The notes beneath the pieces are model-generated. The model ran no database searches, was not told where the DNA came from, and was given only the letters and a program-made list of their open reading frames with translations. A DNA stretch of 64,000 nt, from contig SVTT01000002.1 in assembly GCA_015063625.1 (NCBI GenBank), positions 1 to 64,000 of the forward strand, in the 5' to 3' direction. Positions 1 to 64,000 of the stretch are shown here, piece by piece. The stretch is from Oscillospiraceae bacterium. GTDB taxonomy: Bacteria > Bacillota > Clostridia > Oscillospirales > CAG-272. Numbering within the stretch: position 1 is the stretch's first letter; every line of letters begins with the position of its first letter. The translations under genes and the position numbers were made by a program.

Positions 1-52
1 GTCGATGGTTTTCGCGGTGATTTTGTCACTGCTCGATGCAGTCAAGTATTAC

Positions 53-127
53 TTTACAAAGAGAGCAGGGGCAAAAGCGCCCGTAAAATGCGCCTGTGGG
101 CGTGTTCGACTCGCTCTCTTGTCCCTA
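53..127. repeat. Repeat B copy 1, inside the GDPD 3' end
   Basis: About 75 bp that matches, in inverted orientation, the sequence at 17395-17466. The ends form an inverted repeat (ACAAGAGAGC / GCTCTCTTTGT) and the middle contains GGGCGCTTTT and CAGGCGCATTTTACG. One strand carries GTGTTCGACTC, which resembles a tRNA T-loop. It supplies the C-terminal codons of the GDPD gene. Confidence 0.75.
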
Positions 128-815
128 TGGAAGCAAGCATCTCTGACGCCTCGGTCATATCGACCCCCCGGGTGTTGACCTTGATGCCGTTTTGGTGGCA
201 AAGCGCCACGCGCTCGGCAGAGAGTGCCTTGTAGTGGATATCAAGGTCAAGGCTCTGCGCCTTCAGCTTGTCGATCAGCCCGTCGTTGAAGCTGCTGACC
301 AGATACTGCGCGGGCTGTTTGGGGTAGTGCTTGCGCAAGAACACCAGATTTTCGTAGCAGAAGGAGATAAAGATCACTTCGCCGAGATAATCCATTTCCT
401 CAATGATACGGCAGATCGCGCAGATGTCCTCCTCGCCAAAGGGATTTTTTAACTCCAGAACAGCCTTTTTCTCGTATTTTTTACAGATGGCAATGTATTC
501 CTCGAGTGAGGGAAGCACCAGATCGGCGCGGTCCTTCTGCTCGCTGAATTTGTTGAGGAGCGTGAGACCGCGCAGGGTGTCAAAGGTGGATTCCTCAACT
601 GTCAGCTTGTCGATTGCCACGCGCTTGGTGTCGTCGTCGTGAATGATGATGTACTTGCCATCAAGTGTCCTGTGCACGTCGGTTTCAATGCCGAAGTAGG
701 TGCGGTTGCCCGCCGCCACAAAGGCGGCGGCGGTATTTTCGCGCTCCAGACCGCTGCATCCGCGGTGTGCGATCATGAAAGGCTTGTTCTTACAGCAGAG
801 CTTGATGGTGTTCAT
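54..815 (-). CDS. Glycerophosphodiester phosphodiesterase family protein with a repeat-derived C-terminus
   Basis: A 253-residue GDPD TIM-barrel protein expected to cleave glycerophosphodiesters into glycerol-3-phosphate and an alcohol. Family motifs are visible: HRG at residues 17-19, the metal pair E44/D46 in GIETD, and H59 in IIHDDD. No signal peptide is seen, so it is probably cytosolic. It is the last gene of an operon after glnS (14-bp gap), with AAGGAG upstream of the ATG. The reading frame runs normally through GIKVN, where the last strands of the barrel begin, then after MLAS enters repeat B; the final ~27 residues (TRERVEHAHRR...) are encoded by that repeat and do not resemble the usual GVDGIITN-type ending. 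The protein may be truncated or impaired. Family call is firm; activity is uncertain. Confidence 0.85.
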   Translation of the reverse strand: MNTIKLCCKNKPFMIAHRGCSGLERENTAAAFVAAGNRTYFGIETDVHRTLDGKYIIIHDDDTKRVAIDKLTVEESTFDTLRGLTLLNKFSEQKDRADLVLPSLEEYIAICKKYEKKAVLELKNPFGEEDICAICRIIEEMDYLGEVIFISFCYENLVFLRKHYPKQPAQYLVSSFNDGLIDKLKAQSLDLDIHYKALSAERVALCHQNGIKVNTRGVDMTEASEMLASIGTRERVEHAHRRILRALLPLLSL

Positions 816-829
816 GCTTCGATCACTCC

Positions 830-2485
830 TTACTTTTTGGGGAAGCTGTCCTTAAGACCTACCACACGGTTGAAGGTGTTTTCGTGCTTGGTATCCATGC
901 AATAATAGCCGTCGCGAACGAATTGAAACTTGTCGCCGGGCTTGGCATCGGCAAGCGAGGGCTCTGCCATGGCGTGCTCGACCTTCACAAGCGAGCTTGG
1001 GTTCAGGTAATCGTTATAGGTCTTGCCCTCGGGCAGATCGGCAGGATTTTCAATGGTCAGCAGATTGTCGTAAAGCATCAGTGTGGTTTCCTTGGCATAT
1101 TTTGCCGAAAGCCAATGGACCGTGCCCTTGATCTTTCTGCCATCCGCAGGGGTATTGTTGCGGGTCTCAAGGTCTGCCGTGCAGAGCAGGCGGTCAATAC
1201 TGCCGTCGGGGTTCTTGACGATCTCGTTGCAGCGGATGATATAAGCGCCCATTAAACGCACCTCTCCGTCGGGCTTGAGGCGGAAGAATTTTGGGGGTGG
1301 AACCTCCGCAAAGTCTGCGGCGTCGATATAGATCTCACGGGTAAAGGGCATGGCGCGCGTGCCGAGCTCGGGCTTCTGAGGATGATTGGGCAGGTCAAAG
1401 GTCTCCTCTGCATCGGCAGGATAGTTGGTGATCTCCACCTTGATGGGGTGTGCCACCACCACGCGGCGGGGGGCGATCTCGCCCAGCTCGTCGCGGATGC
1501 AGTGCTCCAGCATGCTGATGTCCACCAGACTGTCTGCCTTGGAAACGCCCGCCTCGCGCACGAAGCGGAAAATAGACTCGGGGGTATAGCCGCGGCGGCG
1601 CAGGGCACAAATGGTGGGCAGACGGGGGTCGTCCCAGCCGTCGACCATGTTGTTTTCGACCAGCGAGCGCAGATAGCGCTTGGACATGACGGTATTGGTG
1701 ATATTCAAACGGGCAAACTCGCGCTGCTTGGGCTTCTTTTCAAAGCCGATGTTGTCGATCACCCATTCGTAAAGCGGTCTGTGATTCTCGAACTCCAGCG
1801 AGCAAAGCGAGTGGGTAATGCCCTCCAGTGCATCCTGAATGGGATGTGCGTAATCGTAAAGAGGATAGATGCACCATTTGTCGCCCTGGCGGTGGTGCGC
1901 CGTGTGCACGATGCGATAAATGGCGGGGTCGCGCAGATTCATGTTGGGAGATGCCATGTCGATCTTGGCGCGAAGGGTCTTGGCACCGTCGGGGAACTCG
2001 CCCGCCCTCATGCGTGCAAACAGATCGAGATTCTCCTCCACCGAGCGATTGCGGTAAGGACTTTCAGTGCCCTTTTCGGTAAGCGTGCCGCGCGTGCGGC
2101 GAAGCTCCTCTGCCGAGAGATCGCAGACATAAGCCTTGCCGTCCTTGATGAGCTTGACGGCGTACTCGTAGCACTTGTCAAAATAATCCGATCCATAGAA
2201 AACACCGCCCGTGGGAGTCGCACCCAGCCAGCAGAGGTCCTCGTAGATGGATTCCACGTATTCCATGTCCTCCTTGGCGGGGTTGGTGTCGTCATAGCGG
2301 AGATTGAAAAGACCTCCGTACTTGCGCGCCGTTTCCACGTTGATCATGATCGCCTTTGCCGAGCCGATGTGCAGATAGCCGTTGGGCTCAGGAGGGAATC
2401 GGGTGTGGATCTTCAGATCGGGGGTTTCCTCCAGATCCTTGTCAATGATGTCGTGTATAAAATTACCGTTAATGATCTCTTCCAT
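830..2485 (-). CDS. glnS: Glutaminyl-tRNA synthetase
   Basis: A 551-residue class I aminoacyl-tRNA synthetase that charges tRNA-Gln directly. The HIGH signature is PNGYLHIGSAKA (around residue 35), the KMSKS-like loop is VMSKRYL (around residue 270), and the C-terminal half has the GlnRS beta-barrel anticodon-binding layout (LMGAYIIRCNE, GKIKGTVHWL). Full family length. It sits 13 bp after gltX and 14 bp before the GDPD gene, so the genes are co-transcribed. A GlnRS suggests the cell does not depend only on the GluRS/GatCAB transamidation route for Gln-tRNA. RBS AAAGAGG precedes the ATG. Confidence 0.97.
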   Translation of the reverse strand: MEEIINGNFIHDIIDKDLEETPDLKIHTRFPPEPNGYLHIGSAKAIMINVETARKYGGLFNLRYDDTNPAKEDMEYVESIYEDLCWLGATPTGGVFYGSDYFDKCYEYAVKLIKDGKAYVCDLSAEELRRTRGTLTEKGTESPYRNRSVEENLDLFARMRAGEFPDGAKTLRAKIDMASPNMNLRDPAIYRIVHTAHHRQGDKWCIYPLYDYAHPIQDALEGITHSLCSLEFENHRPLYEWVIDNIGFEKKPKQREFARLNITNTVMSKRYLRSLVENNMVDGWDDPRLPTICALRRRGYTPESIFRFVREAGVSKADSLVDISMLEHCIRDELGEIAPRRVVVAHPIKVEITNYPADAEETFDLPNHPQKPELGTRAMPFTREIYIDAADFAEVPPPKFFRLKPDGEVRLMGAYIIRCNEIVKNPDGSIDRLLCTADLETRNNTPADGRKIKGTVHWLSAKYAKETTLMLYDNLLTIENPADLPEGKTYNDYLNPSSLVKVEHAMAEPSLADAKPGDKFQFVRDGYYCMDTKHENTFNRVVGLKDSFPKK

Positions 2486-2498
2486 GATACTTTACCTC

Positions 2499-4145
2499 TT
2501 AAAGTTTGTTTGCCATTGCCTTGATGCGATCGATCACACGGCCGTAACCGAGGATCTGCATGGCGGAATACATATCGGGGGAATTGAGCTTGCCCGTGAC
2601 GGCAACGCGAAGGAACATGCTGATGTCGGCAACACTGCCGCGGAAGGCACAGGGATCCTCCTTATATGCCTTCATGTCGGAGGCGTAGCCGAGACGGTCT
2701 GCGATCGCCTTGATCTTGTCAAACCACACGCCGCTGTCGTCGGCAGGGTCATAAACGGCAACAAATGCTTCAAGCGCCGCCTTGATGTCGGAGGGAGAGA
2801 ATTGCTCGGGATATGCGTCGACAACGCGGAACCAGTCGTCATAGAAGAAGTCAAGATAGGGTCGCACGTCGGAAAGCACGGCAAAATCCTTTCGGGGCTT
2901 TTTGCCGCCTCTTCCGATGGCAAGAATGGATTTGGCATAGTCGGGGTCGGCAGCCAGATGGTCGTAAAGCGCAGTGTCGTAATCCTTGGCAAACGCCAGC
3001 ACCTCGCCGTAGACGGTTTCCACATCCATGCGCGAGATCACGTTTTTGGAAACGTCGCGCAGCTTGGCGGCATCAAAAAGTGAGCCTGCGGGGTTCATCT
3101 TTTTATAGGAGAACTTGAAGTCATCCACGGGCGCGTCGGGATTCTGGCGGCGCCAGTCCTCAAAGTTGGAGTTGAGCACCGTCATTAGATATTCGTAGAC
3201 CGAACGAACGGGGAATCCCTCCTTGCGGTAGTAGGTGAGCGCCAGCTCGGGATCCTTGCGCTTGGAGAGCTTGCGCTTACTCTCTCCGTCCATCTTCATC
3301 AGGGGACCGATGTGAAGATACTTCGGGGGCTTGAAGCCGAGCGAACGGAAGAGCTGGAGATGGAAGGGCAGAGAGGGAAGCCATTCGTCGCCGCGTACCA
3401 CGTGGGTGGTGCGCATCAGATGGTCGTCCACCGCGTGTGCAAAGTGATAGGTGGGGATCCCGTCCGACTTCAGCAGCACGTGGTCCATATCGTTTTCGGT
3501 CAATTCAAGATTGCCCTTGATGAGATCGGTAAAGCGGATCTTGTTTTCGATCGAGCCGGTCGAGCGATAGCGGAGCACCCAGGGAAGCCCTGCCGCCATT
3601 GCCTCTTTGATCTCCTCGATCGATCGGTCGCGCCAGATCGCCCATTTGCCGAAATAGCCGTAGTTTGCCTTTTCCGCCTCTTGCCGTTGATGAATGTCGG
3701 CAAGCTCGTCCTCGGTGCAGAAGCAGGGGTATGCCTCGCCCTGCAGCACCAGCTGCTTGGCGTACACGTGATAGATGTCCTTGCGCTGACGCTGGCGGTA
3801 GGGACCGTAGCTGCCGCTGTCCCCCTCGACCGTTGCACCCTCGTCGAAACGGATGTCGTAGTGCTTCAGGGATTCGATCAGGATCTCCACAGCACCCTCT
3901 ACCTCGCGCTTGGCATCGGTGTCCTCGACGCGCAGAAAGAGCACGCCGCCCGACTGGTGGCACATGCGCTCGGAGGTCAGCCCCTGTATGAGGTTTCCGA
4001 GGTGCACGAAGCCCGTGGGGCTGGGTGCCATGCGGGAAACAACGGTCCCTTCCTTCAGGTTGCGCGCGGGAAAGAGCGCCTCCATCTCCTCGGGCGTCTT
4101 TGTTACATGGGGAAATAAGAGTTCGGCAAGTGCGTTCGTGTCCAT
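2499..4145 (-). CDS. gltX: Glutamyl-tRNA synthetase
   Basis: A 548-residue class I synthetase ligating glutamate to tRNA-Glu. The HIGH-type motif is APSPTGFVHLGN (near residue 42), the catalytic-domain VRGDEWLPSLPFHLQLF is typical of GluRS, and the KMSKS loop is KLSKRKD (near residue 292). The C-terminal helical anticodon-binding domain is complete. The gene lies 12 bp after the MBL-fold hydrolase and 13 bp before glnS. Because glnS is adjacent, this GluRS is more likely discriminating, but that cannot be read from the sequence. Confidence 0.97.
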   Translation of the reverse strand: MDTNALAELLFPHVTKTPEEMEALFPARNLKEGTVVSRMAPSPTGFVHLGNLIQGLTSERMCHQSGGVLFLRVEDTDAKREVEGAVEILIESLKHYDIRFDEGATVEGDSGSYGPYRQRQRKDIYHVYAKQLVLQGEAYPCFCTEDELADIHQRQEAEKANYGYFGKWAIWRDRSIEEIKEAMAAGLPWVLRYRSTGSIENKIRFTDLIKGNLELTENDMDHVLLKSDGIPTYHFAHAVDDHLMRTTHVVRGDEWLPSLPFHLQLFRSLGFKPPKYLHIGPLMKMDGESKRKLSKRKDPELALTYYRKEGFPVRSVYEYLMTVLNSNFEDWRRQNPDAPVDDFKFSYKKMNPAGSLFDAAKLRDVSKNVISRMDVETVYGEVLAFAKDYDTALYDHLAADPDYAKSILAIGRGGKKPRKDFAVLSDVRPYLDFFYDDWFRVVDAYPEQFSPSDIKAALEAFVAVYDPADDSGVWFDKIKAIADRLGYASDMKAYKEDPCAFRGSVADISMFLRVAVTGKLNSPDMYSAMQILGYGRVIDRIKAMANKL

Positions 4146-4157
4146 TTGTATACCTCG

Positions 4158-4775
4158 TCAGAAAAGTTTTGAAAGTGCCTCGCCAAGTGTGGTCGGCTTA
4201 CCGTGACCCGGATAGATCACGGTGCTCGGCGGCAATGCCGAGAGCGAGGAGAGTGAGTGGCGCAGTGCTCCTCCGTCGCCACCAAAAAGATCGTATCTTC
4301 CGTAGCCTGCGGCAAAGATGGTGTCACCTGTAAAGGCAACGCCGTCCGAAAGAAGGACCGTCGAGCCGGGAGTGTGCCCCGGGGTGTTCATCACGCGAAG
4401 CGAGATGTCGCCGAAGGTCAGCACGTCACCGTTTGATAGCAGCCGATCGGGCGTGGGATAACAGGCATCCCCACCGAAAAAGACCGAATGGGCGTTCTTT
4501 TCGCCGTCTGCCGGGAAGTCCTTGTCCCCCTCACCGAGAAGGATCGGGGCGCCGGTTGCCCTCTTGACCTCGGCAAGCGTCAGCATGTGGTCAAAATGCC
4601 CGTGCGTGAGGAGGATGGCGGCAAGCGATGCGTGAGTGCGGGAGAGCGTGCTCTTCAGTACCTCGGCGTTCACCGTGCAATCGATCAGAACCGCTGTGTC
4701 CCCCTTTTGCAGAAGGTAACAGCAGGAGGCGTAGCCGCCGGGAGAAAGCTCCGTGATCTTCAATTTTCGGCGCAC
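4158..4775 (-). CDS. MBL-fold metallo-hydrolase (GloB/YcbL-like)
   Basis: A 205-residue metallo-beta-lactamase-fold protein of the small glyoxalase-II-like/YcbL group. The zinc motif is THGHFDHM, followed by GHTPGS, the aspartate in FTGDTIF and a final YPGHG, giving a complete set of metal ligands. It probably hydrolyses a thioester or related ester; the substrate is unknown. The start is a GTG after AGGAAGGCAG, and a sigma-A promoter lies just upstream, so it is the first gene of the MBL-gltX-glnS-GDPD operon. About 200 residues is normal for this subgroup. Confidence 0.88.
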   Translation of the reverse strand: MRRKLKITELSPGGYASCCYLLQKGDTAVLIDCTVNAEVLKSTLSRTHASLAAILLTHGHFDHMLTLAEVKRATGAPILLGEGDKDFPADGEKNAHSVFFGGDACYPTPDRLLSNGDVLTFGDISLRVMNTPGHTPGSTVLLSDGVAFTGDTIFAAGYGRYDLFGGDGGALRHSLSSLSALPPSTVIYPGHGKPTTLGEALSKLF

Positions 4776-4803
4776 CTGCCTTCCTATTTGTTATAATCAC
4801 TTC

Positions 4804-4832
4804 AGTATAGCATATTTTAGCCCGTTTGTCTA
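4804..4832 (-). promoter_or_regulatory. Sigma-A promoter for the MBL-gltX-glnS operon
   Basis: On the minus strand TAGACA and TATACT are separated by exactly 17 bp, about 28 bp upstream of the GTG start. Confidence 0.7.
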
Positions 4833-4884
4833 TATTTGTAAACAAAAAAGAGGAAAAAAGCAGGGAAAATCTTGCAAAAGAGAA

Positions 4885-4917
4885 GGGCGCCCTGCGGTAT
4901 GATACCGCAGGGCGCCC
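4885..4917 (-). terminator. Terminator hairpin after the peptide-binding lipoprotein gene
   Basis: A perfect 16-bp stem GGGCGCCCTGCGGTAT with a minimal loop lies 26 bp beyond the stop codon of the 4943-6778 gene. The following minus-strand TTCTCTTTT tract is only moderately U-rich. Confidence 0.7.
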
Positions 4918-4942
4918 TGTCGTTTGGATGATTCCTTAATCG

Positions 4943-6778
4943 TTATTCGTCCTCTTCCTCAACAAAGCCGTTGAGAAGTGCGAAATCCCAGTAGCCCGAA
5001 AGCTTGGTCTTGGTGAATACGGCGTTGGTGAAGAAGTTGGTCTTGACCTTGGAGAGGTCCTTGCCAACCAGCGAAACGCTCTTGTTGTAAACCATGGGGA
5101 TCACGGGGAGGTCACGCATCAGAATGGCTTCTGCCTCATGCAGGAGCGCTGCGCGATCCTTTTCCTTTTCGGCGGCGAAGGCAGCCTCGATCTTCTGGTT
5201 GTATTCCTCGCTGTCATAGCCCGTGATGTGGGGCGTCAGCTCGTAGTTGGGATTCACGGTTGCGTCCATGTTGATGGCATTGCCCGAGAATGCCTTGGCA
5301 AAGGGAGCGAGATAACCGAATGCAGCGGAGGAGTTGGCAACCAGATCCAGTGCGATCACCTCAAAGCTGCCGCTGTCAAGAGCCTCTCGGTAGAGGTTGT
5401 TGTAAGCACCCGTGTACTCGGGCTTTTCGGGATTGGTTCTGTCAACGATCTCCTCAACGCCGAGCTTGTTGAGAGAAACCTCGAAGCCAAGTCCCTCCCA
5501 GGCGGCCTTGACAAGGTTGGCAATGGCAAGGTGATCCTCGTTCTTTTCGTATACCGTGATGGCGAAGGAGAAGTCGGAAGCCTTCACGCCTGCGGCGGAA
5601 AGCAGATTCTTTGCCTCGTCAAGATTGGCGGAGGAGGCAAGGTAGGATTCCGCCTTCTTGCGGAACTCGGTCTTCTTGTCCTCGCGGTTGAGCACCTTGT
5701 GAGGAACAAGGCCGTCGGCAGCCTCTGCATAAACGATGGCAGCGGCGAGTGCGTCGCGGTCGATGGCAAGCGAGAGAGCCTTTCTCACCTCTGCCTTGGC
5801 AAAGAGAGCCTCGCCGCCGATGATGGCTTTTTCGTTCAGATAGTAAACGTGGGTGGAGGCAGTGTCCTCAACGTCAGCCTTCTTGAGAATATCGGCGATC
5901 GAGGAGCCCTCGCCGCGCAGAGAAAGCGGAATGTGACCGAAATAGAATACGGCATTCTCATCCTCACCGTTGAAGTTTTCCAGCTGCTTGTCGACAGGCG
6001 TGGTGTAGTCAATGATGATACGGTAGGGGGTGACGTACTTGTCGATGGCATCGTTCTTTTCTCTGTTGCGGTAGTAGTAGCCGTTGCGCTCCAGAACAAA
6101 GCCGTCCTTTTCGGCAAAGTTGGTGGTACGGACGGTGAAGGGACCGTTGCAGACGATGGTGTCGGCGGATTTGCCCCAGTTGGGATTGCCCTCCACGACG
6201 TCGGCACGGACGGGGAACAGTGCGGGGCTGCAAAGTGCAAGGAGGAAGTTGTCAACCTCAATGTCCTTTTCAAACTCGATCTCAATGGTCTTCTGATCAA
6301 CAACGGAAACGCCAAGGTGGTCAATGGTGTCGTTGCCGGCACAGATGGCACGGGCGTTTTTGATGTCGTAGAGCAGAGAAACGGCGGGATGGGAGGTGGC
6401 GGAGGCAAACAGACGGCGGAAGGCGAACTGCACGTCGGTTGCGGCAACGGGCACGCCGTCGGACCACTTGGTGTCGTTCAGCGTCACAGAGAGCGTGTAT
6501 GTACCCTTCTCCTTATCCACGATATATTCGTAGTCGTCGGTAAGTGCCTTTTCGGGCTGACCGTTGTCGTCGGCAACGAACAGACCCTCGAACAAAAGCC
6601 CCACGATCTGCAGAGTCTCTTTGTTGTCAAAGGCATTCAGCGGATCGATGTCGTAAACAGGCTCGCTGACATACATGCGGATAAAAGGACCCTTGTCATC
6701 CTCGCCGTGCGAACAGCCGACAAAGCAACAAAGCAGGCATGCAAGGCAAAGCAAAATCGCCAAAATCCGTTTTGTCAT
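4943..6778 (-). CDS. Peptide/nickel ABC transporter substrate-binding lipoprotein (SBP_bac_5)
   Basis: A 611-residue extracellular solute-binding protein of family 5 (OppA/DppA type). It begins with a lipoprotein signal peptide (ILAILLCLACLLCCFVGC, lipobox near residue 22), so it should be lipid-anchored outside the membrane. Family landmarks include TYTLSVTLNDTKWSDGVPV, VCNGPF and the alternating mixed alpha/beta lobes. The acidic tail ends FVEEEDE. No permease or ATPase genes are adjacent, so it is an orphan whose transporter is encoded elsewhere. It has its own promoter and terminator. Likely ligand: oligopeptides; not proven. Confidence 0.92.
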   Translation of the reverse strand: MTKRILAILLCLACLLCCFVGCSHGEDDKGPFIRMYVSEPVYDIDPLNAFDNKETLQIVGLLFEGLFVADDNGQPEKALTDDYEYIVDKEKGTYTLSVTLNDTKWSDGVPVAATDVQFAFRRLFASATSHPAVSLLYDIKNARAICAGNDTIDHLGVSVVDQKTIEIEFEKDIEVDNFLLALCSPALFPVRADVVEGNPNWGKSADTIVCNGPFTVRTTNFAEKDGFVLERNGYYYRNREKNDAIDKYVTPYRIIIDYTTPVDKQLENFNGEDENAVFYFGHIPLSLRGEGSSIADILKKADVEDTASTHVYYLNEKAIIGGEALFAKAEVRKALSLAIDRDALAAAIVYAEAADGLVPHKVLNREDKKTEFRKKAESYLASSANLDEAKNLLSAAGVKASDFSFAITVYEKNEDHLAIANLVKAAWEGLGFEVSLNKLGVEEIVDRTNPEKPEYTGAYNNLYREALDSGSFEVIALDLVANSSAAFGYLAPFAKAFSGNAINMDATVNPNYELTPHITGYDSEEYNQKIEAAFAAEKEKDRAALLHEAEAILMRDLPVIPMVYNKSVSLVGKDLSKVKTNFFTNAVFTKTKLSGYWDFALLNGFVEEEDE

Positions 6779-6848
6779 TTTGTTGTTCCTCCTTCAGGGA
6801 AAGGCATGCATGACCGCGCGGTCATACGATACCATATTAACATTCCAT

Positions 6849-6877
6849 ATTATAGCACAAACAAAATTCGATTTCAA
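6849..6877 (-). promoter_or_regulatory. Sigma-A promoter for the peptide-binding lipoprotein gene
   Basis: Minus-strand TTGAAA and TATAAT are spaced 17 bp apart. A perfect 14-bp palindrome, TGACCGCGCGGTCA (6811-6824), lies in the leader downstream of the -10 and could be an operator or a hairpin. Confidence 0.8.
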
Positions 6878-6999
6878 GAAGCAAAGAAGGGAAAAGGAAA
6901 AGGTTTGGACGGTTGCACAATATTTCGGGGCAAAACTATGCAGTTTACACATAGAAAGGAGGAGAAAAGGAGATAATAACAACGAATGGAGGTGGCGAT

Positions 7000-7881
7000 A
7001 TGGGCTTTGAAGCGAGAAGTGATCTCGCAACCGAATGCGGCTGCGAGAACGAGAGAGAGGGGATCCGTGTCAGTACTGCCGATGCGGGGGGCTGTAAGCT
7101 CGTACGGGTGCAGATCAAAAGCGAGGATGCGGCAAGGAGGATCGGCAAGCCTTGCGGCAGATACGTGACGCTTGAATGCGGTCACGTTCACGATCTCTGT
7201 GAGCAGGAGCTCGCACAGGTGCGCCGTGTTCTTGCGGTGGAGCTCCGTGAAATGGCGGAGCGAATGACGGGAAAACGGATGGGGTCTGGCTTTTCGGTGC
7301 TGGTGGCAGGGCTCGGCAATGCCGAGATCACGCCCGATGCCGTAGGACCCGAAACCGTGCGGCGGCTCTCGGTCACGCGTCATTTGCGTGAGTACGATAC
7401 GGCGCTGTTTTCCACCGTGGGACTCTGCGAGATCGCAGCGATCGCCCCGGGGGTCCTGGGTCAGACGGGACTGGAAACGGTTGAGCTTGTCAGAGGCGCG
7501 GTCAGCAGTGCCAAGCCCGATCTCGTCGTGGCGGTGGATGCCCTGGCGGCACGCTCGACCGAGCGCCTCGCCGCCACAGTGCAGCTCTCCGATACGGGCA
7601 TCCAGCCGGGCTCGGGGATCGGAAACGGTCGCCGCGCGCTGAACCGAGAAACGGTCGGTGTGCCGGTCATGGCACTCGGGGTCCCCACGGTGGTGGAATC
7701 CTCCACGCTGGTTTACGATGCGCTGACAAAATTCGGGATCGACGAGCAACGGGAGGAGCTCCAACAGCTTTTTGAAGGAGGAAAGGGCTTCTTCGTTGCG
7801 CCGAAGGAGATCGATCTGCTCATACCGTCTGTGGGGATATTGCTTTCCTCTGCCATCGAAAAGGCGTTCACGGTGTCTTGA
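7000..7881 (+). CDS. gpr: GPR endopeptidase (germination/spore protease)
   Basis: A 293-residue aspartic-type endopeptidase that degrades small acid-soluble spore proteins at germination. Core family segments are VAGLGNAEITPDAVGP, the long glycine-rich GIQPGSGIGNGRRALN and GVPTVVE. It is made as a zymogen in the family, and the N-terminal ~15 residues (ending before SDLATE) would be the propeptide. The start is chosen by GGAGG eight bases before the ATG. It is somewhat shorter than the Bacillus enzyme (about 370 residues). A single gene with its own terminator; strong evidence for an endospore former. Confidence 0.93.
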   Translation: MGFEARSDLATECGCENEREGIRVSTADAGGCKLVRVQIKSEDAARRIGKPCGRYVTLECGHVHDLCEQELAQVRRVLAVELREMAERMTGKRMGSGFSVLVAGLGNAEITPDAVGPETVRRLSVTRHLREYDTALFSTVGLCEIAAIAPGVLGQTGLETVELVRGAVSSAKPDLVVAVDALAARSTERLAATVQLSDTGIQPGSGIGNGRRALNRETVGVPVMALGVPTVVESSTLVYDALTKFGIDEQREELQQLFEGGKGFFVAPKEIDLLIPSVGILLSSAIEKAFTVS

Positions 7882-7922
7882 AAAAAGCCCTTGCACGGCA
7901 GCTGCCGCGCAAGGGCTTTTTT
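7881..7922. terminator. Bidirectional terminator between gpr and the aminotransferase gene
   Basis: Stem GCCCTTGC/GCAAGGGC flanked by A6 and T6 runs. It can terminate gpr on the plus strand and the convergent aminotransferase operon on the minus strand. Confidence 0.9.
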
Positions 7923-7951
7923 GGGCGTTTTTTATACCGTTTTGCGCCTTT

Positions 7952-9121
7952 TCAGCGCTTGAGCTTGGTGATGAAGGAGTCCATGCGAGAGAGCGCCTCC
8001 TCAATGTGCTTGATCGAATAGGCATAGGAGATGCGTGCGAAGCCCTCGCCAACGTCGCCAAAGGCGTTTCCGGGAACGATGGCACATTTGTATTCCTCCA
8101 GCAGACGGGCACAGAACTCGTCGCTTGAGAGCCCGAATCTGCCAATCTCGGGATAGATGTAAAAAGCGCCCTCGGGCTCAAAGGAATCAACGCCGATGCT
8201 CTTAAGACCGTTGTAGATATAGCGGCGGCGGCGGTCGTATTCCGCAACCATCATAGCGATGTCCTCATCGCCGTTCTTCAGCGCCTCAAGCGCGGCAAAC
8301 TGGCTGGTCGTGGGGGCGCACATGATGGCGTACTGGTGGATCTTCAGCATCTGCTCGGCAAGGGGGGCGGGGGCGGCAAGATAGCCCATACGCCAGCCTG
8401 TCATGGCATATGCCTTGGAGAAGCCGCTGGCAATGATGGTTCGCTCCCACATGCCCTCCAGAGAGGCGATCGAAACGTGCTGCCTGCCGTAGGTCATCTC
8501 GGCGTAGATCTCATCCGAGAGCACGAGAATGTTGGTGTCGCGCAGGACCTCGGCAATGCCCTCCAGCTCCTCCTCGGTCATAATGGCACCGGTGGGGTTG
8601 TTGGGATAGGGAAGCACGAGAAGCTTGGTGCGCGGCGTGATGGCGGCACGCAGCGCCTCGGGCGTCAGCTTGAAGCGGTCCTGTGCCTTGGTTTCGATGA
8701 TCACGGGCACACCGCCGGCAAGTGCGGCAATGGGCTCGTAGCAGACAAAGGAGGGGGTGGGAATAATGATCTCGTCACCCGGCTCGGTCACGGCGCGGAT
8801 GGCAAGGTCGATCGCCTCGCTGCCACCGACGGTGACCACAGTCTCCTCGGGCTTATAGGAAATGCGGAAGCGTCGCAGCAGATAACGCGAGATCTCCTCG
8901 CGCAGCTCGGTCATACCGGCGTTGGAGGTGTAGTAAGTCTTACCCTTTTGCAGGCTTTCGATGCCTGCCTCGCGGATGTGCCACGGCGTTACGAAATCGG
9001 GCTGACCCACCGTCAGACCGATCACATCTTTTCTGCCGTCAAGCAGATCGAAGAATTTTCGTATGCCCGATTTCTTCATGCTGACGACGGTTTTTGAAAG
9101 AACGGAAGAATAGTCGATCAT
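7952..9121 (-). CDS. PLP-dependent class I/II aminotransferase
   Basis: A 389-residue fold-type I aminotransferase, likely exchanging amino groups between an amino acid (aspartate or aromatic type) and 2-oxoglutarate. The PLP-binding lysine lies in SGFSKAYAMTGWRMGY (K at about 237), and PYPNNPTG and LVLSDEIYAEM are the cofactor-contacting motifs. Full length. Its start overlaps the stop of the upstream Lrp/AsnC-type regulator gene, so the two are translationally coupled; that pairing suggests amino-acid-responsive control. Exact substrate cannot be assigned. Confidence 0.92.
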   Translation of the reverse strand: MIDYSSVLSKTVVSMKKSGIRKFFDLLDGRKDVIGLTVGQPDFVTPWHIREAGIESLQKGKTYYTSNAGMTELREEISRYLLRRFRISYKPEETVVTVGGSEAIDLAIRAVTEPGDEIIIPTPSFVCYEPIAALAGGVPVIIETKAQDRFKLTPEALRAAITPRTKLLVLPYPNNPTGAIMTEEELEGIAEVLRDTNILVLSDEIYAEMTYGRQHVSIASLEGMWERTIIASGFSKAYAMTGWRMGYLAAPAPLAEQMLKIHQYAIMCAPTTSQFAALEALKNGDEDIAMMVAEYDRRRRYIYNGLKSIGVDSFEPEGAFYIYPEIGRFGLSSDEFCARLLEEYKCAIVPGNAFGDVGEGFARISYAYSIKHIEEALSRMDSFITKLKR

Positions 9122-9600
9122 CAGTTGCAGTTTCCTCTCTCGTCGATATCGACGATTCCGTAGATCACGCCCTTATCCTTGTATTTGCGCAGCACGAAGT
9201 GGGTGGCGGTAGAAACCACGTCTTCGATGGGCGCAAGCTTTTGAGCCACGAAATAGGCGACCTCCTTCATAGTCTTGCCCTCGATCTGCACGCAGAGGTC
9301 AAAGCCGCCCGACATCAGATAAAGGCTCTGCACCTCGGGGTAGTTGTAGATCTTTTCGGCAACGCGGTCAAAGCCGCGATCACGCTGGGGCGTGATCTTG
9401 ACCTCGATGATGGCGGAAACGTATTCTCGGTCGGTCTTATCCCAGTCGATGAGAGTCTTGTAGCCGAGGATCACGCCGTCCTTTTCATATCGGTCGATCA
9501 TTTTTTTGATGTCGCCTGTTTCCTTGCCGCACATTACGGCAAGCTGCTCGGGTGTGAGGGTGGCGTTGTCCTCCAGCAGTGTCAGCAGGTTGCGGTCCAT
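9121..9600 (-). CDS. Lrp/AsnC-family transcriptional regulator
   Basis: About 159 residues: an N-terminal winged helix (LTPEQLAVMCGKETGDIKKMIDRYEKDG) followed by the RAM/ligand-binding alpha/beta domain (VSAIIEVKITPQRD..., GGFDLCVQIEG). Such proteins form octamers and sense amino acids. The ORF is open further upstream, but the ATG at 9600 is preceded by AAGGAGG at ideal distance and gives the normal family start MDRNLLTLL. It begins 4 bp after the MutS-like gene and overlaps the aminotransferase start. Confidence 0.9.
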   Translation of the reverse strand: MDRNLLTLLEDNATLTPEQLAVMCGKETGDIKKMIDRYEKDGVILGYKTLIDWDKTDREYVSAIIEVKITPQRDRGFDRVAEKIYNYPEVQSLYLMSGGFDLCVQIEGKTMKEVAYFVAQKLAPIEDVVSTATHFVLRKYKDKGVIYGIVDIDERGNCN

Positions 9601-9604
9601 ATTG

Positions 9605-11242
9605 TTAAGCCTCCTTTTCGGCAGAAGTGTTTTTGTGGATCTTGGCAAGGATCGTATCGTAGGTCAGCCCGTACCTCGCGGCAATATCGCGCGCGTAGCT
9701 CTTTCCGTCGGGCTTGGCACGGTGGATGCGGAAGGAGCGCTTGCCCTCTCCCTCCATACCGGCAACCAGCGTGTCGATGGGTACACCGCCCTCGGGCGCG
9801 GTACGCGCGTTGATGCTCTCGATCTCTGCGGCAAGCTCGTGCAGATGCGTTGAGAAGATGGCGCGGCAGCCCGCACGGGAAAGACCTGCCAGCACCTCGG
9901 CGGCGATATAGGACGCCTCAAAGGAGCCGGTGGAGGAAAGCGACTCGTCAAGCAGCACAAGGCTTTGGTCGGTGACGAGGTCAAAGATCTCTCCGAGTCT
10001 GGCGCATTCCTCTCCGAGTCTGCCCTTGTCGATGGTGTCGTCGGCACCCGTGGGGAAGTGGGTAAAGATGGCGTCCGCAGGGCTGATGACCGCATCGGCG
10101 GCAGGCACGGGAAGCCCCAGCTGCATCATGGCAAGGGCAATGCCGACGGCGCAGGTCACGACCGATTTGCCGCCGCGATTGGGGCCCGTCAGCACATAGA
10201 TACCCGCCTTTTCGTCAAAGGAGATGTCGTTGGTCACCACCTCGTCCTCGATCTTCAGCGCAACGGCGGGATTGTAGAGCGCGGTGGCGCTGAAGGCGCG
10301 TTCCTCGGCGGGGGCAATGGTGGGAACGGCAAGTCTTCCTCCCTTGATGCCGAGAGCACGGATGAGATTGGTTCCCTTCACCAGAAATTCAAGCTCGGGC
10401 AGAAGATTCAGCAGAAAGTCGGTATTTTCAAGCACATAGGTCTGTACGATGCGCTTCCAGGAGCGAAGCGACTGACGGTAGACCTCGTTGATGGCGGAAT
10501 TAAAGGCAAGCGAGAGCGCAGTTTTCTGGTTGTCGGTCTGCTTTTTTCCAAAGGGGACCAGCTCTGCAATACAGGTGTAGGCGTCGCTTTTGAAGTTGAG
10601 GTGCAGGATCTTTTGCAGGGTGTCACCCGAGCGGAACGATTCGGGATTGATGGAGAGCACGCCTGCATCCTTGGGGCGCAGCTGCGCGTCAAGATTCACG
10701 CCGATGGTCACGCTCTTGATCTCGCGTACACGGTTGGTCAGCTCGGCAAGCTTGTCGTTCAGCTCGGCATAGTAGTCGCTCTCCACCAGCTCTGCGATGT
10801 GCGCAGCGAGGTGGCGGAAGGCGGCGCTCTTATAGTCGCTCTTGTGCGCGCAAAGACCGCTGTGAAGCACGTCGATGCTGGAGATATAAAGCTCGATCTC
10901 GGTCATGCTGGAGAGGTAATCGGCGGTATCTCCGCTGTCAGCCTCCAGACGGCGCAGCTCGGTGATGTCGTACAGCACGGGCAAGAGCTTGTTGAAGGTC
11001 TTGCCGATCTCGTCGAAGGCAAGCATATCCTCAAAGATCTCCTCGCGGTAGCGGATGACCTCGGGATCCTTGGTCACGAAATCGCAAAGGCGGGAGTTTT
11101 TAAGGGGCAGGACCTCGGAAAGTCCGAGCTCATCAAGGGTAAACTCGTCGATCAGCGGTGTGCATTCGCCCGAGAGGTGGGCGTGCTTGCTCTCGCCGTC
11201 GGGGTAGAGTAGGCTGAAGTCTTTCAAGTCAAGGTCTGGCAT
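9605..11242 (-). CDS. MutS-family ATPase lacking mismatch-recognition domains
   Basis: A 545-residue protein with the MutS clamp/lever helices and ABC-type ATPase: Walker A LTGPNRGGKSVV, Walker B LVLLDESLSSTGS and the THLHEL switch histidine. It is much shorter than MutS (about 850 residues), lacks the N-terminal mismatch-reading domain, and has no Smr nuclease domain, so it is neither MutS1 nor MutS2; it resembles stand-alone MutS-domain proteins of unknown role. First gene of an operon with the Lrp regulator and aminotransferase, behind a good promoter. Confidence 0.88.
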   Translation of the reverse strand: MPDLDLKDFSLLYPDGESKHAHLSGECTPLIDEFTLDELGLSEVLPLKNSRLCDFVTKDPEVIRYREEIFEDMLAFDEIGKTFNKLLPVLYDITELRRLEADSGDTADYLSSMTEIELYISSIDVLHSGLCAHKSDYKSAAFRHLAAHIAELVESDYYAELNDKLAELTNRVREIKSVTIGVNLDAQLRPKDAGVLSINPESFRSGDTLQKILHLNFKSDAYTCIAELVPFGKKQTDNQKTALSLAFNSAINEVYRQSLRSWKRIVQTYVLENTDFLLNLLPELEFLVKGTNLIRALGIKGGRLAVPTIAPAEERAFSATALYNPAVALKIEDEVVTNDISFDEKAGIYVLTGPNRGGKSVVTCAVGIALAMMQLGLPVPAADAVISPADAIFTHFPTGADDTIDKGRLGEECARLGEIFDLVTDQSLVLLDESLSSTGSFEASYIAAEVLAGLSRAGCRAIFSTHLHELAAEIESINARTAPEGGVPIDTLVAGMEGEGKRSFRIHRAKPDGKSYARDIAARYGLTYDTILAKIHKNTSAEKEA

Positions 11243-11289
11243 GGGATTCTCCTTGCTATCGTGTCGGGAAACACTTAATATATTAATAG

Positions 11290-11318
11290 ATTATAACACA
11301 CACCGCGCGAAAAATCAA
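11290..11318 (-). promoter_or_regulatory. Sigma-A promoter for the MutS-like/Lrp/aminotransferase operon
   Basis: TTGATT and TATAAT on the minus strand with 17-bp spacing, about 50 bp upstream of the ATG. Confidence 0.75.
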
Positions 11319-11357
11319 CAGCTTTTCGGGAGAAAAAAAGAAAGCCCGCAAAAAGGC

Positions 11358-11386
11358 TTGCGCGCGGTGGCGAAATGTGGTAAAAT
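11358..11386 (+). promoter_or_regulatory. Promoter for the uronate-isomerase-like gene
   Basis: TTGCGC and TAAAAT spaced 17 bp, 28 bp ahead of the ATG at 11415. Confidence 0.55.
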
Positions 11387-11414
11387 GAAGAAAAAAGAAA
11401 AGGGGGGCATCACG

Positions 11415-12698
11415 ATGCAAGCCGATCAACGGAAAAGCTTTTCGACCAAGACTGCCGAGCAACTGTGGCAGTCGCTCTCGGCGCTGCCCCTCGCGGACAC
11501 CGTACGTCCTCCCTTCGGCGGGCGTCCCTTTGCCGACCTTGCCGAGCTGTGGTTTCCCGATCCGCGCAAGGATCGGGCGATGCGTGCCTGCGGCGTGTCC
11601 GACGCGCTGATCGGATCGGGCTCGGATTTTGAACGCTGTGAGGCGTATCTTTCGATACTGCCTCGCCTCGTCGGTTCGCCCCTTTATGCTGCCGCCTGCT
11701 CGGATCTTCTGGCGCTCGGCTGCGATTGCTCGGTCGGGGAGGATGCGGAGCTGATCTGGCAGAGCAGCGCACACCGTCTGCGTGCGCATCCCCTCACGCC
11801 CGATATGCTGCTTGAAGAGGTTGGCGTGGCGCAGGCTCGCTTGGATCTCGCCGACCCGCCATCGACGGGCGAAGCTCGCCTTTGTCCCGTACTCGGGCTT
11901 GATCGGTTGCTTTGCTTGCAAAAGAGGGATCTTGCCGCATATCTTGAACGCCTGTCTGCAAGGACGGGGGAGGGGATCGACGATCTTGAAGGGCTTTCCC
12001 GTGCGATCTCTCTTGCCATCGGGCATCACGCGTCGTGCGGCGCCGCAGTGATCCTTGCCGATCTTTCGCATTATACGTGCTTTGAAAGGCCGAATCCCTA
12101 CCGCACCCGGCAGATCCTTGCCGCCGTCCTTGCCGGAGCATCCCCGAGCGAGGGAGATCGGGCACATTTCACGGCGCAGATGCTTCGTCTTGTGGGCAGA
12201 GAATGCCGTGCGCACGATATGCGCCTTCTTCTGCGTATCACGCGCGAATCCGATACCGTTGGACCACCTTTTTCGGTGGAGGCGGTAGGAAAGCTGCTTC
12301 ATTATCTCAATGAGTCGGGAGCGCTGCCCACCACGGCGCTGCTGACGGGTGTGTGCGATCTGCTCTCGGGAGTTCTGTCGCTGTGCAACGCTGCCCCGAG
12401 CGGAGAGGAGTCCCCGCGCGTGCTGCTTGCGCTTGAAGGGGAATACGCCGACGGTGAGGCGTGCGCCGAGGCGGTTTCTTTCTTGCTTCGCCATGACGCA
12501 GCTCCGTACCTGATCGGACTTATTTCGGATACAAAAAGTGCCTTTTCACATCCCGTTACATGGCTTTTTCGGCAAGAACTGTGTGAGCAGCTGGGTCGCT
12601 GGGCAGAGCAGATGTCCACTCCGCCACCCCTTGAGGTGCTGCTTGATACCGCCGAGCGCATCGCATATCGCGCTGCCGAGCAATTTTTCGGGCGCTGA
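11415..12698 (+). CDS. Uronate isomerase (UxaC)-like protein without metal-binding motifs; probable pseudoenzyme
   Basis: A 427-residue protein. From memory of the UxaC family, several segments follow glucuronate isomerase in order: ADLAELWF...RAMRACGV, VGSPLYAAACSDL, ILAAVLAGASPSE..FTAQMLRLVGRE, LLHYLNESGALPTTALL and, most convincingly, ISDTKSAFSHPVTWLFRQELCEQLG..WAEQ (compare the family's MLTDSRSFLSY..HEYFRR..). The active-site elements are missing: the DYHCHL metal motif is replaced by ADTVRPP (about residues 27-33), the CxASDHG-type motif by CGAAVILAD, and the catalytic LHIG by LLRIT. Length is close to the family's ~465. The start is set by AGGGGGG before the ATG; the ORF is open further upstream. 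No uronate pathway genes are nearby. Homology is moderately sure; function is unknown. Confidence 0.7.
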   Translation: MQADQRKSFSTKTAEQLWQSLSALPLADTVRPPFGGRPFADLAELWFPDPRKDRAMRACGVSDALIGSGSDFERCEAYLSILPRLVGSPLYAAACSDLLALGCDCSVGEDAELIWQSSAHRLRAHPLTPDMLLEEVGVAQARLDLADPPSTGEARLCPVLGLDRLLCLQKRDLAAYLERLSARTGEGIDDLEGLSRAISLAIGHHASCGAAVILADLSHYTCFERPNPYRTRQILAAVLAGASPSEGDRAHFTAQMLRLVGRECRAHDMRLLLRITRESDTVGPPFSVEAVGKLLHYLNESGALPTTALLTGVCDLLSGVLSLCNAAPSGEESPRVLLALEGEYADGEACAEAVSFLLRHDAAPYLIGLISDTKSAFSHPVTWLFRQELCEQLGRWAEQMSTPPPLEVLLDTAERIAYRAAEQFFGR

Positions 12699-12734
12699 AA
12701 AGCCGCCGGGGCATGCATTGTGTACGAAAGAACA

Positions 12735-12959
12735 AGAGGCTACGTCATTTAGATGCAGAAGGTGTGATCTTGGCACGTTAGGCGTATACAAATACGTCGA
12801 GTGCCAAGAGCGCACCTAAAAAACACACATTTAAATTGAAATTCGCAAGAATTTCTACCTAAAAAGCCGCCTTTTCTGCCATTTTTGACAGATAAAGCGG
12901 CTTCATTTTTCAGTTTCCTCTTTGTGTGTTTTTGTTCGGCGCTAAATGAATCAGCCCCT
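12735..12959 (-). repeat. Repeat A copy 1 (MITE-like, about 225 bp)
   Basis: Near-identical, in inverted orientation, to 31421-31645 over about 222 bp. The ends are imperfect inverted repeats (AGGGGCTnnnTCATTTAG). Inside are a hairpin with stem TTGGCAC/GTGCCAA (12770-12807) and a second stem around AAAAGCCGCC...AAGCGGCTT. It encodes no credible protein. It lies between the uronate-isomerase-like gene and truB. Confidence 0.9.
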
Positions 12960-13054
12960 TTTCCGTTCGCCTCCAAAGCTCGCACGGCGAATGCCACTCG
13001 GCGAAGGCGGAATATCGGTGCGAAGCAACAGACTCGCCGCAGGCGAATAGAACC

Positions 13055-13082
13055 GGCGTTGTGTCGGTGCCGACACAACGCC
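13055..13082 (-). terminator. Perfect hairpin downstream of truB
   Basis: GGCGTTGTGTCGG and its exact complement with a 2-nt loop, 21 bp beyond the truB stop. No strong U-tract follows, so termination is likely but not certain. The remaining 95 bp up to repeat A shows nothing else. Confidence 0.55.
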
Positions 13083-13102
13083 TATGCTCCGGGCGTTTTT
13101 CC

Positions 13103-14023
13103 TTATCCGTCGATATCGAATTGCTTGATCGCCTTGACAGCAAGTCCTTCCTCGTATTCTCTTACCTCGCCGAGCGCGAAAAAGCGTCCGTTCTCGCCGT
13201 AAAGGGTAAGCCGCGTGCCGGGCTCGTGCGAGAGCTTCAGCTTTTTGAGGTAGATCTCGCATCCGCTGCGGCAGAGGCGCTCGTAAAAGGAGGGGAGAGA
13301 AAGTCGTTCGAGGTCCGCAAAAAGGCTTTCCACGGGCAGGAGCAGGGCAAGGCGTGCTTCTGTGTCAAGCGCCTCCAGCCTCTCGAGCGTGTGGCAATCC
13401 CGAATCAGAAAATTGCCCGCCGCCGTACGCCGCAACGCCGCCATGGCACCGCCGCAGCCGAGCGCATTGCCGAGGTCGGCACAGACCGTGCGGATGTAGG
13501 TGCCCGATGAGCAATGAACCGAAAGGCGATAGCGGTCGGGCGCGTCGGTCCTCTCGGCGTTCAGCTCAAACAGCGTGATCTCACGGGGCTTCCGCTCGAT
13601 CTCCATCCCTGCACGGGCAAGGTCGACCAGCTTTTTTCCTCCCACCTTGAGGGCACTGTACATCGGCGGCGTTTGCAGCTGCCTGCCGATGCGGCTTCGG
13701 CAGAGCCCGATCACCTCTTTTACACTCGGTATGGCGGCACACGTGGTTAAAATACGGCCGCTTGTGTCCTCGGTGTCGGTGGTGATGCCAAGCTGCAGGA
13801 CCGCCTCGTAGCGCTTGTCGTGCGCCGTGAGGTATTCCGCCGCCTTGGCGGCTCGTCCTATGAGAAGGACCAGCACGCCGGTCGCCATCGGATCCAGCGT
13901 GCCTGTGTGACCCACGCGGCGCGTGCCGTAAAGGCGTCTGATCCGCGCGACCACGTCGTGCGAGGTCATCCCCGCAGGCTTGTCGATCAGTAAAACGCCC
14001 GAGGGCTCGGTTAGCTTTGACAT
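13103..14023 (-). CDS. truB: tRNA pseudouridine(55) synthase TruB
   Basis: A 306-residue enzyme converting U55 to pseudouridine in the tRNA T-loop. The catalytic aspartate is in GHTGTLDPMATGVL, preceded by GVLLIDKPAGMTSHDVV at the N-terminus; LQTPPMYSALKVGGK and CSSGTYIRTVCADLG are the RNA-binding signatures, and the C-terminal PUA-like region ends the protein. Full length. Usually paired with ribF or rbfA, but here it stands alone next to a nitroreductase gene. Confidence 0.97.
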   Translation of the reverse strand: MSKLTEPSGVLLIDKPAGMTSHDVVARIRRLYGTRRVGHTGTLDPMATGVLVLLIGRAAKAAEYLTAHDKRYEAVLQLGITTDTEDTSGRILTTCAAIPSVKEVIGLCRSRIGRQLQTPPMYSALKVGGKKLVDLARAGMEIERKPREITLFELNAERTDAPDRYRLSVHCSSGTYIRTVCADLGNALGCGGAMAALRRTAAGNFLIRDCHTLERLEALDTEARLALLLPVESLFADLERLSLPSFYERLCRSGCEIYLKKLKLSHEPGTRLTLYGENGRFFALGEVREYEEGLAVKAIKQFDIDG

Positions 14024-14037
14024 ATCTGTCCTTTCCC

Positions 14038-14068
14038 GAAAAGCCGACCGCAGCGCGGTCGGCTTTTC
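14038..14068. terminator. Terminator between the nitroreductase gene and truB
   Basis: Stem GAAAAGCCGACCGC/GCGGTCGGCTTTTC with a 3-nt loop directly after the nitroreductase stop; symmetrical A and T runs. Confidence 0.85.
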
Positions 14069-14070
14069 TC

Positions 14071-14640
14071 TTATATCAAGATCTCGTCAAGGGTGTGCTT
14101 GGGCACGAAATGCGTACCGTTTTCATCTCTCCAATAGGTCATCGTGCCGTCCCTTGAGTCGGCAAGAGCCACCTCCTCGGCGGGCTTCCCGAGCGCGATG
14201 GCAAGCTGGGGCACATAGCGCTCGTCGATGCCGAAGTCCTCGGACATGCGCTTCGGGTCAAAGCTTGCAAGCATGCAGCCGCCAAAGCCCATTTCGACCG
14301 CGCCGAGCAGAATGGTCTGCGCGGCAATGCCCACGTCCTTTTTCATCAGAGCGTCGGGGCTGCCTGCTTCACTGTCGGCAAGCATGAGGATGAAGCCGGT
14401 GGGATGCTTTCCTTTGGGCGGGAGGGGAATGCCCAGCGAGGCTGCAAAGCGGCAGTTGCCGAGCATTTTGCCAAGGTCGGACTTTTCTGTGAGAATGCGG
14501 TAGCGCAGGGGCTGCTTATTCATGCCCGAGGCGGTGCGGCGCGCAAGATCGACCAAGGCGGTCATCTGTTGCCGCGTGATGGGCGTGCCCTCGTCGAAGG
14601 CGCGATAGCTCCGATTTTTCAGTACCAGTTCTTCGATCAT
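14071..14640 (-). CDS. Nitroreductase-family FMN protein
   Basis: A 189-residue flavoprotein of the nitroreductase/NfnB-like fold, using NAD(P)H to reduce an unidentified substrate. Seen motifs are the N-terminal NRSYRAFDEG (phosphate-binding arginine), LARRTASGMNKQPLRYRI and GAVEMGFGGCMLASF. Typical length. It is followed by a terminator and preceded 15 bp away by trmB, so it may be the last gene of the ychF-trmB transcript. Confidence 0.88.
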   Translation of the reverse strand: MIEELVLKNRSYRAFDEGTPITRQQMTALVDLARRTASGMNKQPLRYRILTEKSDLGKMLGNCRFAASLGIPLPPKGKHPTGFILMLADSEAGSPDALMKKDVGIAAQTILLGAVEMGFGGCMLASFDPKRMSEDFGIDERYVPQLAIALGKPAEEVALADSRDGTMTYWRDENGTHFVPKHTLDEILI

Positions 14641-14655
14641 AAAAGGCTCCGTTCC

Positions 14656-15303
14656 TTAAAAATGTACCGTAGCGGCGTTGATCGTGAAGCCCTTTTCCGA
14701 AAAATTCTTTTCGTATTCGGTCATCACGTTGCCCTCGCTCTGAGGACTGTTGTGGAGGTCGCGCGTCACGTCGGTGACGGTAAGCCCCATGGCGGCAAAT
14801 TCCTCGAGAGAAAATTCAAAGAGCCCCACGTTATCGGTCTTAAAGCGCAGCACACCGCCCGGCTTCAGCACCTCGCGATAGCGCGCAAGGAAATCGCGGT
14901 GTGTCAGACGCCGCTTGGCGTGGCGCGCCTTGGGCCACGGGTCGCTGAAATTGAGGTACAGACAGTCAATACTGTGTGGGGGAAACCACTCGGTCAGATT
15001 TTCGGCGTTGCCGATGAGAAAACGGAGGTTGTCGGGACGGGTGTCGGCGGCGCGCTCCGCCTTTTCAAGGGCAAGGCAGGCAACGTCGGCAACGCGCTCC
15101 ATGGCGATGAAATTCACATCTGGGTGGGCGGCAGCCATGCCACAGGCAAAGTTGCCCTTTCCGCATCCGATCTCCAGATGGAGAGCTCGTTTTTTTGTGA
15201 AGCGATATTGCGGATCCTCCTTGAGGAGCAAGGGGCTTTCGATCAAAAGATCCGCACAGGCGGCGATCCGCTCGGCGCCGTGCTTTTTCTTGCGGGCGCG
15301 CAT
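14656..15303 (-). CDS. trmB: tRNA (guanosine(46)-N7)-methyltransferase TrmB
   Basis: A 215-residue SAM-dependent methyltransferase making m7G46 in the tRNA variable loop. Motif I is LEIGCGKGNFACGMA, the family signature NFSDPWPKARHAKRRL is intact, and T190-region TEYEKNFSEKG matches the conserved C-terminal block. Its start codon overlaps the ychF stop, which indicates translational coupling. Confidence 0.95.
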   Translation of the reverse strand: MRARKKKHGAERIAACADLLIESPLLLKEDPQYRFTKKRALHLEIGCGKGNFACGMAAAHPDVNFIAMERVADVACLALEKAERAADTRPDNLRFLIGNAENLTEWFPPHSIDCLYLNFSDPWPKARHAKRRLTHRDFLARYREVLKPGGVLRFKTDNVGLFEFSLEEFAAMGLTVTDVTRDLHNSPQSEGNVMTEYEKNFSEKGFTINAATVHF

Positions 15304-16397
15304 CAGACGTTGAAGCGGAAGACAACAATGTCCCCGTCCTGCATCACGTATTCCTTGCCCTCACTGCGCAAAAGCCCCATTTCCTTCACGCCGTTCATGC
15401 TGCCGATGCGCTCAAGATCGGCAAAGGAGACCACCTCGGCACGGATAAAGCCGCGCTCGAAATCGCTGTGGATCTTGCCGGCGGCACCGGGCGCCTTGGT
15501 GCCTTTTGTGATGGTCCAGGCGCGGACCTCCTTCGGCCCTGCGGTGAGAAAGCTGATCAGACCGAGCAGAGAGTAGCTTGCCTTGATAAGGCGGTCAAGA
15601 CCGCTTTCGGAAATGCCGAGATCGTCAAGGAACGCCTGCTTTTCCTCACCGGACAGTTCGGCGATCTCCGCCTCGATCTGGGCGCAGACGGGGAGAATTT
15701 CCGCATGCTCCTTGTCGGCAAATGCCTTCAGTGCGGCGTACATCGGATTTGCCTCGGGCTCGTCCCCCACGTCGTTCTCGCTGATGTTGGCAACGTAGAT
15801 GACGGGCTTCATGGTCAGCAGAGGGGTGTCGGCAAACAGGGCGCGCTCGTCCTCGGAAAGCTCGACCGCGCGGGCGGTCTGTCCCTCGCAGAGTGCGGCG
15901 TGCACGCGCTCCAGCACCGAGAGCTCGGCGGCGAGTGTCTTGTCGCCCTTCATAGCTTTTTTGGTGCGGTCGATGCGGCGCTCCATCATCTCGATGTCCG
16001 AGAAGATGAGCTCCATGTTGATGGTTTCAAGATCGCGGATGGGATCCACAGCACCGTCAACGTGGATGATGTTGTCATCCTCAAAGCAGCGAACCACGTG
16101 GATCACGGCGTCGACCTCGCGGATGTGCGAGAGAAATTTATTGCCAAGTCCCTCACCCTTGGAGGCGCCGCGCACGAGTCCCGCGATATCGACGAATTCG
16201 ATGACGGCGGGAGTATATTTTTCGGGTGCGTACATATTGGCAAGATAGTCCATGCGCGCATCGGGCACTGCCACCACGCCCACGTTGGGCTCAATGGTGC
16301 AGAAGGGATAGTTGGCAGATTCCGCACCTGCGTTGGTCAGTGCGTTAAAAAGCGTGCTTTTGCCCACGTTGGGCAAACCTACGATACCAAGCTTCAT
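15303..16397 (-). CDS. ychF: Redox-regulated ATPase YchF (Obg family)
   Basis: A 364-residue Obg-family P-loop ATPase associated with ribosomes. G1 is GLPNVGKST, G3 is DIAGLVRGAS, G4 is the ATP-preferring NISE, and the C-terminal TGS domain (QDGDIVVFRFNV) ends the protein. Full length. It leads a ychF-trmB operon behind a clear promoter. Confidence 0.97.
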   Translation of the reverse strand: MKLGIVGLPNVGKSTLFNALTNAGAESANYPFCTIEPNVGVVAVPDARMDYLANMYAPEKYTPAVIEFVDIAGLVRGASKGEGLGNKFLSHIREVDAVIHVVRCFEDDNIIHVDGAVDPIRDLETINMELIFSDIEMMERRIDRTKKAMKGDKTLAAELSVLERVHAALCEGQTARAVELSEDERALFADTPLLTMKPVIYVANISENDVGDEPEANPMYAALKAFADKEHAEILPVCAQIEAEIAELSGEEKQAFLDDLGISESGLDRLIKASYSLLGLISFLTAGPKEVRAWTITKGTKAPGAAGKIHSDFERGFIRAEVVSFADLERIGSMNGVKEMGLLRSEGKEYVMQDGDIVVFRFNV

Positions 16398-16429
16398 CAG
16401 AAATCTCCTTTGGTCGCAAACTTCTCTTT

Positions 16430-16458
16430 ATCATATCACAAAAACCGACTCTTTTCAA
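16430..16458 (-). promoter_or_regulatory. Sigma-A promoter for ychF-trmB
   Basis: TTGAAA, 17 bp, TATGAT on the minus strand, about 33 bp upstream of the ATG. Confidence 0.75.
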
Positions 16459-16526
16459 GGGGCAGTCCCCAAAATCTTGTTGAAATTCGAAATTAAATAA
16501 AAACTGCAATTTTTTTTGAAAAAGCC

Positions 16527-16555
16527 TTTTCAAAAGCAAAAACATATGCTATAAT
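16527..16555 (+). promoter_or_regulatory. Promoter for the response regulator gene
   Basis: Consensus TATAAT with a weak TTTTCA -35 at 17 bp. The AT-rich stretch leaves a 118-bp leader before the ATG. Confidence 0.5.
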
Positions 16556-16673
16556 ATAATATAAATATTCTGTAGAGCAGAGTGTCATGCTTTGATGAAA
16601 ATTTACAGGCGTTTGGCACCGTGTGCGAGATTGTCCTGTGGTATCATCATAAAATGCAATTCGGAGGGTGAAA

Positions 16674-17366
16674 ATGGTAGGAACGAAAATTCTCATCGTA
16701 GACGATGATCTGGGTATCTGTGACGTCCTGAAGGTGCACTTTGAGGCGGAGGGCTGTGACGTCAGCGTTGCCAATGACGGCGTTGAGGGCGTTGCGGCGT
16801 TCAAGTCGGGGAATCCCGATCTGGTGCTGCTCGACATCATGCTGCCCAAGAAGGACGGACAGCAGGTGCTTGCCGAGATCCGCAAGGAATCCACAAAGCC
16901 CGTGATCATGGTGACCGCGAAGGGCGAGGTGTTTGACAAGGTCCTCGCACTGGAGATGGGCGCGGACGACGTGGTCGTCAAGCCCTTTGATCTGAAGGAG
17001 CTCAGTGCCCGTGTCAAGGCAGTGCTCCGTCGCTACCAATCGCACCTTGATCAGGATGACGGCGATACCATCAAATTTGATAATTTTGAGATCAGCCAGG
17101 ATAAATTTGAGCTCAAGCTGAAGGGCAAGAAGGTGGATATCCCCCCCAAGGAGCTGCAGCTGCTTTATTGCCTTGCCTCCAACCCGAACCGCGTGTTCAG
17201 CCGCGAGCAGCTGCTTGAGCACGTATGGGATTTCGCCTTCCTTGGTGATTCGCGCACGGTGGACGTACATATCAAGCGTCTGCGCGAGAAGCTGGAGGGT
17301 GTTTCGGACAAATGGTCGCTGAAGACGGTTTGGGGAATCGGCTACAAATTCGAGCTTTATAACTGA
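16674..17366 (+). CDS. OmpR-family response regulator
   Basis: A 230-residue two-component regulator. The receiver domain carries the acidic pocket (IVDDD), the phosphorylatable aspartate in LVLLDIMLPKKDG, the T in VTAK and the K in VVKPFD; the C-terminal winged-helix DNA-binding domain ends with RTVDVHIKRLREKLE..WSLKTVWGIGYKF. The ORF is open two codons further, but ATG 16674 is right behind GGAGGG. The partner histidine kinase gene begins 176 bp downstream; the gap contains repeat B and a hairpin. Confidence 0.95.
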   Translation: MVGTKILIVDDDLGICDVLKVHFEAEGCDVSVANDGVEGVAAFKSGNPDLVLLDIMLPKKDGQQVLAEIRKESTKPVIMVTAKGEVFDKVLALEMGADDVVVKPFDLKELSARVKAVLRRYQSHLDQDDGDTIKFDNFEISQDKFELKLKGKKVDIPPKELQLLYCLASNPNRVFSREQLLEHVWDFAFLGDSRTVDVHIKRLREKLEGVSDKWSLKTVWGIGYKFELYN

Positions 17367-17370
17367 TAGG

Positions 17371-17466
17371 GACGAGAGATCGGATCCCCGGGGAGGACGA
17401 GAGAGCGAATCGAACACGCCCGCAGGCGCATTTTACGGGCGCTTTTGCCCCACTCTCTTTGTAAAG
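17371..17466 (+). repeat. Repeat B copy 2, between response regulator and kinase genes
   Basis: Positions 17395-17466 match the repeat at 53-127 in inverted orientation, with a few substitutions. A 24-bp segment ahead of the core duplicates GGACGAGAGA. The repeat begins five bases after the response-regulator stop. Confidence 0.75.
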
Positions 17467-17481
17467 CCGATCGGCTTGAGT

Positions 17482-17514
17482 ACAGGGCATCGCACCCTCG
17501 TGCGATCGCCCTGT
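17482..17514 (+). terminator. Hairpin between response regulator and kinase genes
   Basis: Stem ACAGGGC-ATCGCAC / GTGCGAT-c-GCCCTGT with a 4-nt loop, followed by CTGTATTTT. It could attenuate transcription into the kinase gene. Confidence 0.5.
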
Positions 17515-17542
17515 CTGTATTTTCGATAAAAAAGAGGGAATT

Positions 17543-19009
17543 ATGTTTAAGAGCGTATTTGCCAAGTACATCACGGCATTTATGTGTATCATTTTTGTCA
17601 GCTTTCTCGTTCTGGTTCTGCTCATTACCACAATGGTCAACAACTATGCGGTCAGTGCCAAGCAGGAGCTTCTTGCCAATGCGGCGGAGAGTGCGGCGAC
17701 CTTTCTGGGTTCGCGAATGAAGAACAGCAATACCGAGCCGAATGCCTTTGAAAAAATGATCAACGGCATGGCGGCGGACGTCGATCGCATGCTGCTTGCT
17801 ATGGAGGCGACGGGGGATGATATCACCATGCTGCTGGTGGATAATGACGGCAACGTGATCCGCATGGCGGAAAACGGCAAAGCCCATGAGAGCGATGCCG
17901 ATATTCCGCGCTCGGTGCTTGACGAGGTCAACGGTGGCGTGCGCATTTCGGAGTTTTCGGTTCTTGAAGGCGTGTTTGAGGAGCCGCAGTTCTTTTATGC
18001 GGCACCTGTGTATACCACGGACGGAACCAGCGTGTGCGGCACGGTGTTTGCTTGTGCCTCCTCGGCTACACTGGATGCCCTGCTCGGCGTCATGCTCAAG
18101 ACCGTGATCATTGCCAGCCTCTGGATCATGCTGGCGGCACTGGTGGCAGTCTATCTTATCACCGAGCGCGTCATCCGTCCCTTGCGTCACATGAGTGGTA
18201 TGGCAAAGGAATTTGCTGCGGGCAACTTTGAAGCGCGCGTTTCGGTCGAGGGACAGGATGAGGTTGCCGAGCTTGCCGTGGCATTCAACAATATGGCAAG
18301 CTCGCTTTCGCAGCTTGAGGTCATGCGCAATACCTTTATGGCAAACGTGTCGCACGATCTGCGCACGCCTATGACCACGATCTCGGGCTTTATCGATAAC
18401 ATTCTTTCGGGTGCGATCCCTCCCGAAAAGCGGGATTATTATCTCAATCTTATCCGCAATGAGGTCCAGCGCCTGGCGCGTCTTGTTGCGTCGCTGCTGG
18501 ACATCTCACGCATCCAGGCGGGCGACCGAAAATTTGAAATGAAGCCCTTCGACATCTGTGAGATGGCAAGGATCATTCTCATTTCCTTTGAGCAAAAGAT
18601 CGAGGCAAAGCGCCTTGATGTCGAGTTCTTGTGTGATGATGAGCGAATGACGGTGCTTGCCGACCGCGATGCGATCTATCAGATCCTTTACAACATTTGT
18701 GATAATGCCGTGAAATTTTCAAGGGAGGAAGGGAAGCTGCGTGTCGCATTGACCCAAAGAGAAGACGGCAAGGTACAGATCTCGGTGTATAACGAGGGTG
18801 CGGGTATTGCCGCTGACGATCTTCCCTTTGTCTTCGAGCGCTTCTATAAGGGCGATAAGAGCAGGGGACTTGATAAGAGTGGTGTGGGACTTGGCATGTT
18901 TATTTCCAAAACCATCATCGAAGCGCATCATGAAAAAATTTGGGTGAAGAGTGAGCAGGGCAGCTATTGTGAGTTCAACTTCACGCTTCCGCAGACAGGC
19001 GAGCGATGA
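17543..19009 (+). CDS. Membrane sensor histidine kinase
   Basis: A 488-residue kinase. Transmembrane helix 1 spans about residues 8-35, an extracytoplasmic sensor of about 150 residues follows, helix 2 is near 185-210, then HAMP (ITERVIRPLRHMSGMAKEFAAG), the H-box SHDLRTPMTTI, N-box NAVKFSREEG and G boxes NEGAGIAADD and GVGLGMFIS. It should phosphorylate the adjacent OmpR-type regulator. Its stop overlaps an in-frame extension of the downstream HtrA gene, implying a shared transcript; together the three suggest an envelope-stress response, by analogy only. Confidence 0.95.
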   Translation: MFKSVFAKYITAFMCIIFVSFLVLVLLITTMVNNYAVSAKQELLANAAESAATFLGSRMKNSNTEPNAFEKMINGMAADVDRMLLAMEATGDDITMLLVDNDGNVIRMAENGKAHESDADIPRSVLDEVNGGVRISEFSVLEGVFEEPQFFYAAPVYTTDGTSVCGTVFACASSATLDALLGVMLKTVIIASLWIMLAALVAVYLITERVIRPLRHMSGMAKEFAAGNFEARVSVEGQDEVAELAVAFNNMASSLSQLEVMRNTFMANVSHDLRTPMTTISGFIDNILSGAIPPEKRDYYLNLIRNEVQRLARLVASLLDISRIQAGDRKFEMKPFDICEMARIILISFEQKIEAKRLDVEFLCDDERMTVLADRDAIYQILYNICDNAVKFSREEGKLRVALTQREDGKVQISVYNEGAGIAADDLPFVFERFYKGDKSRGLDKSGVGLGMFISKTIIEAHHEKIWVKSEQGSYCEFNFTLPQTGER

Positions 19010-19032
19010 TCATCTCCCGAAAGGAGTCGTTT

Positions 19033-20439
19033 ATGGATCAAAATGAAAATCTGATACCCGAAACAGAGCCTGCCGCTTCGTCGGAGGATGCTCCAAAGGC
19101 GGCGGAAGCACCTTTGGGGGAGGGCGCGCGAGAGGTTGGCGAATCGGCTTCCACCAGCGCTGACGAGGAGAACGCGGATGACCGGGCAGAGAGCCCTGTG
19201 CCCGCTCCCCCGACCGATTGGCGCTTTGGCGACACGGATGCCGAGAAGCGTGATGTGCGCCCGCAAGGAAGCGGCGGAGCGCGGAGCTTCTTCGCCGTTT
19301 TCGGCGGTGTTGTTGCGGCAGCCATGGCGCTGCTCCTGCTGGTGCTTTGCCTCGGTGAATCGGGCTTCCACATTCTTCGCACCGTCACGGTGGAAAAGGA
19401 GCGCATCGTCTATGTGCGCGAGTATGACAGCGCAAGCGGTCTGCTGACTCCCAACGAGGCGGCGGATCAGATGAAAAAATCAACCGTCACCATCTCGGTG
19501 CGTACGGCAACCGGCGTGGGTGTCGGTTCGGGCTTCATCTATACCGAGAACGGCTATATCTGTACCAATCATCACGTGGTGGACGGCGCGACCTCCATTC
19601 AGGTGATCCTGCCCGATGGCGAGGCAGTGGACGCCACACCGGTCGGCTCGGACGAGATGGCGGATCTTGCCGTGATCAAGATCGATAAAACAGGGCTTGT
19701 CCCCGCACAGATCGGCTCATCCGCCGATCTTCTGGTGGGTGACGACGTGGTTGCGGTCGGCTCTCCTGCCAGCATTGACTATGCGGGCACCTCCACCTTC
19801 GGAAAGATCTCCTATACCGAACGCATCGTTCCCCTGACCGACGATCAGGGCATGGTCTATAAGCGCATGCATCTGATCCAAACCGATACCAGCGTCAATC
19901 CCGGTAACTCGGGCGGGCCGCTTGCCGACATGTACGGCAGGGTCGTTGGTATCGTAGTCATGAAGGTGTCTTATTTCGGGGGAACAGTCTATGACGGCAT
20001 CGGCTTTGCGATCCCGATCGACGCGGCAAAGACGGTGATCGACGAGATCATTCGGGACGGAAGATTTACGGGTGAAAATCCCGTGGCAACGGGACGTGCC
20101 GTGCTTGGTATCAGCGGCCGCGGCGTCATGGGAGGCTACTGGTATTCCGATCTCGGGGCAGAGGATTGTATTCAGTCGGCTACCGAGAAAAACGGATACA
20201 CCTATATCGCGCATGACGGCGTATACGTCATGAGCGTCAGTGGCACCAATGCTGCAGGAAAGCTCTATCAGGGCGATATCATCACTAAGATCAATGGTCT
20301 TAATATGTATACCGTGTATGACGTGATCGATCAAGTCAACCGTTATGCACCGGGGCAAGCTGTGATACTGACCGTCCTGCGGCCCGGCAGAGGTGACTAT
20401 TACACTGTCACGATCAAGATCGTGTTGGCGGCGGAATAA
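19033..20439 (+). CDS. Membrane-anchored trypsin-like serine protease, HtrA/DegP family
   Basis: A 468-residue S1C protease. A long acidic, Pro/Ala-rich cytoplasmic N-terminus is followed by one membrane helix (FFAVFGGVVAAAMALLLLVL), the protease domain with the triad in NHHVVDG, DLAVIKID and NPGNSGGPL, and a C-terminal PDZ domain (VYVMSVSGTNAAGKLYQGDIITKING). It should degrade misfolded proteins outside the membrane. ATG 19033 is preceded by AAGGAG; the ORF-track start at 19006 lies inside the kinase gene and has no good RBS. Confidence 0.93.
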   Translation: MDQNENLIPETEPAASSEDAPKAAEAPLGEGAREVGESASTSADEENADDRAESPVPAPPTDWRFGDTDAEKRDVRPQGSGGARSFFAVFGGVVAAAMALLLLVLCLGESGFHILRTVTVEKERIVYVREYDSASGLLTPNEAADQMKKSTVTISVRTATGVGVGSGFIYTENGYICTNHHVVDGATSIQVILPDGEAVDATPVGSDEMADLAVIKIDKTGLVPAQIGSSADLLVGDDVVAVGSPASIDYAGTSTFGKISYTERIVPLTDDQGMVYKRMHLIQTDTSVNPGNSGGPLADMYGRVVGIVVMKVSYFGGTVYDGIGFAIPIDAAKTVIDEIIRDGRFTGENPVATGRAVLGISGRGVMGGYWYSDLGAEDCIQSATEKNGYTYIAHDGVYVMSVSGTNAAGKLYQGDIITKINGLNMYTVYDVIDQVNRYAPGQAVILTVLRPGRGDYYTVTIKIVLAAE

Positions 20440-20481
20440 GCATCAAAACGCAATTAATACTTTATAGAAAGGAATTGACTT

Positions 20482-21219
20482 ATGCTTCCTTTTCTCGATT
20501 CACTTCGAACCATGACCTATGATAACAGCTTCTGGATCGCGCTGTTCCGCCTTGGCGTGGCGGCATTCTGCGGCGGCTGCATCGGACTTGAGCGAGGCAA
20601 AAAGCGCCGTCCTGCAGGCTTCCGTACCCATATGCTGGTCTGCATCGGTGCAACGCTTGCCATGATCATCAGCCAGTATTCCACCATGATGGTCAGCACC
20701 TTTTGGGAGAACATCGTTGCCTTTGACGGCAATAAGTATACCGACGTATCCCGTCTTGGCGCACAGGTCATCAACGGCATCGGCTTTCTTGGCGCGGGCA
20801 CGATCATCGTGACGGGGCAGCAGGAGGTCAAGGGTCTGACCACCGCGGCGGGGCTTTGGGCGTCCGCCTGCATGGGGCTTTGCATCGGTGCGGGCTTTGT
20901 GGAGGGTGCCTTGGTCGGTTGTGTTCTGATCATTCTGACCATCACGGTGTTCAACCATTTTGAGCGTGTGATCGTGTCGCACGCCCGTAACATCAACCTC
21001 TACGTTGAGTTTGTCAATGTCGATGACGTGGGCGGCATCATCTCGGCGATCAAGGCGCAGGACATCCGCATTTTTGACGTGGAGATCAAGAAAAGCAAGG
21101 GGCATGGCGACAACCAGAGCGCGGTGTTCTCTATCCGCTTGCCCAAGAAAATGTCCCACGCCACGGTCATGACTGTGCTTGCCGATGTGGACAACGTCCG
21201 TGCCATTGAAGAACTGTAA
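20482..21219 (+). CDS. MgtC/SapB-family membrane protein (copy 1)
   Basis: A 245-residue membrane protein with the MgtC signature (RRPAGFRTHMLVCIGATLAMI, GIGFLGAGTIIV, GLTTAAGLWASACMG) and a C-terminal ACT-like cytosolic domain (RIFDVEIKKSKG). The family is linked to magnesium homeostasis or inner-membrane protein regulation; the exact role is not known here. It is followed 14 bp later by a paralogue. Confidence 0.92.
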   Translation: MLPFLDSLRTMTYDNSFWIALFRLGVAAFCGGCIGLERGKKRRPAGFRTHMLVCIGATLAMIISQYSTMMVSTFWENIVAFDGNKYTDVSRLGAQVINGIGFLGAGTIIVTGQQEVKGLTTAAGLWASACMGLCIGAGFVEGALVGCVLIILTITVFNHFERVIVSHARNINLYVEFVNVDDVGGIISAIKAQDIRIFDVEIKKSKGHGDNQSAVFSIRLPKKMSHATVMTVLADVDNVRAIEEL

Positions 21220-21233
21220 GGGAGGAAGGATCG

Positions 21234-21932
21234 ATGAGAGAGCTTTTTGATTATCTCCGCTTTGCGGATGGATTTCATATGTGGGGCGCTGTTTTTCGCA
21301 TGGTGCTTGCCGTGGTCTGCGGCGGTATCATCGGTATCGAGAGAGAGCATAAGCGCCGTCCCGCAGGCTTCCGTACGCATATTCTCATTTGCCTTGGCGC
21401 TTCGCTCACCACATTGACCAGCCAGTATCTTTACCTCGAGATGCAGATGTTTACCGACCTTGCCCGTCTTGGTGCACAGGTTATCGCAGGCATCGGCTTT
21501 ATCGGTGCGGGAACCATCATTGTCACCAAGCGCCGTCAGGTCAAGGGACTGACGACAGCTGCGGGTCTTTGGGCATCTGCCATCGTCGGTCTTGCCATCG
21601 GCGCGGGCTATTACGAGGCGGCGGCGATCGCTACCCTGCTGATCCTGTTCGTTGAGCTGGTGCTCTCGCGCTTCGAGTATTTTATTATGTCCACGGCGCG
21701 TACGATACATATTTATGTGGAGTACCGTCAGAACGATGCGCTGGTTGCGATGAACGAGTTCCTGCGCACCCACCGCGTCACCGTTACCGACCTGCAGATC
21801 ACAAAATCGGGTGCCGCGACCCAAAATCCTTGCGCCATCTTTTCTCTGGATCTTCCGAGAAAGCTGACTCACGATAAGCTGATGACGGCACTTTCCAAGA
21901 TCGAAAACGTTGTATCGGTCGAGGAGCTTTGA
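21234..21932 (+). CDS. MgtC/SapB-family membrane protein (copy 2)
   Basis: A 232-residue paralogue of the preceding gene with the same blocks (RRPAGFRTHILICLGASL, GIGFIGAGTIIV, GLTTAAGLWASAIVG) and a C-terminal ACT-like domain ending ENVVSVEEL. The tandem arrangement and matching topology suggest a local duplication and perhaps a heteromer. RBS GGAGGAAGG precedes the ATG. Confidence 0.92.
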   Translation: MRELFDYLRFADGFHMWGAVFRMVLAVVCGGIIGIEREHKRRPAGFRTHILICLGASLTTLTSQYLYLEMQMFTDLARLGAQVIAGIGFIGAGTIIVTKRRQVKGLTTAAGLWASAIVGLAIGAGYYEAAAIATLLILFVELVLSRFEYFIMSTARTIHIYVEYRQNDALVAMNEFLRTHRVTVTDLQITKSGAATQNPCAIFSLDLPRKLTHDKLMTALSKIENVVSVEEL

Positions 21933-21943
21933 TCCCTATAAAG

Positions 21944-22217
21944 AAGGAGCTGTCTCAAATGCGAAATTTGAGACAGCTCCTTTTGCTATGTTGAAGGGGC
22001 TCGGCAGATTTAGGCGAGAAGCGTTGATCGCGAGGCGTGAGGCGTACAAAGGTACGTCGAGCCTCGGGAGCGACGGTAGAAAAAGTCCGATTATAAAATA
22101 TGAAATCCCCAGGATTTCTACCTTAAAACGTCTCATTTACGGCTTTTGCTATATTTGAGATCGTTTTTTTCTTTGTTTTCGGACTTTTTCGGTCTCGTCA
22201 AATGTGACAGCCTCTTT
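21944..22217. repeat. Diverged repeat A relative, with the terminator of mgtC copy 2
   Basis: Starts with a strong hairpin (AAGGAGCTGTCTCAAAT / ATTTGAGACAGCTCCTT, 21944-21981) that also serves as terminator. The two ends are related inverted repeats (GAGCTGTCTCAAATG / GAGGCTGTCACATTTG). The centre has the same hairpin as repeat A: GGCGTAcaaaggTACGTCGAG, but with outer stem CGAGGC/GCCTCG instead of TTGGCAC/GTGCCAA, followed by ATTTCTACCTTAAAA. No protein is encoded. Confidence 0.7.
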
Positions 22218-22219
22218 TT

Positions 22220-25475
<3,256 letters not shown>

Positions 25476-25522
25476 GGAAAGACTTGAAGGTGTCCGAAAT
25501 TGCGGTAAAGGGGAGGGGAGTT

Positions 25523-26251
25523 ATGCGCCTTGACAAGTTTTTGAGCGTGACAGCCACGGCGACTCGCAGTGAAGCGGCGCGTGCCGTCCGCGCTCACCGC
25601 GTGACGGTGAACGGCGAGGTCGCGGCGCGTGCCGATCTGAGCATCGATCCCATACGGGATCGGGTGGTGTTCGGTGGCACTCCCGTCCGCTATCGCGCCC
25701 ATCATTACATTCTTTTAAATAAACCGTCGGGCTATGTCAGTGCCACCGAGGACGGTAAGGATCCCACGGTGCTTGCGCTGTTACCCGAAAAGTATACCGT
25801 TCTGGGGCTTTTTCCCTGTGGCCGTCTGGATAAGAATACGTTGGGACTCATGCTGCTGACCGATGACGGGGATACGGCGCACCGCCTGCTTTCCCCCCGT
25901 CGCCACGTTGAAAAACGCTACCTCTTCCGTGCCGAGCATCCCCTCACCGAGGAGGAGTGCAGTCGCTTTCGGCAAGGACTTGTGCTGGAGGATGGGTACG
26001 AAACCAAGCCTGCCGATATCGAGCTTGCACCCGATGGCATGAGTGGTGTGATCACACTGGTGGAGGGAAAATACCACCAGATCAAGCGCATGCTGCAATC
26101 GCTCGATAACCGTATTACCTACCTTGAGCGCATATCCTTTGGACCGCTCACTCTGCCTCCCGAGCTTTCGCGCGGCGAGTGGCGCGAGCTGACCGAGGAG
26201 GAAGAAGCGGCGATCCTTCGTGCCGCAAACCCCGAAAATAAGGAGATATGA
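25523..26251 (+). CDS. RsuA-family pseudouridine synthase
   Basis: A 242-residue enzyme with an N-terminal S4 RNA-binding domain (MRLDKFLSVTATATRSEAARAV) and the RsuA/RluB catalytic core; the catalytic aspartate is in CGRLDKNTLGLMLLTDDG. It most likely modifies a ribosomal RNA uridine (16S U516 for RsuA), though the precise site is not determined by sequence. The start is fixed by GGGAGGGGAG before the ATG; the upstream ORF extension has no RBS. It overlaps the tex start by 4 bp. Confidence 0.92.
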   Translation: MRLDKFLSVTATATRSEAARAVRAHRVTVNGEVAARADLSIDPIRDRVVFGGTPVRYRAHHYILLNKPSGYVSATEDGKDPTVLALLPEKYTVLGLFPCGRLDKNTLGLMLLTDDGDTAHRLLSPRRHVEKRYLFRAEHPLTEEECSRFRQGLVLEDGYETKPADIELAPDGMSGVITLVEGKYHQIKRMLQSLDNRITYLERISFGPLTLPPELSRGEWRELTEEEEAAILRAANPENKEI

Positions 26252-28446
26252 CTGTGAACATGATCGAAACACTTGCAAAGGAACTGAATCTGACCGTGGA
26301 GCAGACCGAGAGGACGGTCGCGCTGATCGACGAGGGGAATACCATTCCCTTCATTGCCCGTTATCGCAAGGAGGTCACCGGCTCGCTTGACGATACCGTG
26401 CTCCGCAAGCTGGAGGAAAGACTTCGCTATCTGCGCAGCATCGAAACGCGAAGAATCGAGGTTAAGAATCTCATCGCCGCACAGGAAAAGCTGACCCCCG
26501 AGATCGAGCGTGCCATCGACGTTGCCGTCACCATCACCGAGATCGACGATATCTACCGCCCGTTCCGTCCCCACCGTAAGACCCGTGCCTCGGTGGCAAG
26601 GGAGAAGGGGCTGGAGCCGCTTGCCGAGGCGCTTTTGGCACAGGAAAAGAGCTATTCTCCCACGCTGGAGGAGCTGGCGGCGTCCTTGATCAGTGAGGAA
26701 AAGGGCGTAAAAAGCGCCGAGGAAGCATTTGCGGGAGCCATGGATATCATTGCCGAGGAGATCTCGGATAACGCCGAGTACCGAAAGGGGATTCGTGCGC
26801 TGACATGGTCGCACGGATCGCTGGAATCGAAAAGGGCAAAGGACGAGAGCTCGGTCTACGAGCAATATTATGATTATTCCGAACGGATCAATAAGGTTCC
26901 CGGGCATCGCGTGCTCGCGATCAATCGCGGCGAAAAGGAGGAATTCCTGAAGGTGTCGGTCACGGTTCCTTCCGATATCGTTTTGAATCACCTCTTCCAC
27001 GCTGTGGTCAAGGCGGGCGAAAGCCCTGCAAGGAAATATGTTAGCGCCGCCGTCACCGACAGCTATGAGCGTCTGATCGCGCCCTCTGTTGAGCGAGAGC
27101 TGCGCAACGATCTCTTTGACAGTGCCGCGGCGGGCGCCATCGTGCTCTTCTCGGATAATCTTCAGCATCTTCTCATGCAGGCGCCCTTGAAGGGAAAGAC
27201 CGTGCTCGGCTATGACCCCGGCTACGTGAACGGCTGTAAGCTTGCCGTTGTAGACAAGACTGGCAAGGTGCTGGACACCGCGGTCATCTATCCCACCAAG
27301 CCTCGCATGCGCACAGAGGAGTCGACGCGCGTGATGAAGCGTCTGATCCTCACCTACGGCGTGGACGTGATCGCCATCGGCAACGGCACGGCATCTCGCG
27401 AGAGCGAGAGGTTTGTGGCGGACGTGCTGCGCGGCATGGACGTCAAGACCAAATATATCATTGTCAGCGAGGCGGGCGCCTCGGTCTATTCGGCGTCCAA
27501 GCTTGCGGCGGACGAGTTTCCCGATTTTGATGTGATGCAGCGCTCGGCAGTGTCGATCGCGCGCCGCTTGCAGGATCCGCTTGCCGAGCTTGTCAAGATC
27601 GATCCCAAGGCGATCGGCGTGGGGCAGTATCAGCACGATATGAAGCCCGCACAGCTGGATACGGCGCTCACGGGCGTGGTGGAGGATTGCGTTAATAAGG
27701 TGGGCGTTGACCTCAACACCGCCTCGCATTCCTTGCTCTCCTACATTTCGGGCATCAATGCCGTCAGTGCCAAAAATATCGTGAAGTACCGCGAGGAAAA
27801 CGGCGAATTCCGCACCCGCAAAGAGGTACTGAAGGTGCCTCGCATCGGCGCCAAGGCGTACGAGCAGTGCGCGGGATTTTTGCGCGTGCCCGGCTCGCGC
27901 GAGGTGCTTGATAATACGGGTGTCCACCCCGAGTCCTACGAGGCGGCGCGTGCGCTGCTTGCCCGCTTCGGCTATACCGAGGCAGACGTCAGGAACGGTA
28001 AGCTTGCGGACATCGGCAAAAGGGTAAGAAGCGAGGGCAGCGCAGGGCTTGCCGCCGAGCTTGGGATCGGCGAGCCCACGCTGCTTGACATCGCCGCCGA
28101 GCTGGAAAAGCCGGGCAGAGATCTGCGTGATGATTTTGTCCCTCCGCTGCTTTCGGAGGACGTGCTCGAATTGAGCGACCTCAGACCGGGACAGATCCTG
28201 TCGGGCACGGTGCGCAACGTCATCGATTTCGGCGCCTTTGTGGACATCGGCGTGCACCAGGATGGGCTGGTCCACATTTCGGAGCTTTCGGATAAATTCG
28301 TCAAGCATCCGCGTGAGGTGGTTTCGGTGGGTGACATCGTTCGCGTACGCGTGCTCAGTGTGGACGTTGCCAAAAAGCGTATCGCCCTTTCCATGAAGAC
28401 GATGAAGGATGCCTCGACGGACAAGGAGGGGAAGAGCGCACGCTGA
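26248..28446 (+). CDS. tex: Tex-family RNA-binding transcription accessory protein
   Basis: A 732-residue Tex protein: N-terminal helical region, YqgF-like domain (VLGYDPGYVNGCKLAVVD), helix-hairpin-helix repeats (VSAKNIVKYREENGEF, RKEVLKVPRIGAKAYEQC) and a C-terminal S1 RNA-binding domain (GTVRNVIDFGAFVDIGVHQDGLVHIS). The family is tied to transcription and RNA metabolism. The ATG at 26248 overlaps the previous stop; an in-frame GTG at 26254 is better spaced from AAGGAG and is an alternative start. Confidence 0.95.
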   Translation: MTVNMIETLAKELNLTVEQTERTVALIDEGNTIPFIARYRKEVTGSLDDTVLRKLEERLRYLRSIETRRIEVKNLIAAQEKLTPEIERAIDVAVTITEIDDIYRPFRPHRKTRASVAREKGLEPLAEALLAQEKSYSPTLEELAASLISEEKGVKSAEEAFAGAMDIIAEEISDNAEYRKGIRALTWSHGSLESKRAKDESSVYEQYYDYSERINKVPGHRVLAINRGEKEEFLKVSVTVPSDIVLNHLFHAVVKAGESPARKYVSAAVTDSYERLIAPSVERELRNDLFDSAAAGAIVLFSDNLQHLLMQAPLKGKTVLGYDPGYVNGCKLAVVDKTGKVLDTAVIYPTKPRMRTEESTRVMKRLILTYGVDVIAIGNGTASRESERFVADVLRGMDVKTKYIIVSEAGASVYSASKLAADEFPDFDVMQRSAVSIARRLQDPLAELVKIDPKAIGVGQYQHDMKPAQLDTALTGVVEDCVNKVGVDLNTASHSLLSYISGINAVSAKNIVKYREENGEFRTRKEVLKVPRIGAKAYEQCAGFLRVPGSREVLDNTGVHPESYEAARALLARFGYTEADVRNGKLADIGKRVRSEGSAGLAAELGIGEPTLLDIAAELEKPGRDLRDDFVPPLLSEDVLELSDLRPGQILSGTVRNVIDFGAFVDIGVHQDGLVHISELSDKFVKHPREVVSVGDIVRVRVLSVDVAKKRIALSMKTMKDASTDKEGKSAR

Positions 28447-28599
28447 AAGCTGCATTCGTTCATAAATGAACGCGCTTTTCGCCATCTGCATCCAAACTGT
28501 GACGGCGGTGTGTCAGGCTTTTGACGACCGTTGTGCATGTTGCATAAACCCGATGATCAAATTTTGGAGATTTGACATCTTCCCAACCGAGTCGGAATT

Positions 28600-28608
28600 T
28601 GTTATAAT
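28600..28608 (+). promoter_or_regulatory. Extended -10 promoter for the ABC ATPase gene
   Basis: TGTTATAAT is a perfect extended -10 element. The nearest TTGACA (28572) is 25 bp away, too far to be its -35. The 220-bp gap after tex holds only a weak hairpin around 28450 and this promoter. Confidence 0.6.
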
Positions 28609-28666
28609 AATAATTGTTAAGAACTATGTTTGTGGCGCGTTTTTGTGCCCGCCAAGGAGGATTATC

Positions 28667-29824
28667 ATGGCAAGCTTATCGCTCAGACACATTTACAAAA
28701 AGTACCCGGGCGGCGTTACCGCTGTATCCGATTTCAACCTTGAGATCAAGGACAAGGAGTTTATCGTTTTCGTCGGTCCCTCCGGCTGCGGTAAGACCAC
28801 CACGCTCCGTATGATCGCAGGTCTTGAGGAGATCACCGAGGGTGAGCTTTTCATCGGTGACCAGCTGGTCAACGACGTAGCACCTAAGGATCGTAAGATC
28901 GCGATGGTGTTCCAGAACTACGCGCTTTATCCCCACATGTCCGTGTTTGACAACATGGCGTTTGGCTTGAAGCTGAACAAGACCCCCAAGGAGGAGATCA
29001 AGCGCCGCGTTGAGGAGGCTGCCCGTATCCTTGATATCACCCACCTGCTTGACCGTAAGCCCAAGGCTCTCTCGGGCGGTCAGAAGCAGCGTGTTGCTCT
29101 GGGTCGTGCGATCGTCCGTCATCCTAAGGTGTTTTTGCTTGACGAGCCGCTTTCCAACCTGGATGCAAAGCTTCGTGCAACCATGAGAACCGAGCTGACT
29201 AAGCTCCACAAGAGCGTCGGTACCACCTTCATTTACGTTACGCACGACCAGGTCGAGGCTATGACCATGGCAACCCGTATTGTTGTTATGAAGGACGGTC
29301 TGATCCAGCAGGTCGATACTCCTCAGAACCTTTATGACAATCCTTGCAACATCTTTGTTGCAGGCTTCATCGGCACTCCTCAGATGAACTTCATCAACGG
29401 CTCTCTTTCCAAGGATAAGGAAACCGGTGATATCTTCTTCAACTTCAACGGTAATGCCATCAAGCTTCCCGCAGAGAAGAATGCAGAGGGCGTGCTTGAC
29501 GAGTACATCGACAAAGAGGTCATTGCAGGTCTGCGTCCCGAGTGTATCCATGATGCTCCCATGCAGCTTGCTGCTCTTTCCGAGAGCTGCATCGAGGTTG
29601 ACGTCGACGTGACCGAGCTGATGGGCGCTGAGATCTATCTCTACCTCAACAGCTACGCTCCCGTTGTCGAGGGCTCCAAGGAGATCGAGCGTGAGTATAC
29701 CAGACTCATTGCACGTGTTTCCTCTCGCTCCACCAGCCGTTCGGGCGACAAGATCAAGGTTGCTCTTGATGCTTCCCGTATCCACATCTTCGATAAGGAT
29801 ACCGAGCGTTGCATCGTTCACTGA
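28667..29824 (+). CDS. ugpC: Sugar ABC transporter ATP-binding protein (UgpC/MsmX type)
   Basis: A 385-residue ABC ATPase of the carbohydrate-uptake CUT1 class. Walker A GPSGCGKTTT, Q-loop VFQNYALYPHM, signature LSGGQKQRVALGRA, Walker B VFLLDEPLSNLD, H-loop VTHDQ, then a C-terminal regulatory OB-fold (LRPECIHDAP). No permease or binding-protein gene is adjacent, consistent with a shared ATPase energising several sugar transporters, as MsmX does. Codon use looks optimised, suggesting high expression. Start by AAGGAGG. Confidence 0.94.
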   Translation: MASLSLRHIYKKYPGGVTAVSDFNLEIKDKEFIVFVGPSGCGKTTTLRMIAGLEEITEGELFIGDQLVNDVAPKDRKIAMVFQNYALYPHMSVFDNMAFGLKLNKTPKEEIKRRVEEAARILDITHLLDRKPKALSGGQKQRVALGRAIVRHPKVFLLDEPLSNLDAKLRATMRTELTKLHKSVGTTFIYVTHDQVEAMTMATRIVVMKDGLIQQVDTPQNLYDNPCNIFVAGFIGTPQMNFINGSLSKDKETGDIFFNFNGNAIKLPAEKNAEGVLDEYIDKEVIAGLRPECIHDAPMQLAALSESCIEVDVDVTELMGAEIYLYLNSYAPVVEGSKEIEREYTRLIARVSSRSTSRSGDKIKVALDASRIHIFDKDTERCIVH

Positions 29825-29836
29825 TCCGAGAAGATC

Positions 29837-29867
29837 AAAAGCGCCGCACAGAGCTGCGGCGCTTTTT
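29837..29867 (+). terminator. Terminator of the ABC ATPase gene
   Basis: AAAAGCGCCGCA/TGCGGCGC stem, 6-nt loop, T5 tail, 13 bp after the stop. Confidence 0.9.
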
Positions 29868-29951
29868 CGTTGCATTTTCCCACTTGGCATTGACAGCGGG
29901 TGGAAAATGGGGTAAAATAAATGAGGAATAACCGAAAGGAGATGATATGCT

Positions 29952-30947
29952 GTGACGCCCGAGGAAAAGAGCTACCGCGCGGTCGTAAATCGCATTGCTA
30001 TTTGTCTCCTTGTGTTTTGCGCACTGTTTTTTGCCTATTCGAATTTCATGGGAGTCGTAATGGGATTGGCGGCGTCCATGTCGCCCGTGGCAGGAACAGT
30101 GCTTTATGAGATCGTATACGGCGTGCTTTATGCCGCAACCTTTCTCCTGCCTGTTTTGCTGTTCCGCTTGCTATCCGGTGGGAGAGGAACGGCGCCCATT
30201 GCCACCGCATGGCGTATGCCTCGCTATACGCTGTTGTATATTTTTGTTTCCATCGCCATCATCTCTGCGGCAGGCTATCTCAATTCCATGCTGCTCGAGA
30301 TTTTTGAATACGGTGAGTTTACCGATGACGTGCTGTTTGAAGCGGACATCAGCACCAATTACGAGCTAGTCCTGATGTTCTTCACCACTGCCATCGTTCC
30401 CGCCTTTGTAGAGGAGCTGCTGTTCCGCGGCGTGGTGCTCGGCAATCTCTTGCCCTATGGCAGAACCACTGCTGTACTTGCGAGTGCGCTTCTCTTTGGT
30501 GCGATGCATCAGAATGCGGGTCAGCTTCTTTATGCCACGGTTGCAGGACTGGTGCTCGGCTATATTTACGTTTATACCAAGTCGATCTGGTGCTGCGTGC
30601 TCATTCATTTCTGCAATAATTTCCTCTCGGTGCTCAACGTCGGGATCTATGAGCGTATGGGCTCCGATACCGCCGTTGCCGTACTGTATCTGATCGAGCT
30701 GATCGTGTTTTTGATCGGCATTCTCTGTGCCGTTCGCCTGATGTATCTGGAAAGGGATCGCAAGGAGGAGCTGCTGCAGGAGGGCGCCTTTTTAAAAACC
30801 GTGGATCCGGATCCCGAGCATACCTTGATCGACATCAGCTTTTCACGCCGCGTGCGCCTGTTTTTCTCCGTCCCCATGATCGTCTTTCTTTCGCTTTGCG
30901 TAGCGCAGATGCTGCTATTGCTGTTGCTTTCCTTGGTGATGACATGA
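29952..30947 (+). CDS. CPBP-family intramembrane metalloprotease
   Basis: A 331-residue polytopic membrane protein with about eight hydrophobic segments. The CPBP (Abi/CAAX-protease) motifs are present: EELLFRGVVLGNL, a following FGAMHQNAGQ histidine and HFCNNF. Such proteases cleave within the membrane or process prenylated or bacteriocin-related proteins; the substrate here is unknown. GTG start after AAAGGAGATGAT. Its stop overlaps the tadA start by 4 bp. Confidence 0.9.
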   Translation: MTPEEKSYRAVVNRIAICLLVFCALFFAYSNFMGVVMGLAASMSPVAGTVLYEIVYGVLYAATFLLPVLLFRLLSGGRGTAPIATAWRMPRYTLLYIFVSIAIISAAGYLNSMLLEIFEYGEFTDDVLFEADISTNYELVLMFFTTAIVPAFVEELLFRGVVLGNLLPYGRTTAVLASALLFGAMHQNAGQLLYATVAGLVLGYIYVYTKSIWCCVLIHFCNNFLSVLNVGIYERMGSDTAVAVLYLIELIVFLIGILCAVRLMYLERDRKEELLQEGAFLKTVDPDPEHTLIDISFSRRVRLFFSVPMIVFLSLCVAQMLLLLLLSLVMT

Positions 30948-31414
30948 GTAATCGATCAGAAAATCGTCCCGTGAGGGATGAGGATTTTATGCGCCTTGCG
31001 CTTGCACAGGCACAATATGCCGCCGCCGAGGGGGAAACCCCTGTCGGCGCCGTGGTGGTGCGGGAGGGCTGCGTGATCGCCGCAGCACACAACCGCCGCG
31101 AGCATGAGCTGGATATCGCCGCGCACGCCGAGCTGACGGCATTGCGTATCGCGGCAAAGGAAAAGGGGGACTGGCGGCTTTCGGATTGTACGCTTTACGT
31201 CACGCTTGAGCCATGTCCGATGTGTGCGGGCGCCATTCTTGCCGCACGCGTTTCGCGCGTGGTCTACGGTGCGAAGGATCCGACCGCAGGCGCCATGGGC
31301 AGCGTGCTGAACCTGCCGCGCTATCCGCTTGGCGCAAAGCCGACCGTCACACCGATGGTGCTGGAGGAGGAGTGCAGAGCGCTGCTGCAAGACTTCTTTA
31401 AGCAGAGAAGGTAA
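30944..31414 (+). CDS. tadA: tRNA-specific adenosine deaminase TadA
   Basis: A 156-residue zinc deaminase converting A34 to inosine in tRNA-Arg(ACG). The zinc/catalytic motifs are HAELTAL (HAE) and PCPMCAGAIL (PCxxC), with ETPVGAVVV upstream. Family length. Translation start at the ATG overlapping the CPBP stop (ATGA). Repeat A copy 2 begins six bases after its stop. Confidence 0.95.
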   Translation: MSNRSENRPVRDEDFMRLALAQAQYAAAEGETPVGAVVVREGCVIAAAHNRREHELDIAAHAELTALRIAAKEKGDWRLSDCTLYVTLEPCPMCAGAILAARVSRVVYGAKDPTAGAMGSVLNLPRYPLGAKPTVTPMVLEEECRALLQDFFKQRR

Positions 31415-31420
31415 CACTGG

Positions 31421-31645
31421 AGGGGCTGATTCATTTAGCGCCGAACAAAAACACACAAAGAGGAAACTGAAAAATGAAGCCGCTTTATCTGTCAAAAATG
31501 GCAGAAAAGGCGGCTTTTTAGGTAGAAATTCTTGCGAATTTCAATTTAAATGTGTGTTTTTTAGGTGCGCTCTTGGCACTCGACGTATTTGTATACGCCT
31601 AACGTGCCAAGATCACACCTTCTGCATCTAAATGACGTAGCCCCT
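31421..31645 (+). repeat. Repeat A copy 2 (MITE-like, about 225 bp)
   Basis: Inverted, essentially identical copy of 12735-12959. Ends AGGGGCTGATTCATTTAG and CTAAATGACGTAGCCCCT are inverted repeats with three central mismatches. It contains the TTGGCAC/GTGCCAA hairpin with the conserved GGCGTATACAAATACGTCGAG core. It separates convergent tadA and AraC genes and may act as a bidirectional terminator. Confidence 0.92.
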
Positions 31646-31650
31646 TTGCT

Positions 31651-32454
31651 TTATTGCCCGTGTATACGGCGAAATACACGGGGGGAGATCCCGTGTGTAT
31701 CTGAAAATTTGCGCGAGAAATAGAATTGATCGCAAAAGCCGAGTTGCTCGCTGACATCCTTGATCGAAAGGGTGGGATCGACAAGCAGGACCTCTGCACG
31801 CGCCATCAGACAGTCGTCGATATAACGTCCGAGCGATTTGCCAATATCGGACTTAAAGCGCCGTTGCAGGACGGTTTTGGAAACGAAGAGGGCATCCGCA
31901 ATGTCGCTGACGCAAAGCCCTGCGTGAAGATGCTGCTCCACAAAGGAAAGGGCGGCGCCGGTGGTCCTGGTGTAGGTGACGATGGGCAGCGTGGGCTCCA
32001 TCATTGTCAGTGCACGGTCAAGCACCTCGTAGAGCAGGTGCTTCAAGCGTATGGCGGCACGGATGTCATTTTGCTCGCAAAGGGATGCCACCTCGGCGGT
32101 CGTACGGTCGTGATCCTCTAACACAAGACAGCTTCGGACGCCCGAAAGCGCATCACTACCGTTCGGCAGTGTGAGATTCAGGTGCACGAAGATCTTTTCA
32201 AGCATGCCTTCGCAGGAGCAGGAAAAATCAAGATCGGCGGGAATGACGTAGATATAGCCGGGGGAGAGGACCAGCGGAGCGCCGCCGATCTCAACGGCAG
32301 CCTCGCCCTTGATGGGAAAGTAGATGCGGGTAAAGGCGGCACGCAGATGAGGAAAGCACCAGCTTTTGTCGAGCACGGCATGACTGATGTCATAAATCTC
32401 CATATTGATCTTTCGCTCTGCATAAAGCAATAGCTCGTTTTGTTTGATGATCAT
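31651..32454 (-). CDS. AraC-family transcriptional regulator
   Basis: About 267 residues: an N-terminal cupin-like sensor (FTRIYFPIKGEAAVEIGGAPLVLSPGYIYVIPADLDF) and two C-terminal helix-turn-helix motifs (VSDIADALFVSKTVLQRRF, IKDVSEQLGFCDQFYFSRKFSDTHGISPRVF). It is transcribed divergently from the glycoside-hydrolase-like gene and most likely controls it in response to a sugar. ATG 32454 lies 9 bases after GGAG; the ORF-track start is five codons upstream. Confidence 0.92.
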   Translation of the reverse strand: MIIKQNELLLYAERKINMEIYDISHAVLDKSWCFPHLRAAFTRIYFPIKGEAAVEIGGAPLVLSPGYIYVIPADLDFSCSCEGMLEKIFVHLNLTLPNGSDALSGVRSCLVLEDHDRTTAEVASLCEQNDIRAAIRLKHLLYEVLDRALTMMEPTLPIVTYTRTTGAALSFVEQHLHAGLCVSDIADALFVSKTVLQRRFKSDIGKSLGRYIDDCLMARAEVLLVDPTLSIKDVSEQLGFCDQFYFSRKFSDTHGISPRVFRRIHGQ

Positions 32455-32503
32455 GGCACATTTCTCCATATATTGAAGTCAAAAATTCATGGTTTCTTTT
32501 CCT

Positions 32504-32532
32504 ATTATATGCTATAGTAAAGGGGAAGTCAA
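32504..32532 (-). promoter_or_regulatory. Sigma-A promoter for the AraC-family gene
   Basis: TTGACT, 17 bp, TATAAT on the minus strand within the divergent region. An overlapping plus-strand TATAGT (32512) may be the -10 of the hydrolase-like gene, so the two promoters probably compete. Confidence 0.7.
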
Positions 32533-32560
32533 TAGTCAGAACATCAAAAAGGAGAAGAGC

Positions 32561-34543
32561 ATGGACAAGCTACCTTACCGTCAAGTACATCTCGATTTTC
32601 ACACCTCCGAGCATATCGAGGGCATCGGCGCTCGCTTCAGCAAGGAGAATTTTCGCGCCGCGCTCCGTGAGGGGCATATCAACTCCATCACGTTGTTTTC
32701 CAAATGCCATCACGGCTGGGCATATCATCCCACAAGGGTCAACCGTCAGCATCCGCATCTGCACTTTGATCTGCTGGGCGAGCAGCTTGCCGTTTGCCGT
32801 GAAATGGGTGTGCGTACCGAGATCTATATTTCCGCGGGCTTTGATGAAAAATACGCCGTGGCGCATACCGACTGCATCCGCAAGAAGAAGAACGGTGAGG
32901 GAGCAAGTCTGTTAAAGGCGTATTATCACCGTCTGTGCTTCGGCTCGCCCTATCTGGATCAGCTGCTGGCAGAGGTGGATGAGGTCATGGCGCTCTACGG
33001 GCATCTCACCGACGGCGTGTTTCTTGATATCGTGCAGGCAGAGCCTTGCTATTGCCAATATTGCATTGCGGGCATGCGCCGCGAGGGGCTTGACCCCGAA
33101 AACGACAACGATGCGATGACCTATGCAAGGCGCGTATATAAGCGCTATGCCGATGCCGTTTATGCTATTGTGGCAAAATACGATCCCCATATGGCAATCA
33201 TTCATAATGACGGCGGTGCGATCTTCCAGGGGCGTGACGTCGCGTTCTGCAACCGCGGTCACTTTGAGCTGGAGTCCTTGCCCACGGGTGGCTGGGGCTA
33301 CGATCATTTTCCCCGCGCAGCGGCATACGCTCGCACGCTCGGGCGCGAATTCCTCGGTATGACGGGTAAATTTCACGGAGCCTGGGGCGAGTTTGGCGGT
33401 TATAAGCACCCCAACGCACTGCGCTATGAAACTGCGCTGGCAAATGCCTGCGGCGCGAAATGCTCGGTGGGAGATCAGCTGCACCCCGACGGGGAATTCG
33501 ATCTTGCCACCTACCGCCTGATCGGCGCCGCCTACCGCGAGGTCGAGGCGCGTGAGCCTTATCTGACCGATGCCACAGCGGTGGCGGATATCGCCCTCAT
33601 GGCTGCCGAAAACTGCGGCATGCCCGATCGTGACGGAAAATGGACGCAGGACATCGGTGCCAACCGCATGATGCTGGAGGGGCATTATCTTTACAATGTC
33701 ATCGATCCTGAGGAGCCGCTTGACGGTTATCAGCTGTTGATCCTTCCCGACAACGTGGTGCTGACGGGCACCCTTCGCGAAAAGGTGGAGGCGTACGTGA
33801 GAAAGGGCGGAAAGCTGCTGCTGACGGGCACATCGGGAACCGACGGAAGCGGAAGCTTTGCTCTTGATTTCGGTGCGGTATTTGAGGGGGAGAGCGCCTT
33901 CCGTCCTGCATATATGCAACCCAATTTCGAGCTTTACCCCAACGGCGCGACCACTTATGTCATGTATTCTCAAAGCTATCAGATCACCTGTCGTGAGGAT
34001 TTCAAGGGCGAGGTGCTGGCAACGCGCAAGGATCCTTATTTCAATCGCACTGCCGCACATTTTTGCTCGCACAGGCACACCCCCTATGACCGTACCACCG
34101 TTGCCGTCGGGACACTGGTGACCGAGAGCGTCGGCTATATCGGATTTGATATCTTTTCGGAATATGCCAAGGAGGGTGCGGTGCACCTGCGTGCGCTGGT
34201 GTGTGAGCTGATCGACCGCCTGCTTGGCGACCGAAAGACGATGACCGTCACGCTGCCCTCCTGTGGAGTGACCTCGCTGATGAAGCAGAATCTTGAGGGC
34301 GGCGAGCGCTTGGTGCATCATCTGCTCTATGCTGTGCCGAAAACACGCGGTAATGGCGTAGAGGTCATTGAGGATCTGCCCACGGTCAGTGACGCGGCGT
34401 GCACACTGCGCGTTGACCGAAGACCCACCCGTGTTTACACCGCGCCCGATGGGAAGGATCTTTCCTTTACCTATGAAAACGGCGTGCTTTCCTATACCGT
34501 GCCCGCCTTTTCCTGCGGCGTTCTTGCGGTGATCGAGTTTTGA
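32561..34543 (+). CDS. Glycoside-hydrolase-like protein (GHL6 type) with trimerisation-like domain
   Basis: A 660-residue protein. The N-terminal ~340 residues resemble the alpha-amylase/GH-A-like barrel of 'hypothetical glycosyl hydrolase 6' proteins: QVHLDFHTSEHIEGIG, CHHGWAYHPTRV, ISAGFDEKYA, DGVFLDIVQAEPCYCQYC. The middle (about 360-570) looks like the GH42 trimerisation/glutamine-amidotransferase-like fold (LLILPDNVVLTGTLREKVEAYVRKGGKLLLTG), and the end is a beta-sandwich. No signal peptide. Substrate unknown; the neighbouring AraC gene supports a sugar role. ATG after AAGGAGAAG. Confidence 0.75.
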   Translation: MDKLPYRQVHLDFHTSEHIEGIGARFSKENFRAALREGHINSITLFSKCHHGWAYHPTRVNRQHPHLHFDLLGEQLAVCREMGVRTEIYISAGFDEKYAVAHTDCIRKKKNGEGASLLKAYYHRLCFGSPYLDQLLAEVDEVMALYGHLTDGVFLDIVQAEPCYCQYCIAGMRREGLDPENDNDAMTYARRVYKRYADAVYAIVAKYDPHMAIIHNDGGAIFQGRDVAFCNRGHFELESLPTGGWGYDHFPRAAAYARTLGREFLGMTGKFHGAWGEFGGYKHPNALRYETALANACGAKCSVGDQLHPDGEFDLATYRLIGAAYREVEAREPYLTDATAVADIALMAAENCGMPDRDGKWTQDIGANRMMLEGHYLYNVIDPEEPLDGYQLLILPDNVVLTGTLREKVEAYVRKGGKLLLTGTSGTDGSGSFALDFGAVFEGESAFRPAYMQPNFELYPNGATTYVMYSQSYQITCREDFKGEVLATRKDPYFNRTAAHFCSHRHTPYDRTTVAVGTLVTESVGYIGFDIFSEYAKEGAVHLRALVCELIDRLLGDRKTMTVTLPSCGVTSLMKQNLEGGERLVHHLLYAVPKTRGNGVEVIEDLPTVSDAACTLRVDRRPTRVYTAPDGKDLSFTYENGVLSYTVPAFSCGVLAVIEF

Positions 34544-34555
34544 TGGGTAAAAAGG

Positions 34556-34673
34556 GACTTTTCGGTTTAGCGCAGTCCCAAAGCACATGAAATAAAAAAT
34601 GAAGCCGCCTTTACGATCAAAAACGATCGTAAAGGCGGCTTTTAAGATTAAATTCTGACGGATTTTAATTTTT
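34556..34673 (+). repeat. Half-element related to repeat A, doubling as terminator
   Basis: TTTAGCGC near 34567, AAAAAATGAAGCCGC and GGCGGCTTTT..AAATTCTGACGGATTT follow the order seen in repeat A (31430-31545), but the TTGGCAC hairpin half is missing. The perfect stem AAGCCGCCTTTACGATC/GATCGTAAAGGCGGCTT (34602-34641) followed by TTT sits between convergent genes and should terminate both. Confidence 0.65.
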
Positions 34674-34687
34674 CTCGGGAATATCCG

Positions 34688-35908
34688 TTATGCCGAGAGA
34701 GCCTTCTCCAGTCTTTCGCGGATGGCAAGGATGAATTCCTTGGAGGTCACGGCGGTCGCGGCAGTGCCCGCGGTAACCAGTCCCACCAGATCCTTGGTCA
34801 TGATGCCGTCGTGAAGCGTTTTGATCGAGGCTGCCTCCAGTGCATCGGCAAAGGCAACAAGCTCGGTTAAGCCATCCATTTCACCACGCTTGCGAAGCGC
34901 GCCCGACCATGCAAAGATGGTGGCAATGGGGTTGGTGGAGGTCTCCTCGCCCTTGAGATAGCGGTAATAGTGACGGGTCACGGTACCGTGTGCCGCCTCG
35001 TATTCGTATTTCCCGTCGGGGGAAACCAGCACCGAGGTCATCATGGCGAGTGAGCCGAAGGCGGTGGAAACCATGTCGGACATGACGTCACCGTCATAGT
35101 TCTTGCATGCCCAGATAAAGCCGCCCTCGCTGCGGATCACGCGCGCCACGGCGTCATCGATCAGGGTGTAGAAGTAGGTGATGCCTGCCTGTGCAAACTT
35201 TTCCTTATAGTCGTTTTCGTAGATCTCCTCGAAGATCAGCTTGAAGGTCTGATCGTACTGCTTGGAGATGGTGTCCTTGGTGGAGAACCACAGATCCTGC
35301 TTGGTGGCAAGTGCGTAGTTGAAGCAGGAATGTGCGAAGGAACGGATGGAGCTGTCCTTGTTATAAGAGCCCTGGAGCACGCCCGCACACTCAAAGTCAT
35401 AGACGGTCTCGCGGAAGGTCTCCTTGCCGCATTTGTCGGTAAAGATCAGCTCAGCCTTGCCCTCGGCAGGGACGCGATATTCGGTCGCCTTATAAATGTC
35501 ACCGTAAGCGTGACGGGCGATGGTGATGGGCTTTTTCCAGTTCCTTACGGCAGGACGGATCGAGTCGATGAGAATGGGAGCGCGGAACACTGTGCCGTCC
35601 AGCATGGCACGGATGGTGCCGTTCGGGGATTTCCACATCTCGGAAAGCCCGTATTCCTCCACGCGCTGCTTGTTAGGAGTGATGGTGGCACATTTTACGG
35701 CAACGCCGTACTTTTTGGTGGCGTTGGCGCTGTCCACGGTCACTCGGTCGCGGGTCTTTTCGCGCTCGGGCAGCCCCAGGTCGTAGTACTCGGTCTTGAG
35801 ATCAACAAAGGGCAACAGCAGCTCATCCTTGATCATTTGCCAGAGCACGCGGGTCATTTCGTCGCCGTCCATCTCGACAAGCGGCGTCGTCATTTGAATC
35901 TTTTTCAT
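34688..35908 (-). CDS. icd: NADP-dependent isocitrate dehydrogenase
   Basis: A 406-residue enzyme of the eukaryote-like NADP-IDH subfamily that oxidatively decarboxylates isocitrate to 2-oxoglutarate. Seen: [17 protein letters not shown], the substrate loop [19 protein letters not shown], the metal/catalytic [21 protein letters not shown] and [33 protein letters not shown] 35908 follows GGAGG; the ORF track's start is an upstream TTG. Last gene of the aconitase operon; it supplies 2-oxoglutarate for glutamate synthesis in an otherwise incomplete cycle. Confidence 0.96.
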
Positions 35909-35942
35909 TTTCAATACCTCCGAAATCCAAAAAGATCGTTTT

Positions 35943-36776
35943 TTAAAGTGCGGTCACACGCCGCGCCGCCTCAAGGGCGTAGGCGTAAAACTGCTCCATT
36001 TCCATTTGCAGATAGCGGTCAAGCTCGTGGCCGTTCGGCTTGTTGCTGTAATTCAGCTCGCACATTAAAATGTCGCGGTAGCCTGAGGCGCGAATGCGCG
36101 TCATGATATGCCGCCAATCGGCAACGCCGTCGCCCATCGGCAGGTGAAGATCGTCAAGCCAGGTGATCTCCTCTCCGCGCTGACCGAGATTGTCGTTGAG
36201 ATGGGTGTGCAAAAGGCGGTCGCCGTACTTTGCCATCATATCTCTGCTGCCGTTGTAGCACATTTCGTGTCCCGTGTCAAAGCAAAAGCCGACATGAGAG
36301 CAATCATGAAAGCGATCCATGATGGAGGCAAGGTACTCCTCACCCTCCACGTTCTCAAAGGCGAGCTTCACGTTATGCTGTACCGCTGCCTCCACCACAC
36401 GGGCGTAGTTGTCAAGTCCTATCTCGGTAGGGGTGTGATCCTTGAAGCCGATAAAGGGGTGAATGACCATCACGGGGATATCAAAGCGTGCGCAGTCCTT
36501 GACGCAATCAATGAGTTTGCCCGCAACGGCGCGCCCTTCTTCTCCCTCGCGCCAAAGGTGGCTGACGCTGCAATCACCGCTGAAGGGGGAGTGAATGGAT
36601 TGAAGAAAGAGACCGTTTCTGGCGGCGGCATTTGCCGCCGCCTCGGTTTGTGTGGGGTTCCAATCGATAAAGATCCCGTCAAAGCCGACTCGCTTGATCA
36701 AGTCGATGTGCTCGGTCAGCGAAAGTCCCCGTTTGCCCGATAGGGCGTAGATCCCAAGCTGATAGGTGGTATGCAT
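35943..36776 (-). CDS. Sugar phosphate isomerase/epimerase-like TIM-barrel protein
   Basis: A 277-residue AP-endonuclease-2-type TIM barrel. Metal-ligand motifs are recognisable: [38 protein letters not shown] and an MCELNYS glutamate near the end. The family includes xylose-isomerase-like, inosose and hydroxypyruvate isomerases; no single reaction can be chosen. It is placed between aconitase (8 bp upstream) and isocitrate dehydrogenase (34 bp downstream), an unusual position. Confidence 0.85.
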
Positions 36777-36784
36777 GATGCTCC

Positions 36785-39025
36785 TTATTTGCTCTGTGCG
36801 GCGTAGTAGTTCATCAGACAGCCGTCAAGAATGATCTGCTTCTCGTCCTCGGTCAGACCCTTCACAAAGAGAGATATATCCGCAACGGTCCCGTCCTGCC
36901 TGATCACCTTTGCGGCAAACTCCTCCTTGCCCTCAATGACTGCGCGGCGGATGTCGGGCACGAATACGAAGTCGCCCACCTCGTAGGGGAAGGGCTGGTC
37001 TTCGGCAAGAGTGAAGGGGAGAATGCCCCAGTTGATGCAGTTGGAGCGATAGCGCTTGGTGGCAAATTCATAGCAGATGTTGGCAAAGCCGCCAAGCACC
37101 TTCTGGCAGGATGCCGCCTGCTCACGTGCCGAGCCGTCACCGGGGCGGTTGGCAAAGACGCAGGAGCCGAACTGGGTGTTCTTTGCAAGCTCCTCGGCGT
37201 TTCCTACGGCAGAGAGGGCGAATTTCAGCTTGTCGGATACGTCACCCGCGCGACGAGCTGCCTCGTCGGCGGCAACTGCCTTGCTGCGGCCCACATAGTC
37301 GGGGCAGCGACGGGAGAGAGCAAATTCCGAAAGGCGCAGGGGATTGGAGCGATAAGAGGAGGTCTCACCCGAGGGGATGAGCTCGTCGGTGGTGGTGACG
37401 GGGTCGCGGATAACGGCGGCAAGCTCGACAAGGAGGTTGTCGGCAAGCTCGTACTGACGGGGCCAGTCGGTGATGTTGGGACCGAGGATCAGCTCTGCCT
37501 CGGGATCAGCCTTGCCATATCCGTAATAGACGCGCTTTTCGTAAACGCCGCGGTCAAAGTGATAGGTGCGGGGCGTCACGTCGTAATCGATATCGGTGGC
37601 AGCGGTGATGATGCCGCCGTTCATGGCGGTCGCGGCAATGCTCCGCGCATCCATCAGTGCTACGCCCGAAAGCTGCCCCTCGCCGGGCTTTGCACCCTCG
37701 CGGTTGGGGAAGTTACGGGTGGTGTGTCGAAGCGAGAGACCGTTGTTGGCAGGTACGTCGCCCGCACCGAAGCAGGGACCGCAGAAGGAGGGCTTGATCA
37801 CTGCACCTGCGGCAAGCAGGTCGGCGCTGACGCCAACGCGGGTCAGCTCCAGAGAAACCGGAATGCTGGTGGGATAGACCGAAAGCGAGAAATAGCCGTT
37901 GCCCGTGCTGCCGCCGCGCAGAATGTCTGCTGCCTCGGAGATGCTGTCAAACATGCCGCCCGCACAGCCTGCGATGATGCCCTGGTCAGCCATCACGCTG
38001 CCGTCCTCGCGCACCTTAGAAGCAAGGTCAAGCTTGCATTTCTTGAATTTCTCGGCAGCCTCAGCCTCCACCTTTGCAAGCAGCTCCTTGGCGTGCTCGT
38101 TGAAGTAGTGAACGGTATAGACGTTGGAGGGGTGGAAGGGGAGTGCGATCATGGACTCCATCTTGGAGAGGTCGATCTCGATCATGCTGTCGTAGTAGGC
38201 GATCTCACCGGGGGCAAGCTTTTTGTAGTCCTCGGGTCTGCCGTGTGCCTCGTAGTGTGCCTTGACGGTGTCGTCGGTTGCCCAGATCGAGGAGAGGCAG
38301 GTGGTTTCGGTGGTCATGACGTCAATGCCGTTTCGGAAATCGATGGGCAGATGCTCAAGACCGGGTCCCACAAATTCAAGGACCTTGTTCTTGACGAAGC
38401 CCGAGGCGAAGGTGGCACCCACCAGCGCCAGTGCCACGTCGTGCGGACCGATGCCGCGACGGGGCTTGCCCGTGAGGTAGACCAGCACCACCTCGGGTGC
38501 CTTGATGTCGTAGGTGTTCTTCAGCAGCTGCTTGACAAGCTCGGGACCTCCCTCGCCCACCGCCATCGTGCCGAGCGCACCGTAACGGGTGTGGCTGTCC
38601 GAGCCGAGGATCATGCCGCCGCACTTTGCCAGCTCCTCGCGTGCGAAGGAGTGAATGACGCTCTGGTTGGCAGGCACGTAGATGCCACCGTATTTCTTTG
38701 CCGCAGAAAGACCGAATACGTGGTCGTCCTCGTTGATGGTGCCGCCCACCGCGCAAAGCGAGTTGTGGCAGTTGGTCATGGCATAGGGGATGGGAAACTC
38801 CTTCAGACCGCTTGCGCGAGCCGTCTGGATAATGCCCACGTAGGTAATATCGTGTGATACCAGCGCGTCAAAGCGGATGCGGAGATTTTGCTCGTCACCG
38901 CAGTTGTGCGCCGAGAGAATGGAATGTGCAATGGTATTCTTTCTTGCTTCCTCGGGGGAGAGCGAAGCGACCGCGGCGGGCTTGCCGCCGACAAGATATG
39001 TACCCTTGTTCGTCAGTTTGATCAC
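36785..39025 (-). CDS. Aconitase-family hydratase
   Basis: A 746-residue iron-sulfur dehydratase, probably interconverting citrate and isocitrate. The three cluster-binding regions are visible: SDSHTRYGALGTMAVG, a Cys in IIAGCAGGMFDS, and the pair in KPSFCGPCFGAGD; the swivel domain has NRPGDGSAREQAASC. It resembles the YbhJ-type subgroup more than AcnA or AcnB. The start is the GTG at 39025, directly after GGAGG; the 28 upstream ORF codons overlap the promoter. Operon with the isomerase and icd supports the aconitase role. Confidence 0.9.
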   Translation of the reverse strand: MIKLTNKGTYLVGGKPAAVASLSPEEARKNTIAHSILSAHNCGDEQNLRIRFDALVSHDITYVGIIQTARASGLKEFPIPYAMTNCHNSLCAVGGTINEDDHVFGLSAAKKYGGIYVPANQSVIHSFAREELAKCGGMILGSDSHTRYGALGTMAVGEGGPELVKQLLKNTYDIKAPEVVLVYLTGKPRRGIGPHDVALALVGATFASGFVKNKVLEFVGPGLEHLPIDFRNGIDVMTTETTCLSSIWATDDTVKAHYEAHGRPEDYKKLAPGEIAYYDSMIEIDLSKMESMIALPFHPSNVYTVHYFNEHAKELLAKVEAEAAEKFKKCKLDLASKVREDGSVMADQGIIAGCAGGMFDSISEAADILRGGSTGNGYFSLSVYPTSIPVSLELTRVGVSADLLAAGAVIKPSFCGPCFGAGDVPANNGLSLRHTTRNFPNREGAKPGEGQLSGVALMDARSIAATAMNGGIITAATDIDYDVTPRTYHFDRGVYEKRVYYGYGKADPEAELILGPNITDWPRQYELADNLLVELAAVIRDPVTTTDELIPSGETSSYRSNPLRLSEFALSRRCPDYVGRSKAVAADEAARRAGDVSDKLKFALSAVGNAEELAKNTQFGSCVFANRPGDGSAREQAASCQKVLGGFANICYEFATKRYRSNCINWGILPFTLAEDQPFPYEVGDFVFVPDIRRAVIEGKEEFAAKVIRQDGTVADISLFVKGLTEDEKQIILDGCLMNYYAAQSK

Positions 39026-39056
39026 GGGACTTCCTCCATAACAGTATAATAAAGTT

Positions 39057-39085
39057 ATTATATAACATCGTGCGCATAAAGTCAA
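39057..39085 (-). promoter_or_regulatory. Sigma-A promoter for the aconitase-isomerase-icd operon
   Basis: TTGACT, 17 bp, TATAAT on the minus strand, about 32 bp upstream of the GTG start. Confidence 0.8.
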
Positions 39086-39170
39086 GAATCCCCGCGCAAA
39101 TTGCGGCAAAAAAGCCTTGTGCTCCTATTGTGTTATCACCTCGTCTGATGCTTGAACAATGAAATCCCGC

Positions 39171-39380
39171 AGTTTAGCGTGATGTCCTTAACGGACAAAT
39201 CACGCTAAACGATGTTTGCCCTTGCAGGCAAGTGATGACGGCTTCGCCTTGTGATGTTCACTGCGTGAATGATGTTGTGCCTTCGGCACAGTGGGCAAAC
39301 ATCACATCACTGCGAGCCTTGGCGAGCAACATCATTGTGCGTAGCATAACATCACTTTTGCGTTAGCAAAAACATCACTA
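39171..39380. repeat. Array of short hairpins separated by TGATGTT / AACATCA
   Basis: A gene-free stretch of successive stem-loops: GTTTAGCGTGAT..ATCACGCTAAAC, TTGCC..GGCAA, GGC-TTC-GCC, TTCAC-TGC-GTGAA, TGTGCC-TTC-GGCACA, GCC-TT-GGC with flanking TGC/GCA, and TTTTGC..GCAAAA. In the left half the spacers read TGATG(TT), in the right half AACATCA, so the whole forms one large imperfect palindrome (GATGTTTGCCC / GGGCAAACATC). Not CRISPR: no constant repeat with unique spacers. The next 260 bp (39381-39640) holds a few hairpins, including one at 39463-39486, and no gene. Confidence 0.75.
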
Positions 39381-39647
39381 ACAGAAAAAGAGAGGACATC
39401 TCGGCTATAAACCGATTTGTTCTCTCTTCTGTCGTTATAAGGGTTTGGGCTTAGCCCATATTTGCGTTTGACCAGTCAAATGCGATGCTGGCACTTAATG
39501 GTTTTTTAAAAATTCTCCGCTAATAACATCACCCATTGTTGCAGGCTTTTTCTTATCGCAGTATAAATTATCATTTTTACAAGAAAGCCGTTGGGAAAAG
39601 ATGTGAGGATCCACCAAAAATATTGTCGGAATTGGTGCATTTCGCCA

Positions 39648-39677
39648 TTGACATCCGACCTGTCCTTTTGCTATAAT
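39648..39677 (+). promoter_or_regulatory. Sigma-A promoter for the glmS ribozyme and glmS
   Basis: TTGACA, 18 bp, TATAAT, about 90 bp upstream of the ribozyme cleavage site. Confidence 0.85.
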
Positions 39678-39757
39678 GATTAACGGATGTCTTGTGCAAA
39701 AGCGCGAAAGGAGTGAAAGGGTCAGAGATCGCACGGGAATCTCCCGTAAAATCCGGG

Positions 39758-39930
39758 TCATGATAGCGCCAGACCCCCGAGGAACGTGATATCGGCGGGT
39801 TGACGAGGAGAGAGGTTATCGAAATGTTCGGCGGGTGCCTCTCCGGTGTTGGGACACCGTGAACCACAGGTCAAATATGCGGGCAACCGCAAAACAACCC
39901 CTGTCCATCTCAAGCAAGGAGCAGACAAGA
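39758..39930 (+). ncRNA. glmS ribozyme (glucosamine-6-phosphate riboswitch)
   Basis: The core follows the glmS ribozyme consensus: AGCGCCAG at the cleavage site (cut expected between A39765 and G39766), GTTGACGAGGA, GGTTATCGAAATGTTCGGCGG and GTGCCTCTCC, followed by the 3' pseudoknot hairpins. It lies in the 5' UTR of glmS. In the known class, glucosamine-6-phosphate is the cofactor for self-cleavage, which destabilises the mRNA. Confidence 0.93.
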
Positions 39931-40030
39931 CCGTTCTTGAAGAAAAAACGAGAACGCTTCTTTGTCATGCCCAATTTATTGAGAAAGGATGAAAAGGGGC
40001 TTTTTTGTTGCCTCTTTCGGGTACACGAAT

Positions 40031-41857
40031 ATGTGTGGAATTATCGGTTATACGGGGATGGGGAATGCCCTCCCCAAGATCACAAAGGGACTTTCCGTGT
40101 TAGAGTACCGCGGCTATGATTCGGTGGGGCTTGCCGCACGCATCGGGGAGGAGATCGCCACGGTCAAGTGTCGCGGTCGCATCGGTGCGCTGGAGGAAAA
40201 GCTGAAGATGCAGATAACAGCCGAGAGCCATACCGCCATCGGGCATACACGCTGGGCAACGCACGGCGGTCCCTCGGATATCAACGCGCATCCGCATCGC
40301 GCAGGTCGCGTGGTGCTGGTGCACAACGGTATTATCGAGAATGACGGTGAGCTGAAGCGGGAGCTGACTGCGGCGGGGAGGACCTTCTTGTCCGAAACCG
40401 ATACCGAGGTCGCGGCGGCGCTTCTCGATGTCTGCTACGATGAGCAAAACGATCCCGTTGCGGCGATTCGCGCAGCCACCGCCCGCATGCGTGGCTCCTA
40501 TGCCTTCGGCATTCTGTTTGAGGACCGTGCTGATGAGGTCTTTGCCGTGCGCGCGGGCAGCCCGCTGATCCTTGCGAAGGGTGCTGACGGCTATTATCTT
40601 GCCTCCGACATGACAGCGCTCCTGCCCTTTACGTCGGAATATGCCTGCCTTGAGGAGGGCGAGATCGCCCATCTTTGTGCAAGCGGTGTGACGGTCTATG
40701 CGGCAGAAGGCAAAACTCATACGCCCGTGTGGCTGCATACCGATATGACCCCCGAGGCGGCGCAAAAGGGTGGCTTTGCGCATTTTATGCAAAAGGAGAT
40801 CGAGGAGCAGCCCCACGCCATCAGACAGTCGCTCTCTCCCCGTACGGCAAGCGGACTGCCCGATTTTTCCGCCGACGGCATCACTCCCGATTTCTGGCGT
40901 GCCGTCGGGAGCGTGCAGATCGTTGCCTGCGGCTCCGCCATGCACGCAGGGCTGCTTGGCGTGCGTCTTTTCGAGGAGCTTGCTGGCGTTCCCACCACCT
41001 GTCACGTTGCCTCGGAGTATCGCTATCACCCCCCCGTTGCGCGTGAGGATACACTGGTCATCCTGATCTCCCAGTCGGGAGAAACCGCCGATACGCTGGC
41101 GGCGCTGCGTGATGCCAAGCGCAAGAAGCTCTCCACGCTTGCCATCGTCAATGCGGTGGAAACCAGCATTGCGCGAGAGGCGGAGCGCCGCATTTATACC
41201 TATGCGGGTCCCGAGATCGCCGTGGCGACCACCAAGGGCTACTGCACCCAGCTGTCGGTGCTCTACCTGATCGCGGCGGCAATGGCGCATGCGAAGGGGA
41301 TGATCGGAGAGCAGGAAGCAAGAGCGCTGGTGAACACCCTGGTCGAGGATGCCCCCGCAGCTGTGGAAGGCATGCTGGCAAAAAAGGAAATGCTTCGTTC
41401 CCTCGCGGAGCTGGTCGCACAAAGGGAGCATGTCTTCTTTATCGGCAGAGGCAGTGACTGTGCGCTTGCCGAGGAGGGTGCGCTGAAGCTCAAGGAGATC
41501 TCCTATATCCACGCCGAGGCGTATGCCGCAGGCGAGCTCAAGCACGGCACCATCTCGCTGATCGAGGAGGGAACACCCGTGGTGGCACTTTCCACCGAGC
41601 AAGAGCTTTACGACAAGACCGAGAGCAACGTGCGTGAGGTCTGCAGCCGCGGCGCGCGGGTCATTCTTCTTTGCCGTGAGGATGCGCCCGTATCGGCGTC
41701 GGCAGAAAAAACCGTGCGCCTGCCGATCACCTCGCACGCGGCAACACTCTTTGCCGCCCTTGCCGCACTTCAGCTTCTTGCCTACGAAGCGGCGGTCCTG
41801 CGCGGCACCGATATCGACCGTCCCCGCAATCTCGCCAAATCCGTTACTGTTGAATAA
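40031..41857 (+). CDS. glmS: Glutamine-fructose-6-phosphate aminotransferase (isomerising)
   Basis: A 608-residue enzyme making glucosamine-6-phosphate for peptidoglycan. The N-terminal Ntn glutaminase starts with MCGIIGYTG (Cys1 nucleophile after Met removal), with GHTRWATHG; two SIS sugar-isomerase domains follow (ISQSGETADTLAAL, GRGSDCALAEEGALKLKEISYIHAEAYAAGELKHG) and the tail ends DRPRNLAKSVTVE. The ORF track begins 14 codons upstream, but Cys must be residue 2. Controlled by the upstream glmS ribozyme. Confidence 0.97.
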   Translation: MCGIIGYTGMGNALPKITKGLSVLEYRGYDSVGLAARIGEEIATVKCRGRIGALEEKLKMQITAESHTAIGHTRWATHGGPSDINAHPHRAGRVVLVHNGIIENDGELKRELTAAGRTFLSETDTEVAAALLDVCYDEQNDPVAAIRAATARMRGSYAFGILFEDRADEVFAVRAGSPLILAKGADGYYLASDMTALLPFTSEYACLEEGEIAHLCASGVTVYAAEGKTHTPVWLHTDMTPEAAQKGGFAHFMQKEIEEQPHAIRQSLSPRTASGLPDFSADGITPDFWRAVGSVQIVACGSAMHAGLLGVRLFEELAGVPTTCHVASEYRYHPPVAREDTLVILISQSGETADTLAALRDAKRKKLSTLAIVNAVETSIAREAERRIYTYAGPEIAVATTKGYCTQLSVLYLIAAAMAHAKGMIGEQEARALVNTLVEDAPAAVEGMLAKKEMLRSLAELVAQREHVFFIGRGSDCALAEEGALKLKEISYIHAEAYAAGELKHGTISLIEEGTPVVALSTEQELYDKTESNVREVCSRGARVILLCREDAPVSASAEKTVRLPITSHAATLFAALAALQLLAYEAAVLRGTDIDRPRNLAKSVTVE

Positions 41858-41860
41858 GCA

Positions 41861-41899
41861 AACAGAGCCGCAGAACACTGTTCTGCGGCTCTGTTTTTT
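41861..41899. terminator. Terminator of glmS
   Basis: AACAGAGCCGCAGAACA/TGTTCTGCGGCTCTGTT, 1-nt loop, followed by T4; three bases after the stop. Confidence 0.92.
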
Positions 41900-41901
41900 G
41901 C

Positions 41902-42420
41902 TTAAAGATTCAGCGAGGAGGAAACTGAAAAGATCGAAACGATGGCGGCGGTGGAAAAGGTTGCCGCAAAATCGGGGGAGATCGCCATCTTCAGGATAAA
42001 GTAGATCCCCACGGTCACAGCAAAGAAAAACGCAAAGGCAAGCCAAGGGGCAAAGCGGTGCCTGACCACGTCCATGGCATTGATGATGACCAGATAGATG
42101 AGCATCAGGAGCAGTGCGCCGCCGATCGCCATTGCCGCTCGGGGGAGCGAGAGCCGTAAGAAGGCACTCTCCGCACCGAAGAGGGGAAGAAGAAGGGCGC
42201 AGGTAAGGGGCGCTGTGATCATATTGGCGAATATCGTAAGTGCCCTGTGATACTTTTTCATAGAAATGACGAGAAGCAGGGCCGCCACTGCGAGAGCAAC
42301 AACAATAACGATGGTCGCAAGGTCGGTCGAGAAAAAGGGGATCTTATTCATTGCAAAGAGCCAGACAAAGGAAAGTGCCGTGCAAAGAATGCCAATCAGT
42401 ATGGCGCCAAGGGTGCTCAT
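41902..42420 (-). CDS. Hypothetical polytopic membrane protein
   Basis: A 172-residue protein with about five hydrophobic segments (LGAILIGILCTALSFVWLF, LATIVIVVALAVAALLLVI, MAIGGALLLMLIYLVII, WLAFAFFFAVTVGIYFIL and one between). I do not recognise a family. The start ATG 42420 follows GGAGG; the ORF track starts four codons earlier at a TTG. It has its own consensus promoter and is convergent with glmS. Confidence 0.75.
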   Translation of the reverse strand: MSTLGAILIGILCTALSFVWLFAMNKIPFFSTDLATIVIVVALAVAALLLVISMKKYHRALTIFANMITAPLTCALLLPLFGAESAFLRLSLPRAAMAIGGALLLMLIYLVIINAMDVVRHRFAPWLAFAFFFAVTVGIYFILKMAISPDFAATFSTAAIVSIFSVSSSLNL

Positions 42421-42456
42421 GCGGTCCTCCAAAGCAAGAATTTTTCAGTGACAATC

Positions 42457-42485
42457 ATTATAACATTCGGAGAAGCATCTGTCAA
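42457..42485 (-). promoter_or_regulatory. Sigma-A promoter for the hypothetical membrane protein gene
   Basis: Consensus TTGACA, 17 bp, TATAAT on the minus strand. Confidence 0.85.
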
Positions 42486-42582
42486 GTTCATGCTTAAAAT
42501 GTGGTTTGAGACAAAAAGTAAAGATATTGTTGCGAAATAGCAATAAAAAGTAAAGAAAAAGCACGCTATTTCAAGCGTGCTT

Positions 42583-42600
42583 GACACCCGCAACAGGAAT
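42583..42600. repeat. Direct repeat of the tRNA-Arg(CCT) 3' end; candidate att site
   Basis: GACACCCGCAACAGGAAT differs at one base from 44362-44379 in the tRNA-Arg gene (16 bases exactly identical, same orientation). It marks the far end of an AT-rich 1.8-kb segment. The following 200 bp (42601-42800) has palindromic GGCGAA/TTCGCC-type sequence and no credible gene. Confidence 0.55.
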
Positions 42601-42802
42601 TTCGCCTTTGGCGAATATACCTGCGCTCGTCACTGGTGAGCAAGCTCCCCGATGCTCTCGCTTGGTATGCGAACCCGATTCCGCATCGCTTGCGCTCGCG
42701 GAGCAGGTTCTTTGGGATACCAAAAAAGAGCCCGCCGCAAGGATACGCACTCTTAAGGACAGTTTTCATGAATTAAGAACTACGAGCATTGCTAAGGCAA
42801 AG

Positions 42803-42845
42803 AAAAATACGAGAACATTTCGGTGTTTCTCGTATTTTTCTTTTT
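42803..42845 (+). terminator. Terminator-like hairpin
   Basis: AAAAATACGAGAA/TTCTCGTATTTTT with an 11-nt loop followed by T7 (after a C). No plus-strand gene is recognised in front of it; on the minus strand it lies about 50 bp beyond the DUF2752 stop. Confidence 0.65.
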
Positions 42846-42896
42846 TTGCACGTTTACAGATTTTATGTTCTATAGTAAAGACTTGCGCTTTTTGGG

Positions 42897-43235
42897 TTAA
42901 TAAATGATAAGTCTGTATACATAAAAAACAAAATTTATCGTAAGTAGCGAAAAAACGAATATATACAACGCTTTTTTGTTGAAAAATTTTTGGTGAATCA
43001 TCAGCACCACCGCAAGCACCAAAAAGACCGCAAGAGGATGATAGCGCATATATCCGCGAAAATCACCGCGAAGCAAACACATAAGCGCGCGTGTACAACC
43101 ACACGTCGGGCACGAAATACCCGAAAGAAAAAGGATCGGACAAGTGATATTCAAAGAATATAAAATTCCGAAAAACAAAGAAATAAGCGCAAAGATAGGT
43201 ATATGTATTTTAAACCAACGATGCTTCAAAATCAA
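42897..43235 (-). CDS. DUF2752-family membrane protein
   Basis: A 112-residue protein with three or four membrane helices and the DUF2752 hallmark CPTCGCTRALMCLLRGDFRGYMRYHPL (residues ~42-68, quoted in part), where a CPxCG pair follows the second helix. Function of the family is not established; it may bind a metal or act in envelope signalling. It overlaps the upstream TM2 gene by 4 bp, so both are translated from one mRNA. Confidence 0.85.
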   Translation of the reverse strand: MILKHRWFKIHIPIFALISLFFGILYSLNITCPILFLSGISCPTCGCTRALMCLLRGDFRGYMRYHPLAVFLVLAVVLMIHQKFFNKKALYIFVFSLLTINFVFYVYRLIIY

Positions 43236-43612
43236 AGCAGCATAATAAGCTCGTTAAAATTCTTCTCTTTTGCCTTGTTCAGTACGGAGAACCAGTCAAT
43301 GATCGTCAAAATTCCGCAGCATCCGCCGGTCAGAAGCTTCAAAACGCCCATGCCGGTATCCTTCAGCATAAAGCGGTCGATGCCCAAAGAACCCAAGAAC
43401 AAAGAAATGATTAAAAGCGTGGTGGGATTCTTAAATTCAACCATGGAAAGCATAGCGAATTTTTCTTCGGTGAGATTGTAAAGTTTCTCTTTCAGGTAGA
43501 TCATTTTCGACGAAGGGAAAAATGTTTGATTGCTCATCAAAAACATATCTACCTTTTGTCTTTCCACCTTGGCAGGTTCATTTACATTCTGATTTTCAAA
43601 ATTTTCTGTCAT
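43232..43612 (-). CDS. TM2-domain membrane protein
   Basis: A 126-residue protein. A hydrophilic N-terminus of about 65 residues precedes a TM2 domain: two helices joined by a tight turn (TTLLIISLFLGSLGIDRFML, GVLKLLTGGCCGILTIIDWF), with the family's GxxGxDRF and xxDWF signatures. Function unknown. The start ATG 43612 follows AGGAG at 8 bp. First gene of a two-gene operon with DUF2752, behind a consensus promoter overlapped by regulator sites. Confidence 0.85.
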   Translation of the reverse strand: MTENFENQNVNEPAKVERQKVDMFLMSNQTFFPSSKMIYLKEKLYNLTEEKFAMLSMVEFKNPTTLLIISLFLGSLGIDRFMLKDTGMGVLKLLTGGCCGILTIIDWFSVLNKAKEKNFNELIMLL

Positions 43613-43639
43613 TTTTATATCTCCTGACAATATTTATTA

Positions 43640-43720
43640 TTCCGTTTTGGAACTATAAATATTATAATTCCGATTTAGAATTTTGTCAAGACTTTTTCAG
43701 GATATAATTCTAAAAAAGAA
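43640..43720. promoter_or_regulatory. Divergent control region: sigma-A promoter and three TTC-N7-GAA sites
   Basis: Minus-strand TTGACA (43684-43689), 17 bp, TATAAT (43661-43666) drives the TM2-DUF2752 operon. Three TTC-N7-GAA dyads lie at 43640-43652 (TTCCGTTTTGGAA), 43668-43680 (TTCCGATTTAGAA) and 43708-43720 (TTCTAAAAAAGAA). The middle one sits between the -10 and -35, the third next to a plus-strand TATAAT, as expected for operators of the adjacent HTH protein. Confidence 0.65.
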
Positions 43721-43741
43721 CGAAAGAAGACAAAATGCTTT

Positions 43742-43987
43742 ATGAAAATCAGAAAACAGGGATATGGAACGGCAAATATGGTCGGAAAAAGAATTGAGCA
43801 GCTCCGAAAATCCCAAGGTATCAAGCAAAAGGATTTTATCGCGCGCATTCAGATCATGGGTTGCGACATGAATCCGACGAGCTATTCAAAATTGGAAGGG
43901 CAGCTTCGAAACGCCACCGATCGGGAGATCTACGTGATTGCCAAAATCCTCAACGTTAAAATGGAAGAGCTTTTTGAGGAAAACTGA
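43742..43987 (+). CDS. Small XRE-type helix-turn-helix regulator
   Basis: An 81-residue protein, essentially one HTH domain: MVGKRIEQLRKSQGIKQKDF, then SYSKLEGQLRNATDREIYVIAKILNV. Divergent from the TM2-DUF2752 operon and the probable ligand of the three TTC-N7-GAA sites. An alternative start is the internal ATG at 43778, which gives a more typical N-terminus; no strong RBS marks either. The 290 bp after it contains an AAGGAAGG/CCTTCCTT stem at 44122-44158 and no gene. Confidence 0.75.
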   Translation: MKIRKQGYGTANMVGKRIEQLRKSQGIKQKDFIARIQIMGCDMNPTSYSKLEGQLRNATDREIYVIAKILNVKMEELFEEN

Positions 43988-44275
43988 TTATTCAATAATA
44001 AGGCTTTGTCCTGTTACTTGAATGATTTTTTGGCGAGATACCAAAAGCGATCAATCGCATTTGATTCCCACCGTGATGGGTTTGATGGTTTTAAAATTTT
44101 AATTGAATATGTAACACACAAAAGGAAGGTAGAGCGTTTTACATTCTTTGCCTTCCTTGCTTGTATTGTGAAAGTATAAAAAAGCCTTCCTTCTCTCCCA
44201 GATGCAGCCTTTTTATATTCACCTATAACTTGTCAATTTTCCTGACAAGCACTGCATTTTTGTCCACAAACGCAA

Positions 44276-44312
44276 AATACGGCACACCTCTTTCGAGAAG
44301 ATGTGCCGTATT
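44276..44312 (-). terminator. Terminator of tRNA-Arg
   Basis: AATACGGCACA/TGTGCCGTATT stem followed on the minus strand by TTTGCGTTTG, about 50 bp downstream of the tRNA 3' end. Confidence 0.75.
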
Positions 44313-44360
44313 CTATGAAACTGTCCTTTAGAGTGGCGCTCTAAGGATGGGCTCTTTTCT

Positions 44361-44435
44361 TGGCACCCGCAACAGGAATCGAACCTGTAACTACCCCTTA
44401 GGAGGGGGTTATTATATCCATTTAACTATGCAGGC
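44361..44435 (-). tRNA. tRNA-Arg (anticodon CCT)
   Basis: A 75-nt cloverleaf with encoded CCA. Acceptor GCCTGCA/TGCGGGT (two wobble pairs), anticodon stem-loop ACCCC-CTCCTAA-GGGGT with anticodon CCT, T-arm ACAGG-TTCGATT-CCTGT. Its 3' end is duplicated at 42583-42600. Confidence 0.93.
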
Positions 44436-44573
44436 GTGGGAAGGGAGGACAAAATTTGCAAAAGGGGTGGTAAAGTTCACTGAAATCGTTTATAATGAGC
44501 ATGTGAACCATGAGGTAGTATACCACAAAAAAATCAAAAAGGCAAGTGCTTTTTGGGGGAAAGGGGGATAAAA

Positions 44574-45041
44574 ATGAAAAAATGCGGCAAATGGGTCCTG
44601 CTTGCCCTCACGCTTTTGTGGTGTGCGGTGATCTGGCAGTTCTCGCTCTCGCCTGCAAGTGAATCCTCTGCCACCAGCGGAGAGGTCCTTGTCTTTTGCA
44701 ACGACGTGTTGGAAAAGGCGGGCACATCCTTTCGCCTGACCTCCCACACGGTGCGAAAGCTGGCGCATTTTACCGAGTTTTTTGTGCTCGGTGTGCTGTC
44801 GTTTGCTGCGGCGCTCGCACACGGACTGCGTCTGCCCTATCTTCTTTCAGCATCCCTTGTGCTCTTGGTTGCTACAGTGGACGAAACGGTTCAGCGCTTT
44901 GTCCCCGGGCGCGGACCTGCCGTCCGGGACGTGCTGCTTGACCTCACGGGAGGTATTGCGGGCGCCGCATTTTTGTGGCTTCTGTATATATTAGTGAAAG
45001 AAACTTACAAAAAACGCAAAAAAACGCAAAAAAGCTCTTGA
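44574..45041 (+). CDS. VanZ-family membrane protein
   Basis: A 155-residue protein with four membrane helices and the VanZ pattern: VIWQFSLSPA after helix 1, TSHTVRKLAHFTEFFVLG, and DETVQRFVPGRGPAVRDVLLDLTGG. The family is associated with low-level teicoplanin resistance in enterococci and often with general envelope roles. ATG follows AAAGGGGG. Its stop lies beside the rplU promoter. Confidence 0.88.
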   Translation: MKKCGKWVLLALTLLWCAVIWQFSLSPASESSATSGEVLVFCNDVLEKAGTSFRLTSHTVRKLAHFTEFFVLGVLSFAAALAHGLRLPYLLSASLVLLVATVDETVQRFVPGRGPAVRDVLLDLTGGIAGAAFLWLLYILVKETYKKRKKTQKSS

Positions 45042-45067
45042 CAAGCGCTCTTCTCGCGTGATATAAT
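45038..45067 (+). promoter_or_regulatory. Sigma-A promoter for rplU-prp-rpmA
   Basis: TTGACA, 18 bp, TATAAT overlapping the end of the vanZ gene. Confidence 0.85.
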
Positions 45068-45069
45068 AA

Positions 45070-45152
45070 TTTGCCGCATGAAAAGGGCTCCCCAAGTATG
45101 CCGTTGGCATCGCCCCGTACAGCGAGTCTTAAAAGAAAGTGAGGTGCTTTTC
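45070..45152 (+). ncRNA. Probable L21 leader (ribosomal protein autoregulatory RNA)
   Basis: The 80-nt leader between the promoter and rplU has hairpins (GCCGTTGGC near 45100) and the position of the Firmicutes L21 leader, where L21 is thought to repress its own operon. Position and general form support it; a covariance search was not possible. Confidence 0.5.
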
Positions 45153-45464
45153 GTGTTTGCTATTATCGAAACCGGCGGAAAGCAGTACAAGGTCAACGAG
45201 GGCGACGTTATTTTCGTCGAGAAGCTCGCTGCCGAGGAAGGCGAAACGGTTGTGTTCGACTCCGTGAAAGCTCTGTCCCGCGACGGCGCACTTAAGGTTG
45301 GTACGCCCAACGTTGAGGGTGCAAAGGTTAGCGCTACCGTTGTAAAGAACGGCAAGGGCAAGAAGATCTACGTTCTCAAGTACAAGGCTAAGAAGAACGA
45401 GAAGAAGAAGATGGGTCACAGACAGCCTTACACCAAGGTTCAGATCACTGCCATCGAGGGCTAA
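45153..45464 (+). CDS. rplU: 50S ribosomal protein L21
   Basis: A 103-residue L21: [17 protein letters not shown] at the start and the signature [19 protein letters not shown] near the end. The GTG at 45153 is preceded by GTGAGGTG at about 7 bp, and it gives the standard N-terminus; the ORF-track extension covers the leader RNA. First gene of rplU-prp-rpmA. Confidence 0.97.
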
Positions 45465-45470
45465 TGCTCT

Positions 45471-45848
45471 ATGACAAACATCACGTTTTTCAGAAGTGAC
45501 GGTATTTTCTACGGGTTTGAGGAAAAGGGGCACGTCGGCTTTGCCGAGTACGGAAACGATCCGTTTTGTGCCATGCTCTCCTCGATCACCATGTATATCG
45601 TTGACGCCGTAGAGGATGTTTACCGCGGTAAGATTCTGTACGACATCAATGAGGACGAGGCGTCCATTACCGTTCGCTCACCCTCCGCACTCCCCGCTTA
45701 CGAAGCGGATGAACGCGTGCGTTACGCCGTGTCAGGACTTTTTCTCACGTATTATCATATGCTTGAGGACATGCTGCTGCACGACGATATGTATGAGTTC
45801 ACGGGCGACGGTGGCTTTACCGTCAAGGTGGAGGATCGGGATTTTTGA
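45471..45848 (+). CDS. prp: Ribosomal-processing cysteine protease Prp
   Basis: A 125-residue protease that removes the N-terminal extension of L27. The catalytic pair is in [19 protein letters not shown] (His about 22, Cys about 34). It sits between rplU and rpmA, the universal arrangement in Bacillota that need this cleavage. The substrate site is present in the next gene. Confidence 0.93.
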
Positions 45849-45900
45849 TCCCACAGGTCCGACTGCGTTCGGACGACAAATTTTTAAGGAGGATAACACC

Positions 45901-46179
45901 ATGTTGAGAATCAGCTTGCAGTTTTTCGCTCACAAAAAGGGCGTTGGTTCTACCAAGAACGGTCGTGACAGTGAGTCCAAGCGTCTTGGTGTGAAGGCCG
46001 CTGACGGTCAGACCGTTACGGCAGGCAGCATTATTGTTCGGCAGAGAGGCACCGCCATTCATCCCGGCAACAATGTGGGTCTCGGCAAAGATCACACCCT
46101 CTTCGCTTTGATCGAGGGCAAAGTGAAATTTGAGCAGAAAACCAAGGATAAGAAGCAGGTCAGCGTTTACGCCGACTGA
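45901..46179 (+). CDS. rpmA: 50S ribosomal protein L27 with cleavable N-terminal extension
   Basis: A 92-residue L27. The N-terminus [14 protein letters not shown] contains the Prp cleavage motif (LQFF before AHKKG); mature L27 would begin at Ala and reach the peptidyl transferase centre. The core is [17 protein letters not shown] and [26 protein letters not shown]. Followed directly by a terminator. Confidence 0.97.
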
Positions 46180-46183
46180 TCTT

Positions 46184-46222
46184 AAAAGAACCGCGCACGG
46201 TCACCGTGCGCGGTTCTTTTTA
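46184..46222 (+). terminator. Terminator of the L21-Prp-L27 operon
   Basis: AAAAGAACCGCGCACGGT / ACCGTGCGCGGTTCTTTT, a near-perfect palindrome five bases after the rpmA stop. Confidence 0.93.
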
Positions 46223-46224
46223 AC

Positions 46225-46261
46225 GGCAGAGGCACGAGAACGTGCCCCTGCCATTTTTTTG
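46225..46261 (+). terminator. Second hairpin with T-tract
   Basis: GGCAGAGGCACG-agaa-CGTGCCCCTGCC followed by A and T7; a back-up terminator on the plus strand, facing the convergent ACT gene. Confidence 0.75.
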
Positions 46262-46308
46262 TTAGGATCACTCTCGCTTGCCTTTCTCAAAGGAAACGTT
46301 TTTGCGGA

Positions 46309-46740
46309 TCAAAGCTTTTTGATATCCTCGTCACTGACCATGTGGAAGCCTGCATCCTCAAGGGCACGGGTGGCGGCGTCATTGTCGGCGACGCGCAGCA
46401 CCACGTAGGCGTGGCGCTGAGTGCGTGCGAGAAATGCATAAAGATATTCCACGTTGATGCCGGCGAGGTTCAGGGCGTGAAGTGCCCCCGAGAGCTTTCC
46501 TGGGGTGTCCGAGATCTTGACGGCGATAACGTCAGTGGATTGGACCAGATGCCCCGCATTGCGCAGAATGCGGATCGCCTCGTCGGTATTGTTGACAATG
46601 GCGCGCAGAATGCCGAAATCCTGGGTGTCGGCAATCGAAAGCGCACGCATGTCGATGCCGTTGGATGCGAACAGCTCGGTGATCTCCACCAGAGCCCCCT
46701 GATGGTTGCGGACAAATACGGTCAATTGCTTGATAGCCAT
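46309..46740 (-). CDS. Tandem ACT-domain protein
   Basis: A 143-residue protein made of two ACT domains (QLTVFVRNHQGALVEITELF and VIAVKISDTPGKLSGALHAL). Such proteins bind amino acids and regulate partner enzymes or operons. It is the last gene after paaK (26-bp gap), as commonly seen next to indolepyruvate oxidoreductase and phenylacetate-CoA ligase genes, suggesting an aromatic amino acid sensor role. Confidence 0.9.
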   Translation of the reverse strand: MAIKQLTVFVRNHQGALVEITELFASNGIDMRALSIADTQDFGILRAIVNNTDEAIRILRNAGHLVQSTDVIAVKISDTPGKLSGALHALNLAGINVEYLYAFLARTQRHAYVVLRVADNDAATRALEDAGFHMVSDEDIKKL

Positions 46741-46766
46741 ACTGCTTCTCCTTTCGATCGTCTTGC

Positions 46767-48077
46767 TTAATCGTGCAGCTTGCGCTTGTCGATCACGCGC
46801 ACTGCCTTGCCTTCACTGCGTGCAATGGTCTTGGGGGCAACCAGATGAACGATGGGGCCGATGCCGAGCATGGTGCGGATGGCACCTGCAAGTGCTTTTT
46901 CACGCGCAGTAATGCCGCTGACGGTGTCGGTGAATTGCTCGGGAGAAAGCTCCACGTAAACGTCAAAGGTATCGTTGTTCTTGGCGCGGTCCACCACGAT
47001 CTGATAGTTGGGTGCGTAGCCCTCGTTGAGGAGTACTGCCTCGATCTGGCTCGGGAAGACGTTGACACCGCGAATGATCATCATGTCGTCGCTTCTGCCC
47101 ATGGGCTTGGACATGCGGACGTGCGTTCTGCCGCAGGAGCAGGGAAGGGGGTTCAGCACGCAGATGTCGCGGGTGCGGTAGCGCAGAAGCGGGAATGCCT
47201 CCTTGTCAAGCGAGGTGAATACCAGCTCGCCGCGGCTTCCCTCGGGCAGGACCTCACCCGTGTCGGGGTCGATGATCTCGGCGATGAAATGATCTTCGTT
47301 GATGTGCATGCCCTTTTGCTCGGCGCACTCAAAGGCAACACCGGGGCCGGAGGTCTCGGTCAGACCGTAAATGTCGTATGCCTTGATGCCAAGACCTGCT
47401 TCAATATCGTGGCGCATCTCCTCGGTCCAGGGCTCTGCACCGAAAATGCCTGCCTTCAGACAGTTATCCTCGGGGCGGTAGCCCTGCTCCTTCAGAGATT
47501 CGGCAATATAGGCCGCATAGGAGGGGGTGCAGCAGAGCACGGTGGACTTGAGGTCCATCATGAACTGGATCTGACGCTCGGTGTTGCCGCTCGACATAGG
47601 AAGCGTCAGCGAGCCCACGCGGTGAGAGCCGCCGTTAAGACCGGGACCGCCCGTGAAAAGACCGTAGCCGTAGCAGACCTGTACCACGTCCTCCTTGTCG
47701 GTACCCGCAGCCACCAGCGCACGGGCGCAGCAATCCTCCCAGAGGTCAACGTCCTTTTGGGTGTAGTAGGCGATCACGCGCTTTCCGGTCGTTCCGGAGG
47801 TCGATTGAATGCGCACACAGTCGGAAAGAGGAACGGCAAGCATGCCGTAAGGGTAGGTTTCACGCAGATCTGCCTTGGTGAGAAAGGGGAGCTTGTGAAG
47901 GTCCTCGATGCCGTGGATGTCGTCGGGGGTCACCCCCTTCTTGTCCATCAGATCACGGTAATAGGGAACGTGGTCATAGACGTGGCGCACCTGCTTTACG
48001 AGCTTTTCGGACTGAAGCTGCTTCAGCTGCTCGCGAGGCATGGTTTCAATCTCTTTTTGGAAATAGCGCGGTTCCAT
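46767..48077 (-). CDS. paaK: Phenylacetate-CoA ligase
   Basis: A 436-residue adenylate-forming enzyme that activates phenylacetate or related aryl acids to the CoA thioester. Seen: the P-loop STSGTTGKRVIAYYT, GLTETSGPGVAFEC, RTRDICVLNP and the C-terminal hinge RSDDMMIIRGVNVFPSQIE. ATG 48077 follows GGAGG; the ORF-track start is four codons upstream. With iorAB it can make or use aryl-acetyl-CoA (substrate-level ATP from aromatic 2-keto acids). Confidence 0.94.
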   Translation of the reverse strand: MEPRYFQKEIETMPREQLKQLQSEKLVKQVRHVYDHVPYYRDLMDKKGVTPDDIHGIEDLHKLPFLTKADLRETYPYGMLAVPLSDCVRIQSTSGTTGKRVIAYYTQKDVDLWEDCCARALVAAGTDKEDVVQVCYGYGLFTGGPGLNGGSHRVGSLTLPMSSGNTERQIQFMMDLKSTVLCCTPSYAAYIAESLKEQGYRPEDNCLKAGIFGAEPWTEEMRHDIEAGLGIKAYDIYGLTETSGPGVAFECAEQKGMHINEDHFIAEIIDPDTGEVLPEGSRGELVFTSLDKEAFPLLRYRTRDICVLNPLPCSCGRTHVRMSKPMGRSDDMMIIRGVNVFPSQIEAVLLNEGYAPNYQIVVDRAKNNDTFDVYVELSPEQFTDTVSGITAREKALAGAIRTMLGIGPIVHLVAPKTIARSEGKAVRVIDKRKLHD

Positions 48078-48100
48078 AAATTCCTCCATGTATATTCAGA

Positions 48101-48673
48101 TTAGCAAAGATAGCCAAGCTCAAAGGCTTTTTTGTTCATGGCAACGAAACGGGGCTTTACGGTCTTTTCGATGGCGTCGATCCATTTTTCGTAAGGAATA
48201 TCGAGGTGCTTTGCAAGACGTGCAAGCAACACGATGTTGACCGCCTTTGCCGTGCCAGCTTCGCTTGCGATCGAAAGGGCGTCGACCGTATCGATGTGCA
48301 TTCCTTTTCCTGCCAGCTCGTCAAGGATATCGGCGGGGTACTCGGCATTGCCGATCAGAACAGGCATCGGGTCGATCTCCTGGGTGTTGACGATCATGCG
48401 GCCGTCCGAGGCAAGGCAGGATGCCCAGCGCGCCGCCTCCAGCTTTTCAAAGGAAATGATAAAATCGGCTTCACCCTCGGTGATAACGGGGGAGTAGACG
48501 CGATCTCCGAAGCGCACATAGGTGACAACGCTTCCGCCGCGCTGGCTCATGCCGTGCACCTCAGACACCTTGACGTCATGGCCCTCATCAAGCAAGAGCC
48601 TGCCGAGGAGCTTGGAGGCAAGCAGACTGCCCTGACCGCCCACACCGACGATCATAATTCCCGTGGTTTTCAT
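48101..48673 (-). CDS. iorB: Indolepyruvate:ferredoxin oxidoreductase, beta subunit
   Basis: A 190-residue gamma-type 2-oxoacid oxidoreductase domain (GVGGQGSLLASKLLGRLLL, SEVHGMSQRGGSVVTYVRFG). It forms the oxidoreductase with IorA, oxidatively decarboxylating aryl pyruvates to aryl-acetyl-CoA and reducing ferredoxin. Its start overlaps the iorA stop by 4 bp. Confidence 0.94.
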   Translation of the reverse strand: MKTTGIMIVGVGGQGSLLASKLLGRLLLDEGHDVKVSEVHGMSQRGGSVVTYVRFGDRVYSPVITEGEADFIISFEKLEAARWASCLASDGRMIVNTQEIDPMPVLIGNAEYPADILDELAGKGMHIDTVDALSIASEAGTAKAVNIVLLARLAKHLDIPYEKWIDAIEKTVKPRFVAMNKKAFELGYLC

Positions 48674-50412
48674 GCGCGGTCACCTCCCTTTAAGATGGCG
48701 TCAAATTTACAAAGCTGCATGCAGACCTCACAGCCCACGCAAAGCGTGGCATCGATGACCGCTTTGCCGCCCTTGATGCTGATGGCGGGGCAACCGAGGG
48801 TTGCACAGCGCTTGCAGGAACGGCACTTGTTCTCACTCACGGTAAGAGGAGGCTGCGGCTTCACCGATTTGAGAAGCACGCAGGGACGGCGCGAAATGAT
48901 CACGGAGGGCTCGTCTGCGGCAAGCTCCTCCTTGAGGGCGGTGTCGCAGGCAGCAAGATCGTAGGGGTCCACCACGCGCACACGATTGATGCCGAGCGCG
49001 CGGCAAAGCGCCTCAAGATCCACCTTTGCGGCAGGATCGCCCTTGATGTTGTAGCCCGTGGTAGGATTCTGCTGATGTCCCGTCATGCCCGTGATCGAGT
49101 TGTCAAGAATGATCACGGTGGAATTGGAGGCGTTGTAGGCAATGTTGACAAGCCCCGTCATGCCTGAATGCATGAAGGTGGAGTCACCGATCACAGCAAC
49201 CGAGCGTGCGGCTGCTTGCTCGCCGCGTGCAAGATTAAAGCCGTGCACGCCCGAGATCGAGGCACCCATACAGAGGGTGGAATCAACTGCCGAAAGCGGA
49301 GGCTGTGCACCGAGCGTATAGCAGCCGATGTCGCCGAGCACCGCAACCTTGTTTTTCGCAAGCGTGTAATAAATGCCGCGGTGAGGGCAGCCCGCACACA
49401 TCATCGGGGGACGGACGGGAATGGGAGAATCTGCCGAAACTGTGCGCTTCTTTTCTATGCCGAAGGCAGCGGCAATGGTCGCCTGCGAATATTCTCCGAT
49501 GGGGGAGAAGAGCTGCTTGCCGATCACGTCAAGACCGAGATTGCGGCAATGCGTTTCGATCACGGGGTCAAGCTCCTCGATGACGTAAAGCGTTTTGACC
49601 TTGGCGGCAAAGTCGCGGAAAAGCTGCTCGGGCAGCGGATGCGGCATGCCGATCTTGAGCACGCTGACGCTGTCACCGAGGACCTCCTTCACGTATTGAT
49701 AGCACGTGCCCGAGGTGATGATGCCGATGTCGGTGTCGCCCATCTCCACACGGTTAAAGGGGCAATTCTCGGCATAGGCGGCAAGTGCCTTGGTGCGCTC
49801 CTCCACAATGGGATGGCGCTTTTTGGCGTTGCCGGGCATCATGATGTACTTTGCGCCGTTCTTGACGTAGGGCTTTGCCTCGACCGTGCGGCGCTCGCCT
49901 GTTTCGACCACCGATTGGCTGTGCGACACGCGGGTGCACATACGGAAGAGCACAGGAGTGTCAAACTGCTCGGAAAGATCAAAGGCGCGGCGAGAGAAAT
50001 CCAGTGCCTCGGCAGAGTCGGCAGGCTCCAGCATCGGCACCTTTGCCGCGATGGCATAGTGACGGGAGTCCTGCTCGTTTTGCGAGGAGTGCATGGCGGG
50101 GTCGTCTGCCACGCAGATGACCAGACCGCCCGTCACACCTGTATAGGAGAGGGTGAAAAGGGGGTCGGCGGCAACGTTAAGACCAACGTGCTTCATGGCG
50201 CATGCCGCGCGAACACCGCCAAGCGATGCGCCGAAGGCGACCTCTGCGGCAACCTTCTCGTTGGGTGCCCATTCGCTGTGAATATCGTCGTAAAGTGCGA
50301 GAAATTCGGTAATTTCGGTCGAGGGCGTGCCGGGGTAGCTGGAAACGAGGGAAAGACCGCCCTCGTAAAGCCCTCTGGCGACTGCCTCGTTGCCGATCAT
50401 CAGTTGTTTCAT
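48670..50412 (-). CDS. iorA: Indolepyruvate:ferredoxin oxidoreductase, alpha subunit
   Basis: A 580-residue thiamine-pyrophosphate enzyme. N-terminal pyrimidine-binding domain (GLYEGGLSLVSSYPGTPSTEI), TPP-binding domain (VIGDSTFMHSGMTGLVNIAYN) and a C-terminal ferredoxin-like domain with two 4Fe-4S motifs (CRSCKRCATLGCPAI, CVGCEVCMQLCKF). Anaerobic, oxygen-sensitive enzyme. ATG 50412 gives the normal start MKQLMIGNEAVARG; the upstream ORF extension overlaps the acyl-CoA synthetase gene. Confidence 0.95.
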   Translation of the reverse strand: MKQLMIGNEAVARGLYEGGLSLVSSYPGTPSTEITEFLALYDDIHSEWAPNEKVAAEVAFGASLGGVRAACAMKHVGLNVAADPLFTLSYTGVTGGLVICVADDPAMHSSQNEQDSRHYAIAAKVPMLEPADSAEALDFSRRAFDLSEQFDTPVLFRMCTRVSHSQSVVETGERRTVEAKPYVKNGAKYIMMPGNAKKRHPIVEERTKALAAYAENCPFNRVEMGDTDIGIITSGTCYQYVKEVLGDSVSVLKIGMPHPLPEQLFRDFAAKVKTLYVIEELDPVIETHCRNLGLDVIGKQLFSPIGEYSQATIAAAFGIEKKRTVSADSPIPVRPPMMCAGCPHRGIYYTLAKNKVAVLGDIGCYTLGAQPPLSAVDSTLCMGASISGVHGFNLARGEQAAARSVAVIGDSTFMHSGMTGLVNIAYNASNSTVIILDNSITGMTGHQQNPTTGYNIKGDPAAKVDLEALCRALGINRVRVVDPYDLAACDTALKEELAADEPSVIISRRPCVLLKSVKPQPPLTVSENKCRSCKRCATLGCPAISIKGGKAVIDATLCVGCEVCMQLCKFDAILKGGDRA

Positions 50413-50437
50413 GGTGTGAAGTTCCTTTTTTATTGTA

Positions 50438-52075
50438 TTAGCCGTTGTTCTGTGCAGCAACCAGCATTTCGCCGCCATAGATCTGGCGGAGCTTGGGCTT
50501 TTCGATCTTGCCGGTGGGATTGCGGGGGACCTTGGCAAAAATGACCTTTCGGGGGCGCTTGTAGCGGGGAAGCGTCTTGCAGAATTCCATGACCTCCTCC
50601 TCAGTGCAGGCAACACCCTCCTTCAGCTCGATTACCGCGGCGGCGATCTCGCCAAGGCGCTGATCGGGCAGACCGATCACCGCCACGTCCTTGATCTTGT
50701 CAAAGGCAGAAAGGAAGTCCTCGATCTGGACGGGGTAAAGGTTCTCGCCGCCCGTGATGATAACGTCCTTCTTGCGGTCGACGAGGAAGATGAAGCCGTC
50801 CTCGTCCTCCATTGCCATATCGCCCGAGCAGAGCCACCCGTCACGCAGGGTGGCGGCAGTGGCGGCGGCATCGTTGTAATAGCACTTCATCACGCCGGGA
50901 CCGCGCAGGCAAAGCTCGCCCACATCGCCGCGTGCCACGTCCTTTCCTTCGGCGTCGGTAATGCGCGCCTCCCAGCCGTAGCCGGGCTTGCCGATCGCAC
51001 CGACCTTGTGCACGTTCTCCACGCCGAGGTGGACGGCACCGGGGCCGATCGACTCGGAAAGTCCGTAGTTGGTGTCGTATTGATGATGAGGAAAGTATTC
51101 CATCCAGCGGCGGATCAGGCTCTTCGGTACGGGCTGTGCACCGATGTGCATCAAGCGCCATTGGTTCAGCTTGTAGTCCGAAAGCTTCAGCTCACCGCTG
51201 TCGAGTGCGGCAAGGATATCCTGTGCCCACGGCACCAGAAGCCAGACGATGGTGCAGTGCTCCTCGGAGGCGGCACGCAGAATGGTTTCAGGCGAGGTGC
51301 CCTTGAGGATCACTGCCTTGGAGCAGGACATCAGACTGCCAAACCAATGCATTTTTGCCCCCGTGTGATAGAGGGGAGGGATGCAGAGGAAGACGTCGTC
51401 CTTGGTCTGCGCGTGGTGGTTTTGCTCTACGCGGCAGGCATGAATGAGAGCGCGGTGGGAATGCAGGATCGCCTTCGGGAAGCCCGTGGTGCCCGAGGAG
51501 AAATAGATCGCCGCGTCATCGTCCTCGGAAAGAGAGGGCGTGCGGAAGACAGAGGAGCACTCTGCCGTCATCTCAGCATAATCCTCGGCAAAGGAGGGGC
51601 AACCAGCACCCGCATAGATCAGCAGACGTCCGCGACTGATGGTGTCGGCAATGCCCTCGACGCGGCCGATGAATTCGGGGCCGAACACCAGCGCATCGAC
51701 CTCTGCAAGGTCAAGACAGTAGGTGATCTCATCGGGGGCATAGCGGAAGTTAAGAGGCACGGCAAGTGCACCCGTCTTGAGAATGCCGAAGTAGATCGGA
51801 AGCCATTCGATGCAGTTCATCAGAAGGATGGCAACCTTGTCGCCCTTGCCGATGCCGCGCGCCGTCAGCGCGCCCGCAAAGCGGTTTGCCTTTTCATCAA
51901 ATACGCGCCAGGTGATCTCGCGGCGATAGTAGCGGTCACGGCGGGAGGGCTCAACCAGCTCGTAGTCGCGCCACGTCATGCGGCGCGTTTCCTTCTCGGC
52001 GGGATTGATCTCCACCAATGCCACGTCGTCGGGGTATTGGCGTGCGTTGTTTTCCAGTAGATCTGTGATAATCAT
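50438..52075 (-). CDS. AMP-dependent acyl/aryl-CoA synthetase
   Basis: A 545-residue ANL-superfamily ligase: P-loop IYFSSGTTGFPKAIL, the YGLSESIG region, motif GDMAMEDEDGFIFLVDRKKDVIITGGENLYPVQIE, and catalytic lysine in PRNPTGKIEKPKL. It should convert a carboxylic acid to its CoA ester with ATP; acid specificity is not evident. First gene of the iorAB-paaK-ACT operon, 25 bp before iorA, behind a consensus promoter. Confidence 0.92.
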   Translation of the reverse strand: MIITDLLENNARQYPDDVALVEINPAEKETRRMTWRDYELVEPSRRDRYYRREITWRVFDEKANRFAGALTARGIGKGDKVAILLMNCIEWLPIYFGILKTGALAVPLNFRYAPDEITYCLDLAEVDALVFGPEFIGRVEGIADTISRGRLLIYAGAGCPSFAEDYAEMTAECSSVFRTPSLSEDDDAAIYFSSGTTGFPKAILHSHRALIHACRVEQNHHAQTKDDVFLCIPPLYHTGAKMHWFGSLMSCSKAVILKGTSPETILRAASEEHCTIVWLLVPWAQDILAALDSGELKLSDYKLNQWRLMHIGAQPVPKSLIRRWMEYFPHHQYDTNYGLSESIGPGAVHLGVENVHKVGAIGKPGYGWEARITDAEGKDVARGDVGELCLRGPGVMKCYYNDAAATAATLRDGWLCSGDMAMEDEDGFIFLVDRKKDVIITGGENLYPVQIEDFLSAFDKIKDVAVIGLPDQRLGEIAAAVIELKEGVACTEEEVMEFCKTLPRYKRPRKVIFAKVPRNPTGKIEKPKLRQIYGGEMLVAAQNNG

Positions 52076-52202
52076 GTGTCACCTCGTCGGGGGTCGGGTA
52101 AGGCCCGCAGTGTTTGAAGGGGACTGCTCGGCATTATAAAGCGAAGCACCGATCCCCATTCAGACGCGCGCGAGCGCATACGCGCAAGAAATAGATAGAT
52201 AT

Positions 52203-52231
52203 AGTATAACATCCAAGGGAAAGGTTGTCAA
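52203..52231 (-). promoter_or_regulatory. Sigma-A promoter for the acyl-CoA synthetase-ior-paaK operon
   Basis: TTGACA, 17 bp, TATACT on the minus strand. The leader before the ATG is about 120 nt and contains GC-rich CGCGCGAGCG-type repeats. Confidence 0.8.
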
Positions 52232-52346
52232 TAAGTATTCGGGCGGAAGGAGAGGCTTTTGGGGGCGAAAAACGGGTGTGTTTGTCACAGTAACGAAGGA
52301 TGTGCAGGAAGGGAAGGAAAAAAACGCAACTTTTTTCAAAAACCTC

Positions 52347-52375
52347 TTGACAAGCGGAGATTGTTTTGCTAAAAT
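52347..52375 (+). promoter_or_regulatory. Promoter of tRNA-Ser
   Basis: TTGACA, 17 bp, TAAAAT, ending 16 bp before the tRNA 5' end. Confidence 0.8.
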
Positions 52376-52391
52376 ATACAGGTCGACGCAC

Positions 52392-52483
52392 GGAGAGATG
52401 GCTGAGCTGGTCTAAGGCGCACGACTGGAAATCGTGTGTGGGCTAATACCCCACCGAGAGTTCGAATCTCTCTCTCTCCGCCA
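52392..52483 (+). tRNA. tRNA-Ser (anticodon GGA)
   Basis: A class II tRNA with encoded CCA. Acceptor GGAGAGA/TCTCTCC, anticodon loop CTGGAAA in stem CACGA/TCGTG (anticodon GGA), long variable arm TGTGGGCTAATACCCCACC, T-loop TTCGAAT. The 3' 59 bp, from the anticodon loop to CCA, is the prophage attachment core. Confidence 0.96.
52425..52483 (+). repeat. attL: 59-bp core in tRNA-Ser
   Basis: Starts at CTGGAAATCGTGTGTGGG and runs to the CCA end. Identical to 61633-61691. Confidence 0.93.
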
Positions 52484-52487
52484 CGAT

Positions 52488-52518
52488 AAAAAGGACGCCC
52501 GATCGGGCGTCCTTTTTT
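52488..52518. terminator. Bidirectional terminator between tRNA-Ser and integrase gene
   Basis: AAAAAGGACGCCCG/CGGGCGTCCTTTTT with a 2-nt loop. It ends the tRNA transcript and overlaps the integrase stop. Confidence 0.9.
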
Positions 52519-53365
52519 ATTTCCAAAACACATCCAGGCATGCCGCTTGCACACTTACATTCGGGTGCAAATATGTATCTGCCGTGATCGAGATATCCGC
52601 ATGGCCGAGCACGTCGGAGATGATCTTGAGATCCACGCCTTTGGAAAGCATCAACGTGGCGTAGCTGTGACGCAGATCGTGGAAACGGATTGCCGGGAAA
52701 TCCCAACTCGCAAGCATCCGCTTAAAATGATACTCAAGCTGATTGGTGGAGAGCTGACATTGGCCACATTGCAAAAGAAGCTTGGTGTGTTCCGGGCGAA
52801 GTAATATATATCGATCGCTATCCTGTGTTTTGCAAGGAGTGATCACCTCATGACCGTGTTCCCGGGATCTAGAGCGTTGCACGTGCAAGACATTACGCGC
52901 TGCATCCACGTCGAGATGCGGAATCAGACCAAGACATTCGCCGCGGCGCAGTCCGTAACAAAGCGCCATTGTCACCGGGATCTCCAGACGTGTGCCACGC
53001 ACCGTGTGCAGCATCCGATAGATCTCATCCTCCGGGAGCACTTGATACTTGTAGCGCTCCACGCGAGGCATATCAAAACGGTCGTATGGATTGAAATCGA
53101 GATATCCGCGCCGAATCGCATAGTTGATCATCTTGCGCACGGTAGCGTGCACGTAGACGATCGACCGATTGGAAAGACCTCGATCCTGAAGCAGCTCCGT
53201 CAGATAATCGAGATCCACAACGTCAACAAGCTCAAGATCGCAATCACCGAAGCTTGGCAGCACGTGCCGATACAAATTCACCCGATACCCGCGCACGGTG
53301 GACGGCCGCAGGCGGCGCTCGCAGTAGTTTTTCAAAAATTCCTCGGCAAGATCTTGCACTCTCAC
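52517..53365 (-). CDS. int: Tyrosine recombinase (phage integrase)
   Basis: A 282-residue site-specific recombinase. N-terminal SAM-like core-binding domain (LAEEFLKNYCERRLRPSTVRGYR), then the catalytic domain with R140 (YGLRRGE), H229-x-x-R232 (HDLRHSYA), H255 (GHADISITADTY) and nucleophile Y265. All catalytic residues are present. It lies at the att site and reads towards the tRNA, as usual for tRNA-integrating elements, and overlaps the rep stop by 4 bp. Confidence 0.95.
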   Translation of the reverse strand: MRVQDLAEEFLKNYCERRLRPSTVRGYRVNLYRHVLPSFGDCDLELVDVVDLDYLTELLQDRGLSNRSIVYVHATVRKMINYAIRRGYLDFNPYDRFDMPRVERYKYQVLPEDEIYRMLHTVRGTRLEIPVTMALCYGLRRGECLGLIPHLDVDAARNVLHVQRSRSREHGHEVITPCKTQDSDRYILLRPEHTKLLLQCGQCQLSTNQLEYHFKRMLASWDFPAIRFHDLRHSYATLMLSKGVDLKIISDVLGHADISITADTYLHPNVSVQAACLDVFWK

Positions 53366-54351
53366 TTCATATCCTCACTTTCTAATCTTCGCGCATACGC
53401 GCGCTCATAGCCAAAGCCGACTCGCCATTGATATGTAACCAACAAATACGCAACATCCTTACGCAGCTTGTCGCCATCGGTCAGAACCAGATCACCGTCA
53501 AGCATATCATCCAGCTTCAGCTCCTGTGCCGCCTTCTTGAAGGCACCGCCAAACGAACACATGCGCCGGCCGGCTAAGGCACAAAAGAGATGATATACTA
53601 CATCATCGATCTGATCATTGGAGCCATGCAAAACGTCACACGATTTTACAGAATACTTTGCAACCTCAAGAACGGCTTTTTTGATGCTTGTATCGCCGTC
53701 TGTTCCATCCTTATCTTTTACAGTCCGAATATCTACTTGAGGATAATAATTAAGACCCATAGCAGATGCCCAAAGCTCAGCGAGCTCATCACGTTTGATA
53801 TAGGAATTCGATTTAAAATAACTTTTGTTTACTGCGAAAATACAGTGAAAATGAGGATGATACTCCCAACAGGGAGGATGATCCGGGGATCGAGTGATCT
53901 CGAGTGCCTTAAAATAGCCCTTGAATGCGCTTTTGATGCGCTTATAGTGACGAAGCAGTGAAAATGCATTTTGCATTTTATCAATGATGACCGACAACTC
54001 GTCAGCAGAGCAATTTCGCACGGTTAAGGTGACAAAGACATATCGGTATTGACCTTCTAAATGATCCATTACCTGAGAAACCTGACCGTAAATCTTTTTT
54101 GTGCGCCGCCAACTGCACATGGGGCAAAGCCGATCTTTGCAAAAATTAGCATGGTAAAGCTTAGGGGATTCCGAATAATCCTCGGGAATTCTCCAGCTGA
54201 GCTCCGTACCGCAATTGAGAACACGGAAAGATCTCTCTTGATATCCTAATCGCTTATAGGAATCGGAAAGAATTCCCGAATCAAAGTGTTTGTCATGAAA
54301 TTTGTCTGAGATCTCTTTCTCTATCTGTAAACAAGATTTTTGAAAATCCAT
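53362..54351 (-). CDS. rep: Rolling-circle replication initiator (Rep_1-type HUH endonuclease)
   Basis: A 329-residue Rep protein. Zinc-binding Cys region CKDRLCPMCSWRR (71-83), motif I FVTLTV (106-111), motif II HPHFHC with the HUH pair H167/H169, and motif III VAKYSVK with one catalytic Tyr (Y233). This is the family that nicks the double-strand origin of Gram-positive RCR plasmids. Here it would start phage DNA synthesis in place of the pII protein of coliphages. The nick site is probably in the hairpin-rich region just upstream (54352-54703). Confidence 0.92.
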   Translation of the reverse strand: MDFQKSCLQIEKEISDKFHDKHFDSGILSDSYKRLGYQERSFRVLNCGTELSWRIPEDYSESPKLYHANFCKDRLCPMCSWRRTKKIYGQVSQVMDHLEGQYRYVFVTLTVRNCSADELSVIIDKMQNAFSLLRHYKRIKSAFKGYFKALEITRSPDHPPCWEYHPHFHCIFAVNKSYFKSNSYIKRDELAELWASAMGLNYYPQVDIRTVKDKDGTDGDTSIKKAVLEVAKYSVKSCDVLHGSNDQIDDVVYHLFCALAGRRMCSFGGAFKKAAQELKLDDMLDGDLVLTDGDKLRKDVAYLLVTYQWRVGFGYERAYARRLESEDMK

Positions 54352-54703
54352 ATTTTTTATACTCCTTCCTATAGGGGTATTAAATTATAAAGAAGGATTT
54401 TGTTAAAATAAATTCCAGTTGTTTCTATAGTATCGAGGGAAGGCAACGCGCGCGAGGCGCGCGAGGTGGCGCGCATGGCGCGCCGGCGCCGGAGCGGTGA
54501 AAACCCGCCATGCCCGCGCAAGCGCGGGGGCACGTCGGCTGGTTTTCACACTTTCCGGGCGCGTGGCAATTAGGACACGAGTCGGGAGAACTGCAAATGC
54601 CGCAATGCAGTACCCGCGCCGCAGCTTTCGCAATACAGGGTTATGCAGCAGGCAATTATGCGATCCGCTTCACTCTCGCATCGCCGTTCATCTTCGTAGC
54701 CGG
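54352..54703. other. GC-rich hairpin region: candidate phage replication origin/packaging signal
   Basis: A 350-bp gene-free stretch between rep and the structural genes. It holds GCGCGCGAGGCGCGCGAGGT-type repeats (54448-54490) and a long hairpin at 54497-54549: outer stem GTGAAAACC/GGTTTTCAC, inner stem CCCGCGC-AA-GCGCGGG. GC content is far above the flanking phage genes. Filamentous phages carry origins and the packaging hairpin in their intergenic region; no experimental support here. Confidence 0.6.
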
Positions 54704-55099
54704 TTAATTGATGTAAGCTTTAAAACCCAAAATCGTTAGCAAAGAATCAAGCAAAGAACCAAGTAGGACTAAGGCATCAACAACAAACGTCCACAGGATC
54801 TGCAGAATGACCCAAAGAGCTTTGCCGATAACAGTAACATAATTTTTGAAAAAAGAATCGATATTATCGATAAAATTATTACTCGAATCCCAGTTCCAAG
54901 CAAAATAACCTTGAAATTCACCGGAAGCGAAAAAAGAAATGTGTTCTGTCACATCGAACAGATTGAACGTTATGTGTTTCAGATGATCCAAGATCGAGCG
55001 AACGTCAACCGGGCCCGCACCGTTCACGGCACGGAAAAAAGCAACAATGATCAAATATGACGCAAGCACACCAAAAAGTTTTAAACCTCTTCGCCGCAT
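54704..55099 (-). CDS. Prophage membrane protein, candidate minor virion protein
   Basis: A 131-residue protein with an N-terminal hydrophobic helix (LFGVLASYLIIVAFF), an amphipathic middle and a long hydrophobic C-terminus (LWVILQILWTFVVDALVLLGSLL). No family recognised. Its ATG overlaps the preceding stop (TGATG), so translation is coupled to the GY-repeat protein. Position suggests a pVI-like end-cap or assembly role; that is inference. Confidence 0.7.
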   Translation of the reverse strand: MRRRGLKLFGVLASYLIIVAFFRAVNGAGPVDVRSILDHLKHITFNLFDVTEHISFFASGEFQGYFAWNWDSSNNFIDNIDSFFKNYVTVIGKALWVILQILWTFVVDALVLLGSLLDSLLTILGFKAYIN

Positions 55100-56073
55100 C
55101 AAATCACCCACTTATGTACTAAGATCAGTATAAGGCAGATCGACAAAAGCGAACCGACAAAAACTCGCATATCCATTCCGAGAATCTCAAAATGAAAAAG
55201 TGATTGGAATGCATTAACAGGTGCCTCAAGCAAAGCAGTGAAAAGAGAAGAAAAATCTCCTTTTTCGGCAATAAACATGCCTTCGACACGACCGTCATCA
55301 AATCCCTTACCATAACCCTCATTAAACCAATGATCGGTGATTTCGGTTTGGTTCATGTTAAGATAATCCGCAACACCTGCAGCGTAACCTTGTTGGTAAA
55401 GCTCGGCCGAAGCGTAAAGTGAAAATTCAAGAAGCAGATCCTGAGGTCGACCGACACGCAAAACGATCTCCTCGACGATTACAGGATAAAGCACATGCGG
55501 ATCCGAAATTACAAAATTGCGAAGTCCGCTGTCGCTAGCATCAAGTGAGTAAACTTTGCCCTCGGTGGTCGTTAAAGAGGCATATTGGATCTCTGAAGAG
55601 CCGGAGATCTTGATCGGCATACTGGCAAAATCAAATACACCTGAGCCACTCCATCTCAGCACAATCTCCACACGATCTACAAATGCCCAATCGGGATCTC
55701 CAAGATTGAGCATATGGACATTAACTTTATCCCACAAAGAGGAGAAAAAAACACCGCCAACCATCGAATTGGGCGAGAAAGTGCCAAGATCAGTAGCAAT
55801 TGACGGACCGTCCTTAGAAGTGTAAAGGACAGCACTGAAAGTGCAATAATCAAAAATCGAACCGGTCAAACCTGAAACCAATCCATAAAGTGCCTTCGCT
55901 TCTTCAAAAGCTGCTACATATCCTTCGCTATATCCTTTTTCATGACCTTCTTCATATCCTTGCCCAAGCCCGGCATTGTAACCTTGATCATACTCATCTG
56001 CAGAAACAGGTATCACAAATAAAGAGCTTACGGTCAGCAAGCAGAGGAAAAGCAAAAACAAACGCTTTTTCAT
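55099..56073 (-). CDS. Secreted, C-terminally anchored GY-repeat protein; candidate adsorption protein
   Basis: A 324-residue protein: signal peptide (LFLLFLCLLTVSSLFVIPVSA), then a GY-rich repeat (YDQGYNAGLGQGYEEGHEKG), a beta-rich ectodomain of about 180 residues, a second short GY repeat (GYGKGFDDGRVEG) and a C-terminal membrane helix (VGSLLSICLILILVHKW). GYxxG repeats occur in phage tail and virion proteins. The layout (signal, ectodomain, C-terminal anchor) matches pIII-type adsorption proteins. ATG 56073 follows GGAGG. Confidence 0.75.
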   Translation of the reverse strand: MKKRLFLLFLCLLTVSSLFVIPVSADEYDQGYNAGLGQGYEEGHEKGYSEGYVAAFEEAKALYGLVSGLTGSIFDYCTFSAVLYTSKDGPSIATDLGTFSPNSMVGGVFFSSLWDKVNVHMLNLGDPDWAFVDRVEIVLRWSGSGVFDFASMPIKISGSSEIQYASLTTTEGKVYSLDASDSGLRNFVISDPHVLYPVIVEEIVLRVGRPQDLLLEFSLYASAELYQQGYAAGVADYLNMNQTEITDHWFNEGYGKGFDDGRVEGMFIAEKGDFSSLFTALLEAPVNAFQSLFHFEILGMDMRVFVGSLLSICLILILVHKWVI

Positions 56074-56088
56074 AAAAGGCACCTCCGA

Positions 56089-56862
56089 TCATCCCGAGGA
56101 TCCGAGTGATGTGATCCAGGATACCACCCACTTCAAAAGACCGATTGCAAGAGAAACACCGGCAAAGATGATCACGACGGCGCCGAAGGTGGAAAGAGCA
56201 AGCGTTTCACCGGAGCCGGTCAAAAAAATGTTGCGTGCCAGCGAGGAAAGACCGCTACCAACATTGGCAGCTATCCCGGAAATACCACCTACGACGATCG
56301 CAATGATCTCTCCTAACACGGGAATAAAAGAGGACGAGGAAGGATCAAAGGGCGGCGCTTCCGAGGGAACATCATCAACATCGGAAAAAGGCTGCCATGG
56401 GTCGCTCAGTTCCTTTGCGACTTTGGTAATGTTCAAAGCAACATAAGGCTCCGTTACAACAAAACGACGCGTGGAAGAAAGATCATCCGGCATTAAAAAA
56501 CCGATAGATATGTACTTTGAAGCGCAATAACCGCTCGTTAAAGAACACAAAATGCCGTCAGACTCATGTCCATAGAAAAAAGGATCGCAATAGGGAACTA
56601 TTGATTCAGATTCAAAACAACATACCTCCAAAACCTCTACATAACCTGTAGGCACTTCTTTTGGATAACAGAACGTTAAAATGCCATATTTCTCCATATA
56701 GCAGTAAGCACCTTCATACGGATCCACAAGAGATGCCTTTAAGTCAGCATAGGTCAAATCATTCGGAACTTCCGAATAATGCATTTCTGCCGAAACACCG
56801 ATTGCAAGTATCGATGCCAGAAGAAGAGCCAAAAGCATAACTCCCCAAATTTTTTTTACCAC
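56089..56862 (-). CDS. Secreted Cys-rich protein fused to a coat-protein domain
   Basis: A 257-residue protein. Signal peptide 1-25 (LLALLLASILAIGVSA), an ectodomain to ~160 with seven cysteines (C54, C65, C81, C82, C92, C106, C113), a flexible Asp/Pro/Ser linker (162-178), and residues 186-257 homologous to the 79-residue coat protein: 42 of 72 aligned positions are identical by eye, without gaps, including FAGVSLAIGL and TSLG. It should insert among coat subunits and display the ectodomain on the virion. It overlaps the preceding 112-residue membrane protein by 7 bp. Confidence 0.8.
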   Translation of the reverse strand: MVKKIWGVMLLALLLASILAIGVSAEMHYSEVPNDLTYADLKASLVDPYEGAYCYMEKYGILTFCYPKEVPTGYVEVLEVCCFESESIVPYCDPFFYGHESDGILCSLTSGYCASKYISIGFLMPDDLSSTRRFVVTEPYVALNITKVAKELSDPWQPFSDVDDVPSEAPPFDPSSSSFIPVLGEIIAIVVGGISGIAANVGSGLSSLARNIFLTGSGETLALSTFGAVVIIFAGVSLAIGLLKWVVSWITSLGSSG

Positions 56863-57194
56863 TTCTTACCTCCTGCAAAATTAGCACACCTCTCGACAAG
56901 AGCATGCGCGAACCGGGGGATAAACACCACCACGTCAAACAGGCAATGTGCGACCTCAACAACAACCAGATAAGAGAGATATCCGGAAAGGACAAGCTCA
57001 CTGTCAAAGGCGGTTTGCCACACGTTATCAAGAATGCTTTTGATAAAATCAAACGAGAAATTCTCGTTGATATAGGTGAAAAGCGCAGGCGCAGATCCTA
57101 CACGCCAAAACGCAACAACGTAACCGAGCAGGGGAGCCATCCAGACAATGCCCCACAAGACGGTATCAAGATTCATTTTGTTTTTTGCCATCAT
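56856..57194 (-). CDS. Prophage membrane protein downstream of Zot
   Basis: A 112-residue protein with hydrophobic segments at about 13-33 (VLWGIVWMAPLLGYVVAF) and 68-95 (LSGYLSYLVVVEVAHCLFDVVVF), and no signal peptide. No family recognised. It overlaps the Zot gene end by 29 bp and has AAGGAG seven bases before the ATG. Candidate minor coat or assembly protein. Confidence 0.7.
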   Translation of the reverse strand: MMAKNKMNLDTVLWGIVWMAPLLGYVVAFWRVGSAPALFTYINENFSFDFIKSILDNVWQTAFDSELVLSGYLSYLVVVEVAHCLFDVVVFIPRFAHALVERCANFAGGKKW

Positions 57195-58059
57195 CAAGAA
57201 ACTCCTTGGGAATAGATTGATAGTTGCGGAAGGTTACGATTTTGCAAGCCTTCTTGTCACCGAATCGAAAAACAGGCACGGTGCGATCTACCACAGGTAG
57301 ATGATCGGTGAGGACAGAGTAGCAATAGCAATCGAACAGCTTCCAGACCTTTTTCGGAATGATCACCAGGCGTAGCGTTTCCTCCACGTCATCCTCAAAG
57401 GTGTTAACGGCGCTGTTGTCCTCGGAAAACTTCAGCTCACGTACCCAGGATAGCATGAAGAAAGGGATCTTCAACGAATGGTGAATGTAAAAATACGAGG
57501 AAAGGCAGCGCTTTACCGCATAGTGATTGTCCATAATGGACTGTGTATCATAGAAGATATAGCCGCCTTTGGTTTCATGTGCAATCAGCTTGTTCAGCAG
57601 TAGCATCTCCTCGTTAATAAGAGGATCCTTGATTGCTTGAGAATCCGCTACCAGGGAAGACTCACAGACGTAGATTACGCTGCCATAGCGGAATCGCTCG
57701 GTGCGCTGGATGAGCGAGCGTGTCAGCGGCACAAAGTTTTTTACAGCGATCGGAATGTTACTATAAAAAAGGGGCTTTTCGCGCTTTTTCATGCGGCGGA
57801 ACGGGCCGAGGGGGATCCAATGGAATACGGGATAAATGAAATAATTGCAAATATAATATTTTCGCAGCTGCCGCCAATACTGTCGGACGGCAAGCCAAAC
57901 AGTCATGGTCGATTTTCCTGTTTTCACACCTCCGGTGATCAGCACCATATTACCGAACTTGGGGATCTTCAAAATTCGGGAAACCAGGAAAGCGATCACG
58001 ACCAGGACGATCAGAACGATCCAAACGATAAAATCACCTCCAAAGTGTAAAAACGGCAT
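57166..58059 (-). CDS. Zot/pI-type morphogenesis ATPase
   Basis: About 297-304 residues: an N-terminal membrane helix (FIVWIVLIVLVVIAFLVS), Walker A GGVKTGKST, a degenerate Walker B (SVIYVCESS, Cys where Asp is usual), and HETKGGYIFYDTQS typical of Zot proteins. pI/Zot ATPases drive extrusion of filamentous virions through the membrane. In classical Zot the helix is central; here it is N-terminal. The start is unclear: ATG 58059 lies within a terminator hairpin, and a perfect GGAGGTGA (58034-58041) lies downstream of it, in frame, with only an ATC or later codons as candidates. Confidence 0.82.
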   Translation of the reverse strand: MPFLHFGGDFIVWIVLIVLVVIAFLVSRILKIPKFGNMVLITGGVKTGKSTMTVWLAVRQYWRQLRKYYICNYFIYPVFHWIPLGPFRRMKKREKPLFYSNIPIAVKNFVPLTRSLIQRTERFRYGSVIYVCESSLVADSQAIKDPLINEEMLLLNKLIAHETKGGYIFYDTQSIMDNHYAVKRCLSSYFYIHHSLKIPFFMLSWVRELKFSEDNSAVNTFEDDVEETLRLVIIPKKVWKLFDCYCYSVLTDHLPVVDRTVPVFRFGDKKACKIVTFRNYQSIPKEFLDDGKKQNES

Positions 58060-58077
58060 GGCGCTTTGCCATGCCGT
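58048..58077 (-). terminator. Terminator between coat gene and zot
   Basis: Minus strand: ACGGCATGGC-aaagc-GCCATGCCGT followed by TTTT, 16 bp after the coat stop. Filamentous phages typically carry a terminator just after the major coat gene, giving abundant coat mRNA. Confidence 0.8.
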
Positions 58078-58092
58078 CAATGAACGATATCG

Positions 58093-58332
58093 TCAATTGG
58101 AGGCTCCCAAACTGGTAACCCAATTGACAACCCACCGAGAAAGACCGATGGCGAGAGAAACACCGGCAAAAACAACCACAACGCCACCAAAGATCGAAAG
58201 CTTAGTGGAATCACCGGTCGTATCGATGAAGATCTGCTGCACAAGGTTACTCAGGCCACTGCCAATGCCACTGGCAATACCGGTGATACCTGCCGTAAGA
58301 AGGGCAATGATCTCCTGCAAGATATTGGTCAT
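58093..58332 (-). CDS. Candidate major coat protein
   Basis: A 79-residue hydrophobic protein with a Gly-rich first helix (ALLTAGITGIASGIGSGL) and a strong second membrane helix (IFGGVVVVFAGVSLAIGL). No classical cleavable signal peptide. AAAGGAG precedes the ATG and a terminator follows, consistent with high expression. The same domain recurs at the C-terminus of the 56089-56862 protein. Assignment rests on size, hydrophobicity, position next to zot, and this duplication. Confidence 0.78.
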   Translation of the reverse strand: MTNILQEIIALLTAGITGIASGIGSGLSNLVQQIFIDTTGDSTKLSIFGGVVVVFAGVSLAIGLSRWVVNWVTSLGASN

Positions 58333-58380
58333 TCAGTATTCTCCTTTCCCACGGAAACGAGAATAAAGAAGCCGTTAGCT

Positions 58381-58548
58381 TTACAGATCTGTGCGGTTCT
58401 CATCCTCCTCTCCGTCGTTATTTTGTTTATCGACAGCCCGTGCCGCGCGCTTACGGGCAATCAACTCCTTGGCGATCATGATTACTGTGCCGAAAACGAA
58501 GGAGCACAGAAATATGACGATCACAAAACCGATCAACTTCCCAATCAT
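58381..58548 (-). CDS. Small single-helix membrane protein (55 residues)
   Basis: Not in the ORF track. Begins MIGKLIGFVIVIFLCSFVF, one membrane helix (about 5-26), then a basic patch (ARKRAARA) and an acidic tail ending NRTDL. Its ATG overlaps the preceding stop (ATGA), and GAGGTGAAGG is the RBS. Size and place resemble the pVII/pIX end-cap proteins of filamentous phages; inference only. Confidence 0.72.
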   Translation of the reverse strand: MIGKLIGFVIVIFLCSFVFGTVIMIAKELIARKRAARAVDKQNNDGEEDENRTDL

Positions 58549-58859
58549 TCCTTCACCTCACTGACGGGCGCCGGCATAATGCACTTGACGTACATCTTTG
58601 CGCGACCGTTCTCATCCGTCTTGACATCCATGTCATGCAATACGAAGCAGGGACGCTTCAGAAGTACCTCGAGAGATTCAGCGCCGATGATCTGAAGATC
58701 TGCAGCACGTGCAGTCTGGATCAAGGGCTTGACACCGGAAACGTCCTTGTCCTCATCCGATTCAAAGAACAGATCGTAATTATCCCACTTGATCAGCTCT
58801 CCGGTATCCTTGTTAACCATCTGACCGACCTTTCGTTTGAAACCTACCAACACGACCAT
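58545..58859 (-). CDS. Candidate ssDNA-binding protein (pV-like)
   Basis: A 104-residue soluble protein starting MVVLVGFKRKVGQMVNKDTG, with DLFFESDEDKDVSGV and FVLHDMDVKTDENGRAKMY. The small beta-rich pattern and its place upstream of the coat gene match the ssDNA-binding gV-type proteins of filamentous phages. Homology is not certain. The ATG at 58859 has GAAGAAAG upstream; the longer ORF in the track runs through the tRNA-like sequence and is not the real gene. Confidence 0.6.
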   Translation of the reverse strand: MVVLVGFKRKVGQMVNKDTGELIKWDNYDLFFESDEDKDVSGVKPLIQTARAADLQIIGAESLEVLLKRPCFVLHDMDVKTDENGRAKMYVKCIMPAPVSEVKE

Positions 58860-58970
58860 TTTTGAACTTTCTTCCCTTATCCCTGGGAGCAAGGTTATGT
58901 GATCAGAAAAGGGCACCGGGAAGAGAAGAAACCGAAAAAAAGCAAAACGGTCGTATGAACCGGTGCCCAT

Positions 58971-59039
58971 GGTGGAGATTATAGGAATCGAACCTATTCT
59001 TGCACGAGTGATCAACCCGCACCGGCTGCCAGCATCTCC
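58971..59039 (-). other. tRNA-like sequence in the prophage (reduced D-arm)
   Basis: About 70 nt: acceptor-like GGAGAT/ATCTCC, a T-arm ATAGG-TTCGATT-CCTAT, discriminator A and encoded CCA. The anticodon stem-loop would be GCGGG-TTGATCA-CTCGT (anticodon GAT, Ile) with two wobble pairs. The D-arm is only about 11 nt (CTGG-CAG-CCGG). It is either a decayed tRNA, a tRNA mimic, or an old attachment site. Confidence 0.55.
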
Positions 59040-59067
59040 ATAAATGACCGCCCCGCAGGGCGGTGGA

Positions 59068-59265
59068 TTATACGTTTTGGATCTGCTTGACGCAGATCTT
59101 GATCAGATCAGCGATCTTGCTCTTGTCGGATTCATGCACGTGACAAATACACTTGCCACAGTCTTGCGAATATCCGCAATAGGTGTTCTTGAGCTGACAG
59201 CCGGGCTCCCAGGCTTGTCCACCGTTTACCCAGTGGAAAAAGATGCAGCCGTTAGTCTCGAGCAT
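59068..59265 (-). CDS. Small Cys-rich prophage protein
   Basis: A 65-residue protein, MLETNGCIFFHWVNGGQAWE..., with seven Cys and several His, including CGYSQDCGKCICHVH, which suggests metal binding. GGGGGTG lies ahead of the ATG, which overlaps the DUF3846 gene end. The ORF-track version starts 49 codons earlier in another gene. Function unknown. Confidence 0.55.
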   Translation of the reverse strand: MLETNGCIFFHWVNGGQAWEPGCQLKNTYCGYSQDCGKCICHVHESDKSKIADLIKICVKQIQNV

Positions 59266-59665
59266 TGCACTGCACCCCCACAAAACGACAATCAGTAAAC
59301 GCGGTGCACATTTTTCGAACAAAATCTTGATAGAATGCCGGCTCACACGGTACCACATAGATCTCACCGTCATCCAAACGCTGATAACGACCGAGCAGCG
59401 CATCACCAACAATGCAATCTACACCGGAAGCATACATAAGCGAACCAGGATTATTTACACGGTCTTCCCAACCGTCCTTGAGCTTACCGCACTCGTCGAT
59501 CAACAAGCACAGATCCACACCAAAGAAATGAACATGCACAAACTCAATCCAATCAACGTCGAGTTCACGAAACGCCGCATTTAGGAACGCGCCATCAGAG
59601 CGCGAATCCGGGAGATCCACGTACCTCATTTCTCCCGTGTAGGAGATCTTCAACCATTTTGCCAT
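59252..59665 (-). CDS. DUF3846-like prophage protein
   Basis: A 137-residue protein starting MAKWLKISYTGEMRYVDLP. The block LCLLIDECGKLKDGWEDRVNN followed by GVDCIVGDALLGRY matches the DUF3846 pattern (DEeGKl...N...ivG). These small proteins occur in phages and mobile elements; some relatives are antirestriction-like. GAGAGG precedes the ATG. The 247 bp upstream (59666-59912) holds no intact gene. Confidence 0.65.
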   Translation of the reverse strand: MAKWLKISYTGEMRYVDLPDSRSDGAFLNAAFRELDVDWIEFVHVHFFGVDLCLLIDECGKLKDGWEDRVNNPGSLMYASGVDCIVGDALLGRYQRLDDGEIYVVPCEPAFYQDFVRKMCTAFTDCRFVGVQCNARD

Positions 59666-59912
59666 TTTCTTTTTCCTCTCTTTTTTGTTTTTCTCCGTCT
59701 TTCCGGAGTGCCAGGCACAATTTTTACCAGACGATGTACCGAACGTGGGTCCTTCTACGCACTTGCACAGCGGATGCTGGCCGTGCAAATGGGAGCTTCA
59801 CTTTTCGCAGGAAGTGCGCCGGATCTCTTCGCCGGAAGCCACCAACAAATTTAACGACGTTCTTGGGTAGTCATATGGTTTACCGGACTTTTAGAAGCTG
59901 CCGGGTACACCT

Positions 59913-60230
59913 TCAATGTTTGAGATTCTGCACATATGCTTGAGCCACTAAATCATTAAGCATATTCATAATTTCATGATCCTTGTATCCCAATTTGGTG
60001 CAAATTAACACATACTCATGAAAATCCGTAATCTCATCAAATAAGCAATGTTCAAAAGCTGTTTTGCAAAAATCGATAATGTACTTTTCCAAATACGCTT
60101 TGCGTTCACTATACTTTGCTATTTCACGCTTCCTGGTCAACAAACTCACAAAAACAGCACAAAGACAAATAAAGCAAAGACAAGCTAAAAAGCAACCTGC
60201 AGCAATCAATCCTCCGCATTCTTCACACAT
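59913..60230 (-). CDS. Prophage single-pass membrane protein
   Basis: A 105-residue protein: a Cys-rich membrane helix (AAGCFLACLCFICLCAVFVSLL) and a cytosolic helical tail. AGGAGGT stands seven bases before ATG 60230. No family recognised. Second gene of the early leftward transcript from the operator region. Confidence 0.65.
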   Translation of the reverse strand: MCEECGGLIAAGCFLACLCFICLCAVFVSLLTRKREIAKYSERKAYLEKYIIDFCKTAFEHCLFDEITDFHEYVLICTKLGYKDHEIMNMLNDLVAQAYVQNLKH

Positions 60231-60242
60231 CACTTGACCTCC

Positions 60243-60413
60243 TTAATACGGATCGTAACCGTGGAGTTCATAATCTGCCACGGTACCGGACACGATCGCG
60301 CCACACCATTGGCAAATGCCATAGTCATTGGCCTCGGCTCTGCAGGAATGCGCATCAGGATCCTGCTCTTGCTCCGCTACCACGGAGCGCTTCAATAAAT
60401 CTGTTGCTTTCAT
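60243..60413 (-). CDS. Small prophage protein with CxxC motif
   Basis: A 56-residue protein starting MKATDLLKRSVVAEQEQD, with HSCRAEANDYGICQWCG: three Cys that could form part of a small zinc site. First gene of the leftward operon directly after the operator/promoter region; GAGAGG precedes the ATG. Function unknown; small early phage proteins are often regulators. Confidence 0.6.
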   Translation of the reverse strand: MKATDLLKRSVVAEQEQDPDAHSCRAEANDYGICQWCGAIVSGTVADYELHGYDPY

Positions 60414-60432
60414 ATTTTTCCTCTCTTTCTCA

Positions 60433-60515
60433 AAACATGAAATCATGTTTCTGTAAATCAATATAACATGAAATCATGTTTTTGTCAACATGAAATTATG
60501 TTTTTGTTATATAAT
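60433..60515. promoter_or_regulatory. Prophage switch: three AACATGAAATCATGTT operators and promoters
   Basis: Near-identical 16-bp palindromes at 60434-60449, 60465-60480 and 60487-60502 (last one AACATGAAATTATGTT). Minus-strand TTGACA (60483-60488), 17 bp, TATATT (60460-60465) is the leftward promoter, and the middle operator fills its spacer. A plus-strand TATAAT at 60510 probably serves the repressor gene. This is a repressor-controlled divergent switch. Confidence 0.82.
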
Positions 60516-60537
60516 TTTCAAAAATAGAGAGGTTGAA

Positions 60538-60840
60538 ATGGCAGAAAAGACATATGGGAGGATCAAGGATCTGCGCGTGGATCATGATCTCACACAAAAG
60601 CAAGTAGCTGAACGATTGGGGTTATACCTTACTCAATATCAAGTCTACGAACGTGGAGATGTAGGCAAAATACCGATTGATTTTTTCATAGATCTCGCCA
60701 AGCTCTACAACATCTCCATAGACTATCTCGCAGGTCTTACAAATAGACCAAGAACACTCGACGGTAAACCCTACACGATAAGCAAAAATATTACTATAAA
60801 CCATATCGGCGATGGTAACAATATCAACATTAAAAATTGA
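60538..60840 (+). CDS. XRE-family phage repressor
   Basis: A 100-residue protein: HTH (GRIKDLRVDHDLTQKQVAERLG, QYQVYERG, IDFFIDLAKLYNISIDYLAGL) and a short polar C-terminal tail (ITINHIGDGNNINIKN) that may mediate oligomerisation. It is transcribed away from the leftward operon and should bind the three palindromes to maintain lysogeny. ATG after GAGAGG. Confidence 0.85.
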   Translation: MAEKTYGRIKDLRVDHDLTQKQVAERLGLYLTQYQVYERGDVGKIPIDFFIDLAKLYNISIDYLAGLTNRPRTLDGKPYTISKNITINHIGDGNNINIKN

Positions 60841-60849
60841 GGTGCAAAA

Positions 60850-61593
60850 ATGAGGTTCTTTCTCGAAGTGATGAAAGAGTTTGCCCCCTTGTTCGTAGGG
60901 ATCCTAATCGTTTTCGGTTTGGTATGTATACTTTACCTCATCCGAAAGTGCTATGTTAAAACAAGATCCGCCGGCGCGACAACAGCACTAACAACATACA
61001 CTGAAAGGGCAACGACAACGGCAAAGAAAAGAAAAAAAGAAGCAACCGGACTTGATGCTCTGATCTATTTGATCAAGCTCATATTCAAAGCAATTTGGTG
61101 GATCATCACGCTGCCTTACAGAGTCGTAAAATTCTTCATCAATCGCGAAAAGCCCAAAGAAGAAAAATGCGTTGCCTATGCTCCTGCAACAGCAACAGAG
61201 CCGGTCTACAAACGCAAATACTTACTTACAAAGCACGAATGGGATTTTTACAAGCATCTGAAACCGATTGCCGACAAGCTGGGGCTTGCAGTTCTGGCGA
61301 AGATCCGCATGGCAGACCTGGTGGAAACAGTGGCAGATACCAATAGCGAATATTATAGGGGCTTCGGCAAGGTGAAAGCCAAGCATGTTGATTTTGCACT
61401 GGCTCGCCCCGAAAACCTTTACATTGAGCTTCTGATCGAGCTTGACGACAGCTCACACACAGAAGGAAACGAACGCGACGCTTTCGTGGAATCGGTCTAC
61501 GCAGCCGTTGGCTACAAGCTGCTCCGTATCAGAAACGAAATCGGTCTTGAAGACAATATCAGAACAGCCCTCGGCGTCAAAGTCGTCGGATAA
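60850..61593 (+). CDS. Membrane-anchored DUF2726 (restriction-endonuclease-like) protein
   Basis: A 247-residue protein: membrane helix at about 13-31 (LFVGILIVFGLVCILYLI), a basic linker, a second hydrophobic or amphipathic stretch (LIYLIKLIFKAIWWIITL), then a DUF2726 domain (KYLLTKHEWDFYKHLKP, KHVDFALARPENLY, IELDDSSHTEGNERDAFVESV). This domain belongs to the PD-(D/E)XK nuclease-like fold. Located 9 bp after the repressor gene, so expressed in the lysogen: a cargo gene, possibly for exclusion or defence (inference). Confidence 0.8.
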   Translation: MRFFLEVMKEFAPLFVGILIVFGLVCILYLIRKCYVKTRSAGATTALTTYTERATTTAKKRKKEATGLDALIYLIKLIFKAIWWIITLPYRVVKFFINREKPKEEKCVAYAPATATEPVYKRKYLLTKHEWDFYKHLKPIADKLGLAVLAKIRMADLVETVADTNSEYYRGFGKVKAKHVDFALARPENLYIELLIELDDSSHTEGNERDAFVESVYAAVGYKLLRIRNEIGLEDNIRTALGVKVVG

Positions 61594-61623
61594 AAAAGAG
61601 CAGGGAGATCTCCCTGCTTTTTT
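61593..61623 (+). terminator. Terminator of the repressor-DUF2726 operon
   Basis: AGCAGGGAGA/TCTCCCTGCT flanked by A6 and T6. Confidence 0.92.
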
Positions 61624-61632
61624 GGTATCAAT

Positions 61633-61691
61633 CTGGAAATCGTGTGTGGGCTAATACCCCACCGAGAGTTCGAATCTCTCTCTCTCCGCCA
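61633..61691 (+). repeat. attR: 59-bp copy of the tRNA-Ser 3' half
   Basis: Identical to 52425-52483; not a complete tRNA because the 5' half is absent. Confidence 0.93.
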
Positions 61692-61697
61692 AACACA

Positions 61698-61733
61698 AAC
61701 CGCAATTCTGATACAACAGGATTGCGGTTTTTG
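61698..61733 (+). terminator. Terminator, probably the original one of tRNA-Ser
   Basis: AACCGCAAT/ATTGCGGTT with T5, directly after attR, where the tRNA transcript would have ended before integration. Confidence 0.75.
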
Positions 61734-61853
61734 GTTTATTGTCGTACTAAGGGCGAGGCTGAGATCTATGCTGAAAAGATCAAGAAGATCGAGCCTTCCT
61801 ATGAAATGCCCAAGAAGGCGGGTTGTATCTCCTTCTCGGATAAAAAGAACTGA
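61734..61853 (+). pseudogene. Fragment of an unidentified gene
   Basis: An open frame without a proper start, ending in YAEKIKKIEPSYEMPKKAG and DKKN, directly behind the tRNA terminator. The 5' part seems lost. Its TGA overlaps the ATG of the next small ORF. Confidence 0.4.
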
Positions 61854-61999
61854 TGCCATCTGTTCAAGCGGATATTGATCTTTGCCTAAAGGAATACAAA
61901 AAGCAGAGAAGGCTTGAGGAGATAATCAGTCGAAGGCAACCGAAAAAACCTACCACAAAAAGTGGCAAGCGATCTTGCTTTTCTTCTCAATCACCTTGA
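61853..61999 (+). CDS. Small basic ORF of unknown function (48 residues)
   Basis: Not in the ORF track. MPSVQADIDLCLKEYKKQRR and a Lys/Arg/Thr-rich remainder; the ATG overlaps the preceding TGA (TGATG). Possibly the intact end of a decayed operon; a coding role is uncertain. Confidence 0.35.
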   Translation: MPSVQADIDLCLKEYKKQRRLEEIISRRQPKKPTTKSGKRSCFSSQSP

Positions 62000-62024
62000 T
62001 ATTTGACCTTTTTGCACATTTAAG

Positions 62025-62066
62025 CCATAACGAAAGGGCACCCGATCGGGTGCCCTTTCGTTATGG
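62025..62066. terminator. Perfect 42-bp palindrome, terminator
   Basis: CCATAACGAAAGGGCACCCG and its exact complement around ATCG. No U-run, but strong enough to halt or pair. The following 100 bp has no gene. Confidence 0.65.
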
Positions 62067-62167
62067 CGGCAGGATACCGTTTCCCCGTGCCCGGAGAGCT
62101 GTTGCTTGCGCACTTGGGGGGCTCGCATACCATTGGCGCATCTTGCGCTCACGCTTGGGCGAGGATA

Positions 62168-62209
62168 TACAAAAATCGGCAGAGGAGCAACCCTGTGCCG
62201 ATTTTTGTA
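62168..62209. terminator. Terminator of the GyrB/ParE-like gene
   Basis: TACAAAAATCGGCA/TGCCGATTTTTGTA, 42 bp beyond the stop on the minus strand; loop 14 nt. Confidence 0.85.
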
Positions 62210-62250
62210 TTACTTTTTAAGGATGAGTCTGCTTTCGTTTCCTCGGTCGG

Positions 62251-64000
62251 TCAGATATCCGCATCCTTGACGTACTCGCTGCCGTGCTCGGCGATAAAGA
62301 CCTTGCGCTCGGCAAGATTGTCACCCATCAGTACGTCAAACATATATTCGGTGCGCTCCACGTCAGCGGGCTCCACCGAGATCAGACGGCGCGTGGCAGG
62401 GTGCATGGTGGTCTTTTCCATCATTTCGGGCTCGTTCTCGCCAAGACCCTTGGAGCGCTGAAGGGTGTACTTTTTGCCTTCGGCATCCAGTTTTTTGAGG
62501 ATCTCTGCCTTTTCAAACTCGTTGTAGGCAAAGAGGATATCGTCCTTGGTGGTGATCTCAAACAAGGGGGACTCGGCGATAAACACCTTTTTCTCACGCA
62601 GCAGGGTGGGGAGGAGGCGGTAAAAGAGGGTGAGGAGCAGGGTGCGGATCTGGAATCCGTCCTCGTCGGCATCGGTGCAGATGATGATCTTGGACCAGCG
62701 CAGCGCCGCGAGGTCAAAGCGTGCAATATCGCCCTTGATCTTGCCGTCGATCTCCACGCCGCAGCCGATGACGCGCAAAAGGTCGGTGATGATCTCGTTT
62801 TTGAAGATGCGCTCGTAGCTCGCCTTCATGCAGTTCAGCGTTTTGCCGCGCACGGGGATAATGGCTTGAAATTCGGCGTTGCGCCCCAGCTTACAGGAGG
62901 TCAGTGCAGAGTCGCCCTCCACGATATAAAGCTCGCGCACGTCGGGGTCCTTGGAACGGCAGTTGACAAACTTTTCCACGCGGTTGTTGATGCTGTCGAT
63001 GGTGCCGGTCAGCTTCTTTTTGAGATTAAGACGCGTGGTTTCCGCATTTTCCCTTGCGCGCTTGTTGACCAGCACTTGGTTCGCAAAGATCTCTGCCTCG
63101 GTGGGATGCTCCACCAGATAGATCGAGAGATTATCGCGCAAAAATTTGTTCAGTGCCTCGGCGATAAAGGCGTTGTTGATCGCCTTTTTGGTTTGGTTTT
63201 CGTAGGAGGTGAGCGTCGAGAAGCTGTTGATCACCAGGAGCAGGCAGTCTGCAACGTCCTGGAAGGTGATCCTTGCTTCGTTTTTATTGTATTTTCCGTT
63301 GGTGCGCAGGTAGTTGTCAAGCGCATAGACAAATGATGAGCGCACTGCCTTATCGGGCGAGCCGCCGTATTCGAGGTAGCTTGAGTTGTGGTAATATTCG
63401 AGCGACGTGACCGTGTTGGAAACGCAGAAGGAGATGTCTGCCTTAAGCTTGTAATCCTCCTTGTCGTCGCGGTCGCGACCCATGGTTTCAAGGTGCCAGA
63501 GCACGGGCTCGGTGCGTGCGGTGTCGCCTGCGCGCTCCAGAATATAGTCCGAGATACCGTTGGGATAAACAAAGGAGTGCTCGGTAAATTTGCCGTCCTC
63601 GCCCTCCAGGCGGAGCAGGAAGGTGATGCCGGGGTTGACCACTGCCTGGCGGTGCATGGTGTCGATAAAAAACTCATGGGGAATGCGGATGTCGGTAAAG
63701 ACCTCAAGGTCGGGACGCCAGCGGATCACCGTGCCGGTGCGGCGCTCCTTTTTCTCGAGAGGTCGGGAGGAAAGGTCGGTGACGGGTTCGCCCTTTGCAA
63801 AGGAGATCGCATGGACCTCGTTCCCGTCAAAGGACTGCACCGTCATGTACTCGGAGGAGTATTGTGTGGCGCAGGCACCAAGACCGTTCAGACCGAGCGA
63901 ATATTCGTACGCCGCGCCGCCGCTGTTGTTATCGTACTTTCCGCCTGCATAAAGCTCACAGTAGATGAGATCCCAGTTCCATCTCCCCTCCTTTTCGTTG
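62251..64000 (-). CDS. Type IIA DNA topoisomerase subunit B (GyrB/ParE), 5' end outside the window
   Basis: The frame stays open to the window edge, so at least 583 residues are encoded here; the ORF-track start at 63846 is an internal Met. Seen from the N-terminal side: the GHKL ATPase (GGAAYEYSLGLNGLG contains the ATP-lid glycines), transducer (QTKKAINN), TOPRIM (ELYIVEGDSALTSCKLGRNAEFQ, CTDADEDGFQI) and the C-terminal PLFEITTKDDI, YTLQRSKGLGENEPEMMEKT and DNLAERKVFI blocks. The DEDGFQI where DxDGxHI is usual (Gln for His) is a noticeable substitution. GyrB versus ParE cannot be decided. Confidence 0.9.
   Translation of the reverse strand, partial: NEKEGRWNWDLIYCELYAGGKYDNNSGGAAYEYSLGLNGLGACATQYSSEYMTVQSFDGNEVHAISFAKGEPVTDLSSRPLEKKERRTGTVIRWRPDLEVFTDIRIPHEFFIDTMHRQAVVNPGITFLLRLEGEDGKFTEHSFVYPNGISDYILERAGDTARTEPVLWHLETMGRDRDDKEDYKLKADISFCVSNTVTSLEYYHNSSYLEYGGSPDKAVRSSFVYALDNYLRTNGKYNKNEARITFQDVADCLLLVINSFSTLTSYENQTKKAINNAFIAEALNKFLRDNLSIYLVEHPTEAEIFANQVLVNKRARENAETTRLNLKKKLTGTIDSINNRVEKFVNCRSKDPDVRELYIVEGDSALTSCKLGRNAEFQAIIPVRGKTLNCMKASYERIFKNEIITDLLRVIGCGVEIDGKIKGDIARFDLAALRWSKIIICTDADEDGFQIRTLLLTLFYRLLPTLLREKKVFIAESPLFEITTKDDILFAYNEFEKAEILKKLDAEGKKYTLQRSKGLGENEPEMMEKTTMHPATRRLISVEPADVERTEYMFDVLMGDNLAERKVFIAEHGSEYVKDADI

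Follow-up and report, generated by a model that had tools for sequence, protein, structure and literature searches.

The window, by which we mean the whole 64,000-nucleotide stretch analysed here (contig SVTT01000002.1 of the Oscillospiraceae bacterium assembly GCA_015063625.1, from an uncultured gut bacterium), carries a gene derived from uronate isomerase (UxaC) that stands on its own, with a divergent cluster of a mutS-like gene, an lrp gene and an aminotransferase gene on one side and the convergent truB gene on the other (Table 1). Its open reading frame runs from an ATG at 11415 to a stop codon at 12696-12698 and is preceded by a strong ribosome-binding site. The promoter has a spacer of 17 bp in the window, and DNA alignment across 11 genomes gives an extended -10 consensus of TnTGnTAnAAT. 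The aminotransferase gene probably shares an operon with the mutS-like gene and the gene of the Lrp/AsnC-type regulator. A germination protease gene conserved next to the locus suggests that the host is a spore former.

Table 1. Features of the UxaC-like locus and further elements, in window coordinates
Feature	Position	Strand	Evidence or remark
Germination protease (Peptidase_A25)	7000-7881	+	Pfam; conserved beside the locus
Class I/II aminotransferase	7952-9121	-	Pfam; synteny
Lrp/AsnC-type regulator, overlaps mutS-like gene	9121-9648	-	Pfam; synteny
MutS domain V protein, divergent neighbour	9605-11242	-	Pfam; synteny conserved in the genus and beyond
Divergent promoter of mutS-like gene, TTGATT-17-TATAAT, extended TG	11290-11318	-	Conserved in relatives
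-35 element TTGCGC of UxaC-like gene	11358-11363	+	CTTGC core invariant in 11 aligned orthologous upstream regions
-10 element TAAAAT, preceded by TGTGG (extended -10)	11381-11386	+	Near-invariant in 11 genomes
Ribosome-binding site GGGGGG	11402-11407	+	ATG 7 bases downstream
UxaC-derived gene, putative pseudoenzyme	11415-12698	+	427 aa; eroded TIM barrel outside the helical domain
Helical domain of UxaC-like protein (about residues 38-135)	11526-11819	+	
Terminator-like hairpins between UxaC-like gene and truB	13055-13097		Consensus matches only
truB, right-hand boundary of conserved interval	13103-14023	-	Pfam; synteny
glmS ribozyme	39754-39916	+	69 bits; known element
L21 leader	45065-45139	+	Score barely over the gathering score

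A preliminary description of this DNA had placed the encoded protein in the UxaC family, and both ancestry and predicted fold bear this out. A profile search, a check of the kind that had been proposed, returned a significant match to Pfam UxaC (PF02614) of 90.2 bits (E 1.7e-25), against a gathering score of 25, and among PDB sequences the UxaC structures 3iac (8.9e-17) and 1j5s (5.2e-8) were matched. An AlphaFold2 model (pLDDT 86.6, pTM 0.85) displays the TIM barrel with inserted helical domain that defines the UxaC fold, its best PDB fold matches being 3iac (TMq 0.82) and 1j5s (TMq 0.83). With 77.8 bits versus a cut-off of 387, the protein falls short of the NCBIfam isomerase equivalog PRK02925.

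In UxaC, including BH0493, the HxH motif and an aspartate of strand 8 bind the metal and arginine residues bind the substrate. The HxH motif, DYHCH in canonical copies, is missing from the window protein in the alignment and occurs nowhere along its whole chain, and as the motif-less proteins of the genus that were tested contain no HxH either, metal ligands at shifted positions are ruled out. The other motifs have changed as well, FRPD to LGLD, DHG to LAD and TDSRSF to SDTKSA, and the QxHxGxxR segment is deleted, which leaves the protein without the pocket arginines and histidine of FRPD, HxGxxR and DSR. The FRPD arginine, the histidine and arginine of HxGxxR, the arginine of DSR and a WW pair are invariant in canonical copies and lost throughout the motif-less group. 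The strand-8 aspartate of TDSR is retained as D372, four residues past the invariant G368, and D163 is also kept. The uniform loss of ligands that had been claimed earlier thus stands for HxH, DHG and the HxGxxR segment, but not for this aspartate; and DHG, though indeed replaced, is a poor signature, being variable even among HxH-bearing copies, some of which have SDIALE instead. Judged from the alignment, the losses of diagnostic value are those of HxH, HxGxxR and the DSR arginine, and the window protein has presumably lost isomerase activity. Of the canonical-invariant columns, 11 of the 29 that fall within the helical domain are kept, as against 15 of the 93 outside it, and eight positions (R37, L82, L101, P129, L165, F173, L260 and V282) are newly conserved in the motif-less group.

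We compared the locus in 21 genomes of the genus, which are drafts, many of them incomplete (all named contigs belong to MAGs). The interval from the mutS-like gene to truB is conserved in the genus, and holds a motif-less gene in 13 of the 21 genomes (G000, which is that of the window, G002, G003, G006, G009, G010, G012-G016, G019 and G020), a canonical uxaC in seven (G001, G004, G005, G007, G017, G018 and G008, the last judged on a C-terminal fragment beside truB) and nothing in one, G011, from which the UxaC gene has been deleted. The conserved motif-less group whose existence had been put forward as a check is therefore present, in orthologous position. Since canonical uxaC adjoins the mutS-like gene in other genera too, the canonical state is most simply taken as ancestral at the locus. 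The window gene is the resident uxaC of this mutS-like/uxaC/truB locus. The HxH-bearing UxaC that the same genome has elsewhere lies on a different branch of the family tree. The earlier designation as a paralogue is rejected as the main description, since relatives have canonical counterparts in this very interval. In some genomes (L124-L129, L043), namely active-side genomes and the motif-less G014, the mutS-like gene and uxaC are separated by an additional gene of roughly 270-284 aa that has the orientation of the mutS-like gene; in the window's genome the corresponding interval measures just 172 bases. The start of its product, LHTHxLYSFDG, points by sequence to a PHP-type phosphatase.

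The HxH-bearing UxaC of the window's genome (G000:C12:2987-4351, 617.6 bits) adjoins uxuA (1929-2960). A separate HxH-bearing UxaC was found in 11 of the 13 motif-less genomes and in G011, so that a second UxaC accompanies 12 of the 14 motif-less or deleted loci versus two of the seven canonical ones (Fisher p 0.017, a test that ignores kinship). The two latter cases, G004 and G007, are of a divergent DFHNH type, and when this type is left out the value becomes p = 0.0003, again ignoring shared ancestry. The divergent UxaC-like family concerned, seen in L044 (G007:C31) and L045 (G004:C65), is marked by the motifs DFHNH, LRGD and TDSRSI. Five second copies that were placed in the tree fell on three separate branches, consistent with repeated gain of a second UxaC. 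In G012 (76% complete) a second UxaC was not found, and in G009 (88% complete) neither a second UxaC nor UxuA was found. Because G009 nevertheless keeps the motif-less gene, the retained role does not seem to need the uronate pathway.

Outside the genus, motif-less versions occupy the locus beside the mutS-like gene in G145, G244, G156 and G071 and beside lrp in G268 and G236, and are also found there in named herbivore-gut MAG contigs, for example L080, L081, L084 and L090; others lie away from it (G022, G239). Short relatives from other genera lack strand 1 at the N-terminus and keep the helical domain, at which their sequences begin. The model of the short relic L081 is locally confident (pLDDT 84.6) and matches UxaC poorly overall (TMq 0.42). 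As the G244 copy groups with that of its active sister G165 (support 96), its loss of the motifs is independent, so that at least one loss took place separately in other genera. Inside the genus, the protein and species trees conflict on the number of losses. A tree of six neighbouring genes places the motif-less G014 among active genomes (UFBoot 100), and a single origin of all motif-less copies of the genus is rejected by the species tree (p-AU 0.005) but not by the UxaC protein tree (p-AU 0.35), which in turn rejects a clade uniting the copy of G014 and the active ones that neighbour it (p-AU 0.002). Long-branch effects or recombination confined to this gene could cause the conflict. We favour an independent loss in G014, because its locus keeps the extra gene that was elsewhere observed in active-side genomes alone, over the alternative of gene-only recombination.

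The motif-less gene evolves fast. Identity among motif-less copies is 22-88% (mean 34), versus 69-92% (mean 80) among the active copies at the locus, and in relatives the UxaC-like gene is 25-33% identical to that of the window when the neighbouring genes are mostly 60-91% identical. Such divergence, together with terminal erosion in some relatives (the copies of G016 and G002 terminate about 35 residues early) and the deletion in G011, would fit a redundant gene that decays slowly and neutrally. Against this stand the dN/dS values (Nei-Gojobori), which are 0.18-0.40 for motif-less pairs and 0.04-0.20 for active pairs, with dS high for many pairs; the bootstrap intervals of the four motif-less pairs tested all lie inside 0.13-0.43 and hence below 1. 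Moreover, none of the 13 motif-less reading frames contains an internal stop or frameshift, although 3-7 stops would on average have arisen had the same substitutions fallen at random, and the promoter and ribosome-binding site are conserved. For neighbours of the same motif-less pairs dN/dS is mostly 0.02-0.14, and purifying selection on the motif-less gene is thus relaxed but real, being clearly weaker than on its neighbours and active counterparts. The selection test that had been called for therefore agrees with the earlier view that the gene is retained and not decaying. A frameshifted, mis-called or decaying gene is rejected on these values, on the intact frames and on the conservation of the region around the start, and because purifying selection is seen, neutral decay is excluded as a general explanation and appears very unlikely to us, which does not by itself identify the function. 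Between G015 and G020 (L034:11605-12900 versus L037) the gene is a mosaic of alternating stretches that differ by 14-26% and by 1-5%, the directly flanking genes being mostly 0-8% divergent; the pattern may reflect recombination that brought in divergent alleles, or else a chimeric assembly.

An inactive subunit or regulator in mixed oligomers with the genome's own active UxaC would agree with the second HxH-bearing copy in most motif-less genomes, and catalytically dead partner paralogues are known from other systems (PMC5201418, PMC3663545). However, G009 and G012 show no second UxaC, and second copies drawn from at least three branches are not expected to share one co-evolving interface, which makes such a role improbable. 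We regard it as equally improbable that the barrel has turned to another, metal-independent activity: its fold is predicted to be intact in the window protein and both D163 and D372 are kept, but the eight newly conserved positions provide no polar set at the strand ends, and relatives at the same locus drop strand 1 or the C-terminus. The sugar sensing that the preliminary description had offered as one possible role would have uronate bound in the ancestral pocket, for which UxaC ancestry and a barrel still predicted to fold could be adduced. It is disfavoured and, in our estimate, highly improbable, because the canonical-invariant residues of the pocket segments have gone along with the metal ligands across the motif-less group, and the gene also occurs in G009, a genome in which neither UxaC nor UxuA could be found.

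The most economical role is that of a scaffold or protein-binding partner, because residues of the pocket segments are lost, no new conserved polar set is seen, canonical-invariant columns are kept more often in the helical domain and the short forms begin at this domain; pseudo-dihydroorotase (PMC7053772) provides a precedent. Our preferred reading, which the sequence comparisons make rather probable, is that the gene lost isomerase activity and has been kept by purifying selection as a non-catalytic protein, probably one that acts as a scaffold or binds other proteins. Acquisition of another UxaC elsewhere in the genome would have freed the copy at the locus from catalysis, and the residual function may be scaffolding or protein binding, exerted mostly through the helical domain and the shell of the barrel. 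The active enzyme may already have had this non-catalytic function alongside its catalytic one. Since the gene is retained in several lineages, an older secondary role fits at least as well as a new one. More tentatively, we consider it possible that the active UxaC encoded divergently to the mutS-like gene in this bacterial family has a second, non-catalytic function residing mainly in the helical domain, and that in several lineages another copy took over the isomerase reaction, which was lost at the locus, while the second function preserved the gene, even in forms of some 280 residues that lack strand 1. Candidate partners, by linkage alone, are the products of the divergent mutS-like/lrp/aminotransferase operon. 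The dispensability of the UxaC-like gene in G011 and the constraint on it, clearly weaker than that on its neighbours and active counterparts, argue against retention for such a function.

The locus offers a natural series of one gene in one place in active, inactive, shrunken and deleted states, in which one can test how an enzyme persists once its chemistry is gone and whether a concealed second function was there first. Annotation calls for caution, too, as a UxaC match at this locus alone does not equal uronate use. None of the open-access papers searched was seen to describe a pseudoenzyme derived from uronate isomerase. Canonical UxaC (PF02614; structures 3iac, 1j5s, 2q01 and BH0493) shares with the window protein its ancestry, the locus, the helical domain and the barrel fold, but the window protein is about 40 residues shorter and lacks HxH and most residues of the pocket segments. 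A more distant protein of the same structural group (TMq 0.79) is PDB 4i6v, amidohydrolase 2 of Planctomyces limnophilus, which has 16% identity and is not an orthologue. In Pseudomonas aeruginosa, ATCase activity requires an inactive pseudo-dihydroorotase of the amidohydrolase superfamily (PMC7053772), likewise a protein of this superfamily without activity that has a non-catalytic job, although it comes from another enzyme family and its partner is known. Trypanosome prozymes, inactive paralogues of AdoMetDC and of deoxyhypusine synthase, activate the active paralogue (PMC5201418, PMC3663545); they too are retained dead copies of metabolic enzymes, but some of the genomes studied here show no active copy.
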